Positions 1 through 41,981 of a stretch of DNA of 41,981 nt are shown piece after piece. Every line of letters begins with the position of its first letter. Positions within the stretch are counted from its first letter, which is position 1. The DNA comes from an uncultured Pelagibacteraceae bacterium (GTDB taxonomy: Bacteria; Pseudomonadota; Alphaproteobacteria; Pelagibacterales; Pelagibacteraceae), in NCBI GenBank assembly GCA_902543405.1, contig CACBYC010000011.1, forward strand, positions 1 to 41,981, read 5' to 3'. The translations under genes were made by a program, and so were the position numbers. The notes beneath the pieces were generated by a model. That model was not told where the DNA came from. It did not search any database and was given only the letters and a program-made list of their open reading frames with translations.

Positions 1-1
1 T

Positions 2-610
2 GGTTTAAAAAGTAATTTGAATGCTTCCCTTTTGGCAAATAAAAAAATTGGTTTACTTGGTTTTGGAGATTTAGCTAAGGCGCTTTATCCATTGCTGCTA
101 CCATTTACAAAAAATATAAATGTTTATGACCCCTGGGTCCCAAATAAAATAATAAAAAAAGCTGGTTTTAAGTCTATTAATTTAAATAAAATGTTTAGTG
201 ATTGTGAGATTATTTATGTTCTAGCAACTGTCACAACTAAAAACAAAAATTTAATAAGCAAAAAATTATTAAATAAAATGAAGCCTAAATCAGTTTTTGT
301 TTTAATGAGTAGAGCAGCAATCGTTAATTTTGTCGACCTAAAAAAAAGAATTAAAAAGGGAGATATATATGTCGCAACAGATGTATTTCCTGAAGAACCT
401 GTAAAAAAAAATGATCCAATTAGAAAGCTTAAAAATATATTGTTTTCAGCTCATAGAGCCGGAGCTTTAGAACAGGCTTTTTTTGAAATGGGCGATATTG
501 TTATAAAAGATATGAACTTAATTTTAAAAAAAATGCCTCCAAAATTCTGCAAAAGGGCTCAAAGAAAAACGGTAAATCTGTTAGCCTCAAAACCTGTTGC
601 AATTAACTGA
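2..610 (+). CDS. D-2-hydroxyacid dehydrogenase, C-terminal part (cut by window start)
   Basis: The reading frame is open to the left edge, so this is the C-terminal two thirds of a longer gene. A TTG at 17 is in frame but need not be the start. What is visible is the NAD-binding domain and the returning C-terminal helix of the D-isomer-specific 2-hydroxyacid dehydrogenase family. The dinucleotide motif reads IGLLGFGDLAK. The catalytic Arg is in SRAAIV, the Glu in FPEEP and the His in SAHRAGA. The family oxidises or reduces 2-hydroxy/2-oxo acids with NAD(P)H in the cytoplasm; the substrate cannot be told from this part. The stop lies 22 nt before the next ATG (633), so it probably heads or belongs to the following sugar-transport operon. 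Confidence 0.85.
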   Translation, partial: GLKSNLNASLLANKKIGLLGFGDLAKALYPLLLPFTKNINVYDPWVPNKIIKKAGFKSINLNKMFSDCEIIYVLATVTTKNKNLISKKLLNKMKPKSVFVLMSRAAIVNFVDLKKRIKKGDIYVATDVFPEEPVKKNDPIRKLKNILFSAHRAGALEQAFFEMGDIVIKDMNLILKKMPPKFCKRAQRKTVNLLASKPVAIN

Positions 611-632
611 TTTTTTTATATTTTCTTCACTT

Positions 633-1382
633 ATGTCATCAATTAATCAATTACTTCTAGAAGCAAAAAGTGTAACAAAATACTTTGGAACCATAACAGC
701 TCTCGAGAATGTAAATTTAAAGATACATGCAGGAGAATGTCTTGGTGTTGTGGGTGATAATGGAGCTGGAAAATCAACTTTAATGAAGGTTTTATCAGGG
801 CTATACAAACCAAGTGCAGGCTCATTATTCTTTGATGGTAAAGAGAAGATTTTAGAAAGCCCTAAAGATTCTCAAAATTTAGGTCTAGAAATGGTTTATC
901 AAGACTTGGCATTAGCTGGCAATCTTCCAATAGGTGAAAATATTTTTTTAGGGCGTGAACCAACTAAAAATCTTGGACTACTTAAATTTCTAGATTATAA
1001 AAAAATTAAAGAACTTACTGATGCGCATCTTGGTAAATTAAAAATTAATGTCAAAAGTGCTGATCAAAAAGTAGAAGAACTTTCAGGTGGTCAAAGGCAA
1101 GCAGTTGCAATTGCAAGATCAACAGCATTTAATGCTAAAGTTGTAATAATGGATGAACCAACTGCTGCACTTGCAATTAAAGAGGTTGGTAAAGTTCTAG
1201 ATCTTATAAATAGTTTAAAACAAACAGGTGTTGGAGTAATAGTTATCAGTCATAGAATGGATGATATTTTTGCCGTGTGTGATCGTGTGATGGCCTTATT
1301 CCAAGGAACAAATTTTGCAGAGTCTGAATTATCTAAAACTTCAAGAGATGAAGTAATAGGTTGGATTATGGGTAAAAAATAA
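633..1382 (+). CDS. Single-domain sugar ABC transporter ATPase (CUT2, FrcA-like)
   Basis: This is an ATP-binding subunit of a CUT2-type sugar importer. It shows Walker A (GDNGAGKST), the signature LSGGQRQ, Walker B (VVIMDEPTAA) and the switch His (VISHR). It is about 249 aa and has one cassette, whereas the E. coli RbsA type has two fused cassettes near 500 aa. That makes it like FrcA of rhizobia, which works as a homodimer. I chose ATG 633 because the protein then begins just before the first beta strand; a TTG at 597 in the same frame overlaps the upstream gene. The permease starts 2 nt after the stop. Substrate is not readable; ribose, fructose or fucose-like sugars are the family's usual cargo. 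Confidence 0.9.
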   Translation: MSSINQLLLEAKSVTKYFGTITALENVNLKIHAGECLGVVGDNGAGKSTLMKVLSGLYKPSAGSLFFDGKEKILESPKDSQNLGLEMVYQDLALAGNLPIGENIFLGREPTKNLGLLKFLDYKKIKELTDAHLGKLKINVKSADQKVEELSGGQRQAVAIARSTAFNAKVVIMDEPTAALAIKEVGKVLDLINSLKQTGVGVIVISHRMDDIFAVCDRVMALFQGTNFAESELSKTSRDEVIGWIMGKK

Positions 1383-1384
1383 TT

Positions 1385-2398
1385 ATGGAAAATAAAGATC
1401 AAGAAAAAAATTCGCTTTATTTAAAAATAATGCCATACCTTGAAAAGTATGGAATATTATTGCTACTGGTAATAATGATTGTAGTAATGCACTTCCTACA
1501 GCCAGATGTTTTCTTATCCTGGAGAAATGTTACCAATGTATTCAAGCAAATATCCTGGCAATCGATGTTAGCATTAGGTGTGTTTATGGTGATAGTTACT
1601 GCAGGGATTGATCTATCGGTTGGATCAATAATGATGTTGTCGTTAATGATACTTGCAATAGTTGCTAAAGCAGGAGCGCCTTGGTACATAGTAGTAATAA
1701 CGCCTTTGATAGCAGGATTTCTATGTGGTCTATTTAATGGATTAGGAATAACGCTCCTGAGGATGCCTCATCCTTTCATAATGACTTTAGGAACATTGTA
1801 TATCTTTAGAGGTACAGGAAATTTAATTTCAGGTGGAACCCCGATAAGTGGTTTTACAGACGAAGTTAGATATCTTGGTCATGGACGGATTGATTTAACT
1901 TGGCTTGGTTTAGAAAAATCACAATATTTACCAGTCAGTTTAGTTCTTATTGCAATTGTTTATATAATTTTTTGGATATTTATGAATAAAACTCGAACAG
2001 GAAAATGGATTTATGCAATTGGAGGAAATCCTAATGCTGCAAGAGCCTCCGGTATTAACGTCAATAAAATTCTAGTAATAGTTTACTCACTCTGTGGATT
2101 TCTATCTGGAATTGGAGCACTTATTTTAGCTGGACGAACAGACTCGGGATATCCTAATGCTGGATTACAATCTGAATTAGATGCAATAGCAGCATGCATT
2201 ATTGGGGGGGCGAGTTTTTTTGGAGGAAGAGGTACAGTTCTTGGAGTTTTTGCTGGTGTAATGATCATGGGTATTTTAAGAAATGGTCTTAATCTGATGG
2301 ATGTAAGTTCATTTTGGCAACAGGTTCTAATTGGATCTATTATAGTGTTAGCTGTATATATCGACGTTCTCAGAAGAGATCTTGGTACAAGAAAATAG
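1385..2398 (+). CDS. Sugar ABC transporter permease (CUT2, RbsC/FrcC-like)
   Basis: An inner-membrane permease of the ribose/xylose/galactoside class. It is 337 aa, the usual length, with about ten hydrophobic segments. Recognisable family motifs include VTAGIDLSVGSIMMLS near residue 75, the loop VRASGIN-like sequence ARASGINVNK around 220 and the C-terminal CIIGGASFFGGRGTV stretch around 270. It would form a dimer with the ATPase encoded immediately upstream and take sugar from the binding protein encoded downstream. The gap to that binding-protein gene is 108 nt and holds its own promoter-like element, so the binding protein can be made in excess. Confidence 0.92.
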   Translation: MENKDQEKNSLYLKIMPYLEKYGILLLLVIMIVVMHFLQPDVFLSWRNVTNVFKQISWQSMLALGVFMVIVTAGIDLSVGSIMMLSLMILAIVAKAGAPWYIVVITPLIAGFLCGLFNGLGITLLRMPHPFIMTLGTLYIFRGTGNLISGGTPISGFTDEVRYLGHGRIDLTWLGLEKSQYLPVSLVLIAIVYIIFWIFMNKTRTGKWIYAIGGNPNAARASGINVNKILVIVYSLCGFLSGIGALILAGRTDSGYPNAGLQSELDAIAACIIGGASFFGGRGTVLGVFAGVMIMGILRNGLNLMDVSSFWQQVLIGSIIVLAVYIDVLRRDLGTRK

Positions 2399-2444
2399 CA
2401 CACCTAAAAGTTGTAACTGTAAGTTTGATGGTCTTTTATAACAG

Positions 2445-2473
2445 TTGAATTTTTTTTAAAAATTTCATTAAAT
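2445..2473 (+). promoter_or_regulatory. Candidate promoter for the binding-protein gene at 2507
   Basis: TTGAAT (2445-2450), a 17-nt spacer beginning with seven T, and TTAAAT (2468-2473). The whole arrangement recurs in front of the TRAP binding-protein gene (23151-23179): 13 identical bases TTGAATTTTTTTT, ten variable bases, then TTAAATT. Neither hexamer alone is convincing in AT-rich DNA; the duplication of both with the same spacing is the argument. Confidence 0.5.
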
Positions 2474-2479
2474 TAATTT

Positions 2480-2495
2480 TTTAATAATTATTAAA
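2480..2495. promoter_or_regulatory. 16-bp perfect palindrome at the expected transcription start
   Basis: TTTAATAATTATTAAA is a perfect inverted repeat lying 7 nt after the -10-like hexamer and just before the GGGG-containing ribosome-binding site of the binding-protein gene. It could be an operator or simply chance, because it is made only of A and T. Confidence 0.25.
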
Positions 2496-2506
2496 GGGGT
2501 AAATAT

Positions 2507-3439
2507 ATGAGAGAACTAAACAGAAAAATTGTTGTTTTCATTTCAGCAATTTTTTTATTGATTAGCATGGGGTCAGTATCTTTTGCTGACGGACATGGTA
2601 AAAAAATCTTATTCAGTATTAAAGGACCTGGTTCTGGAAACCCATTCTGGGCTTCTGTAACAAAAGGTGCTGAAGAAGAGGCAAAAAAATTAGGAGTAAA
2701 ATTAATTTTAATTGCTCCTCCACAAGAAGGTGATGTACAAGCCCAGATTAACCAAGTCGAGGACCAACTTGCAAAAGGGGTTGATGCACTAGCACTAGCA
2801 CCAGGAGATCCAAACGCTTTTGCACCAATTGTAGACGATGCTATTAAAAGCGGTGTTCCAGTTGTATTTGTTGATACAAAAGGAATTAATGAAGGTGTAA
2901 CTTTCATTGGGACAAATAATATGAACGGTGCAGAATTAGCTGCAAAATTTATTTGTGATAAAACTCCAAAAGGATCCGATGTTGCAATTCTTACTGGGAT
3001 TGAGTCTCAATCGACTGCATTACTAAGAAGAGATGGTGCAATTAAAGGATTTAAAAACTGTGGTTTAAACCTTGTTGCTACTCAAACAGCTGAGTGGGAT
3101 ACTGCAAAAGGTAGATCAGTTACTGAGTCAATTATCTTGAAAAATCCTAACATCAAAGCAATCTTTGCTTCTAATGACAATATGGGTTTAGGTGCTATGC
3201 AAGCACTAAAAGATGCTGACATGAATGATGTGATCGTTGTTGGTTTTGATGCTACTCCAGATGCTGCTACTAGCATCCTAAAAGGAGAGATGACTGCAAC
3301 AATAGCTCAGTTCTCATACAACATGGGCGCGTATGGAGTTAAATATGCTCTTGAGCTAGCTAACGGTGGAAGTATTGATCCTAATATTGATACTGGTACA
3401 CAATTAGTAACAACAGAAAACGCTAACGATTTTAAATAA
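2507..3439 (+). CDS. Periplasmic sugar-binding protein (CUT2, RbsB-like)
   Basis: A solute-binding protein of the Peripla_BP_4/RbsB group, 310 aa. Residues 1-27 form a Sec signal peptide ending in VSFADG. The mature part shows the family features: GNPFWASVTKGAEEEAKKLG near residue 45, the hinge-region stretch IVDDAIKSGVPVVFVDT near 120, and the conserved FASNDNMGLGAMQAL (around 220) and VVGFDATPDA (around 245). It captures a monosaccharide in the periplasm and delivers it to the permease encoded upstream. It has its own promoter-like element and is closed by an intrinsic terminator. Its codon use is richer in G/C than its neighbours, which suggests high expression. The exact sugar cannot be read from sequence. 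Confidence 0.93.
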   Translation: MRELNRKIVVFISAIFLLISMGSVSFADGHGKKILFSIKGPGSGNPFWASVTKGAEEEAKKLGVKLILIAPPQEGDVQAQINQVEDQLAKGVDALALAPGDPNAFAPIVDDAIKSGVPVVFVDTKGINEGVTFIGTNNMNGAELAAKFICDKTPKGSDVAILTGIESQSTALLRRDGAIKGFKNCGLNLVATQTAEWDTAKGRSVTESIILKNPNIKAIFASNDNMGLGAMQALKDADMNDVIVVGFDATPDAATSILKGEMTATIAQFSYNMGAYGVKYALELANGGSIDPNIDTGTQLVTTENANDFK

Positions 3440-3460
3440 TCTTTAGAAAAATCAAAATTA

Positions 3461-3493
3461 AAAGGGTGGAATTTTATTTCACCCTTTTTTTTT
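3461..3493 (+). terminator. Intrinsic terminator after the CUT2 binding protein
   Basis: Stem AAAGGGTG (3461-3468) pairs with CACCCTTT (3480-3487) across an 11-nt loop and runs into a T tract ending at 3493. It separates the binding-protein gene from the mutarotase and kinase genes, which start 18 nt after it, and probably lets a fraction of transcripts through. Confidence 0.85.
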
Positions 3494-3511
3494 ATATATT
3501 ATAGTGGCCTA

Positions 3512-3976
3512 ATGCTAATTAAAATTAATCCAATTTTAAGCCCTGAGCTCCTATATCAGTTAAGGGCAATGGGTCATGGTGATAAACTTGTTTTAACTGA
3601 TGCTAATTTTCCAGCATATTCTCACTCTTTAAATAATAAAGTAATTAGATTAGATGGAGTAGATATTTATGATGCTACAAAGGCAATTCTTTCTGTTTTT
3701 CCATTAGATAGTTTCATTGATTCAGCTGCAAAAAGAATGCAAGTTGATAACAAACCTGATGAATTAACTGATTGTCATAAAGATTTTATTAAAGCTGTAA
3801 AAGAAACTTCCGGAGAAAATTGGAAGATTGGTTCAATTGAAAGACAAGAATTTTATAAAGAGGCAAAAAAATCTCAATTAATAGTATCAACCTCTGAAAT
3901 GAGACCATATGGGTGTTTTATATTAACAAAGGGAGTAATTAAACCAGATGGTAGTGTTTGGGTTCTTGATAAATAA
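3512..3976 (+). CDS. fucU: FucU/RbsD-family sugar mutarotase (FucU type)
   Basis: A cytoplasmic mutarotase that interconverts sugar anomers before phosphorylation or oxidation. The N-terminus (ISPELL-type start, then RAMGHGDKLVLTDANFPA, residues 18-35) is the FucU pattern rather than the RbsD one. His22 is the likely catalytic residue. The length of 154 aa is slightly above the usual 140. FucU proteins act on L-fucose and also on ribose, so the name does not fix the substrate. The stop codon shares a base with the start of the ribokinase-like gene (TAATG), so the two are translationally coupled. Together with the upstream transporter they make a compact import-mutarotase-kinase unit. Confidence 0.85.
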   Translation: MLIKINPILSPELLYQLRAMGHGDKLVLTDANFPAYSHSLNNKVIRLDGVDIYDATKAILSVFPLDSFIDSAAKRMQVDNKPDELTDCHKDFIKAVKETSGENWKIGSIERQEFYKEAKKSQLIVSTSEMRPYGCFILTKGVIKPDGSVWVLDK

Positions 3977-4890
3977 TGAGCTCAATATGTGTATTTGGAG
4001 TATTTGTAGCTGATCTTTGTTTTTTTGCAGACAAAATTCCAATCAAAGGTGAAACAGTTTTAGGTAAAAATCATATAGTTGGTCCAGGTGGAAAAGGGTC
4101 AAACCAAGCTATCGCTGCTGCAAGACTTGGTGGAAATGTAAATTTTATAACTAAGATAGGAGATGATCAAAATGCCAAGATGGCTCTTAAGTTGTATAAG
4201 GAGGCTGGAATTAATACAGACTCAATAATTCAAGATCCAAATCAGTCAACTGGTGTTGCAGGTATAATGATAAATGAAAAAACGGGGGATAATGCAATTA
4301 ATATTGTACCTGGAGCTGCGGGTTCTATATCTAATGAAGATATTGACAACAATATTGAGTTTATAAAAAAATCTGAAATTTTTTTAACTCAACTAGAAAC
4401 ACCTAATGAAGTAACTAGTTATGCGCTCAATAGAGCAAAAGAGATAGGATCTATTACAATTTTTAATCCGGCACCTGCATCAGATATAAAAGAAAGTGAT
4501 TTTAAGTGTATTGATTATTTTACTCCCAATGAAACTGAAGCAAGTTTTTATTTAGGCAAAAAGGTTGAGAGTAAAACAGAAATTGAAGAGTCTGCAAAAA
4601 CTTTTTTACAAAAAGGAGTAAAAAATATTATCATTACATTAGGTCCAAAAGGCCTATACTTTGCAAACTCTGAGGAGAGTTTTTTTATAGATGTTTATAG
4701 TTTAAAGGATAAAGTTATAGATACCACTGGAGCAGGTGATGCTTTTAACGGAGCTTTTGCATATGCTTTATCCAATAAATTTAAAATTAAAGATGCTCTA
4801 GAATTTTCAAATAAAGTAGCTGCAATTTCCACAACAAAAGCAGGCGCAGCTAATGCAATGCCAAAACTTGATGAAGTAGAAGCTTATTAG
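3976..4890 (+). CDS. rbsK: Ribokinase-family sugar kinase (PfkB fold)
   Basis: An ATP-dependent kinase for a five- or six-carbon sugar. It is 304 aa and carries the two PfkB signatures: GGKGSNQAIAAARLGG (from residue 38) and DTTGAGDAFNGAF (249-261), with Asp255 as catalytic base. The intervening blocks TQLETP, NPAPA, TPNETEA and IITLGPKG are those of true ribokinases. Ribose to ribose-5-phosphate is therefore the best guess, although related kinases act on deoxyribose or other sugars. It is the last gene of the operon. Its stop abuts, with no spacing, the stop of the convergent gene at 4891. Confidence 0.88.
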   Translation: MSSICVFGVFVADLCFFADKIPIKGETVLGKNHIVGPGGKGSNQAIAAARLGGNVNFITKIGDDQNAKMALKLYKEAGINTDSIIQDPNQSTGVAGIMINEKTGDNAINIVPGAAGSISNEDIDNNIEFIKKSEIFLTQLETPNEVTSYALNRAKEIGSITIFNPAPASDIKESDFKCIDYFTPNETEASFYLGKKVESKTEIEESAKTFLQKGVKNIIITLGPKGLYFANSEESFFIDVYSLKDKVIDTTGAGDAFNGAFAYALSNKFKIKDALEFSNKVAAISTTKAGAANAMPKLDEVEAY

Positions 4891-6066
4891 TTATTCTATT
4901 ATTTTGAAATCAGACTTAAATTTATCAGTAATTGTTAAACCTAAACCAGGTTTGTTATCATCTAAATTTATATATCCATTTTTAGGGGCAGGATCACCTT
5001 CAAAAATGTAATAAAATAATTCATTGCCAATTTCTACATCATGGACTGGGAAAAATTCTGATATTGGACAATTAAAATTTGACATTGTTAAATGATAATT
5101 ATGCATTTGACCAGCATGAGGAATAACTGGCACTTGATAAGCTTCTGCCAATGCATTTATTTTATTTGCAATTGTAAATCCACCAACTCTATTATTGTCA
5201 TATTGAATATAGCTCACTGCTTTAATATCCAACAATTGTTTAAATCCAAATAAGTTGAATTCATGTTCTCCACCAGAAATTGGAATTGCATTCATATTAT
5301 TTAATTCTGCATAGCCATGAATATCATCTGCTATTACAGGTTCCTCTAACCATCTAGGGTTAAATTTTACTAATTTCGGGATCATCCTTTTTGCATAATC
5401 TAAGTTCCAACCCATATAACATTCCATCATTAGGTCGGTATCATATCCAATAACTTCTCTAACTGCTTCAGCTAGCTCAATATTTTTTTTCATACCACCA
5501 GGTCCATCTTTTGGCCCCCACCCAAATCTCATTTTAAACATTTTAAAACCTTGCTTAACATAGCTTTCAGCTTCTTTTTGCAAATCCTTAATTGGTTGGC
5601 TGTATAGTTTAGATGCGTAGACTGGTATCTTTTCCTTTGTTCTTCCACCTAATAGTTTAAAAACAGGTTTGTTTGTAATTTTTCCCATTATATCCCAGAG
5701 CGCAATATCAATTGCAGAAATAGCTACCATTCCCAATCCTCTTCTTCCCCACGCATGCGTTCTTCTATACATTTTTTCCCAGATATAAGAATAATCAAAA
5801 GGATCTTCGCCTATTACTAAAGGAGTTAAATAAGTATCGATTGTTTTTTTTACCAATTGAGGTGCTAGTGCCGCATTTCCAATTCCAATAATACCATCGT
5901 CTGTTTCGATTTCACATATTAACCATTCATGAAATCTAAATGAACCCATAGCATCTGATTTTTCAAACAAAAGGTCTGAAGCATTTGTGCAAAAATTATT
6001 TTGTGGAGGAACTGTTTTACCGTTCCATTGATATACTTTGGTACGAATACTTTTTATTTTAGACAT
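4891..6066 (-). CDS. Enolase-superfamily acid-sugar dehydratase, L-rhamnonate-dehydratase-like
   Basis: A 391-aa mandelate racemase/enolase-fold enzyme. The capping domain is at about 1-145 and the barrel at about 146-391. It resembles L-rhamnonate dehydratase in its [11 protein letters not shown] block (181-191), GGEHEF (265-270) and the C-terminal pattern P-x-NGYI...DKPGLGL-like around 361-376. The metal ligands would be Glu215, Glu241 and Glu267, with Asp290 and His317 (VIPH) as the catalytic dyad. Glu215 is odd because Asp is usual there, and the barrel motif is K178-x-R180 instead of KxK. The reaction would be loss of water from an aldonate to give a 2-keto-3-deoxy acid. It is co-directional with the PdxA-family gene and starts directly after that gene's stop codon. 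Substrate is uncertain. Confidence 0.8.
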
Positions 6067-7062
6067 TTAATTGTTTTTATTTTCTGCCATTGTTAATGCA
6101 ATTTTAAATGAATTCAAAGTAGGTTCTAAGTTTGCCACATTTTTACCTGCAATATCAAACGCTGTACCGTGAGCAGGAGTGGTAATAGGTAAAGGTAAAC
6201 CTCCTTGAACGGTTACACCTCGATCAAATCCAAATGCTTTTAAGCCTGATTGTAAAGCATCATGATACATACCAACAATACAATCATGATTTCCATCTTT
6301 ATAAGCAGTAATAAAAGAAGTATCACACGGCAAAGGTCCATCAGCATTAATACCTAGTTTTTTTGCCTCTTCTATTGCGGGTATAATTTCTTCTTTTTCC
6401 TCAGTTCCAAATTCAGCATGAGGATTCAGTGCTTGAACTGCTACTCTTGGACTTTTAATACCATTTAATTTCATAGCCTCATTTATAAGTTTAATTGGCT
6501 TAATAATTTTTTCCTTTTTTACATGTTCTGGAACTTCTTTTATTGGAATATGTGATGATACCCTTGCTGTCCAAAAATTATCAATAACATTAAATTCACA
6601 AAAAAAATTTTTAACCTCTAACTTTTCAGCCATTAAATGTAATTCATCAGAATATTTATTTCCTCCAAGTTTAAGACTTGTTTTATTAAAAGGTCCAAAG
6701 TTTATTGCATGAATTTTATTTTCTTTAGCAAGATCTAAAGCTAAATTTAGCGAAGCTAAGACGCTTTCTCCCGCCTCTTTAGAGCACTCAGATAATTTAT
6801 AATTATGATTTTTACCATTAGAGATATCTAGAAAAAATTTATTACTCTTCGCAAAATCAATATTATCGAAATCTTCTACAAAATTTAGATTATGTGATTT
6901 GCCTGAAATTTTATTTCCACTTTCTAATATATTTTTTTCACCTATGATAATTAAATTAGCCTTGTTAGTGATTTCCTCTGACAATAGTTTTGAGACCAAT
7001 TCGGGGCCTATACCAGAAGGGTCCCCTAAAAGAACTACCATGTTAATTTTATTTTGAGCCAT
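6067..7062 (-). CDS. PdxA-family dehydrogenase (4-hydroxythreonine-4-phosphate dehydrogenase-like)
   Basis: A 331-aa member of the PdxA family: LLGDPSGIGPELV at the N-terminus, three metal-binding histidines at 171 (SSHIP), 215 (NPHAEFG) and 267 (MYHDAL), and GTAFDIAGK near the C-terminus. Classical PdxA makes pyridoxal phosphate precursors, while PdxA2 paralogues oxidise 4-phospho-D-threonate or -erythronate and decarboxylate the product. Pairing with an acid-sugar dehydratase and facing a TTT transporter points to a catabolic PdxA2-like role. The DUF1537 kinase that normally feeds PdxA2 is absent from the window. The start lies 71 nt from the divergent tctC start. Confidence 0.82.
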   Translation of the reverse strand: MAQNKINMVVLLGDPSGIGPELVSKLLSEEITNKANLIIIGEKNILESGNKISGKSHNLNFVEDFDNIDFAKSNKFFLDISNGKNHNYKLSECSKEAGESVLASLNLALDLAKENKIHAINFGPFNKTSLKLGGNKYSDELHLMAEKLEVKNFFCEFNVIDNFWTARVSSHIPIKEVPEHVKKEKIIKPIKLINEAMKLNGIKSPRVAVQALNPHAEFGTEEKEEIIPAIEEAKKLGINADGPLPCDTSFITAYKDGNHDCIVGMYHDALQSGLKAFGFDRGVTVQGGLPLPITTPAHGTAFDIAGKNVANLEPTLNSFKIALTMAENKNN

Positions 7063-7133
7063 TTTTTACTTTACGCTATGTATCAGATTATGTTTATATA
7101 TTTAAATATAAATTAACTAAAAAGAGGGAAATA
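7063..7133. promoter_or_regulatory. Divergent promoter region between the PdxA-like and tctC genes
   Basis: 71 nt between two outward-facing genes must hold both promoters. It contains a perfect AT-only palindrome TATATTTAAATATA (7097-7110) and the ribosome-binding site AGAGGG 8 nt before the tctC ATG. No hexamer pair stands out. Confidence 0.4.
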
Positions 7134-8108
7134 ATGAAAAAAAGTTTTAAATTATTTTTAGCTGCCGCATTTTTGGTAACTGAATTTTTTGTTGTTGCAC
7201 TTCCACTTATGATTACTTCTGCAAAAGCAGATGGTCACCCAATTCAAGCTATTACACACGCTGGTTTTGGTGGTGGTACAGACGTAACTACTAGAATGAT
7301 GTTGTTAAGAACTAGAAGGTATCTAAAACAAGATATGCAATTAGTTAACAAGAAGGGTGGTGGTGGAGCTGCATCTATGGATTACATGATGACTTTACCA
7401 GCAGATGGTCAACATACTTTAACTTGGACAACAGGTCATGCTGTTTCTATGGCATTAGGAAAAACAAAAGTTAAATTAAGTGATATGCAACCACTTGCTA
7501 GAGGAACTGATGATCCTCAATTGTTTGTCGTAAATTGTAAAAATGATATTAAAGATGCTAAAAAATTTATTAGCGCTCAAAAATCAAAATCATTAAAATA
7601 TGGTACTACTCACGTTGGTGGTATTGATGATGTAAGTGCTATCGCTTTTACAAAAAAAGGAAAATTAACAGACCCAACAATTGTTCCTTATAAAGGTGTT
7701 GGTCCTATTAAAACTAATCTTATCAAAGGAGATATTGATGTGGGTGTTTTAAACTTAGGTGAGGCAGTTACAGAAATTGAAGATGGTACATTGTGTGTTT
7801 CAGTTGTACTTGCTAGTAACAGAATGGAAAAATTAAGTAATGTTCCTACTGCTACTGAGTTAGGAATTCCAGTTGTGCTTTCAACAGTTAGAGGTTTTGT
7901 AACAAGAAAAGGTGTTCCAGGCGATAGAAAAAAACAACTTGAAGATGCAATGATTAAAGCAATGGAACATAAATATTTCCAAAGTTTTTTAACTGATATC
8001 GGACTTGATTCAACTAGTGTTGTTGGAGCTGATGAGTGGGGCAAGCAAATGGAAGTCATGCTTGCAGAGATGACTGCTCAACTTAAAGCTTTGGGTTACA
8101 TTAATTAG
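7134..8108 (+). CDS. tctC: Tripartite tricarboxylate transporter substrate-binding protein
   Basis: A periplasmic binding protein of the TctC/Bug family, 324 aa. The signal peptide spans residues 1-33 (Lys-rich start, hydrophobic core, cleavage around SAKADG). The mature protein has the family's FGGGTDVTTR-type N-terminal loop (GFGGGTDV, about residue 45), GGGGAASMDYM near 80 and the second-domain block VPYKGVGPIKTNLIKGDIDVG near 185-205. Bug proteins usually bind di- or tricarboxylates or related small acids. The flanking catabolic genes suggest a sugar acid here, which is inference. The gene is followed at once by a terminator-like hairpin and then the membrane subunits. Confidence 0.92.
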   Translation: MKKSFKLFLAAAFLVTEFFVVALPLMITSAKADGHPIQAITHAGFGGGTDVTTRMMLLRTRRYLKQDMQLVNKKGGGGAASMDYMMTLPADGQHTLTWTTGHAVSMALGKTKVKLSDMQPLARGTDDPQLFVVNCKNDIKDAKKFISAQKSKSLKYGTTHVGGIDDVSAIAFTKKGKLTDPTIVPYKGVGPIKTNLIKGDIDVGVLNLGEAVTEIEDGTLCVSVVLASNRMEKLSNVPTATELGIPVVLSTVRGFVTRKGVPGDRKKQLEDAMIKAMEHKYFQSFLTDIGLDSTSVVGADEWGKQMEVMLAEMTAQLKALGYIN

Positions 8109-8128
8109 TCATAAGAAAGTACATTTTT

Positions 8129-8635
8129 ATGAATAATGTACGAAATAAAAAAAGGGCAAACAAAAGTTTGCCCTTTTTTTTTAAAGATGAATTTAAAGTT
8201 TTTTTTGTAATTATATTTGTTTCGACAATATTATTAGTAACTACTTTTACATTTGATAAGGTTCCTCCAATTTTAAATAGAGGCATACAACCTGCTACTT
8301 TCCCAAAAGGATTGTTAGTATTGATAATGTTTTTAACTGCAGTTATTTATTATCTTTCATTCAAAAATCCTTGGAAAAAAGAAAAAAAACTTCCAAAACC
8401 ATTTTTTTTAACAATCTTAAGCTTTATTTTATTTATTATAATTTCTAAAACATTAGACTTTTTCTTAGCTATATCAGTACTCTCAATATTTGTTTCATAC
8501 AATTGGGGTGAAAAGAGAATTTTTTATTTATTATTAGTTGGAATTTTGTTTCCATTAGTAGTTTTCATATTTTTTGAAATGATATTGGGACTTAGATTTC
8601 CTCCAGGAATAATTACAAACCTTTATTATTACTAG
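8129..8635 (+). CDS. tctB: Tripartite tricarboxylate transporter small membrane subunit
   Basis: The TctB-family subunit: a small protein with four predicted membrane segments (about residues 24-43, 60-80, 92-110 and 125-150), encoded between tctC and tctA as usual. ATG 8129 is the only in-frame ATG near the start and gives 168 aa. Its first codons run straight through the terminator hairpin at 8151-8176, so codons 9-16 are also stem bases. No Shine-Dalgarno site is evident. Either translation really starts at 8129 and unfolds the hairpin, or a non-ATG codon after the T tract is used. The membrane part begins at about residue 24, so losing the first 18 residues would do no harm. Confidence 0.85.
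   Translation: MNNVRNKKRANKSLPFFFKDEFKVFFVIIFVSTILLVTTFTFDKVPPILNRGIQPATFPKGLLVLIMFLTAVIYYLSFKNPWKKEKKLPKPFFLTILSFILFIIISKTLDFFLAISVLSIFVSYNWGEKRIFYLLLVGILFPLVVFIFFEMILGLRFPPGIITNLYYY
8151..8183 (+). terminator. Intrinsic terminator/attenuator between tctC and tctB, inside the tctB reading frame
   Basis: Perfect 11-bp stem AAAGGGCAAAC (8151-8161) and GTTTGCCCTTT (8166-8176), loop AAAA, followed by a T run to 8183. It is a textbook terminator. It starts 22 nt after the apparent tctB ATG, so ribosomes entering tctB could prevent it from forming. Confidence 0.9.
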
Positions 8636-8636
8636 T

Positions 8637-10109
8637 ATGGACAATCTTTTATTAATGATGGCACCTTTGTTTAGTTCTAAGTTGTTAATTGTTTTAATTT
8701 TTGGGACTTTATTTGGATTGATCTTAGGCGTTCTTCCAGGATTAGGCCCTACAACTGGTGGTGCATTAATTTTACCATTTACTATGACTTTAGACCCTCT
8801 TTCTGCAATAGTTCTCTTAACATCAATTTACTGTGCTGGAACATACGGCGGTGCAATCACTGCAGTTTTAATAAATACCCCTGGAACTCCAGCAGCAGCA
8901 GCCACTTGTCTAGATGGTTATCCCCTAGCTCAAAAGGGGGAAGCAGGAAGAGCCTTGGGTATGGCAACAGTTTCAAGCACAGTGGGTGGAATTTTTAGCG
9001 TAATAGTTTTAGTATTTTTTGCACCTGTTTTAGCTCAACTTGCCTATGAATTTGGTCAACCAGAATATTTTGCGTTAGCTATTTTTGGTTTAACAATGCT
9101 AGCATCTATTGGTGAAGGAAGTCCGATCAAAAATTTAATCGCTGGTGCGTTTGGAATTTTAATTTCTACTATTGGAAAAGATTTTATGACTTCAATTGAT
9201 AGATTTACTTATGGTATAAATGAGCTTTCTGTAGGAATAGGATTTATACCAGTTGTAGTAGGTTTATTTGCAATAAGCGAAATGTTAACTCAGTCTACAC
9301 TTCTTGATCAAGTTTTCAAAAGAGTTGCACTAAAAGCGGTAAAACTTCCATCCTTAGATGATTATAAAAAAACTTGGAAAACTATTCTTAGATCTAGTGG
9401 TATTGGTTCGTTTATTGGAGTTTTGCCAGCAGAGGGAGGAACTGTAGCATCCTTAATTGGTTATTCAGAAGCGAAAAGGTTTTCTAAAGAACCAGAAGAA
9501 TTTGGCAAAGGGTCAATAGAAGGTATTGCCGGTGCTGAGGCAGCAAATAATGCTGCTACAGGTGGTGCAATGGTTCCAACGTTAGCATTAGGAATACCTG
9601 GAAGTGCTACAACAGCAGTCATATTAACTGGGCTTATAATTCATGGTGTCAGACCAGGTCCAGATCTATTTAGAGAGCAACCAGACTTTTTGTATGGAAT
9701 TTTTGGGGCAATGTTAATTGCAAATATTTTATTCTTTATATTTGGATTTTTTGGTGCAAAATTATTTGCAAGAATAACTCTTGTTCCTAACAAAATCTTA
9801 TGGCCTATGATTTTTGCTGTATCTGTATGTGGAACGTATTCACTTAGCCAATCAATTATTGATGTTTGGATTATGTTATTTTTTGGAGTACTAGGATTTT
9901 TTATGAGAAGATTTGGATTTTCAGTTGTTCCTGTAATTATAGGATTAATTTTAGGAGAGTTAGTAGAGGGAACTTTAAGACAATCCTTAGTAATTTTTGA
10001 TGGAAATTGGTTGATGTTTTTAACAAGACCAATAGCTTTAACCTTTTTTATTTTATCTTTAATTGCATTGGCTTTTCCTTTATTAAGGTCAAAAAAACAA
10101 AAAAAATAA
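8637..10109 (+). CDS. tctA: Tripartite tricarboxylate transporter large membrane subunit
   Basis: The 490-aa TctA-family channel subunit with about a dozen membrane segments. The two family signatures are visible: GVLPGLGPTTGGALILPF near residues 32-50 and TAVLINTPGTPAAAATCLDG near 76-95. A second repeat, IGVLPAEGGTVASLIGY, lies near 260 and VPTLALGIPGSATTAVILTG near 315-335. It is the cation-coupled transport channel fed by the TctC protein. It begins 1 nt after the tctB stop, and the SDR gene starts 1 nt after its own stop, so the operon continues into catabolism. Confidence 0.95.
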   Translation: MDNLLLMMAPLFSSKLLIVLIFGTLFGLILGVLPGLGPTTGGALILPFTMTLDPLSAIVLLTSIYCAGTYGGAITAVLINTPGTPAAAATCLDGYPLAQKGEAGRALGMATVSSTVGGIFSVIVLVFFAPVLAQLAYEFGQPEYFALAIFGLTMLASIGEGSPIKNLIAGAFGILISTIGKDFMTSIDRFTYGINELSVGIGFIPVVVGLFAISEMLTQSTLLDQVFKRVALKAVKLPSLDDYKKTWKTILRSSGIGSFIGVLPAEGGTVASLIGYSEAKRFSKEPEEFGKGSIEGIAGAEAANNAATGGAMVPTLALGIPGSATTAVILTGLIIHGVRPGPDLFREQPDFLYGIFGAMLIANILFFIFGFFGAKLFARITLVPNKILWPMIFAVSVCGTYSLSQSIIDVWIMLFFGVLGFFMRRFGFSVVPVIIGLILGELVEGTLRQSLVIFDGNWLMFLTRPIALTFFILSLIALAFPLLRSKKQKK

Positions 10110-10110
10110 T

Positions 10111-10860
10111 ATGATTAATTTTGATTTAAAGAATAGAGTTGCAGTTGTTACAGGAGGAGCACAAGGTTTTGGACTAGCTATTACAGAGAGATTTATTGCT
10201 TCAGGAGCAAGTGTTGTAATTTGGGATATAGATGAAGAAGCAATTAAAACTGCAACAAAAAAAATTAATTCAGATAAGGTTTCATACCAAATTGTTGATG
10301 TTGGAAATTACGAGAATATAGAAAAAAATTTAGCTGAAATCGAAAAAACACACAAAAAAATTGACATTTTTATCAATAATGCAGGCGTTGCAGGAAAAAA
10401 TACCACGGTAGTTGATTATCCACTTGATGAATGGAAGAAGGTTATAGACCTAAATTTAAATGCAGTATTTTATTGTTGTAAAGCAGTTACCCCCTACATG
10501 ATAAAGAATAATTATGGAAGAATTGTAAATATTGCATCAATTGCAGGAAAAGAAGGCAATCCTAACGCTAGTGCTTACAGCACTTCTAAAGCAGGAGTAA
10601 TAGGTTTAACAAAGTCATTGGGAAAAGAATTAGCATTAAAAAATATTGCAGTTAATTGTGTTACCCCAGCAGCAGCAAAAACAAGAATATTTGATCAAAT
10701 GACTGAGGAACATATAAATTATATGTTATCTAAAATTCCTAGAAATAAATTCGCAAAAGTTAATGAATTAGCTTCCCTTGTGACTTGGTTATCAAGTGAA
10801 GAAAATTCATTTTCAACAGCTGCTGTTTTTGATTTGAGTGGTGGAAGAGCAACTTATTGA
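10111..10860 (+). CDS. Short-chain dehydrogenase/reductase (sugar or sugar-acid type)
   Basis: A 249-aa classical SDR. The cofactor motif is TGGAQGFG (14-21), NNAG is at 89-92, and the catalytic residues are Ser143, Tyr156 and Lys160 (YSTSK). The C-terminus reads FDLSGGRATY, as in a subgroup of SDRs found in sugar-acid operons. It would oxidise a hydroxyl of the compound brought in by the TTT transporter, with NAD(P)+. Position between tctA (1 nt) and a ROK kinase (3 nt) makes a shared pathway likely. The exact substrate is not readable. Confidence 0.85.
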   Translation: MINFDLKNRVAVVTGGAQGFGLAITERFIASGASVVIWDIDEEAIKTATKKINSDKVSYQIVDVGNYENIEKNLAEIEKTHKKIDIFINNAGVAGKNTTVVDYPLDEWKKVIDLNLNAVFYCCKAVTPYMIKNNYGRIVNIASIAGKEGNPNASAYSTSKAGVIGLTKSLGKELALKNIAVNCVTPAAAKTRIFDQMTEEHINYMLSKIPRNKFAKVNELASLVTWLSSEENSFSTAAVFDLSGGRATY

Positions 10861-10863
10861 TTT

Positions 10864-11766
10864 ATGCAAATAGGTATTGATGTTGGAGCTACAAAAATTG
10901 AAAGTGTAGTTTTAGATGAAAAAGGAAACGAAAGTCACCGTGAGAGAACTGATTGTCCAAAAGACTACTTTCAAATTATAAAAACAATTAAAGAAATTAA
11001 CAAAAAGTTAGAAAAAGAATTTAACAAAGAACTACCGATTGGTGTTTGTCATCCTGGTATTCATTCACCTCAAACAGGATTAGTTAAAAACGCTCCTAAC
11101 TGTTATTGGTTAGAAAAAAAACCATTTCAAAATGATCTAAGAAAAGAATTAGGTAAGGAGGTATTTTGTGAAAATGATGCCAATTGCTTTGCTTTGTCTG
11201 AAGCTTTAGATGGGGCAGGAAAACATTATAAATTTGTTTATGGAATTATTATTGGCTCTGGGGTAGGTGGTGGTTTAGTAATAGACAAAAAAATTGTTAG
11301 TGGACCAAATGGAGTAGCAGGTGAATGGGGACACAATCAAATTAACCATTTAATTTCCAAAAAAGAAAATTTCGATTCTACCAATCTAAGAGAGGGTGAG
11401 ATTGAGAGTTTTATGTCAGGCTTAAGTTTAGCAAAAAAATTTAATAAAAAATTCAAAAAAAATTTAAAGACGAATGAAATTTTTGATTTATATAGAAAGC
11501 ATGATTTGGATGCTGAAAATATAATAGATAATTTTAAAGTAAATTTAGCAATGTCCTTAGCAAATATAATTAACATTCTTGATCCCGATTGTTTTGTTTT
11601 TGGCGGGGGTGTTTCAAATGAAATTGATTTTTTAAGTGAAATCGAAACTATTGTAAGAAAATTTGTAACAGGCAGAGAGTATGAAGGTGTGTTTCTCAAA
11701 CCAAAATACGGAGATGCTAGTGGCGTTAGAGGTGCTGCAAGATTAGGAAGAAAATCAATCTATTAA
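10864..11766 (+). CDS. ROK-family sugar kinase lacking the zinc motif
   Basis: A 300-aa ROK (repressor, ORF, kinase) protein with no N-terminal DNA-binding domain, hence an enzyme rather than a regulator. It has the phosphate loop IGIDVGATK (3-11), catalytic Asp105 in ENDANC, the GIIIGSGVGGGLV block (128-139), GEWGH (153-157) and FGGGVS near 248. The usual CxCGxxGCxE zinc site between GEWGH and the helix at residue 181 is absent: that stretch has no cysteine. Some ROK kinases lack it, so activity is still likely. The substrate is probably a hexose or a keto-deoxy sugar acid. It ends the TTT operon, 110 nt before the next promoter. Confidence 0.85.
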   Translation: MQIGIDVGATKIESVVLDEKGNESHRERTDCPKDYFQIIKTIKEINKKLEKEFNKELPIGVCHPGIHSPQTGLVKNAPNCYWLEKKPFQNDLRKELGKEVFCENDANCFALSEALDGAGKHYKFVYGIIIGSGVGGGLVIDKKIVSGPNGVAGEWGHNQINHLISKKENFDSTNLREGEIESFMSGLSLAKKFNKKFKKNLKTNEIFDLYRKHDLDAENIIDNFKVNLAMSLANIINILDPDCFVFGGGVSNEIDFLSEIETIVRKFVTGREYEGVFLKPKYGDASGVRGAARLGRKSIY

Positions 11767-11801
11767 TATTATATATCAATTAATAGTTGTATTTTTTTTT
11801 C

Positions 11802-11831
11802 TTGTAGTCTTTTAATAAATCAATCTATAAT
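11802..11831 (+). promoter_or_regulatory. Candidate promoter for the CUT1 transporter operon
   Basis: A perfect TATAAT (11826-11831) preceded by TTGTAG (11802-11807) at an 18-nt spacing, 46 nt upstream of the binding-protein ATG in a 110-nt gap. The -35 match is poor (3 of 6). Confidence 0.45.
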
Positions 11832-11839
11832 TGTTTTTT

Positions 11840-11853
11840 TTAAGTTAACTTAA
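11840..11853. promoter_or_regulatory. 14-bp perfect palindrome at the expected transcription start
   Basis: TTAAGTTAACTTAA is an uninterrupted inverted repeat containing one G and one C per arm. It starts 9 nt after the TATAAT box and ends before the ribosome-binding site AGAGGG. Its position would suit a repressor site, but no regulator gene is nearby. Confidence 0.3.
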
Positions 11854-11876
11854 TTTAACAAATAAGAGGGAAATAT

Positions 11877-13133
11877 ATGAAAAAAATGCTAATTGCTTTA
11901 ATTGCGTTTGCATTCACTTCTACATCTTCTTTTGCAGGACCAAAAATTGAGGTTTTGCACTGGTGGACATCAGGTGGTGAAGCAGCTGCACTTAAAGTAT
12001 TAAAAGATGATTTCGCTGCAAACGGTGGTGAATGGTTAGACATGCCTGTAACAGGTGGTGGTGGAGATGCTGCCAACGTTGCACTTAAAGCAAGAATAGT
12101 TGCAGGAGATCCTCCTTCAGCTTCTCAAATTAAAGGTCCAACAATTCAAGAATATGATCAAGAAGGAGTAGTTGCTCCATACAACATTGATCCTATTGCT
12201 CAATCAGAAGGTTGGGATGGATTATTAGATCCAATGATTGCTGCAGTTCACAAATGTCAGAATAACAGTGGTCCATATTGTGCGGCTCCAGTAAACATTC
12301 ATAGAATTGATTGGATGTGGGCTAACAAAGCAGTATTTGATGCTAATGGAATTTCAGTTCCTACATCTTGGGATGAATTAAATGCAGCAGCAGAAAAACT
12401 TCAAGCTGCAGGTATCATTCCTTTTGCACATGGTGGTCAAGCTTGGCAAGACGCAACAGTTTTCGAAGCAGTAGCTATGGGTATTGGTGGAAATAACTAT
12501 TACAAAAACTGTTATGTAGATCTTAAAGAAACTTGTTTAAGAAGTGAGACAACTGTAAAAGTTTTTGATCAAATGAGAAAACTTCAAGGTTTCACTGATG
12601 AAGGTAGCCCAGGAAGAGATTGGAACGTTGCTACTGGAATGGTTATTGAAGGAAAAGCTGGTTTTCAGATTATGGGTGACTGGGCAAAAGGTGAATTTAC
12701 TGCCGCTGGAAAAGTACCAGGCGTAGATTACTATTGTGCTGCAACTCCATCTAATAATGGATACTTGTACAATGTAGATAGCTTTATATTCTACAAAACA
12801 AGTGACCCAGATAAACAAGAAGGTCAAAAATTATTAGCTAAATTAATGATGGGTAAAAACTTCCAAAAAGTTTTCAACTTATACAAAGGATCAATTCCAG
12901 CACGTTTAGATGTACCAATGGATGAATTTGATAAATGTGCAAAAACATCTAATTCTGACATCAAAACTGCAGGAGAAAGTGGTGGATTAGTTCCAAGTTT
13001 TGCTCATGGAATGGCTCAAGGTAATACTATGAAAGCTGCTTTACAAGATGTGATTACAGAACACTTTAATTCTGACATGTCTTCAGTTGATGCAGCAAAT
13101 GCTTTGGCTGATTCAGTATTAGATAATATGTAA
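11877..13133 (+). CDS. gtsA: ABC transporter sugar-binding protein, glucose/mannose type (CUT1)
   Basis: A 418-aa periplasmic binding protein of the family-1 extracellular solute-binding group. The signal peptide covers residues 1-20 (SSFAG cleavage). The start of the mature protein, VLHWWTSGGEAAALKVLK, and QIKGPTIQEYDQEG near 87-100 closely resemble GtsA-type glucose/mannose-binding proteins of proteobacteria. Several cysteines (around 125-140, 210-220 and 280) may form disulfides. It supplies the two permeases encoded downstream. The gene is followed by a strong terminator hairpin, so it should be expressed above the membrane parts. Glucose/mannose is the best family guess; the xylose-dehydrogenase-like gene of the same operon makes xylose possible too. 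Confidence 0.9.
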   Translation: MKKMLIALIAFAFTSTSSFAGPKIEVLHWWTSGGEAAALKVLKDDFAANGGEWLDMPVTGGGGDAANVALKARIVAGDPPSASQIKGPTIQEYDQEGVVAPYNIDPIAQSEGWDGLLDPMIAAVHKCQNNSGPYCAAPVNIHRIDWMWANKAVFDANGISVPTSWDELNAAAEKLQAAGIIPFAHGGQAWQDATVFEAVAMGIGGNNYYKNCYVDLKETCLRSETTVKVFDQMRKLQGFTDEGSPGRDWNVATGMVIEGKAGFQIMGDWAKGEFTAAGKVPGVDYYCAATPSNNGYLYNVDSFIFYKTSDPDKQEGQKLLAKLMMGKNFQKVFNLYKGSIPARLDVPMDEFDKCAKTSNSDIKTAGESGGLVPSFAHGMAQGNTMKAALQDVITEHFNSDMSSVDAANALADSVLDNM

Positions 13134-13145
13134 AATACAAAAATT

Positions 13146-13179
13146 AAGGCCACCTAATTTTTAGGTGGCCTTTTTTTTT
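13146..13179 (+). terminator. Intrinsic terminator between the CUT1 binding protein and permease genes
   Basis: Perfect 12-bp stem AAGGCCACCTAA (13146-13157) and TTAGGTGGCCTT (13161-13172), loop TTT, then T to 13179. It lies 12 nt after the binding-protein stop and 24 nt before the permease ATG. Confidence 0.92.
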
Positions 13180-13203
13180 AATCAAAATTAGAAAATATTT
13201 ATA

Positions 13204-14079
13204 ATGCTCAAGTGGCTAGAAAAAAACCTACCTAAAATCGTAATGGCTCCAGCTGTTGGATTAATTGGTTGGTTTGTCTATGGTTTTGTAATTTGGACCT
13301 TATATATATCTTTTACAAATTCTAAAATTTTGCCCAAGTATGAACTTTGGGGAGTAGGTCAATATGTTAAACTTTGGGGTTCTAGAAAATGGCTTATTGC
13401 AGTTGATAATCTTCTTATTTTCACGGCTTTATTCTTAATTTTTTGTGTTGTGATTGGAATTATTCTTGCAATATTTCTAGATCAAAAAATTAGGGCAGAA
13501 GGTGTCTTGAGAACTATTTATCTATATCCTATGGCTTTATCATTTATCGTTACAGGAACAGCTTGGAAATGGATTTTAAACCCAACCCTTGGTATCCAAA
13601 AAATGTTTATCGATTGGGGATTTGAAAACTTTACTTTTGATTGGTTGGTCAATCGAGAAATGGCCATCTACACCATTGTGATTGCAGGTGTTTGGCAATC
13701 TGCAGGTTTTGTAATGGCATTATTTCTAGCTGGGTTGAGATCAGTTGAAGATGAAATCGTTAAAGCAGCCAAAATAGATGGCGCAAATTTATTTACAGTT
13801 TATTGGAAAATTCTACTACCAATGATGAGACCAGTTTTTTTTACAAGTTTTGTAATTTTGGTTCATATATCAATTAAAAGTTATGATCTTATTGTTGCGT
13901 TAACCCAGGGTGGTCCGGGTATATCTACAACCATGCCTGCATTATATATGACACAAACTGCATTTCACAAAAGTCAAGTTGGTTTGTCAGCAGCGAGTGC
14001 GATGATGATGTTTATGGCAGTAGCAGCTGTGATTATACCTTATTTATATTCTGAATTGAGGAGAGAAAATGCAAGATAA
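13204..14079 (+). CDS. gtsB: Sugar ABC transporter permease 1 (MalF/GtsB-like)
   Basis: A 291-aa inner-membrane permease with six predicted helices. The coupling-helix motif (EAA loop) is seen as EIVKAAKIDGANLFTVYWKI around residues 185-204, followed by ILLPMMRP. LTQGGPGISTTMPALYM near 235-250 is typical of MalF-type subunits of CUT1 importers. It pairs with the next gene's product to form the channel. The reading frame overlaps the following permease gene by 11 nt. The gene lies behind the terminator hairpin, so its level depends on read-through or RNA processing. Confidence 0.92.
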   Translation: MLKWLEKNLPKIVMAPAVGLIGWFVYGFVIWTLYISFTNSKILPKYELWGVGQYVKLWGSRKWLIAVDNLLIFTALFLIFCVVIGIILAIFLDQKIRAEGVLRTIYLYPMALSFIVTGTAWKWILNPTLGIQKMFIDWGFENFTFDWLVNREMAIYTIVIAGVWQSAGFVMALFLAGLRSVEDEIVKAAKIDGANLFTVYWKILLPMMRPVFFTSFVILVHISIKSYDLIVALTQGGPGISTTMPALYMTQTAFHKSQVGLSAASAMMMFMAVAAVIIPYLYSELRRENAR

Positions 14080-14971
14080 AACACACTCTTCATATAAACA
14101 GCTTGAACAAAAATCTAAATATACAAATTTGTTTTTGAGATGGTTTTTATATTTTGTTTTAGTAATTTTTGCTTTGTATTTTATTTTTCCCTTGTATGTA
14201 ATGGTTGTTACTTCATTAAAAACAATGGAAGAAATCCGTCAAGGAACACTTCTAACTTGGCCAAGTGGATTAAATTTTGACTCTTGGTTAGTTGCATGGG
14301 GTGGAAGAGGATATGGTGCAGGTGATACTTTCTTAAAACCGTATTTTTGGAATTCAATTAAAATGGTTGTTCCAGCAGTATTCTTTTCTACTTTTATTGG
14401 TGCGATGGCTGGATATGTTTTAACAAAATGGAGGTTTAAAGGAGACAAATGGGTTTTCCTTTTCTTATTGTTTGGTTGTTTTATTCCTTATCAAGCTATC
14501 TTATTACCCATGGCTAGAACTCTTGGAGTTCTAGGAATATCGAATTCTGTAATTGGACTTGTTTTGGTTCATACAGTTTATGGTATTCCCTTTACAACTT
14601 TATTTTTTAGAAATTTTTATGTTTCTATTCCTTCTGAATTAGTAAAAGCTGCTAGAATAGATGGAGCAGGATTTTTTAAAATATTTTTTAAAATTTTACT
14701 TCCAGTATCAACTCCAATCATAGTAGTAACAATAATCTGGCAATTCACACAAATTTGGAACGACTTTTTGTTTGGCTCAACATTTTCATTTGGAGAGGCA
14801 GCTCCAATACAAGTTGCTTTAAACAATATGGTTTTATCAAGTACTAGTGTTAAAGAATACAATGTAGATATGGCATCTGCTATTATTGCAGGAATTCCAA
14901 CACTTATTGTGTATGTTCTAGCAGGTAAATATTTTATTAGAGGATTAACTTCAGGAGCAGTAAAAGGTTAA
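14069..14971 (+). CDS. gtsC: Sugar ABC transporter permease 2 (MalG/GtsC-like)
   Basis: A 300-aa MalG-type permease. An N-terminal cytoplasmic tail of about 25 residues precedes the first helix. The periplasmic loop contains KTMEEIRQGTLLTWP near 52-66, and the coupling motif is ELVKAARIDGAGFFKIF around 191-207 followed by KILLPVSTPI. The C-terminus, KYFIRGLTSGAVKG, is the usual MalG ending. It forms the heterodimeric channel with the upstream permease. The ATPase gene starts 2 nt after its stop. Confidence 0.93.
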   Translation: MQDKTHSSYKQLEQKSKYTNLFLRWFLYFVLVIFALYFIFPLYVMVVTSLKTMEEIRQGTLLTWPSGLNFDSWLVAWGGRGYGAGDTFLKPYFWNSIKMVVPAVFFSTFIGAMAGYVLTKWRFKGDKWVFLFLLFGCFIPYQAILLPMARTLGVLGISNSVIGLVLVHTVYGIPFTTLFFRNFYVSIPSELVKAARIDGAGFFKIFFKILLPVSTPIIVVTIIWQFTQIWNDFLFGSTFSFGEAAPIQVALNNMVLSSTSVKEYNVDMASAIIAGIPTLIVYVLAGKYFIRGLTSGAVKG

Positions 14972-14973
14972 AA

Positions 14974-16068
14974 ATGAAAACATTAAAAATTGAAGAATTA
15001 TCAAAGAACTTTGGATCAACTGAGGTTTTAAGGAAAATTAATTTAGAGATAGATGAAGGTAATTTCTTAGTTCTTTTAGGTCCTTCTGGATGTGGAAAAT
15101 CAACCTTGTTAAACATTATTGCAGGATTAGAAACTATTAATGAAGGAAATGTTCACATAGATGATTACAATGTTAGTAAAGTAGAGCCAAAAGACCGAAA
15201 TATTGCAATGGTATTTCAATCTTATGCTTTGTACCCATCTATGAATGTACGTGAAAATATGATCTTTGGTCTTAAACAAGCTAAAGTTTCAAAGGAGAAA
15301 ATCGAAGAGCAATTGGAAAAAGTATCAAAATTTTTACAAGTAGATGCTTTGTTAGAGAGAAAGCCATCACAATTATCTGGCGGACAAAGACAGCGTGTTG
15401 CAATAGGAAGAGCGTTAGTGAGAGAACCAAGAATATTTTTATTTGATGAACCTTTATCAAATTTAGATGCAAAGTTAAGAGTTGAGATGAGACGAGAAAT
15501 TAAAAAACTTCATCAGCAACTTAAAACAACAGTAGTTTATGTAACACACGATCAAACAGAAGCTATGAGTTTAGGTACAAATATTGCAATTATGAATCAT
15601 GGTGTAATTCAGCAAAACGATACACCTGAAAATATTTATAATAAACCTAGTAATACTTTTGTGGCAGACTTTATAGGCTCTCCATCAATGAATTTAATAA
15701 AAGGCAATCTAAAAGAAAGTTCAAATAAAGTTTCATTCGTTACCCATGGATCAAATATTGAAATTCCAATAAATGGATATGATTTCAAAGAAAAGTCTAA
15801 TTTAGATAATAAAGAGGTTTTTTTTGGAATAAGACCAGAACATATATTTTTTAAAAAATCTAATGAAGAGGATTTTGAGATAAATTTAAGAGCAGATTTA
15901 AGTGAATATATAGGACATGAACAGATAATGACTTTTAATTTTGAAAATCAAGAGGTGTTAGCTAAGTTTCCATCAACAGTAAAAATAGATCTATCAAAAA
16001 ATACAAAATTATTCTTTGATTTAACTCAAATTTCATTGTTTGATGCTAAAAAAGAGGAGAGAATTTAA
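14974..16068 (+). CDS. Sugar ABC transporter ATPase (MalK/UgpC/MsmX-like)
   Basis: A 364-aa ATPase for the CUT1 importer. It has Walker A GPSGCGKST (about 37-45), the Q-loop FQSYALYP (about 80), the signature LSGGQRQRVAIGRAL (about 134), Walker B IFLFDEPLSNLDA and the switch VTHDQTEAM. A C-terminal TOBE-type beta domain spans about 240-364 with FGIRPEH near 287. MalK-type ATPases of this class can serve several transporters. No regulatory extension longer than the TOBE domain is present. The stop is directly followed by the ATG of the xylose-dehydrogenase-like gene, whose ribosome-binding site (GAGGAGAG) lies inside this gene. Confidence 0.94.
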   Translation: MKTLKIEELSKNFGSTEVLRKINLEIDEGNFLVLLGPSGCGKSTLLNIIAGLETINEGNVHIDDYNVSKVEPKDRNIAMVFQSYALYPSMNVRENMIFGLKQAKVSKEKIEEQLEKVSKFLQVDALLERKPSQLSGGQRQRVAIGRALVREPRIFLFDEPLSNLDAKLRVEMRREIKKLHQQLKTTVVYVTHDQTEAMSLGTNIAIMNHGVIQQNDTPENIYNKPSNTFVADFIGSPSMNLIKGNLKESSNKVSFVTHGSNIEIPINGYDFKEKSNLDNKEVFFGIRPEHIFFKKSNEEDFEINLRADLSEYIGHEQIMTFNFENQEVLAKFPSTVKIDLSKNTKLFFDLTQISLFDAKKEERI

Positions 16069-16830
16069 ATGAAAGTAAAATATTTTGACTTAAAAAATAA
16101 AAAAGTTTTTATTACTGGAGGTGGATCAGGAATTGGAGCTTCAATAGTTGAACATTTTTGTGAACAGGAATGTGATGTTTATTTTGTTGATATCAATAAG
16201 AAAGACTCAAATAAATTAATTAAAGATCTTAAAAAAAAAGGTCTTAAAGCACCTCATTTTATTGAATGTAATCTTATTAAAATTAAAAAATTACAAACTA
16301 TCCTTAAGAAAATAATTAAATCAAAAGGTCCTATCGATATTTTAATAAATAATGCTGCTAATGATGACAGACACTCCACAGATCAAGTAGATGAAAAATA
16401 TTGGAATAATAGAATGGATGTGAATTTAAAACATTTTTTCTTTACAATAAAAGCAGTTTTAAAAGGAATGATTAAAAATAAAGGTGGAGCTATCGTAAAT
16501 TTAAGTTCAGTTTCATGGATGTTGGGTGAGGGTGATAAAGTTGCTTACGAGACAGCAAAGTCTGCTGTTATTGGTCTAACTAGATCTTTTGCGAGAGAAT
16601 TTGGTAAATATAATATTAGATGCAACTCAGTTACTCCTGGATCAATTGCTACTGAGAGACAAATAAAGCATTGGCTAACTCCAAAGTATAAAAAATTTAT
16701 TCTTGATAAACAGTGCTTGAAGAGACAACTTAAACCTGATGATGTGGCAAGTTTAGTTGTTCATCTTTCATCTGATGTATCGTCAGGATGTACGAAACAA
16801 AACTTTATTATAGACGCTGGTATCACTTAA
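16069..16830 (+). CDS. SDR aldose 1-dehydrogenase, D-xylose-dehydrogenase-like
   Basis: A 253-aa SDR with the cofactor motif GGGSGIG (17-23) and catalytic Ser147, Tyr160 and Lys164. Several blocks match the Caulobacter D-xylose 1-dehydrogenase (XylB) type from memory: NNAANDDRH (94-102), SSVSW (146-150), VTPGSIATERQIKHW near 195-210 and the C-terminus FIIDAG. That group oxidises D-xylose, and some members other aldoses, to the lactone with NAD+. This is the first step of the oxidative xylose route whose dehydratase (XylD) is encoded 4 kb downstream. It is the first catabolic gene after the CUT1 transporter, suggesting that transporter's cargo can be oxidised directly. Confidence 0.82.
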   Translation: MKVKYFDLKNKKVFITGGGSGIGASIVEHFCEQECDVYFVDINKKDSNKLIKDLKKKGLKAPHFIECNLIKIKKLQTILKKIIKSKGPIDILINNAANDDRHSTDQVDEKYWNNRMDVNLKHFFFTIKAVLKGMIKNKGGAIVNLSSVSWMLGEGDKVAYETAKSAVIGLTRSFAREFGKYNIRCNSVTPGSIATERQIKHWLTPKYKKFILDKQCLKRQLKPDDVASLVVHLSSDVSSGCTKQNFIIDAGIT

Positions 16831-16841
16831 AATTTATATAA

Positions 16842-17882
16842 GTGTCTAAGAAAATTAAAATATCTGTTGTTGGAATAGGTTTAATGGGACTACAACATAT
16901 TAAAGCTATTCAAAAATCAAAATTAGCATCTCTTCACTCAATTGTTGAAATAAAAAACACTGGGATAGAATTATCTAAAAAATTCAATGTACCACTTTAT
17001 AAAAATATCAAAATTTTGTTAGCAAAAGATAAACCTGATGCAGTGATAATTGCAACACCAAATGTTCTACACGAAACTGATACTGTTCGATTTTTAAAAT
17101 CTAAAATTCCTGTATTATTAGAAAAGCCAATTTCAGATAATATTAAATCTGCAAAAAAAATTATTAATAGTGCACACTCAAATAAAACCTCATTACTGAT
17201 AGGATATCATAGACGCCATAATTCAATTGTTAATAATGTTAAAAAAATAATAGAAAATAAAAAACTTGGAAAAATTGTATCTGCAAATATTTTATGCTGG
17301 CTTTATAAACATAAAAAATATTTTAATGAAAAGTGGAGAGTAAGAGAAGGTGGTGGCCCATTAGGTATTAATTTAGTTCATGATATTGATATGATTTGTT
17401 ATTTACTTGGTCCTGTTAAGTATGTTCAGGCATTTAAATCAAATAATATTAGGAAATATAAGGTTGAGGATACAGCTTCAGTAAATTTATTTTTTAAATC
17501 TGGAACTTTATGTACTCTAAATGTATCTGATACGATAACTTCACCATGGAGCTATGAATTAACAGCTGGAGAAAATCCTGCTTATCCAATAACTGACCAA
17601 TCTTCATATTTTATTGGAGGAACAAGAGGCTCAGTTCAATTTCCTAATTTAAAAATATGGTACTATAAAAAAGAAAGAAGTTGGTGGAATAATATTTTTA
17701 ATAATAAAATTAAAGTTCAAAAAAGCAATGAAACTTTAATAAATCAGATCGATCATTTTTCTAGAGTAGTTTTAAAAAAAGAAAAACCAAAAGTGACTGG
17801 TAAGGATGGGTTAAATTCTTTAATAATTTTTGATGCAATAAACAAAAGTTCTCAATCAGGTAAAAAAATAAGAATTAATTAA
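16842..17882 (+). CDS. Gfo/Idh/MocA-family NAD(P)-dependent oxidoreductase
   Basis: A 346-aa two-domain sugar oxidoreductase. The Rossmann start is VVGIGLMGLQH (residues 9-19), the lysine signature is LLEKPIS near 90-96, and the substrate-domain block EGGGPLGINLVHDIDM lies near 167-182, with the usual histidine in VHDID. GTG at 16842 is the start, 11 nt after the SDR stop. The family oxidises sugars, inositols or imino-sugars, so it could serve a second substrate or a lactone/aldose step of the same operon. Its stop overlaps the stop of the convergent permease gene inside the palindrome TTAATTAA (17875-17882). Confidence 0.85.
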   Translation: MSKKIKISVVGIGLMGLQHIKAIQKSKLASLHSIVEIKNTGIELSKKFNVPLYKNIKILLAKDKPDAVIIATPNVLHETDTVRFLKSKIPVLLEKPISDNIKSAKKIINSAHSNKTSLLIGYHRRHNSIVNNVKKIIENKKLGKIVSANILCWLYKHKKYFNEKWRVREGGGPLGINLVHDIDMICYLLGPVKYVQAFKSNNIRKYKVEDTASVNLFFKSGTLCTLNVSDTITSPWSYELTAGENPAYPITDQSSYFIGGTRGSVQFPNLKIWYYKKERSWWNNIFNNKIKVQKSNETLINQIDHFSRVVLKKEKPKVTGKDGLNSLIIFDAINKSSQSGKKIRIN

Positions 17883-18759
17883 TTTTTTTAACTTTCTTTG
17901 TTCCTTCAACTCTAATAAACAAAACTCCAAAGATTATAATTCCAATAAGACCAATTATTTTACTTATATCTGCCGGAACCCCAAAAATTAAAAAATTAAT
18001 TATTGTTGACCAAAGCAATTGAGAATACTGAAAATTAGTTACAAATGACAAATTAGATAATTGAATTGCATAAATAATTATAAAATGACTTATAAAACCA
18101 AAAATTCCCATAGCAACTAAACCAATCCAATAAATGTTATTTTCGATTGGTACCCAATTAAATGAAATATAAATTGTAAATATCAAAGCGCCAGTAACTG
18201 CTGTATAAAAAACTGCTGAGAAAGGTTCATTGTTTCCTGAAATAAGTTTTGTAAAAAATTGATAAAGCGCCCAACATAGTGGTGGCACAATAGGAAAGAT
18301 TAACTCTGGCGATAATACTTTCATACTAGGTCCTAAAGCATAAATAATTGATCCAAAACTTAGCAACATCAAAATTATACCTTTAGGAGACAATATATCT
18401 TTTAAAAAATATGCTGATAAAAGTGAAACAATTAATGGAGCGCTAAAAAAAACTACGTATATGTCAACCAAGTCAAATCTTTGTAATGAGTTAAACATAA
18501 AGAAAGTCGCTGTAACCATTAATAATGATCTAATAATTTGAATTTTAAAATTTCTAGTTAAATTTAGCTTTGGTTTAAAGGTTACGAAATAGACACAAAG
18601 AGCGACAAAGTGAAAAAAAAATCTTCCCCACACAGCTTGTGTAACTGGCATAACATTTCCTAAATATTTTGCAGTTGAGTCCATACAAACAAATAGAAAA
18701 AACCCTGAAGCGGATAGAAAAATAACCTTAATTAAAGAGGCTTTTTGATTTTTTGACAT
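17875..18759 (-). CDS. DMT-superfamily (EamA) membrane transporter
   Basis: A 294-aa integral membrane protein with ten predicted helices arranged as two EamA repeats (about 10-140 and 150-285). The first helix carries GFFLFVCMDSTAKYLG, and WGRFFFHF near residues 44-51 is the conserved start of the second helix. EamA proteins move small metabolites, often amino acids, purines or sugar derivatives, and the direction is unknown. It is encoded 28 nt downstream of the UxaA-type gene on the same strand, so it probably carries that pathway's substrate or product. Confidence 0.88.
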   Translation of the reverse strand: MSKNQKASLIKVIFLSASGFFLFVCMDSTAKYLGNVMPVTQAVWGRFFFHFVALCVYFVTFKPKLNLTRNFKIQIIRSLLMVTATFFMFNSLQRFDLVDIYVVFFSAPLIVSLLSAYFLKDILSPKGIILMLLSFGSIIYALGPSMKVLSPELIFPIVPPLCWALYQFFTKLISGNNEPFSAVFYTAVTGALIFTIYISFNWVPIENNIYWIGLVAMGIFGFISHFIIIYAIQLSNLSFVTNFQYSQLLWSTIINFLIFGVPADISKIIGLIGIIIFGVLFIRVEGTKKVKKIN

Positions 18760-18787
18760 GATAATTTATGAAAAATTTATCAAAAAG

Positions 18788-20293
18788 TTACATCACCACG
18801 CCAACTTGCCATGGATTAAACTCCTCGTCACCGTAGCCGTTAATTTCACTTTTCGATTTATTTCCTGAAGCAGTGTTTACAACTAGATCAAATATTCTAT
18901 TTCCAACTTTTTCAATGTCTTCTTTACCTTCTGCAATAGTCCCACAATTTATATCCATATCTTCTTCCATTTTTTCATACATCGCAGTATTTGTTGATAA
19001 TTTCAAACTTGGAACAGGTTTGCAGCCAAAACATGAACCTCTGCCTGTTGTAAAACAAATTACATTTGCACCTGAAGCAACTTGACCTGTTACAGACACC
19101 GGGTCATATCCTGGAGAATCCATAAAATTAAAACCTTTATTTTTTAATGGTTCTGCATATTCAAGTACGTCTTCTAGAATTGATTTACCACCTTTTGCAA
19201 CAGCACCTAGTGACTTTTCAAGTATGGTAGTTAAACCACCTCGTTTATTCCCAGGAGCAGGATTATTATCCATTGTGCTATTATTAATTGAAGTATAGTT
19301 TTTCCACCATTTTAATCTTTCAATTAATTTATCTGCTGTTTTTTGACTGTTTGCTCTATTAATTAGAAGATGCTCAGCCCCATAAATTTCAGGAGTTTCA
19401 GATAATATTGAACTTCCACCTTTTTTAACTAACAAATCAGCTGCAACACCTAAAGCTGGATTTGCAGTAATACCAGAGTAACCATCTGATCCTCCACATT
19501 GAAGAGCTAAAGTTAAATGACTAACAGACTGAGGGGTTCTCTTAATTTTGTTAGCTTCAGGTAATAAATTTTTTATTTGCGATAGAACTTTTTCGACAAT
19601 TTTTTTAGTTCCACCTTCGTCCTGGATTGTTAAAAAATGAATTCTATTATGTTTTTTTATAGACTCATCAAACAAACTCACTTGAGCACATTCACAACCT
19701 AAGCCAATAACAAATACATGAGAAAAATTTGGATGGTTCTTAAAACCATCAATTGTTCTTTGAAACATTTGCATTCCTTCGCTAACAGTATTCATTCCAC
19801 ATCCAGTTGAGTGAGTAATAGGAACTATGCCATCAATATTAGGATAATCATTTAGAATGTTAGAATATTTAATTTTTTCTACAATCATCTTAGTGACAGT
19901 TGCCGAACAGTTAACTGTACTAACTATACCTATATAATTTCTGGTAGCTACTTGACCGTTATCTCTTAATATTCCATTGAAAAAAGTATCAACTTTTTCA
20001 TCAACAATTGTTTTTTTATTTTTTACATGAAATTCTCTGTCAAATTCTTTGAATTCTAAATTATGAGAATGAACATGTTCACCAGCGGTAATATTTTTTG
20101 ACGCAAACCCAATTATCTGATCATACTTAATTATAGGATCACCTTTGTTTATGGGTTTTAAACAAACTTTGTGTCCAAATGGTATAGGATCAATAGTGCT
20201 TATATCTTGACCATTAATTTTCGTTCTTTCTGGTATAATAAATTGACTTACACCTACATTATCATTTTTATTGAGTACAATTAGACTATTCAT
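18788..20293 (-). CDS. uxaA: UxaA-family dehydratase (altronate dehydratase-like), with fused SAF domain
   Basis: A 501-aa protein joining a SAF domain (residues 1-82, ending AGEHVHSHNLE) to the altronate/galactarate dehydratase C-terminal domain, the full-length UxaA layout. Conserved cysteine-containing blocks, probably iron ligands, are THSTGCGMNT, GLGCECAQ, LQCGGSDGYSG and TTGRGSCFGCKPVPS. UxaA removes water from D-altronate to give 2-keto-3-deoxygluconate; relatives act on other aldonates and galactarate. It is divergent from the xylD gene with only 47 nt between the starts, so the two dehydratases may be co-regulated. Confidence 0.87.
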   Translation of the reverse strand: MNSLIVLNKNDNVGVSQFIIPERTKINGQDISTIDPIPFGHKVCLKPINKGDPIIKYDQIIGFASKNITAGEHVHSHNLEFKEFDREFHVKNKKTIVDEKVDTFFNGILRDNGQVATRNYIGIVSTVNCSATVTKMIVEKIKYSNILNDYPNIDGIVPITHSTGCGMNTVSEGMQMFQRTIDGFKNHPNFSHVFVIGLGCECAQVSLFDESIKKHNRIHFLTIQDEGGTKKIVEKVLSQIKNLLPEANKIKRTPQSVSHLTLALQCGGSDGYSGITANPALGVAADLLVKKGGSSILSETPEIYGAEHLLINRANSQKTADKLIERLKWWKNYTSINNSTMDNNPAPGNKRGGLTTILEKSLGAVAKGGKSILEDVLEYAEPLKNKGFNFMDSPGYDPVSVTGQVASGANVICFTTGRGSCFGCKPVPSLKLSTNTAMYEKMEEDMDINCGTIAEGKEDIEKVGNRIFDLVVNTASGNKSKSEINGYGDEEFNPWQVGVVM

Positions 20294-20340
20294 TTTTTAA
20301 TTTAGGTTTTATATATCATTATAATATATTTTATTATTTT
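20294..20340. promoter_or_regulatory. Short divergent promoter region, uxaA / xylD
   Basis: 47 nt, all but four bases A/T. A perfect TATAAT on the plus strand (20320-20325) lies 15 nt before the xylD ATG, which would give a leader of under 10 nt. No Shine-Dalgarno site precedes xylD. If correct, xylD is read from an almost leaderless mRNA. Confidence 0.3.
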
Positions 20341-22116
20341 ATGAAAAAGAAGAATTTAAGAAGTAAACAATGGTTTGACGACCCAAAAGATCCAGGCATG
20401 ACAGCCATGTATTTAGAAAGATATCTAAATTATGGTCTTACGAGAAAAGAACTTCAATCAGGAAATCCAATAATTGGAATAGCCCAATCAGGGAGCGATT
20501 TATCTCCATGTAACAGACATTTTTTGGATTTAAGTAAAAGAATTAAAGATGGAATTAGAAGAGCAGGTGGTATTCCGATGGAATTTCCTACTCACCCAAT
20601 TCAAGAAACTGGAAAAAAGCCTACCGCAATGTTGGATAGAAACTTATCATATTTGTCTTTGGTTGAGATACTTTATGGATACCCACTTGACGGAGTTATA
20701 CTTACAACTGGATGTGATAAAACTACCCCAGCAGCGTTAATGGCAGCTGCAACAGTTAATATTCCTGCAATTGTTTTATCTGGTGGTCCAATGCTAGATG
20801 GAAATTATAAAGGCAAGAAAGCTGGTGCAGGAACCATTATTTGGGAAGCAAGAAGACTGCATGCTAAGGGAGAAATTAATTACGAAGAATTTATGGATAT
20901 GGCAGCAGCATCTTCACCAAGTCCTGGTCACTGTAATACAATGGGAACAGCTTCATCAATGAATTCTGTTGCTGAGGCATTGGGAATGTCTTTACCAGGA
21001 TGTGCAGTAATACCAGCTCCCTATAGAGAAAGAGAACAAATTTCTTTTGAGACTGGATCTAGGATTGTTAAAATGGTTCACGAAGATTTAACTCCTTCAA
21101 AAATCATGACAAAGAAAGCTTTTGAAAATGCAGTAATAGTTGCAAGTGCTATAGGAGCATCTAGTAATTGTACTACACATTTAATTGCTATAGCAAAACA
21201 TATGGGTGTTAAATTTGATTTATCTCATTGGCAAAAGCTTGGGCACAAAATACCTTTATTAGCAAACTGCCAACCTGCAGGTGAACATTTAATGGAAGGT
21301 TTTTATAGAGCTGGAGGTATACCAGCAATCATGAAAGAATTAATGAAGAATAATAAAATTCACAAAAACTTAATTACTGTAACTGGTAAAACAGTTGCGC
21401 AAAATTTAAGAAAAAAAATTGATGTTGATAGAAATGTGATTAAAACATTTAAAGATAATTTGACTGATAAGGCTGGGTTTCTAGTTATGAAAGGAAATTT
21501 CTTTTCATCTGCAATTATGAAGACTTCAGTAATTAGCAAAGAGTTTAGAGATAGATACTTATCAAACCCCAAACATCCAAATGTTTTTAAAGGAAAAGCA
21601 GTAGTTTTTGAAGGTCCAGAGGATTATCATAACAGGATTAATAGCAAGAAACTAAAAATAGATGAAAATTCTATTTTAATAATAAGAGGTTGTGGGCCTG
21701 TTGGATACCCTGGTTCTGCTGAGGTGGTAAATATGCAACCACCAGATAGACTACTAAAAAAAGGTATTAATGCACTTCCAACCCTTGGAGATGGAAGACA
21801 GAGTGGTACCTCCGAAAGCCCATCAATACTTCATGTATCACCAGAGTCTGCTGTTGGCGGTGATTTAGCTATTGTTAAGACAGGAGATAAAATGACAATA
21901 GATCTTAATAAAAGAAGAGTCGACCTTCAAATAACAAAGTTAGAATTTATTAAAAGAAGAAAAAAGAAAAGGATAAAAAAACTTACAAATCAAACTCCGT
22001 GGCAAGAAATATCTAGATCAAATGTTGGTCAACTTGAAGACGGCGCATGCATTATGTCAAGAGATCAGTATTTAGACATCACTAAAACAAAAGGTGTTCT
22101 AAGAAACTCTCATTAG
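20341..22116 (+). CDS. xylD: D-xylonate dehydratase (IlvD/Edd family)
   Basis: A 591-aa iron-sulfur dehydratase. The sequence follows Caulobacter XylD nearly block for block as I remember it: RSKQWFDDP, MTAMYLERYLNYG, GIAQSGSDLSPCNRH, MQPPDRLLKKGI and LPTLGDGRQSGT. The cluster ligands are Cys57, Cys125 (TTGCDKTTP) and Cys197 (GHCNTMGTAS). It converts D-xylonate to 2-keto-3-deoxyxylonate; IlvD-type sugar-acid dehydratases can also take L-arabinonate or D-gluconate. It starts a two-gene unit with the D-2-hydroxyacid dehydrogenase, whose ATG follows its stop directly. With the xylose-dehydrogenase-like SDR at 16069 it supports a non-phosphorylative pentose route. Confidence 0.93.
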   Translation: MKKKNLRSKQWFDDPKDPGMTAMYLERYLNYGLTRKELQSGNPIIGIAQSGSDLSPCNRHFLDLSKRIKDGIRRAGGIPMEFPTHPIQETGKKPTAMLDRNLSYLSLVEILYGYPLDGVILTTGCDKTTPAALMAAATVNIPAIVLSGGPMLDGNYKGKKAGAGTIIWEARRLHAKGEINYEEFMDMAAASSPSPGHCNTMGTASSMNSVAEALGMSLPGCAVIPAPYREREQISFETGSRIVKMVHEDLTPSKIMTKKAFENAVIVASAIGASSNCTTHLIAIAKHMGVKFDLSHWQKLGHKIPLLANCQPAGEHLMEGFYRAGGIPAIMKELMKNNKIHKNLITVTGKTVAQNLRKKIDVDRNVIKTFKDNLTDKAGFLVMKGNFFSSAIMKTSVISKEFRDRYLSNPKHPNVFKGKAVVFEGPEDYHNRINSKKLKIDENSILIIRGCGPVGYPGSAEVVNMQPPDRLLKKGINALPTLGDGRQSGTSESPSILHVSPESAVGGDLAIVKTGDKMTIDLNKRRVDLQITKLEFIKRRKKKRIKKLTNQTPWQEISRSNVGQLEDGACIMSRDQYLDITKTKGVLRNSH

Positions 22117-23085
22117 ATGAAACCAAAAATTTTAGTTTCTCGAAAAATTTCTGATGGTGCTGAAGAAATATTAAAAAAAGAATTTGATGTAACCCTTAAT
22201 TTGGAAGACAAACCTTACACATATGAGGAATTAATAAAACTTTCTAATGAATATGATGGTTTAATATCTACAAGTTTTGATAAATTAGATAAAAATTTTT
22301 TTGATAGTTTAAATGGAAAATTAAAGATTATTGGTCATGTTGGGGTTGGCTATGACAATATTCATACACAATCAGCTAAAGAAAAAAATATCAAGGTTTC
22401 TAATACACCAAATGTATTAAACGATGCCGTAGCAGAAATAACAATCCTTTTGATTTTAGCATCATCAAGAAGAATTGGTGAGGCTTATAATTTAGTTAAA
22501 TCAAATACTTGGAAAAATCATAGACCGGACATAACTAAATTAATGGTTGGCAATGAAATTACAGGAAAAACTTTAGGTATAATAGGTATGGGAAGGATTG
22601 GACAAATAGTTGCAGATAGGGCCAGAGCGTTTAAAATGAAAATATTTTATTACAATAGAAATAAGTTATCTAATGATTTAGAAAAAGACGCAACTTATTA
22701 TCCTGATTTAAAATCAATGCTACCAAATTGTGATTATATAAGTTTACATACTCCTGCTACCTCAGAAACTAAAAATATGATTAATTCAGAAAGTTTAAAA
22801 TTATTTCCAAAACATTCAGTGTTTATAAATACTTCAAGAGGATCAACTGTGGACGATAATGCTTTGATTGAAGCTTTACAAAATAAAAAAATTTATGGAG
22901 CTGGATTAGATGTTTTCAATAATGAACCTAATCTTGATAAGAGATATTTAGAATTAGAAAATTGTTTTGTTCTTCCTCATGTAGGTAGTGCGACACATGA
23001 AACTCGACTAGCTATGAGTATGTTAGCCGTAAATAATATAAAATGTTTTTTCTCTCAAAAACCTCTTTTATCAGAAGTGGTTTAA
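22117..23085 (+). CDS. D-2-hydroxyacid dehydrogenase, glyoxylate/hydroxypyruvate reductase-like
   Basis: A 322-aa complete member of the family. GHVGVGYDNI (73-82) is the substrate loop, GIIGMGRIGQ (154-163) the NAD(P) motif, and the catalytic residues are Arg241 (NTSRG), Glu270 and His288 (LPHVGSA). The pattern fits GyaR/GhrB-type reductases acting on glyoxylate, hydroxypyruvate or 2-ketogluconate. Directly joined to xylD, it may reduce or oxidise the two-carbon product (glycolate/glyoxylate) of pentonate breakdown, or a 2-keto acid. The N-terminally cut enzyme at the window start is a distant paralogue. Confidence 0.88.
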   Translation: MKPKILVSRKISDGAEEILKKEFDVTLNLEDKPYTYEELIKLSNEYDGLISTSFDKLDKNFFDSLNGKLKIIGHVGVGYDNIHTQSAKEKNIKVSNTPNVLNDAVAEITILLILASSRRIGEAYNLVKSNTWKNHRPDITKLMVGNEITGKTLGIIGMGRIGQIVADRARAFKMKIFYYNRNKLSNDLEKDATYYPDLKSMLPNCDYISLHTPATSETKNMINSESLKLFPKHSVFINTSRGSTVDDNALIEALQNKKIYGAGLDVFNNEPNLDKRYLELENCFVLPHVGSATHETRLAMSMLAVNNIKCFFSQKPLLSEVV

Positions 23086-23150
23086 ACAACACAACTTTTA
23101 GTTGTAATTATATAAACTAATTATTTTAGAATTTTATTTCTGTCTTTTAT

Positions 23151-23179
23151 TTGAATTTTTTTTCTCTTTATGTTTAAAT
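23151..23179 (+). promoter_or_regulatory. Candidate promoter for the TRAP transporter operon
   Basis: TTGAAT (23151-23156), a 17-nt spacer beginning with seven T, and TTAAAT (23174-23179), 29 nt before the dctP ATG. It has the same sequence and spacing as the element at 2445-2473. The 123-nt gap also contains a small hairpin, ACAACT-TTT-AGTTGT (23091-23105), just after the upstream stop. Confidence 0.5.
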
Positions 23180-23208
23180 TTAGAAAAACATAACCGAGAG
23201 GGAAAATA

Positions 23209-24225
23209 ATGTTAAAATTAATAACAAAAATAACTGCTGCGATTGCTGTAGTGTCTATTGCTTTATTTGGTTCTGCTAATGCAAAAACTTTAAAAATAGA
23301 AACTCACTTTACAGCTAGTTCACCAAATGGTGAAGTTGCAGCTCAATTCGCTAAAAACGTAGAAAAGTTTTCTGGTGGAAGCTTAAAAGTACAAATGTTC
23401 TACTCGTCATCAGTAACAGGTAAGTCTGCCGAGGTATTTAACTCTGCACAAACTGGAATTATTGACTGCGATATGACAGGAGCTGGATACCAAACTGGTA
23501 AAAATGCAGCCTTCCAATTCGCAGGTGATGTAATGGGTGGATATGATAACCCATATCAACAATATGAATTCTTGAATTTCCCAGGAGCTCAAGAAGCTGT
23601 TGATGCACTTTACAATAAATATGGAATGACTTTAATTGGTTGGTGGATACCAGGACATGAGTCTTTAATATCTAGTAGACCAATTCCGGATGTTGCTTCA
23701 CTAAAAGACTTTAAATTTAGATCACCTCCAGGAATGGAAAGTATGATCTTTACTGCATTAGGAGCTAAACCAATCGTTATGGACTTTGGTGAAGTTCCAA
23801 CTGCTTTACAAACTGGTCTAATCGATGGTGCTGACTATTCATCATTAGCAACAAACTATGCTGGTGGACACTATGAGCAAAACAAATATGCTACATATCC
23901 AGGTTTTCACTCAATGCCAGCTGACCACTTAGCTTGTAACACAAAAGTTTGGAACAAGTTAAAGCCTCATGAACAAGGCGCAATGTTAGCTGCAATCGAA
24001 ATCTGTGGTAGAACTATCACTAGCTTAGTTGAAAGAAAAAACGCAGAAGCTGTAAAGGCTTTGAAAGAAATGGGCGTTACTCTTCACGACTGGTCTAGAG
24101 AGGACAGACTTAAATTCAGACAAGCTGCACTTGGTGCTTGGGAAGAATGGAAGAAAAAGTCTCCAGAAGCTGCTGCTCTTATAGAGATTCATAAAGCTTA
24201 CATGAAAGCTAACGGTATCCTATAA
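23209..24225 (+). CDS. dctP: TRAP transporter substrate-binding protein (DctP family)
   Basis: A 338-aa periplasmic binding protein. The signal peptide is residues 1-25 (cleavage after GSANA). The carboxylate-binding Arg of the DctP family is in LKDFKFRSPPGMES, and the following block LGAKPIVMDFGEVPTALQTGLIDGAD is characteristic. Of TRAP ligands, the neighbouring acid-sugar enzymes favour a sugar acid or lactone, but this is context only. Its leader has GAGAGGG before the ATG. It is followed by an 11-bp hairpin before the small membrane subunit. Confidence 0.93.
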   Translation: MLKLITKITAAIAVVSIALFGSANAKTLKIETHFTASSPNGEVAAQFAKNVEKFSGGSLKVQMFYSSSVTGKSAEVFNSAQTGIIDCDMTGAGYQTGKNAAFQFAGDVMGGYDNPYQQYEFLNFPGAQEAVDALYNKYGMTLIGWWIPGHESLISSRPIPDVASLKDFKFRSPPGMESMIFTALGAKPIVMDFGEVPTALQTGLIDGADYSSLATNYAGGHYEQNKYATYPGFHSMPADHLACNTKVWNKLKPHEQGAMLAAIEICGRTITSLVERKNAEAVKALKEMGVTLHDWSREDRLKFRQAALGAWEEWKKKSPEAAALIEIHKAYMKANGIL

Positions 24226-24247
24226 TAAAAAGCACTTAACAAAACAT

Positions 24248-24290
24248 AGAAGGGCCTAAAATAGGCCCTTCTCACAAAAGAATTTTTTTT
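24248..24290 (+). terminator. Hairpin between dctP and dctQ, weak terminator or RNA-stabilising element
   Basis: Perfect 11-bp stem AGAAGGGCCTA (24248-24258) and TAGGCCCTTCT (24262-24272), loop AAA. The T tract (24283-24290) starts 10 nt after the stem, so termination may be inefficient; protection of the dctP mRNA 3' end is an alternative. Confidence 0.7.
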
Positions 24291-24294
24291 GCCA

Positions 24295-24879
24295 ATGAGT
24301 GATAAAGAATTACAAGACAAACAATTACAAGAGCAAAACGAAAAAGTTGCAAGTAAAGATGATTTTCCAATAACTTGGATTGATAGAATTTCGTTATTTT
24401 TAAGCCATACAATTAAATATTTAATTCCCGTAATTGTAATCGTAATGATGTACGAAATTTTCATGAGATATATACTGGAAAAACCAACCTTATGGGTTAA
24501 TGAGCTATGTCTATGGTTGGCTGGTGTTTGTTATTTAGTTGGCGGAATCTATGCAACAAGACTTAGAAGCCATATCAGAATTGTCTTATTATATGACTAT
24601 GTAAGCAGGCCAACTCAGCGTATTTTTGATCTAATTAGCACTTTAATTATTGTTACTTTTGCAGCTGCTGTAATTTATGGAGGAATGGAGGATGCATATA
24701 GATCATTTATAAATTGGGAAAGATTTGCAACTTATTGGGACCCACCAATTCCTGCAACTATGAAACCACTAACACTTATTTGTATATTTCTCATTGCTCT
24801 ACAATCAATAAATAATTTAATTATTGATTGGAAAAATCCTAAGGAAAAACAGTACCAACCTGCCAAAGATTTAAAATAA
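24295..24879 (+). CDS. dctQ: TRAP transporter small membrane subunit (DctQ family)
   Basis: A four-helix DctQ-type protein of about 194 aa. A hydrophilic tail of about 30 residues precedes the first helix. Family marks are the EIFMRYILEKPTLWVNELCLWLAG block near residues 55-80, with the conserved Arg-Tyr and Trp-x-x-Glu, and the RLRSHIRI stretch near 95. ATG 24295 is preferred; a TTG at 24289 in frame lies in the T tract of the hairpin. No clear ribosome-binding site is present. The DctM start follows 1 nt after the stop. Confidence 0.9.
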   Translation: MSDKELQDKQLQEQNEKVASKDDFPITWIDRISLFLSHTIKYLIPVIVIVMMYEIFMRYILEKPTLWVNELCLWLAGVCYLVGGIYATRLRSHIRIVLLYDYVSRPTQRIFDLISTLIIVTFAAAVIYGGMEDAYRSFINWERFATYWDPPIPATMKPLTLICIFLIALQSINNLIIDWKNPKEKQYQPAKDLK

Positions 24880-24880
24880 A

Positions 24881-26203
24881 ATGGAATTTGAGATAGGTAC
24901 ACTCTCGATAATATTAATCGTAGGGTTATTAGCGCTGATATCAATTGGCGTACCAATGGGTTTTGCTTCAGGTTTTATGGGAGCAGTGCTTGTATTTTTA
25001 TATATAGGTGAACATGCTTTAGGAATTTTACTCTCAAGATATTATTCTCTTGTTGTAACCTATTCATTCTTATCGGTACCGTTATTTATATTTATGGCTT
25101 CCTTACTCGAACGCTCGAATATTGCAAGAGACTTGTATGATGCATTAAATGCTTGGTTAAGAAAAACTAGAGGTGGAGTAGGTGTAGTAACAGCTATCAT
25201 GGCAACAATCATGGCAGCTATGAGTGGAATTATTGGAGGAGAGATAGTTTTATTAGGACTAATTGCATTGCCTCAGATGTTGAGATTGAAATATGATCAA
25301 GATATGTCGATTGGTATTATTTGTGCATCAGGTTCTTTAGGCACAATGATCCCTCCATCTATTGTTTTAATTATTTATGGACTTACAACAGAAACTTCAA
25401 TTACCATGTTGTTTCAAGAGGCAATCGTACCTGGTTTAATGATCTCAGGTTTAATAATTACATATATTCTTATTCGAACAAGACTACAACCTCATCTTGC
25501 GCCTTTAAGTGATGAGCCAGCTTTAACTCTAAAAGAAAAGATGTCGTATCTTCCTGGTCTTTTACCACCTATTGGTATTGTGATAATTGTTTTAGGTTCA
25601 ATTTATTCTGGAATGACAGGAATTACTGAGGCAGCTGGAATGGGTGTAGTTGCAACATTAATTATCATAGCTGCCAGAAAAGAGCTCACATGGTTTTTGT
25701 TTAAAGATGCACTTGTTAGAACTTTTAAAGCTTCAGGAACTATATTAACAATTACTTTTGGTGCTACAGTTTTAGCAGGAGCATATTCTCTTGCAGGTGG
25801 ACCTACTTATGTCGCTGAAACAATTTTAGCTTACGATTTAAAACCAATGTATCTAATTTTTATGATGCAAATAATGTTTTTAATAATGGGTGCATTTATG
25901 GATTGGGTTGGAATAGTTCTATTAGCAATGCCAGTTTTTTTACCAATAGTTCTAGCTCTTGGTTTTGATCCTATTTGGTTCGGAATATTGTTCTGTGTAA
26001 ACATGCAAGTTTCATTTTTAAGCCCACCATTTGGTCCTGCAGCATTCTATTTAAAATCAGTTGCTCCACCACACATTTCACTAACTGATATTTTTAGAGG
26101 TTTTGCACCATTTATAGTAATTCAATTGATTGTTTTAGCTTGTGTTATGTTCTTTCCAGAAGCAATGACACAAAACTTTCACGATTTTGTCCCTAGAAAA
26201 TAA
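24881..26203 (+). CDS. dctM: TRAP transporter large membrane subunit (DctM family)
   Basis: A 440-aa DctM-type permease with about twelve membrane segments. Recognisable pieces are GVPMGFASGFMGAVL near residue 23, SVPLFIFMASLLERSNIARDLYDALNAW (about 63-90), and CASGSLGTMIPPSIVLIIYG near 148-167, the proline-rich re-entrant loop of the family. A second SPPFGPAAFYLKS motif lies near 385. It uses a sodium or proton gradient to move the ligand delivered by DctP. The stop overlaps the next start (TAATG). Confidence 0.95.
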   Translation: MEFEIGTLSIILIVGLLALISIGVPMGFASGFMGAVLVFLYIGEHALGILLSRYYSLVVTYSFLSVPLFIFMASLLERSNIARDLYDALNAWLRKTRGGVGVVTAIMATIMAAMSGIIGGEIVLLGLIALPQMLRLKYDQDMSIGIICASGSLGTMIPPSIVLIIYGLTTETSITMLFQEAIVPGLMISGLIITYILIRTRLQPHLAPLSDEPALTLKEKMSYLPGLLPPIGIVIIVLGSIYSGMTGITEAAGMGVVATLIIIAARKELTWFLFKDALVRTFKASGTILTITFGATVLAGAYSLAGGPTYVAETILAYDLKPMYLIFMMQIMFLIMGAFMDWVGIVLLAMPVFLPIVLALGFDPIWFGILFCVNMQVSFLSPPFGPAAFYLKSVAPPHISLTDIFRGFAPFIVIQLIVLACVMFFPEAMTQNFHDFVPRK

Positions 26204-27078
26204 TGCAAAATATAGGTTTTATTGGTACTGGCCTTATGGGCTTTCCAATGGCAAAAAATATACTTAAAGCTGGATACAAAGTTAAAGCATTTAATAGATC
26301 TATAAATAAAGCTGAACCACTAAAAGACTTTGGTGCCGAAATTTCAAATTCAATAGGAGAACTTGTTAAAGCAAGCGATGTAGTAATTACAATGTTAACG
26401 AATGATGATGCTGTGAATGAAGTTATAGGTAGTGATGAATTTTTAAATAATTTAAAACCTAATTCAACTGTAATTGATATGAGCTCTGTAAAACAAACTA
26501 CAGCAGTTAATCACGGGAAAAATTTAAAATCTCAAAAAATTAATTTCTTAGATGCACCAGTTTCAGGTGGAACGATTGGAGCCGAAGAAGCATCTCTTGC
26601 AATAATGATTGGTGGAGAACAAGTAGTTTTTGACTCAGTTAAAGATATTTTAAAATCAATGGGAAATCCAACACTTGTAGGTCCAGTAGGATGTGGTCAG
26701 GTTTCTAAATTAGCAAATCAAATTATTGTTGGCTTAGCGATTGGAGCTGTTGCTGAAGCGGTTACTCTTTGTGAAAAGGCTGGCGCTGATCCAAAGAAAA
26801 TGATTAAAGCTTTATCTGGAGGATGGGCTGATAGCAAAGTTCTTAGAACACATGGAAAAAGAATGATAGACAAAGACTTTAGTCCGAAAGGCAAAACTTC
26901 AAGTCAATTAAAAGATATGAATAATATATTAGAATGTGCAAATAATTATAATACTCAATTACCTATTTCAAATTTAGTTAAAGAAATGTATAAATCATTA
27001 GTTGAAAATGGACATGGCGAAACAGATCATAGTTCATTATATAAAGAAATTGAACGGATAAATAATGGGAAGACTTGA
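26203..27078 (+). CDS. Beta-hydroxyacid dehydrogenase (3-hydroxyisobutyrate / tartronate-semialdehyde reductase family)
   Basis: A 291-aa enzyme with the N-terminal signature IGFIGTGLMGFPMAKNIL (residues 4-21), the substrate motif DAPVSGGTIGAE (about 117-128) and the catalytic Lys in GCGQVSKLANQ (about 165-175). The family reduces or oxidises 3-hydroxyacids, including tartronate semialdehyde (GarR) and L-threonate-type acids. Encoded between a TRAP transporter and sugar-acid enzymes, a GarR-like or threonate-like role is more probable than valine catabolism. It overlaps the following SDR by 14 nt, a sign of translational coupling. Confidence 0.88.
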   Translation: MQNIGFIGTGLMGFPMAKNILKAGYKVKAFNRSINKAEPLKDFGAEISNSIGELVKASDVVITMLTNDDAVNEVIGSDEFLNNLKPNSTVIDMSSVKQTTAVNHGKNLKSQKINFLDAPVSGGTIGAEEASLAIMIGGEQVVFDSVKDILKSMGNPTLVGPVGCGQVSKLANQIIVGLAIGAVAEAVTLCEKAGADPKKMIKALSGGWADSKVLRTHGKRMIDKDFSPKGKTSSQLKDMNNILECANNYNTQLPISNLVKEMYKSLVENGHGETDHSSLYKEIERINNGKT

Positions 27079-27805
27079 AGGAAAAGAAATAATCATTACT
27101 GCAGCTGGACAAGGGATAGGAAAAGCAACAGCTATAACTTTTCATAACGAAGGCGCAAATGTTACTGCTACTGATATTAATGAAAATACTTTAACTGAAT
27201 TAAATAAAGAATACCCAAAAATTAAAGTAAAAAAACTAGATTCAACAAGAAACGAGGATATTAAAGAATTCATTAATACATTTAATAATATAGATGTATT
27301 ATTTAATGCAGTAGGATTTGTTCATCATGGAACAATTTTAGATTGCGAAGAAAAAGATTGGGATTTTTCTTTTGATACTAATATTAAATCTATGTACTTT
27401 ATGTGTAAAGCTACATTACCAACGATGATAAATAATGATGGAGGTAGTATTATTAATGTTGCTTCTGTAGCGTCTAGTATTAAAGGACTTCCAAATAGAT
27501 TTGTATATGGAGCAAGTAAAGCAGCTATTATTGGACTAACAAAATCAATCGCATCTGATTTTGTTAAGCAAAAAATTAGATGTAATGCAATTGCACCTGG
27601 AACCGTATTCACACCTTCTTGGGAAGATAGAGTAAAACAAAGCCCGGATCCAGTTAAGGCAAAAAAAGATTTCATAGCAAGACAACCCATGGAAAGACTA
27701 GGAACTGCACAAGAAATAGCTGATTTTGCTATTTATTTAGCTAGTGATGAATCAACATTTACAACAGGAAATACTTTTTCTGTGGATGGTGGAATGACAA
27801 TTTAA
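27065..27805 (+). CDS. SDR, 2-keto-3-deoxy-L-fuconate (or -pentonate) 4-dehydrogenase-like / BDH2-like
   Basis: A 246-aa SDR beginning MGRLEGK, with TAAGQGIG (12-19) as cofactor motif and Ser134, Tyr148 and Lys152 as catalytic residues. The segment FVHHGTILDCEEKDWDFS (85-102) is almost the same as in mammalian BDH2/DHRS6 as I remember it. Bacterial relatives include dehydrogenases that oxidise C4 of 2-keto-3-deoxy-sugar acids. An FAH hydrolase of the matching kind is encoded 16 nt downstream, which supports that role: the pair would turn a 2-keto-3-deoxy acid into its 2,4-diketo form and then split it. 3-Hydroxybutyrate dehydrogenase is the alternative. Confidence 0.83.
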   Translation: MGRLEGKEIIITAAGQGIGKATAITFHNEGANVTATDINENTLTELNKEYPKIKVKKLDSTRNEDIKEFINTFNNIDVLFNAVGFVHHGTILDCEEKDWDFSFDTNIKSMYFMCKATLPTMINNDGGSIINVASVASSIKGLPNRFVYGASKAAIIGLTKSIASDFVKQKIRCNAIAPGTVFTPSWEDRVKQSPDPVKAKKDFIARQPMERLGTAQEIADFAIYLASDESTFTTGNTFSVDGGMTI

Positions 27806-27821
27806 ATATAAAGGAGACATA

Positions 27822-28664
27822 ATGAAACTATTAAGAGTCGGTGAAAAGGGAAAAGAAAAACCAGCAATATTAGATGGTGATGGAAAAATAAGAGATATTA
27901 GTTCACATGTAAGTGATTTAAACCCACATAATTTAAATTTTGAAACAATTTCAAAAATTCAAAGCGTTGATACATCAAGTCTTCCTGAAATTTCACCAGG
28001 TCAAAGAGTAGGTTCATGTATTACCAGTCCTGGAAAATTTGTAGCAATAGGACTTAATTACTCAGATCATGCAGCTGAAGTCGGTGCTGATATTCCTAAA
28101 GAACCAATAATGTTTATGAAAGCAACTAGCTCAATGTGCGGTCCTAATGATGATGTAGAAATAGTCTCTGGATCAAAAAAACTAGATTGGGAAGTTGAAC
28201 TTGGAATTATAATTGGAAAAGAAGCAAAACATATTTCAGAAAGTCAATCACAAGATCATATTTTAGGGTATTGTTTAGTAAACGATGTCAGTGAACGAGA
28301 ATGGCAAATTGAAAAAATGGGACAATGGGTTAAAGGAAAGTCTCATGACACTTATGGACCTACTGGGCCTTACTTGGTAACTAAGGATGAAATTAAAGAT
28401 ATTAATAATTTAAAGATGATGTTGGATGTAAATGGTGAAAGAATGCAAACAGGAAATACAAGTACTATGATTTTTAATGTAGATATCATTGTATCTTATG
28501 TGAGTAAATTTATGTCATTACAACCTGGAGATATTATAACTACAGGCACCCCACCAGGAGTAGGCATGGGAAGAAAGCCTCAAGTATTTTTAAAAGCTGG
28601 TGATGAAATGAAATTATCTATAGAAAATTTAGGAGAACAGAACTCTAAAGTAGTTGCTGTTTAA
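27822..28664 (+). CDS. FAH-family hydrolase, 2,4-diketo-3-deoxy-sugar-acid hydrolase-like
   Basis: A 280-aa fumarylacetoacetate-hydrolase-fold enzyme. The metal ligands are Glu124 and Glu126 (WEVELG) and Asp155 (VNDVSERE); GLNYSDHAAE (77-86) carries the catalytic His. The N-terminal form MKLLRVGEKGKEKPAILD and the TGTPPGVGMG block resemble the 2,4-diketo-3-deoxy-L-fuconate hydrolases of the oxidative fucose/rhamnose pathways. Such enzymes release pyruvate plus L-lactate from a six-carbon acid or pyruvate plus glycolate from a five-carbon acid. It has one of the clearest ribosome-binding sites of the region (AAAGGAG, 8 nt before the ATG). Confidence 0.86.
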   Translation: MKLLRVGEKGKEKPAILDGDGKIRDISSHVSDLNPHNLNFETISKIQSVDTSSLPEISPGQRVGSCITSPGKFVAIGLNYSDHAAEVGADIPKEPIMFMKATSSMCGPNDDVEIVSGSKKLDWEVELGIIIGKEAKHISESQSQDHILGYCLVNDVSEREWQIEKMGQWVKGKSHDTYGPTGPYLVTKDEIKDINNLKMMLDVNGERMQTGNTSTMIFNVDIIVSYVSKFMSLQPGDIITTGTPPGVGMGRKPQVFLKAGDEMKLSIENLGEQNSKVVAV

Positions 28665-28669
28665 TAATT

Positions 28670-29842
28670 GTGAAGATCAGCTCAATCAAAAGTCATGTAC
28701 TTAGATATGAGTTGGATAAAGAACTAGGATATTCACAACAATATTACAAACACAGAACCGCTCACCTAGTAGAGATAGAAACTGATGAGGGTATTACAGG
28801 TTGGGGAGAATGTTTTGGCCCTGGAAGTATAGCTCTCGCTAACAAATATATTGTAGAAAAAGTAATACAGCCTTTAATAATAGGAGAAGATCCAATTAAT
28901 AAAGAATATATTTGGCATAAAGTTTATAATTTACTTAGAGATAGCGGTCAGAAAGGAATGCCTATTCAGGCATTATCAGGAATTGATATAGCATTATGGG
29001 ATATACTAGCGAAAAAAGCAAAATTGCCTCTTTATCAATTATTAGGGGGTAAAACTAATAACAAAATTCCAGTTTATGGTTATGGAATGATGCTGCAAAA
29101 AAAACCTGTCGAAGAATTATGTGAATTATTCAAAAAAGAGGCAAATCAAATAAAAGAAAAAAAATTCAAGGCGATGAAGATGAAAGTTGGTTTAGGTCCA
29201 AAAGAAGATTTAATGTTAGTAAGCGCAGTAAGAGAAGCAATTGGCAACAATTTTAAACTAATGGTCGATGCCAATCATGCTTATAACAGAAATGATGCTT
29301 TGTATGTTGGTAAAGGATTGGATGAAATGGAAATCTATTGGTTTGAAGAACCTGTGGCACCAGAAGATTACGATGGATACAAAGAATTAAAAGAAAAATT
29401 AAAAACAAATATTGCCGGTGGTGAAGCAGAGTTCACAAAATATGGTTGGAACCAATTAATTAAAAATAATTGCATTGATATAGCCCAACCAGAAGTTTGC
29501 GGTTTAGGTGGAATAACAGAATATTTAAAAGTATCAGCATTAGCTCAGTCGAATTTCATCCCAATTGTTAATCATGTATGGGGTTCAGCTTTAAGTGTAG
29601 CAGTAAATTTGCATTTACTTACTTCTTTACCAGATATGCCAGGTGGACTATTTCCAACAAAATCAATGTTAGAATTCGATACTACTGAAAAAAATATTTT
29701 TATTACAGATCTTGCTGAAGAAAAATTTTCAATTTTAGATCAGGTTAAAGATAAAGATGGATTTGCTTCACCATTAGAAAATATAGGAATTGGAATTAAT
29801 CCAAAAAAAGATTTTATAAAAGAATACGAGTATAATGGCTAA
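28670..29842 (+). CDS. Enolase-superfamily acid-sugar dehydratase or cycloisomerase (mandelate racemase subgroup)
   Basis: A 390-aa enzyme with capping domain and barrel. Lys170-x-Lys172 (MKMK), metal ligands Asp200 (MVDANH), Glu226 (FEEP) and Glu252 (GGEAEF), and His302 (NHVWGS) are all present. The [12 protein letters not shown] helix (101-112) and the HVWG motif resemble D-galactarolactone cycloisomerase (Gci) and related dehydratases more than L-fuconate dehydratase. Substrate is therefore open: an aldonate, aldarate or aldarolactone. GTG 28670 is the start, 5 nt after the FAH stop. It overlaps the lactonase gene by 8 nt. It differs clearly in subgroup from the enzyme at 4891. Confidence 0.82.
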   Translation: MKISSIKSHVLRYELDKELGYSQQYYKHRTAHLVEIETDEGITGWGECFGPGSIALANKYIVEKVIQPLIIGEDPINKEYIWHKVYNLLRDSGQKGMPIQALSGIDIALWDILAKKAKLPLYQLLGGKTNNKIPVYGYGMMLQKKPVEELCELFKKEANQIKEKKFKAMKMKVGLGPKEDLMLVSAVREAIGNNFKLMVDANHAYNRNDALYVGKGLDEMEIYWFEEPVAPEDYDGYKELKEKLKTNIAGGEAEFTKYGWNQLIKNNCIDIAQPEVCGLGGITEYLKVSALAQSNFIPIVNHVWGSALSVAVNLHLLTSLPDMPGGLFPTKSMLEFDTTEKNIFITDLAEEKFSILDQVKDKDGFASPLENIGIGINPKKDFIKEYEYNG

Positions 29843-30746
29843 GATTATAACTTCAAAACCTGAAGTTTTGTGGAATTTAAAATGTACATTAGGTGAAGGT
29901 ACTTTGTGGGTCAAAGAGCATAACTCAATTTATATTACAGACATCAAAAAAAAAAGAATTCATATTTTAAATATAAAAAATAAAAAAAAAGAAACTATTA
30001 AAGTAAATAAAGAAATAGGATTTTTAGCTCATATAAAAAATAATATATTTATATTAGGTCTCCAAGGTGAATTAAGAATAGTAAATCTAAAAAGTAAAAA
30101 AAAAATTAAATCAATAGCCATTGAAAAGCCATTAAAAATGAACAGGATTAATGATGGCAAAACAGATCTAAATGGAAAACTATGGTTTGGAACCATGGAT
30201 AACCCCGAAAGAAATATCCCAAATGGAGCTCTTTATTGCCTAGATAAAAAATTTAATCTTAAAAAAGTAGATGACGATTACATGATTACTAACGGACCTG
30301 CTTTTATTGATAAAAAAAACTTTTATCATACAGATAGTAGAAAAAGAATAATCTACAAAATTAAGATAGATAAAAATCAAGATATAATAAGTAAAAAAAT
30401 ATTTAAAAGATTTTCAAATAAGGAAGGAGTGCCAGATGGCATGACCTTAGATAAAGCTGGAAATTTATGGGTATGCCAGTATCATGGAGCTTGCGTAAGT
30501 GTTTTAAATAAATTTGCCAAACAGATACATAAGATCAATTTACCCGCTAAAAATGTTACTAATTGTGCTTTTGGTGGTCCAAAAAATTCAGATTTATTTG
30601 TCACATCTGCTTTAAAAGGCATGAAAAACAGTGAAATTAAAAAATTTAAATTTTCAGGAAGTTTATTTAAAATACAAACTAATGCTATTGGTATAAATCA
30701 AAAAAAATTTGTAATAAAAAATGTTAAAAAGAGACCTCTACTATGA
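29835..30746 (+). CDS. SMP-30/gluconolactonase-family lactonase
   Basis: A 303-aa six-bladed propeller lactonase. Metal ligands are visible as Glu20-21 region LGEGTLW, Asn in RINDGKTD (about 103-110), Asn in MITNGPAF (about 152) and Asp in VPDGMTLD (about 198-205). It opens aldonolactones to aldonates, the step between an aldose dehydrogenase (such as the gene at 16069) and an acid-sugar dehydratase. No signal peptide is present, so it acts in the cytoplasm. It is very lysine-rich compared with homologues. Its last 26 nt overlap the start of the PEP carboxylase gene. Confidence 0.88.
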   Translation: MAKIITSKPEVLWNLKCTLGEGTLWVKEHNSIYITDIKKKRIHILNIKNKKKETIKVNKEIGFLAHIKNNIFILGLQGELRIVNLKSKKKIKSIAIEKPLKMNRINDGKTDLNGKLWFGTMDNPERNIPNGALYCLDKKFNLKKVDDDYMITNGPAFIDKKNFYHTDSRKRIIYKIKIDKNQDIISKKIFKRFSNKEGVPDGMTLDKAGNLWVCQYHGACVSVLNKFAKQIHKINLPAKNVTNCAFGGPKNSDLFVTSALKGMKNSEIKKFKFSGSLFKIQTNAIGINQKKFVIKNVKKRPLL

Positions 30747-33408
30747 AAGAATACCCACAAAATCTCTTAGAGATGATGTTCGATTTTTAGGAAACATATT
30801 AGGAAGAGTAATTAAAGAACAAGAGGGACAGAAATTCTATGATCTAGTTGAAAAAATTAGATTACTTTCCAAAGCAAATATTGCCAACAAAAATCGTAAA
30901 GATCCATTTAAAAAAATTTTAAACGAAATTAAAAAATTACCACCACATTTATTATTTAAATTAACTCGCGCATTTAATCATTTTATGAACTTTTATAATT
31001 TGGCTGAGTCAATTGATGCTTCTAGAACTCTAGATCTTTATGAGAACGTTAAACAGGAGAAAAAATTTCAAAATATTTTCATAGAAGAAATATTTGAAAA
31101 TTTTTTCAAAAATAAAAAAATATCTAATAATAAAATTTATAATATTGCAAAAAGTCTAAATATAGGAATTGTACTCACGGCACATCCAACCGAAGTAAAA
31201 AGAAGAACTTTGATACAGAAATACCATTCTTTAACAGAAATATTAGAACAAAGAAACTTAGTTAAAAATTATCCCTCAAAATTAAAAGTTTTAGATCGTA
31301 AGGTTTTTGACGAAATCACAATTATATGGAATACAGACGAAATCAAAAGATCTAAACCAACTCCTGCAGAGGAGGCAAGATGGGGACTAGCAATTATTGA
31401 AGATAGCCTGTGGGATACAATTCCAAAAGTTTATAGAAGATTAAATCAAATATTTGAAAAAAATATGGGTAAAGGTTTGCCTAAAAATTTTAATCCTATT
31501 GAGTTTGGATCGTGGATGGGTGGTGATAGAGATGGCAATCCATTTGTTACTGCAGAAGTTACTAAAAGAGTTATTTTGTTATCAAGGTGGGAGGCAGCTA
31601 AACTTTATGAGAAGTCAATGACAAAGTTAATTAGATCTTACTCTATGGAAAAATGTTCAAAAAAAATATTAAAAACTACAGGAAGAACATTCGAGCCTTA
31701 TAGAGTTTATCTAAGACCTTTAAGGGATAAATTAAGAAAAACACATAGAGCAATAGAAGGTTACTTGGCAAACAATAAACCATTGAATGAAAAAGATCTA
31801 CTATCAGAGAGAGAAGAAATTTTAAAACCATTGAGAGTTGTAAGAGAATCGTTAGAACAAAACCAAAGTGAAAATATAGCAAGTGGTGATTTATTAGATT
31901 TAATGCGAAGAGCTAAGTGTTTTGGAATAAATCTTGCACGACTTGATATAAGACAAGAGTCTTCAAGACATTCTCAATTATTAGCAGAATATATAAAGAA
32001 AAAACTAAACCAGAATTATTCTACTTGGGATGAGGACCAAAAAATTAACTATTTATCGAACAAAATGCAAAGTAAAAATGTATTAAAAAATTTTCAATTT
32101 AAAAATAAAGAAAATAAAGAGGTTTGGTCTACTTTTAAAGTATTAGCAAGTCAACCTAAGGAGTGCTTAGGAGCATATGTAATCTCAATGACATCTTCGG
32201 CCTCTGATATATTATCAGTCATGTTTTTTCAAAAAGAAGCAAAAATTGAGAATAGACTTAGAGTAGTTCCTCTTTTCGAAACACTTGATGATCTGATAAA
32301 TGCAAAACCAATAATGGAAAAACTTTTTTCATTAAAATGGTACAGAAAAGATATTAATAACAAGCAAGAAATTATGATTGGGTACTCTGACTCAAGTAAA
32401 GATGCTGGAAAGCTTTCTGCGAGTTGGCATCAATTTAAATTACAGGAAGAAATAATTAAACTTGCTAAAAAATTTAAAATAGACGTTACATTTTTTCATG
32501 GAAGAGGAGGGTCTGCAGGAAGAGGTGGTGGACCGATACAAGCAACATTGAGATCACAACCAGCTGGATCGGTCAATGGTAAAATTCGAATAACCGATCA
32601 AGGAGAAGTAATACAGCAAAAATATGGTTATGAGCCTTTAGCAAAATATAATCTGTGCAGTTATATAGGATCTGTTATGGAAGCTACTTTAAACCCACCT
32701 CCAAAACCAAAAGACAGTTGGCGACAATTAATTCAAAGTATGTCTGAGATATCAACAAGTTCTTATCGAAAAAATATAAATCAAAGTTCAGATTTTATAA
32801 GATATTTTAAAACCGTAACTCCTCATATGGCACTAGGGAAATTATCAATTGGCTCTAGACCTTCTAAAAGAAAAAATGTTGATAATATAAATAGTTTAAG
32901 AGCTATTCCTTGGGTTTTTGCCTGGACACAAATTAGATTAATGTTACCCGCTTGGTTAGGTACTGCTGAGGCCTTAAGATATTCATCTATAAAGAAATTT
33001 AAAAAAACACTTATTGATATGGAAAAAAACTGGCCTTATTTTAATTCAACAATGGACTTGCTTGACATGGTAATTTCTAAGGTAGACCCAGAAATATCAA
33101 AAATTTACGAAAAAAACCTAGCTGATGATAAACTTATCAGAGTTGGAAAAAAATTAAGATTTCAATTTGATGCTGTTAAAAAATTGAATGATCAAATAAC
33201 ACCAAAAGAAATTTTTAAACAAAGAAAAATTTTTAGAGGTCCAGCAATTATTAGAAACATATATTCTGAAATCCTTAATGTTTTACAAGCAGTAGTGATG
33301 AATAAGCTTTTAAAAAGAAATTTAAATAAAAAAGATAAAAAAGATTTAAATGATGCAATGATGGCATCAATAGCAGGTATTTCTGCAGCTATCAAAAATA
33401 CTGGATAA
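30721..33408 (+). CDS. ppc: Phosphoenolpyruvate carboxylase
   Basis: An 895-aa enzyme of normal length that adds bicarbonate to PEP to make oxaloacetate. Catalytic motifs are complete: VLTAHPTEVKRRT (His155), FGSWMGGDRDGNPFVTA, GYSDSSKDAG, FFHGRGGSAGRGGGP, ITDQGEVIQQKYG and the C-terminal NTG. ATG 30721 lies inside the lactonase gene, and the next Met codon nearby is out of frame. The protein then starts about 17 residues before the conserved LRDDVRFLG, as expected. It ends the sugar-acid operon with CcdA and may balance carbon when pyruvate-yielding substrates are used. Its Ser/Thr-phosphorylation N-terminus of plants is absent. Confidence 0.97.
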   Translation: MLKRDLYYERIPTKSLRDDVRFLGNILGRVIKEQEGQKFYDLVEKIRLLSKANIANKNRKDPFKKILNEIKKLPPHLLFKLTRAFNHFMNFYNLAESIDASRTLDLYENVKQEKKFQNIFIEEIFENFFKNKKISNNKIYNIAKSLNIGIVLTAHPTEVKRRTLIQKYHSLTEILEQRNLVKNYPSKLKVLDRKVFDEITIIWNTDEIKRSKPTPAEEARWGLAIIEDSLWDTIPKVYRRLNQIFEKNMGKGLPKNFNPIEFGSWMGGDRDGNPFVTAEVTKRVILLSRWEAAKLYEKSMTKLIRSYSMEKCSKKILKTTGRTFEPYRVYLRPLRDKLRKTHRAIEGYLANNKPLNEKDLLSEREEILKPLRVVRESLEQNQSENIASGDLLDLMRRAKCFGINLARLDIRQESSRHSQLLAEYIKKKLNQNYSTWDEDQKINYLSNKMQSKNVLKNFQFKNKENKEVWSTFKVLASQPKECLGAYVISMTSSASDILSVMFFQKEAKIENRLRVVPLFETLDDLINAKPIMEKLFSLKWYRKDINNKQEIMIGYSDSSKDAGKLSASWHQFKLQEEIIKLAKKFKIDVTFFHGRGGSAGRGGGPIQATLRSQPAGSVNGKIRITDQGEVIQQKYGYEPLAKYNLCSYIGSVMEATLNPPPKPKDSWRQLIQSMSEISTSSYRKNINQSSDFIRYFKTVTPHMALGKLSIGSRPSKRKNVDNINSLRAIPWVFAWTQIRLMLPAWLGTAEALRYSSIKKFKKTLIDMEKNWPYFNSTMDLLDMVISKVDPEISKIYEKNLADDKLIRVGKKLRFQFDAVKKLNDQITPKEIFKQRKIFRGPAIIRNIYSEILNVLQAVVMNKLLKRNLNKKDKKDLNDAMMASIAGISAAIKNTG

Positions 33409-34115
33409 TGATTGAATTTATTTTAGCTTTTGGAGCTGGTTTGCTTAGCTTTTTATCTCCATGTGTTCTGCCTCTAATACCAGGATATATATCATATATA
33501 TCAGGATCAACTCTTAATGAATTACTTGAAAAAAAAACTGTAAATATTTTTCCTATTATTTTATTTGCAGTCGGATTTTCTATTGTATTCATAAGTTTTG
33601 GAGCTACAGCTACATTTTTAGGCTCTTTAGTATTAGAAAACTCTTATCAACTCAGAATTGGAGCTGGAATAATCATTATAATATTTTCTTTACAAATATT
33701 AGGGCTCATAAATCTTAAGTTTTTAAATTATGAGAAGAGATTTCAGACAAATAACAATACTGGAATAATAAGTTCAATATTAATTGGTATGGCTTTTGGA
33801 TTTGGCTGGACACCTTGTATTGGTCCAATTTTAGGATCAATTCTCGCAATCGCTTCAACCGAAGATAGTATTAATAAAGGAATTGGTCTTTTATCATTTT
33901 ATTCTCTTGGACTAGCAATTCCCTTTGTTCTATCAGGTTACTTGATACAAAAATTTATGATTTTTTCTAAAAATCTAAAAGCGAAGATGAAGATGATAAA
34001 TATGTTTGGTGGATCTCTACTGTTAATTACAGGAGTACTAATGATTACCAATCAGTTGCAAGCTTTAGGTTATTATCTTCTTGAGTATATGCCTTTTTTA
34101 CAAAGCATAGGTTAA
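33408..34115 (+). CDS. ccdA: CcdA-like cytochrome c biogenesis / thiol-disulfide membrane protein
   Basis: A 235-aa membrane protein with six predicted helices. The redox-active cysteine pair of the CcdA/DsbD-beta family is at Cys19 (LSPCVLPL) and Cys137 (WTPCIGP). It moves electrons from cytoplasmic thioredoxin to periplasmic thiol proteins, for cytochrome c maturation or disulfide repair. The start codon shares its A with the ppc stop (TAATG). No partner thioredoxin-like gene is in the window. A link to sugar metabolism is not obvious. It ends 1 nt before the convergent gene's stop. Confidence 0.9.
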   Translation: MIEFILAFGAGLLSFLSPCVLPLIPGYISYISGSTLNELLEKKTVNIFPIILFAVGFSIVFISFGATATFLGSLVLENSYQLRIGAGIIIIIFSLQILGLINLKFLNYEKRFQTNNNTGIISSILIGMAFGFGWTPCIGPILGSILAIASTEDSINKGIGLLSFYSLGLAIPFVLSGYLIQKFMIFSKNLKAKMKMINMFGGSLLLITGVLMITNQLQALGYYLLEYMPFLQSIG

Positions 34116-34116
34116 A

Positions 34117-35235
34117 TTAATTTATATTAAACTTTCTTTGTAAATGTCTAAGCTTGCTATCAGTACTATCATATTCAATATAGCACCCTTGTAAAAATCT
34201 TTTACCCTCATTCGGATTAAATTCTGTTCTACCATGAAGCAATCTGTAATTATCCATCATAATTAAATCTCCGGACATTAATCTAAATTCTATTCTATAG
34301 AAATCAGAGTTATATAAATCAGATAATTTTTTTCTAGCCTTATAATAAAGGTCTAGCTCCTCTTTTTTTAAAACCGGTACGTAATCAAGCCGAGGACTAA
34401 ATCTAACCTGTTTAAAATTCTTGTTTTCATCGAGCTCTATTAATTCAGACCAGTCTTCTAAAATCACATCTTTATCAATAAATTTAAATTTTACTTTTAC
34501 TTTAGTTAATATTTCATAATATTCAGGAAAGTCTTTTTTTAAATCTTCAGTAACAGTATAACCATCAACCAATGTAGATAAACCACCGGTTACTTCATTC
34601 TCAATACAATGCAATATCTGAATACAAGGGACTGGATTTCTATATGGATTATCGGTATGAGGAGCCAAAGGCAAAGGTGTATATGCAAGATCATTAGGAT
34701 TAGGTTTTGACGAAACATTAAAGTGTTCACCGAAATTAGTTCTTCTAACACTGCCCACAGAGTTGGCAAATTTGATTAAATAATTATTGTGAGTTGGAAC
34801 ATTCTTTAAAATTGCAAATCCATACTTGTAAAAAGAAGCAAGTAATTCATGCATTTCAACACTTTCATAAATATTCTCATGAAAATTAAATTTTTTTACA
34901 TCATTAAGTGAAGAAGTCCATTTTACTTTTTCTTTAATTTTAATAATTGAGTTGGAATTTTTAAATTCTCGAATTATTTTATTAATATCAATTTTAGTTT
35001 CTATTCCATCTGAAAAAGTTATGTTTAAGAGGTCCTTTTCAATTATTGCTGACTTTATAATGACGTCTGATTCCATGGTGCTTGGATCAAATAGTCTCTG
35101 CTGTGTTTTTTGATCCAATAATTCAACATTTTCTACTCTTTCTCTAAGCCAAAAAGGATGAATTTCTTCATTCAGATTTTCATCTATAAAGAAAACCTTA
35201 TTATTATCTAATTCAATTTTCATAAAATTGAGCAT
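34117..35235 (-). CDS. Gamma-butyrobetaine-hydroxylase-like Fe(II)/2-oxoglutarate dioxygenase
   Basis: A 372-aa protein. The N-terminal DUF971/BBOX-like domain is about 1-100 and the TauD-type catalytic domain about 120-372. Iron ligands are His193 and Asp195 (PHTDNPYRNP) and His334 (LLHGRTEF); the 2-oxoglutarate-binding Arg is in GKRFLQG. The N-terminal domain of animal BBOX1 binds zinc through cysteines after the WLRD motif; here WLRERVENVELL has none. Relatives hydroxylate gamma-butyrobetaine, trimethyllysine or other quaternary amines. Marine bacteria use such enzymes for carnitine-like compounds, so that is a plausible role. ATG 35223 (Met5) is an equally good start. It is divergent from the gene at 35285. 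Confidence 0.86.
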   Translation of the reverse strand: MLNFMKIELDNNKVFFIDENLNEEIHPFWLRERVENVELLDQKTQQRLFDPSTMESDVIIKSAIIEKDLLNITFSDGIETKIDINKIIREFKNSNSIIKIKEKVKWTSSLNDVKKFNFHENIYESVEMHELLASFYKYGFAILKNVPTHNNYLIKFANSVGSVRRTNFGEHFNVSSKPNPNDLAYTPLPLAPHTDNPYRNPVPCIQILHCIENEVTGGLSTLVDGYTVTEDLKKDFPEYYEILTKVKVKFKFIDKDVILEDWSELIELDENKNFKQVRFSPRLDYVPVLKKEELDLYYKARKKLSDLYNSDFYRIEFRLMSGDLIMMDNYRLLHGRTEFNPNEGKRFLQGCYIEYDSTDSKLRHLQRKFNIN

Positions 35236-35284
35236 TAATTAAAAAATATCTTTAATCAAGAGAAATTAAGTAGTATTTGGAATT

Positions 35285-36088
35285 ATGGATAGCAATCTAA
35301 TAATTAAAAATAATGAATTTCCAAAGTTTTTGAACCAACTAGCAATTGATTTAACAAATTTTTATTTTAAAAAACTCAATAAGCCTTTTAAAGTAAATAA
35401 TAAATTATTTGGCAAAGGATATGACCCTGTTACTACATGCGATAAAGCTTTTGAAAAATTCATTAGAGCAAAGATAGGCAAAAAATTTCCTGGTCATGAA
35501 ATTATTGGAGAGGAATTCGGTTACAAAAAAACTAAAAGTGATTTTAGTTGGGTAATTGATCCCATAGATGGAACCAGGTCATTTGTAATAGGAAGTCCTA
35601 CTTGGAGTAATTTAATATCTGTAAATTATAAAGGCAATCCTATATTTGGTTTGGCAAACTTCCCAATGTTAAACAAATATTATTACAATCAATCTTCAAA
35701 AATTGCATATGTTGTTGAAAATAAAAAAAGAAAAAAAATATTAGTCAACAAGAATGTTAAATTTAAATATATTAAATTAACTGCTGGTTTTCATGGAGCT
35801 ATTTCTTTAAATAAACAAAAAAAAATTCCAAAGCTTCTTAAATTAATACAATTTCCTTGTTCAGATGCATTATCATATGCTCAGATATGTGAAGGTAGAA
35901 TTGATGTTGTCATACAATGTAATAATAAAATTTGGGACATTCATCCACTAATACCAATTATTAATGCTGCTGGTGGTATTGTAACAACTTGGGACAATCA
36001 AAATGCAAAACAGGCAGGACATGTAGTGGTATCATCCAATAAAACAATTCATAAAAAAATATTAGGTTTGCTAAAACCCGTCGTTTAA
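35285..36088 (+). CDS. hisN: Inositol-monophosphatase-family phosphatase, HisN-like (histidinol-phosphatase)
   Basis: A 267-aa metal-dependent phosphatase. The metal-binding motifs are GEE (75-77), DPIDGT (92-97) and WD at 217-218 (IWDIHPL). The sequence GSPTWSNLISV after DPIDGTRSF is closer to HisN-type histidinol-phosphate phosphatases than to SuhB. It would remove phosphate from L-histidinol phosphate in histidine synthesis; inositol monophosphatase is the alternative. No other his gene is adjacent. It is the first of four plus-strand genes with gaps of 2, 11 and 1 nt. Confidence 0.85.
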   Translation: MDSNLIIKNNEFPKFLNQLAIDLTNFYFKKLNKPFKVNNKLFGKGYDPVTTCDKAFEKFIRAKIGKKFPGHEIIGEEFGYKKTKSDFSWVIDPIDGTRSFVIGSPTWSNLISVNYKGNPIFGLANFPMLNKYYYNQSSKIAYVVENKKRKKILVNKNVKFKYIKLTAGFHGAISLNKQKKIPKLLKLIQFPCSDALSYAQICEGRIDVVIQCNNKIWDIHPLIPIINAAGGIVTTWDNQNAKQAGHVVVSSNKTIHKKILGLLKPVV

Positions 36089-36090
36089 TA

Positions 36091-36822
36091 ATGGAAATTC
36101 TTGTTCTTCAACACATTAAAATTGAAGATCCCGGTTATATAAAAGATTTAATGATCAAAGATGGAGTTAATATTAGAACAATTGAATTAGATGAAGGTGA
36201 AAAAATTCCAAATAATCTAAATTTTTTTGACGGAATGCTATGTATGGGCGGACCTATGGATACATGGATGGAAAAGGATTATCCTTGGCTTATAGATGAA
36301 AAAAATAAAATTAAAGAGTTTGTTGTAGAATTAAATAAGCCATACTTAGGTTTTTGTCTAGGATGTCAATTGCTAGGAGAAGTAATTGGAGGAAAAGTAG
36401 TTAAAACTAATAATCCAGAAATTGGAATGATGGATATAAATTTTTTGGATGAAAAAAAGAAAGATATACTTTTTGCAGATTTTCCAGAAAAAATTACATC
36501 ATTACAATGGCACTCTTATGAAGTTAAAGAATTAGAAAAAAATAAAGATGTAACATTAATTGCTTCATCAAAAGAGACAAAATATCAGATATTTAGATAT
36601 AAAAATAGTGCTTATGGTATCCAATTCCACATAGAGATTAAGGATACAACAGTAAATGATTGGGGGTGCGTACCTGAGTATAAAGCATCTTTAGAAAACC
36701 AATTAGGACAAGGTGCGCTAGAAAAATTTGATAAAGAAGCTAAAGAAAATATGCAAGATATGAATAATTATTCAAAAATTTTGTATACAAAATTTAAGAG
36801 TGATATCATAAACAAAAAATAG
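36091..36822 (+). CDS. Class I glutamine amidotransferase (GATase1) domain protein
   Basis: A 243-aa stand-alone GATase1. The nucleophile is Cys89 in LGFCLGCQLLGE. The oxyanion region is LCMGGPMDTW, and the His-Glu pair is in GIQFHIEI. Proteins of this size are often annotated as GMP synthase domain, but no synthetase part follows; they resemble gamma-glutamyl hydrolase-type or defence-related amidotransferases whose acceptors are unknown. It would release ammonia from glutamine or cut a gamma-glutamyl bond. It lies 2 nt after hisN and 11 nt before the AhpD-like gene. Confidence 0.83.
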   Translation: MEILVLQHIKIEDPGYIKDLMIKDGVNIRTIELDEGEKIPNNLNFFDGMLCMGGPMDTWMEKDYPWLIDEKNKIKEFVVELNKPYLGFCLGCQLLGEVIGGKVVKTNNPEIGMMDINFLDEKKKDILFADFPEKITSLQWHSYEVKELEKNKDVTLIASSKETKYQIFRYKNSAYGIQFHIEIKDTTVNDWGCVPEYKASLENQLGQGALEKFDKEAKENMQDMNNYSKILYTKFKSDIINKK

Positions 36823-36833
36823 GAGGAAATAAG

Positions 36834-37220
36834 ATGTTCAAACCAATTGAAGAAAAAGATGCAACTGGCAAAGTAAAAGAAATTTTTGATGAAATAAAAG
36901 AAGCTCGACAAATAACTGAAATTCCGAATTTTTGGAAAACTATGGCTAATAGTCCAGAAACATTAGAAAGAACTTGGAGATCATTACAACAAGTAATGGG
37001 AAAAGGTGAATTAGATCCTGCTGTAAAGGAGCTTATTTATGTTGCAGTTTCAATTACTAACAATTGTGAATATTGTATTAAATCTCATTCCTTAGCAGCC
37101 AGAAAAAAAGGTGCAACAGATGGAATGATAAACGAAATGATCGCAATAGTTGGAATGGCAAATGAAACAAATCGTTTAGTTGAAGGTTATCAAGTAGAGG
37201 TAGATAACTTTTTAAAATAA
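36834..37220 (+). CDS. Carboxymuconolactone decarboxylase / AhpD-like protein
   Basis: A 128-aa helical protein of the CMD family. The redox motif is Cys78-x-x-Cys81 with His85 (NNCEYCIKSH), the AhpD-type proton-relay site, so peroxidase or disulfide-reductase activity is more likely than lactone decarboxylation. It has a full AGGAGG ribosome-binding site 9 nt before its ATG, the strongest in this stretch, suggesting more protein than its operon partners. The partner peroxiredoxin is not in the window. Confidence 0.87.
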   Translation: MFKPIEEKDATGKVKEIFDEIKEARQITEIPNFWKTMANSPETLERTWRSLQQVMGKGELDPAVKELIYVAVSITNNCEYCIKSHSLAARKKGATDGMINEMIAIVGMANETNRLVEGYQVEVDNFLK

Positions 37221-37221
37221 A

Positions 37222-37566
37222 ATGAATTTCGATTTTGTCTACAAGATATGCACAAAATCAGAGTGGAGTAATGCAAAACAAAATAATATTTTTAAAGGCA
37301 CTACATTAGATTTAAAAGATGGTTATATTCATTTTTCAGACAAAGATCAGATCAAGCAAACACTAAATAAGTTTTATGTTAATCAAACTAATTTAATAAT
37401 TCTTAAAGTGGATGCTCTAAAATTAAAAAATCTGGTTTGGGAGCAATCAACTGATGGCAACATGTTTCCACATTTATACTCAGATCTAAATTTAGATTTT
37501 GTAGTTAAAGAATATATGATCAATTTAAAAGATGACGGTAAGCATGATCTGCCAGATGAACTTTAA
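37222..37566 (+). CDS. DUF952 family protein
   Basis: A 114-aa cytoplasmic protein matching the DUF952 pattern: VYKICTKSEW at the start, DGYIHFS near residues 34-40, the mid-protein LKVDALKL, and WEQSTDGNMFPHLY near 73-86. Function is not known; the fold is related to ADP-ribosyl transferase-like domains in some descriptions. It starts 1 nt after the AhpD-like gene and ends 3 nt before a convergent gene. Confidence 0.82.
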   Translation: MNFDFVYKICTKSEWSNAKQNNIFKGTTLDLKDGYIHFSDKDQIKQTLNKFYVNQTNLIILKVDALKLKNLVWEQSTDGNMFPHLYSDLNLDFVVKEYMINLKDDGKHDLPDEL

Positions 37567-37569
37567 TAT

Positions 37570-37905
37570 TTAATTTGATTTTCCTACTAAATTAACAATT
37601 AAAACTCCAGATATAATTAGTATTAGACCTATAATTGTAAAAAAGTCAGGAATTTGATTAAATTTATAAATTCCCACAATAGAAGTAGCTATTATACATA
37701 AGCCTGCGAATGAAGCATATGTTACGCCAACAGGAATAGTTTTCATAACTAAGGATAGTGTATACATACATGCAACTATTGTTATTGCTGTAAAGACACT
37801 TGGTAAAAATATTGTAAAACCATTTGCAGCTTTGGCAAAACCATTTGATGCTGTACCAAGAGCAACTGCAATAATTAAGATTATATAAGCTGTTATATTA
37901 CTCAT
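37570..37905 (-). CDS. SMR-family small membrane protein without the catalytic glutamate
   Basis: 111 aa from ATG 37905 (a TTG one codon earlier is unlikely), with four membrane helices. Alignment to EmrE is gap-free at the start: A13-V14-A15-L16-G17-T18 against A-E14-V-I-G-T, so the essential Glu14 is Val. In the IPVGVTYASFAG segment (57-68) Tyr63 matches EmrE Tyr60, but Phe66 replaces Trp63. A proton-coupled drug efflux role is therefore doubtful; it may be an EamA-like half-size carrier or structural subunit. It is encoded 45 nt after the cupredoxin gene, at the end of the small-protein operon. Confidence 0.8.
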   Translation of the reverse strand: MSNITAYIILIIAVALGTASNGFAKAANGFTIFLPSVFTAITIVACMYTLSLVMKTIPVGVTYASFAGLCIIATSIVGIYKFNQIPDFFTIIGLILIISGVLIVNLVGKSN

Positions 37906-37950
37906 CAATTAAGAATAATATTATCTAAAATTAATATCTATAAAATTATA

Positions 37951-38448
37951 TTATTCAATAATAATTGGCCCAACCATTCCAGTTTCATAATGACCCGGAA
38001 TATTACACGCCATTTCTAAAGAAATATCTTTTGAAAACTTCCAAATAATTTCTCCTGTTTTATTTGGCTCTAGCATTACACTATTTGCGTGTTTATGGCC
38101 TAATGAGTGATCTTTTTTAGACATTTCTTTCATTTTTTTATGATCAATACGGTCGCCTAAAAGAATATCGTGTTCAATTAATCTTGCCATTTCGGGTTGG
38201 TGATCAATATGCATCTTTTTAGTGCCAATATTATATTCATGTACCAGTTCACCTAAATTTTTAACAATTATTTTTACTGTTTCACCTTTTTTAACTTGAA
38301 TTGAACTTGGCTCATAATAATTGTCATACATCTTTACTTCTATTACTCTAGTAACATCATTTGGATTACCCTTAGATCCAATCATCTTCATTGAAGCTGC
38401 ATTTGAATTAAAGGCGATAAAAATAAATAAAAGTATTAGTTTTTTCAT
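37951..38448 (-). CDS. Secreted cupredoxin-like copper protein with a His/Met-rich insertion
   Basis: 165 aa. The signal peptide is residues 1-17 (FNSNAA). The cupredoxin core carries type-1 copper ligands His70 (VHEYNIG), Cys148, His153 and Met158 (ACNIPGHYETGM). Between strands, residues 79-120 hold a long loop with about seven His and five Met, absent from azurin or plastocyanin. It suggests extra copper sites, as in periplasmic copper carriers. Its ATG overlaps the stop of the upstream SnoaL-like gene. Role may be electron transfer or copper handling in the periplasm. Confidence 0.88.
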   Translation of the reverse strand: MKKLILLFIFIAFNSNAASMKMIGSKGNPNDVTRVIEVKMYDNYYEPSSIQVKKGETVKIIVKNLGELVHEYNIGTKKMHIDHQPEMARLIEHDILLGDRIDHKKMKEMSKKDHSLGHKHANSVMLEPNKTGEIIWKFSKDISLEMACNIPGHYETGMVGPIIIE

Positions 38449-38768
38449 TATTTAGGCATTGGTGTTGCGCCAGTCTCTAAACTCATGATTTTTCCATTAT
38501 CATATTTATAGACTGCCATTACTGCTTCTGTATTTCCGTCATCAAATGTTACAAATGCGTGGTGTACACCCACTTCATCATTTTCATATACAACTCGTGT
38601 ATCTCTTTGATTAATATCACCACTCATCGCCCATTTGATCACTTCAGCTTTACCTAAAGTATTTCCTGATTTATGCATTGTGAATTTAAAGTCATCATGC
38701 AAAAGCTCATTCATAGCTGCTTCATCTTTATTTTTTAATGCAGCACTGTATTTTTCTAATATTGACAT
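38448..38768 (-). CDS. SnoaL/NTF2-like small protein, copy 1
   Basis: 106 aa from ATG 38768, which has AAAGGAG 5 nt before it; a longer frame to 38792 is not supported. It begins MSILEKYSAALKNKD and ends DGKIMSLETGATPMPK. The helix-then-curved-sheet pattern and the LHDDFK motif are those of SnoaL-like/NTF2 proteins, which are ligand-binding or small isomerase/hydrolase scaffolds. It is a paralogue of the gene at 41494: both share MSILEK, HDD, YENDE and DGKI-x-x-LETGAT. The operon order places them at opposite ends of a block of nine genes. Confidence 0.8.
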   Translation of the reverse strand: MSILEKYSAALKNKDEAAMNELLHDDFKFTMHKSGNTLGKAEVIKWAMSGDINQRDTRVVYENDEVGVHHAFVTFDDGNTEAVMAVYKYDNGKIMSLETGATPMPK

Positions 38769-38778
38769 TTTATCTCCT

Positions 38779-39066
38779 TTATACTCCTTCAACTATTATT
38801 CCATTAGTATCTGCGTTATCTAATCGAATTTGTTTTATTGGTTTATATTCTTCAGAATTATACCATTCTTTCGCTTTCTCGTAACTTGGAAATTTTATCA
38901 CAACTGTCCTTGGATGCTGCCATGACCCTTCAATAGTCTCGCTGCTACCACCTCTTACAAGATACTCCCCACCAAATTTTTCTGCAGTGGGTTTAACTTT
39001 GTCTATGTATTCCTTATAATTTTCAGGATTGTTAACATTAAGGTTAAAGATCGCATAACCACTCAT
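38779..39066 (-). CDS. DUF1330 family protein
   Basis: 95 aa. The pattern YAIFNLNVNNPENYKEYIDKV, FGGEYLVRGG, HPRTVVIKFPSYEKAKEWYNSEEY is the DUF1330 signature, a small dimeric alpha/beta-barrel (ferredoxin-like) fold of unknown activity. It has the ribosome-binding site CAGGAG 7 nt upstream. The start lies 2 nt after the GYD-protein stop. Confidence 0.9.
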   Translation of the reverse strand: MSGYAIFNLNVNNPENYKEYIDKVKPTAEKFGGEYLVRGGSSETIEGSWQHPRTVVIKFPSYEKAKEWYNSEEYKPIKQIRLDNADTNGIIVEGV

Positions 39067-39068
39067 AA

Positions 39069-39392
39069 TTATTCTCCTGGTTTAATAACAGACTTTGTGG
39101 CATCTGCAGCATTTTGAAAAGCTTTATTGTAGTCAATAACTTCATGTACCATCAAATCATCCATTAGTCCTGAATTTTTAAAAGCAATCTTCAAGGCTAG
39201 TGCTTGTTCATAATCTCCTTCTACACATGAGATAACATCAAATCTACCTCTTACCCATTCATAGCTGATCAATTTTAAACCAGCAGCCTCGGTAACTTTC
39301 TTAGTCGATGCATATCTATCCGCAGAAGGATCATTTTGCATTCTTTTCATTAATTCTGCACTTATTTTGCCAATCAAATAAAATCTTGCCAT
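39069..39392 (-). CDS. GYD-domain family protein
   Basis: 107 aa from ATG 39392, 1 nt after the upstream stop; the longer frame to 39404 overlaps that gene. The motif AAGLKLISYEWVRGRFDVISCVEGDYEQALALKIAF is the GYD-domain pattern (a GxYD element is seen as GRFDV), a ferredoxin-like small fold. Function is unknown. It lacks its own Shine-Dalgarno site, so it is probably translated by coupling to the gene before it. Confidence 0.75.
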   Translation of the reverse strand: MARFYLIGKISAELMKRMQNDPSADRYASTKKVTEAAGLKLISYEWVRGRFDVISCVEGDYEQALALKIAFKNSGLMDDLMVHEVIDYNKAFQNAADATKSVIKPGE

Positions 39393-39393
39393 A

Positions 39394-39684
39394 TTACATT
39401 TCAACTTTCGTTAAATCCCAAGCAGTCATTTTGATAACACATTCATCGTAAATTTCCTTTCCAACTGGATGTGTACCAGATATTAGTTCTTTCATTTTTT
39501 CCATATTATGAACAAATACCTTAAACATTACGCCACTTTTATCTGGCTTTACTGCTCCTATAGTTTTTTCTGGATGAGCTGCAGATTTTCTCACACTCAT
39601 ACCTTCATCTGATTGCATCCATCCCATAAATTTTTCAAGTTTTCCCTCTTTCAAATCTACGATCACTAAAACTTCTTTTTCCAT
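39394..39684 (-). CDS. Unrecognised small protein (ferredoxin-fold-like), 96 aa
   Basis: I do not recognise a named family. It starts with a hydrophobic strand (EVLVIVDLKEG), then two helices, a second strand VMFKVFVHNMEKM and a final strand VIKMTAWDL, the pattern of dimeric alpha/beta-barrel (ABM/DABB-like) proteins. It has six methionines (eight counting both ends) and no signal peptide. A strong GGAGG site precedes the ATG. The neighbours are the 95-aa protein upstream and the GYD protein downstream. Confidence 0.7.
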   Translation of the reverse strand: MEKEVLVIVDLKEGKLEKFMGWMQSDEGMSVRKSAAHPEKTIGAVKPDKSGVMFKVFVHNMEKMKELISGTHPVGKEIYDECVIKMTAWDLTKVEM

Positions 39685-39693
39685 TTTTTCCTC

Positions 39694-39981
39694 CTATTTG
39701 TTAAAATCGAAAACTTCTTCTTTAACCTCAGTAAATTGGTGAGGTTCAAAAAAATCATTCATCTGAGTAAGCTGTTCATTAATAGCATCAGTACTTTCTG
39801 CCATCCAATGACAAAACATTGTCATAGTATCACCTGGAGTGTAATATGTCATTTGGCATTTAGCTTTATCGCTAGTGGAAGATTTAATCATATCTTCTCT
39901 GGACATGCCGCCTAAAACCTCGTTAAATTTGTCTTTCATTTCTTTAGATTTAAAAGTGTGAGTTACCATATAATATTTCAT
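39694..39981 (-). CDS. Unrecognised small protein, 95 aa
   Basis: No family recognised. It begins MKYYMVTHTFKSKEMKDKF, contains a second strand CQMTYYTPGDTMTMFCHWMAES with Cys at about 42 and 57, and ends in an acidic/aromatic tail. The beta-alpha-beta-beta alternation suits a ferredoxin-like fold, which is an inference from sequence only. It carries a strong AAAAGGAG ribosome-binding site. It sits 53 nt downstream of the secreted barrel protein gene. Confidence 0.68.
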   Translation of the reverse strand: MKYYMVTHTFKSKEMKDKFNEVLGGMSREDMIKSSTSDKAKCQMTYYTPGDTMTMFCHWMAESTDAINEQLTQMNDFFEPHQFTEVKEEVFDFNK

Positions 39982-40034
39982 TTTTTTCTCCTTTTTTTTA
40001 TTTCGTATTTTAAATCAATCTTATGATTATTCAA

Positions 40035-40517
40035 TTATTTCATTAAAGAATATCCACCTTTAAAATAAATTGATGAGGCAAATTTATTTTCTTGGGCTGA
40101 GTTAATTGGTGTGTACCCTGTTGAGCCACTACATTCTATTCCTTTATATTTTCCTGTTCCCCCTAAACATTTAAATGTACCATTCATTGAGTCTCCAAGT
40201 GGAATTTCGTAGTATGTAAAAATAGTATCCCCATCCATTTGATTTATTTTACAGTGTCCCATTTCAAATCCCTTTCCTGGGATTGTACCTGCGCCAATGC
40301 AATATTGTGAAGCATTATCCATGAATGTTGTACCTTCGACTGCCATTAATCCTCCAACTCCATCGTAAGTAAAAGTTAAAAAATTACCCTCGTTATCAGT
40401 AAGAAATTTGTTATCTCCAACAATAAAACCTTTAAGATCAATTTTTCCTTTATGACCGTCTGCAAAACTTGATGTTGTAAATATTAAAAACAACATAATT
40501 ACATATATTTTTTTCAT
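40035..40517 (-). CDS. Secreted beta-barrel protein (allene-oxide-cyclase/dirigent-like pattern)
   Basis: 160 aa. The signal peptide is residues 1-20 (TTSSFADG). The rest is predicted all-beta, with GTFKCLGGTGKYKGIECSGS near residues 112-131; G-x-G-K-(Y/F)-x-G-I-x-G-S is the repeat motif of dirigent/allene-oxide-cyclase-like barrels and DUF3224-type proteins. Three cysteines (about 73, 90, 116 and 125 counting all four) could form disulfides in the periplasm. It is the only secreted member in the central part of the small-protein operon. Function unknown. Confidence 0.72.
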   Translation of the reverse strand: MKKIYVIMLFLIFTTSSFADGHKGKIDLKGFIVGDNKFLTDNEGNFLTFTYDGVGGLMAVEGTTFMDNASQYCIGAGTIPGKGFEMGHCKINQMDGDTIFTYYEIPLGDSMNGTFKCLGGTGKYKGIECSGSTGYTPINSAQENKFASSIYFKGGYSLMK

Positions 40518-40525
40518 TATTAGAA

Positions 40526-40819
40526 TTATCCTTTGTGGTTCATTACAGATTCATCAGTCATCATGGTCATTTTAGATTGGTCCATTATTACTCCAGAATC
40601 TATTCTTGCTTGAGTTAGTTCTGCATCTCCACCAAAACCTTTTAAGCCCTCGGGTGATTCAAAATGAATAACTACAGTCATAGCATTATCATCTTCTTTA
40701 TCTGCACCTGCAAAAGCTATAGTCATTCCATACTTTTTAAGTTTCTCACTATTTGCAAGCATCATTTCCTTCCAAGAATTAAAACCTTTTGAAAGTTTTT
40801 GTTCTATTTTTACAAACAT
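40526..40819 (-). CDS. Unrecognised small protein (ABM/DABB-like pattern), 97 aa
   Basis: Begins MFVKIEQKLSKGFNSWKEMM and has a central strand NAMTVVIHFESPEGLKGF flanked by helices, the layout of an ABM-type ferredoxin-like fold. The first half shares the SKGFNSWKEMMLANSEKLKKYGMT form with the next protein upstream (KDWAHWKKMFDEHSGPREAAGIK), so the two may be distant paralogues. An AAAGGAG site precedes the ATG by 7 nt. Function unknown. Confidence 0.7.
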   Translation of the reverse strand: MFVKIEQKLSKGFNSWKEMMLANSEKLKKYGMTIAFAGADKEDDNAMTVVIHFESPEGLKGFGGDAELTQARIDSGVIMDQSKMTMMTDESVMNHKG

Positions 40820-40845
40820 AATATATCTCCTTTTTTTTTCTTACT

Positions 40846-41115
40846 TTAATCAGAGCAAACGCTCATTACTGTTGTCTCTTGTTTATGACCAGATTCCGCA
40901 ATTACTTTAGCATTCTCTGGATTCTGCATAAATTTTTGCATAGTGTCTGCTGCTGGTGTTTCCATCACAATATGTACTTTATTTGGATTTTCTATTTCAT
41001 TACCTACGTAAATAGTTTTAATACCTGCTGCTTCCCTAGGACCAGAGTGCTCATCAAACATTTTTTTCCAGTGAGCCCAGTCTTTTACTTCAAAGTTACC
41101 AACCATTTTTACCAT
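40846..41115 (-). CDS. DUF3764-like small protein
   Basis: 89 aa from ATG 41115, which follows GGGGAG; a longer frame to 41169 overlaps the cupin gene. The pattern is a W-x-x-W/FDEHSGPREAAGIKTIYVG block, VHIVMETPAAD in the second strand and ENAKVIAESGHKQETTVMSV at the end. It resembles small proteins labelled DUF3764 in marine bacteria and cyanobacteria, from memory and not certain. Predicted ferredoxin-like fold, cytoplasmic, function unknown. Confidence 0.68.
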   Translation of the reverse strand: MVKMVGNFEVKDWAHWKKMFDEHSGPREAAGIKTIYVGNEIENPNKVHIVMETPAADTMQKFMQNPENAKVIAESGHKQETTVMSVCSD

Positions 41116-41116
41116 T

Positions 41117-41467
41117 TTATTCTCCCCAAACCCCGGCAAACTCATATGCTTCAACAGGTTCATTGCCAACTACCCAAGCGTCATGACCTGGTGTTACGGA
41201 GTAAGAATCTCCTGCTTTATATGTAACCTCTGTTCCATCATCGTGTTTTGCACAAACAGATCCCTTTGTGATAATTCCAATATGGTTTGCCTGACAACTG
41301 TCAGTTCCAATATGTGGCTTAACATCTGTAGACCATTTCCATCCTGGTTTTAAATGTAATCTAACTACTCTTTGACCGCCTACTTTAACTGCTTCTATTT
41401 TAGCATTATTAAACTTATCAACTACCTCATCTGCTTTATCAAAGGTTTTAACTTCAATACTACTCAT
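41117..41467 (-). CDS. Small single-domain cupin
   Basis: 116 aa with one cupin barrel. Motif 1 is weak (HLKPGWKWSTDVKPHIGT, followed by CQANHIGIITKGSV) and motif 2 is GDSYSVTPGHDAWVVGNE. Possible metal ligands are His in KPH, NHIG and GHDAW. Such cupins can be dioxygenases, isomerases or sensors; no call beyond the fold is justified. A strong AGAAGGAG site precedes the ATG. Its stop codon is 1 nt from the next start, and the next gene's ribosome-binding site lies inside its end. Confidence 0.85.
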   Translation of the reverse strand: MSSIEVKTFDKADEVVDKFNNAKIEAVKVGGQRVVRLHLKPGWKWSTDVKPHIGTDSCQANHIGIITKGSVCAKHDDGTEVTYKAGDSYSVTPGHDAWVVGNEPVEAYEFAGVWGE

Positions 41468-41493
41468 ATTAAACTCCTTCTGTTAGTTTATAA

Positions 41494-41823
41494 TTATTTT
41501 GGTATTTTGGTTGCGCCTGTTTCGAGTTCAATGATTTTACCATCTTTAAATTTCCAATAACACATTAAAGCCTCTTTATTTCCATCATCGGCATAAGTAA
41601 CAATAGAATGATCAAAACCTATTTCATCGTTTTCATATAAAATTCTATATTTATCAACTTTCATGAAACCTTTGTTAATTGCTTCAATCATACCTGTTTT
41701 TCCACTTTCAGTATAGGCTCCCTGAAGATGAGAATATCTCTTATAATCATCATGAATAATCTCAGCTGCTGTTGCACCATCTTTTTCCATGATTGCTTTA
41801 TTAAGTTTTTCTAAAATTGACAT
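41494..41823 (-). CDS. SnoaL/NTF2-like small protein, copy 2
   Basis: 109 aa, beginning MSILEKLNKAIMEKD and ending DGKIIELETGATKIPK. It is a paralogue of the protein encoded at 38448-38768, with the shared blocks HDDYK, LYENDEIG and GN-x-EA-x-M. The pair is roughly one-third identical by eye, so the duplication is not recent. AAGGA lies 6 nt before the ATG. As a SnoaL-like scaffold it could bind or convert a small hydrophobic compound; no catalytic Asp/His pair is certain. Confidence 0.8.
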   Translation of the reverse strand: MSILEKLNKAIMEKDGATAAEIIHDDYKRYSHLQGAYTESGKTGMIEAINKGFMKVDKYRILYENDEIGFDHSIVTYADDGNKEALMCYWKFKDGKIIELETGATKIPK

Positions 41824-41831
41824 ATTGTTCC

Positions 41832-41981
41832 TTACTTCTTCATTGCATTGAACATGCTAAGCGTATCATCAAAAGTCATCATAACTTTAGTTTTTCCCTC
41901 ATCACTTACTTCAAAATAGTGACCAAACATAGTATCCATGTTATCCGCAGTTGCATGAACTCTTGCAAAAACTTTATTTCC
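41832..41981 (-). CDS. Small protein cut by the window end (C-terminal 49 aa)
   Basis: A frame open to the right edge encodes 49 residues, starting GNKVFARVHATADNMDTMFG and ending SMFNAMKK before a TAA at 41834-41832. It is 8 nt upstream of the SnoaL-like gene and in the same direction, so it belongs to the same operon. The strand-helix-strand pattern and the Met content match the other ferredoxin-fold-like proteins of the cluster. The family is not recognised. Confidence 0.75.
   Translation of the reverse strand, partial: GNKVFARVHATADNMDTMFGHYFEVSDEGKTKVMMTFDDTLSMFNAMKK

Follow-up and report, generated by a model that had tools for sequence, protein, structure and literature searches.

A modular, operon-like array of small-protein genes beside cysK in SAR11 bacteria

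Loci with a fixed position and strain-variable content have been described in aquatic prokaryotes as replacement flexible genomic islands, and their exchange is ascribed to homologous recombination (PMC4033161, available sections). SAR11 has variable-content loci rich in unknown genes as well, namely HVR1-HVR4 of HTCC1062 (PMC2217521, available sections), and recombines widely in general (PMC7542561, available sections). The SAR11 array reported here looks like a variant of the flexible-island theme, with swappable single genes at one spot and small-molecule folds. Replacement islands typically encode exposed cell-surface structures (same sections of PMC4033161), whereas the array seems to encode small-molecule folds of the cytoplasm or periplasm, and it is single genes of ~300-500 bp that are swapped or dropped, in one co-oriented row. 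Among the HTCC1062 HVR gene entries (PMC2217521; HVR2 and HVR4 lists in part) no comparable cysK-flanked array is named. In the open-licence literature we found no paper whose title or abstract start describes such an array, and none linking two or more of SAR11, DUF3764, DUF1330, DUF2798 and GYD domain; the main texts of PMC12636525 and PMC7318151 do not mention cysteine, sulfide, cupin or multidrug.

The window (the whole stretch of 41,981 nucleotides that was analysed) is SAR11 DNA, and its contig terminates inside the array (Table 1). A preliminary description of this DNA had pointed to thirteen consecutive small minus-strand genes, densely packed and rich in Shine-Dalgarno (SD) sites. All three points are borne out: the genes are there, intergenic gaps range from -1 to 53 nt, and with ORFs and start codons picked by script (ATG preferred) an SD site of at least 5 matching bases precedes 8/12 array genes against 4/38 other window ORFs of at least 80 aa (Fisher p = 3e-4). 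The part beyond the contig end is supplied by a single-cell genome (L091) that is 99.7% identical to the window and carries the MBL-fold gene, cysE, cysK and the remainder of gene M. The remark that no large enzyme is included owes something to where the contig stops, since in L091 the array is immediately preceded, on its own strand, by cysK and cysE. An ECF sigma/anti-sigma pair at the 5' end was considered and discarded, as the genes in question are CysE and CysK.

Table 1. Genes of the array and its flank, in window positions.
Gene	Assignment	Positions	Strand	Remarks
Whole array		37570-41981	(-)	12 complete ORFs, 89-165 aa, and the last 49 codons of a thirteenth
M	SnoaL-like	41832..41981	(-)	last 49 codons only, cut by contig end
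L (SnL)	SnoaL/DUF4440-like	41494..41823	(-)	109 aa, optional in relatives
K	cupin	41117..41467	(-)	116 aa, optional; Cupin_2 E 4.6e-4, under cut-off
J	DUF3764	40846..41115	(-)	89 aa, optional; PF12594 E 2.3e-10, above cut-off
I	DUF3764-like	40526..40819	(-)	97 aa, optional; PF12594 E 5.7e-5, 23.6 bits vs cut-off 24
H (secH)		40035..40517	(-)	160 aa, optional; no Pfam match
G	SCO4226-like (weak)	39694..39981	(-)	95 aa, optional; PF14026 E 5.3e-4, under cut-off
F	dimeric alpha/beta-barrel (ABM-like), predicted	39394..39684	(-)	96 aa; array marker
E	GYD-like	39069..39392	(-)	107 aa; PF08734 E 4e-6, 27.2 bits vs cut-off 31.4
D	DUF1330	38779..39066	(-)	95 aa; PF07045 E 2.2e-34
C (SnC)	SnoaL-like	38448..38768	(-)	106 aa; PF12680 E 6.5e-8
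B	exported-looking cupredoxin, CopI-like	37951..38448	(-)	165 aa; PF13473 E 3.6e-8, above cut-off
A	SMR-family membrane protein without central glutamate	37570..37905	(-)	111 aa; PF00893 E 4.7e-13; Gly at EmrE E14 position
Flank	CMD-family and DUF952 genes	36834..37566	(+)	convergent with array, outside its count

Profile searches confirm the assignment of the SMR, cupredoxin, SnoaL_2 and DUF1330 genes, which clear their Pfam cut-offs, as does J of the two DUF3764-like genes; the GYD, SCO4226-like, cupin and second SnoaL genes stay below. Gene B matches the CopI NCBIfam equivalog model with E 5e-45 (153 bits, under the cut-off of 280), and gene L reaches DUF4440 with E 3.7e-4 (under cut-off) and is 47% identical to gene C. 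To the two SnoaL-like proteins noticed earlier the cut gene M adds a third: the window fragment itself has no match, and its complete orthologue in locus L024 matches SnoaL_2 with E 1.3e-11. Genes I and J are paralogues (hhalign probability 92.5 over 75 columns) and are the only barrel genes compared that match over their full length; the other strong scores cover 21-25 columns at N-terminal signal peptides. As the profiles are shallow (two cupins, K and secCup, score just 12%), distant kinship between barrels may go undetected. Tandem duplication of a single gene was rejected as the origin of the row, because its members belong to different Pfam families.

Gene F gives a chance-level Pfam match only, and profile searches of F, G, secH and mem138 against solved structures returned nothing significant. 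AlphaFold2 modelling (AF2) predicts F to be a dimeric barrel of the ABM-like kind (pLDDT 93.8; Foldseek neighbours OAC, ABM, LsrG and NIPSNAP), and secH to combine an N-terminal signal-like helix with an eight-stranded, dirigent/allene-oxide-cyclase-like barrel (pLDDT 85.5; neighbours dirigent proteins, PloI4 and AOC at 3.5e-5 to 1e-3). The likeness to ABM/DABB/NIPSNAP and AOC/dirigent proteins is one of predicted fold, not of catalytic residues or ligand, at 5-20% identity in the listed matches. Of the at least five ferredoxin-fold proteins proposed earlier, F, the one that was fold-tested, is supported by its fold.

The named relatives are SAR11 (Pelagibacteraceae or Pelagibacterales records). 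Because the named loci are the best 80 of at least 541 confirmed matches to gene F, relatives of the window that carry F weigh more heavily in the array statistics. Genes in relatives were called by script; where this had picked an antisense frame, J, K and DUF1330 were restored. Out of 121 loci, 79 hold a complete array, meaning one closed by an opposite-strand gene and holding the SMR gene (66 named records and 13 further loci, the cut window itself excluded); the SMR is present in 79/79 by construction, since it was required for an array to count. Two loci (L093, L132) have CysK and lack the SMR. An array comprises 2-14 tiny genes lined up in tandem at a single site, and the 79 of them resolve into 40 ordered pool strings.

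Within the home genus the array families cluster at the cysK-SMR site, and gene order is the same in 53/53 arrays of the near clade; order is reshuffled in deeper branches. Array families also co-cluster away from cysK, in g4, G017 and a second family (f31), so the genes are neither unordered everywhere nor always found alone. In f31, F-SnoaL mini-operons occur in 20/20 loci read, 8 of them including cupin K, while in the g2/g3/g13 loci fetched F is solitary or has one pool partner. Gene F is present in 29/118 genomes of the family. dN/dS ranges from 0.03 to 0.24 (below 0.25 in all 13 families; equal-length pairs only), which indicates purifying selection throughout. With this selection and the co-clustering in other genomes, the array exceeds chance.

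These observations bear on the earlier proposal of a real pathway or a multi-subunit system, in which ferredoxin-fold members pair and, with SnoaL and cupin partners, process one compound stepwise. A genuine, conserved and linked set was indeed found, and the tight same-strand packing with SD sites, the constant order and the F-SnoaL pairing in f31 would all suit such a machine, as would the nesting of optional genes: in the 53-array clade every array with K, I, secH, G or sec142 also has J and SnL, and I is always accompanied by secH (G and sec142 are never found together). Independence of the optional genes is therefore only partial. Nonetheless, 8/28 pairs of optional genes show all four presence/absence states, members are absent in close strains, and F stands nearly alone in the g2/g3/g13 loci, so that one pathway or a fixed multi-subunit system appears improbable.

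Of nine pairs whose CysK identity is 99.5% or higher, 5 are set apart by 1-2 whole genes; these trace to two differences only (secH among four genomes, and G versus sec142). In most of 6 aligned pairs the indels end at stop codons and SD spacers. Some of the variation is plain decay, as K in L104 was lost via an internal deletion that left both its ends. Content variability in close pairs (flanks at least 95% identical) is 0.207 for the array against 0.059 and 0.086 for the flanks. In more distant pairs the flanks come near the array in per-gene variability at 92-95% flank identity (array 0.235 against 0.193 and 0.208), and further such pairs give 0.229 against 0.217 and 0.141. Gene content thus differs between close strains at a fixed site, as in a flexible genomic island.

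Allele divergence shows a related pattern. DUF1330 (gene D) occurs as deeply different alleles in the population (identities 65-98%), and the flanking DUF952 gene likewise has two allele classes. Identity falls more than 10 points under that of the own flanks in 62% of M pairs and 49% of DUF1330 pairs, and far under it in 33% of 15 G pairs and 16% of secH pairs; the optional genes I, G, secH, sec142 and K reach a median identity of 97-99% in pairs whose flanks stand at ~91-92%. Identity correlates with flank divergence for the flanks themselves (r 0.77-0.94), the SMR (0.82), secH (0.85), SnoaL C (0.72) and F (0.59), and poorly for M (0.14), SnL (0.08), J (0.13) and I (0.13), where r for SnL, K, J and I is lowered because these occur mainly in closer pairs with a narrower range.

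It might be argued that such a site is an ordinary flexible island, a recombination hot spot gathering unrelated genes with no common function. Variable content and alleles agree with this, as do the wide recombination of SAR11 and its islands rich in hypothetical genes (PMC7542561, PMC7318151 and PMC2217521, available sections). However, the same limited pool of families keeps returning (23 seen, not exceeding ~200 aa and mostly in one orientation), F, C and G give a single match in nearly every genome possessing them, and clusters of the set reappear at different sites and in a second family. tRNA and tmRNA genes are classic insertion sites, and the f31 mini-array in L168 adjoins one of each; no tRNA was found at the array site in the four SAR11-family loci scanned (L074, L024, L117, L022). 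Integron cassette arrays have attC-type inverted repeats between cassettes, whereas a search of positions 37570-41981 (no attC model used) found no inverted repeat of at least 16 nt; long repeats within the array were absent too. We hold the hot-spot explanation to be rather improbable.

Nor did viral carriage or a defensive role find a match: PADLOC, run on 10 of the 13 window array proteins, gave one weak, partial match, of GYD to Cyclase over 33 residues (E 0.0019), so the scanned proteins do not appear to be anti-phage defence by its models. For gene F, the only one searched, 41 pattern matches in viral_contigs yielded 0 confirmed and phages yielded none. Rfam at gathering cut-off, over 7 sources, matched no riboswitch or known RNA.

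The neighbourhood suggests a different theme. CysK is present in 91/121 loci, and at the CysK loci examined the arrays come straight after CysE and CysK; MBL-fold and SQR-like genes often lie farther upstream, with a peroxiredoxin on the opposite strand. The best model matches, all under cut-off, are type III SQR for the flavoprotein (E 7.5e-61) and GloB (6e-34) and the sulfur dioxygenase Blh (1e-28) for the MBL protein. A sulfur locus (SQR, persulfide-dioxygenase-like MBL, CysE, CysK) could accordingly be envisaged of which the array forms the variable end, its small proteins, cupins and cupredoxin acting on reactive sulfur or on compounds derived from DMSP, the more so as SAR11 lacks assimilatory sulfate reduction and depends on reduced sulfur (PMC5069961, available sections). 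Against this, the array occurs without CysE/CysK in g4, G017 and f31, none of the array proteins scanned matches a sulfur-specific family, and sulfur limitation did not induce cysK or cysE in HTCC1062 (same sections of PMC5069961). Sulfide, persulfide or organosulfur handling therefore seems unlikely.

The SMR protein is unusual in its own right. It resembles the described SMR transporters (Gdx, Qac, polyamine, lipid) in size (~110 aa), PF00893 membership and the retained switch tyrosine (PMC9574504, available sections). The central glutamate is conserved and essential in the Gdx, Qac and polyamine subtypes, and lipid SMRs often have Asn there (same source); array-family SMRs have Gly at the EmrE E14 position in 123/125 cases and Tyr in 2/125, with 0 acidic residues in TM1 (125 anchored of 127; 2 without anchor left unscored). 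The Y60-region tyrosine is Tyr in 123/123 SMRs with the motif found, of 127, and the TM3 GXG fulcrum window reads AGL in 94/123 scored (second-Gly register outside scoring). By sequence, then, the array SMR would not belong with the proton-coupled exporters and is probably a new SMR branch; copies bearing the Glu exist at other places in G105 and G035.

Taken together, the best reading is that of a linked set forming a recombining repertoire, not a fixed pathway or complex. We are highly confident of the architecture: a modular operon-like array with stable anchors and order and exchangeable members. The whole statement, in which this array also serves as a small-molecule repertoire, is about an even call. 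In the home genus the array is anchored between cysE-cysK and the SMR-like membrane protein, anchors and order staying steady within a clade while several inner members are optional or deeply different alleles. The pattern suggests that strains swap members through homologous recombination and that most breakpoints fall at the borders of genes.

Proteins with barrel, SnoaL and cupin folds often bind or convert small molecules, and the same folds are known in unrelated roles; from the folds seen here we infer that the array proteins handle small molecules. Individual small proteins may each be devoted to one class of reactive or foreign small molecule, which they would bind or convert. The cupredoxin, barrel and cupin proteins that look exported may work in the periplasm, and the SMR lacking the glutamate might transport a neutral or hydrophobic compound with no proton antiport. 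A strain's repertoire would then fit the chemistry around it, while neighbouring genes would supply cysteine and thiols. A stronger version is conceivable, although we consider it somewhat doubtful: an integrase-free chemical-immunity array, in which single-gene cassettes of cyclase-, monooxygenase- and cupin-like proteins are reshuffled by homologous recombination into strain-specific repertoires against environmental small molecules, with the non-proton-coupled SMR as constant membrane partner.

SAR11 are among the most abundant bacteria of the ocean, and their genomes are strongly streamlined. That tandem tiny genes are kept in such a genome, under purifying selection and with exchange per gene, argues for a sustained benefit that differs between strains. 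The array unites DUF1330, DUF3764, GYD-like and DUF2798, all of them families of unknown function, with a probable new SMR branch, and if it is a chemical repertoire, it would offer a concrete genetic basis for fine-scale niche differences in these abundant marine bacteria.

The genome comprises 37 contigs, one of which is the window; that contig ends at 41981. From this end a truncated gene (M) and 12 complete minus-strand genes (L to A, 89-165 aa) follow each other with an intergenic spacing of -1 to 53 nt, just as the preliminary description had read this row of small genes. Its claim of enriched Shine-Dalgarno (SD) sites holds as well: at least five matching bases were found for 8 of the 12 array genes, against 4 of the 38 remaining window ORFs (p = 3e-4). 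Families without a Pfam match above the cut-off carry our own labels sec124, sec142, mem138 and fd103 (secreted, membrane or barrel-like; the number gives the length).

Coordinates of the array and of associated features
Feature	Location	Strand	Remark
Array, genes A to M	window 37570-41981	-	M truncated
Open frame antisense to J/K	window 40879-41226	+	
Open frame antisense to J/K	window 41183-41353	+	
DUF952 gene	window 37222-37563		outside array, convergent
Mini-array F-K-fd103-SnoaL	L168 8788-10125		family f31
Second SMR-like gene (L158)	G000:C13:13952-14272		window's genome, other contig

The antisense frames, in many relatives long enough to mislead length-based gene callers, probably arise as a side effect of codon usage. 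The DUF952 gene falls into allele classes that are ~75-80% or 92-97% identical among relatives.

Beyond the contig end the array can be followed in a single-cell genome (L091, 99.75% identical to window 34001-41981), which continues upstream with the remainder of M, cysK, cysE and an MBL-fold gene, and with a peroxiredoxin on the opposite strand; still further upstream, other relatives have a flavoprotein that resembles SQR, its best model being type III SQR with a score under the cut-off. The best 80 of 541 confirmed matches to gene F (the named relatives) are all Pelagibacteraceae or Pelagibacterales records, which places the window in SAR11.

Gene F is present in 29 of 118 family genomes and in 7 of 14 genera. 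For the home genus (g1) we read the array surroundings in 18 of 19 sampled genomes, the 19th (G101) matching none of F, C and G. Here cysE-cysK lie directly upstream in 14 genomes, the window's genome and G069 are cut by a contig end, and cysEK are missing at the array in G017 and G093. Same-strand SMR genes, one or two, terminate 13 of the 14 cysEK-flanked arrays, the SMR of the remaining one (G051) being on the opposite strand; G026, also among the 14, has the SMR ending but no further pool gene. The single-contig genome G017 carries F-G-fd103-sec124-mem138-SnoaL-DsbA-DUF2798, and genus g4 has sec124-DUF1330-F-G-mem138-(97 aa)-GYD or an order close to it; cysEK are absent there, and two different upstream neighbourhoods occur. 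The sulfur-related genes neighbouring the array make handling of reactive sulfur the main chemical rival to the separate roles proposed below, but cysE-cysK are missing at the array's other sites. As a side observation, mem138, usually within the array, is on the opposite strand just before array genes in L038, L040, L057, L058, L063 and L117.

Across the class sample F occurs in only 5 of 385 genomes (two of the window's family, three of a second family, f31), and within f31 in 40 of 52. All 20 f31 loci read (L168-L170, L175-L191) have a same-strand SnoaL gene after F, and in 8 of these loci cupin K intervenes, in 4 together with fd103. Linkage of the array families is therefore strong, though not universal: in the loci fetched from g2, g3 and g13 F is alone or adjoins mem138 only. 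The L168 site adjoins tmRNA and tRNA-Phe. Its mini-array borders the tmRNA and a gene judged by eye to be thymidylate-synthase-like, and in the window's family F is likewise near the same gene families in some g2/g3/g13 loci, common neighbours that hint at an older location.

Gene content was compared in F-bearing loci (the named ones from the best 80 of 541 F matches). Across 79 complete arrays, each with 2-14 pool genes (median 10), 40 different ordered strings of these genes occur. In the window's clade, 16 optional-gene combinations occur without a single order violation, so that gene order, singled out earlier as a check, is kept in 53 of 53 arrays. All four presence/absence states are seen for 8 of 28 optional-gene pairs (some cells being a single array). 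However, J and SnL (gene L) are always present where K, I, secH, G or sec142 occur, I is found only together with secH, and G and sec142 are mutually exclusive; such dependencies count against full independence.

Where CysK is at least 99.5% identical, 5 of 9 pairs differ by 1-2 genes, all of which go back to two cases: secH, which varies among four genomes, and sec142 in place of G. Whole-gene indels, ending at stop codons and SD spacers, are seen in four of six aligned pairs. In the L075/L087 alignment sec142 substitutes for G, and L104 lost K through an internal deletion that left the gene ends. Alleles vary too: the window is 98.9% identical to L080 overall and 87% in SnoaL C; against L087, DUF1330 is at 70%, GYD at 79% and the remaining array genes at 96-100%; L076 lacks K, and against it gene L is at 78% and the rest of the array at 94-100%. 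A short ORF (c80) just upstream of F, at sec142's place elsewhere, is present in L077, L090, L097 and L144; it looks like a decaying sec142, the bases before it in L090 matching the sec142 start.

Identities were compared in 1240 pairs, all with three or more flank genes. Among the optional genes, I, G, secH, sec142 and K reach medians of 97-99% against ~91-92% in the same pairs' flanks, with 33% of 15 G pairs and 16% of secH pairs more than 10 points below the flanks. For M and DUF1330 (identities 65-98%) these fractions are 62% and 49%. The correlation (r) of gene identity with flank divergence is 0.77-0.94 for flank genes, 0.82 for SMR, 0.85 for secH, 0.72 for SnoaL C and 0.59 for F. GYD, cupredoxin and DUF1330 follow the flanks poorly (0.33-0.40), as do M, SnL, J, I and K (0.08-0.22); of these, SnL, K, J and I are found chiefly in closer pairs, which alone is enough to depress r. 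As a control, content difference per gene in array, upstream and downstream is 0.207, 0.059 and 0.086 at flanks at least 95% identical, 0.235, 0.193 and 0.208 at 92-95%, and 0.229, 0.217 and 0.141 at 88-92%. The array's excess is thus clear only in close relatives. Across all 13 families dN/dS is 0.03-0.24 (equal-length pairs). Overall, the array is a conserved, co-oriented and selected set with gain, loss and allele exchange per gene.

The predicted fold of F (AF2 model, Foldseek) is a dimeric alpha/beta-barrel unit, which for this gene agrees with the earlier ferredoxin-fold (DABB/ABM-like) reading; nearest neighbours are olivetolic acid cyclase, ABM, LsrG and NIPSNAP, with a best E of 1.6e-4 and identities that are mostly 10-16%. 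For secH a barrel is predicted; its best neighbours include dirigent proteins and allene oxide cyclase, together with pyocyanin demethylase and the cyclase PloI4. Profile comparison shows I and J to be homologous and gave no further full-length relation among the barrel families, though the method is insensitive here, since even the two cupins reach no more than 12%. Small enzymes or binders, often cofactor-independent, are known with ABM, AOC/dirigent, SnoaL and cupin folds.

The array SMR can be aligned to EmrE. At the E14 position 123 of 125 copies have Gly and two Tyr, and TM1 is free of acidic residues in all 125. Two genomes with the Glu-less form also hold a Glu-bearing SMR elsewhere. 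Passages of PMC9574504 describe the central glutamate as essential in three of four SMR subtypes, and lipid SMRs as often having Asn there, which suggests no proton coupling in these. The array SMR is probably a new SMR branch. The second SMR-like gene of the window's genome (~35% identical) likewise has a TM1 without acidic residue; in relatives two such genes are often adjacent at the array end, so the window's genome may have the two members separated.

That SAR11 recombines widely and has variable islands is already reported in passages of PMC2217521, PMC7318151 and PMC7542561. We class the array with such flexible islands, as a variant for which we found no earlier description in the open-licence literature searched. 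The small proteins plausibly have separate small-molecule roles, because members that can be exchanged for one another speak for a repertoire more than for a fixed chain, and because the folds are those of known small enzymes or binders.
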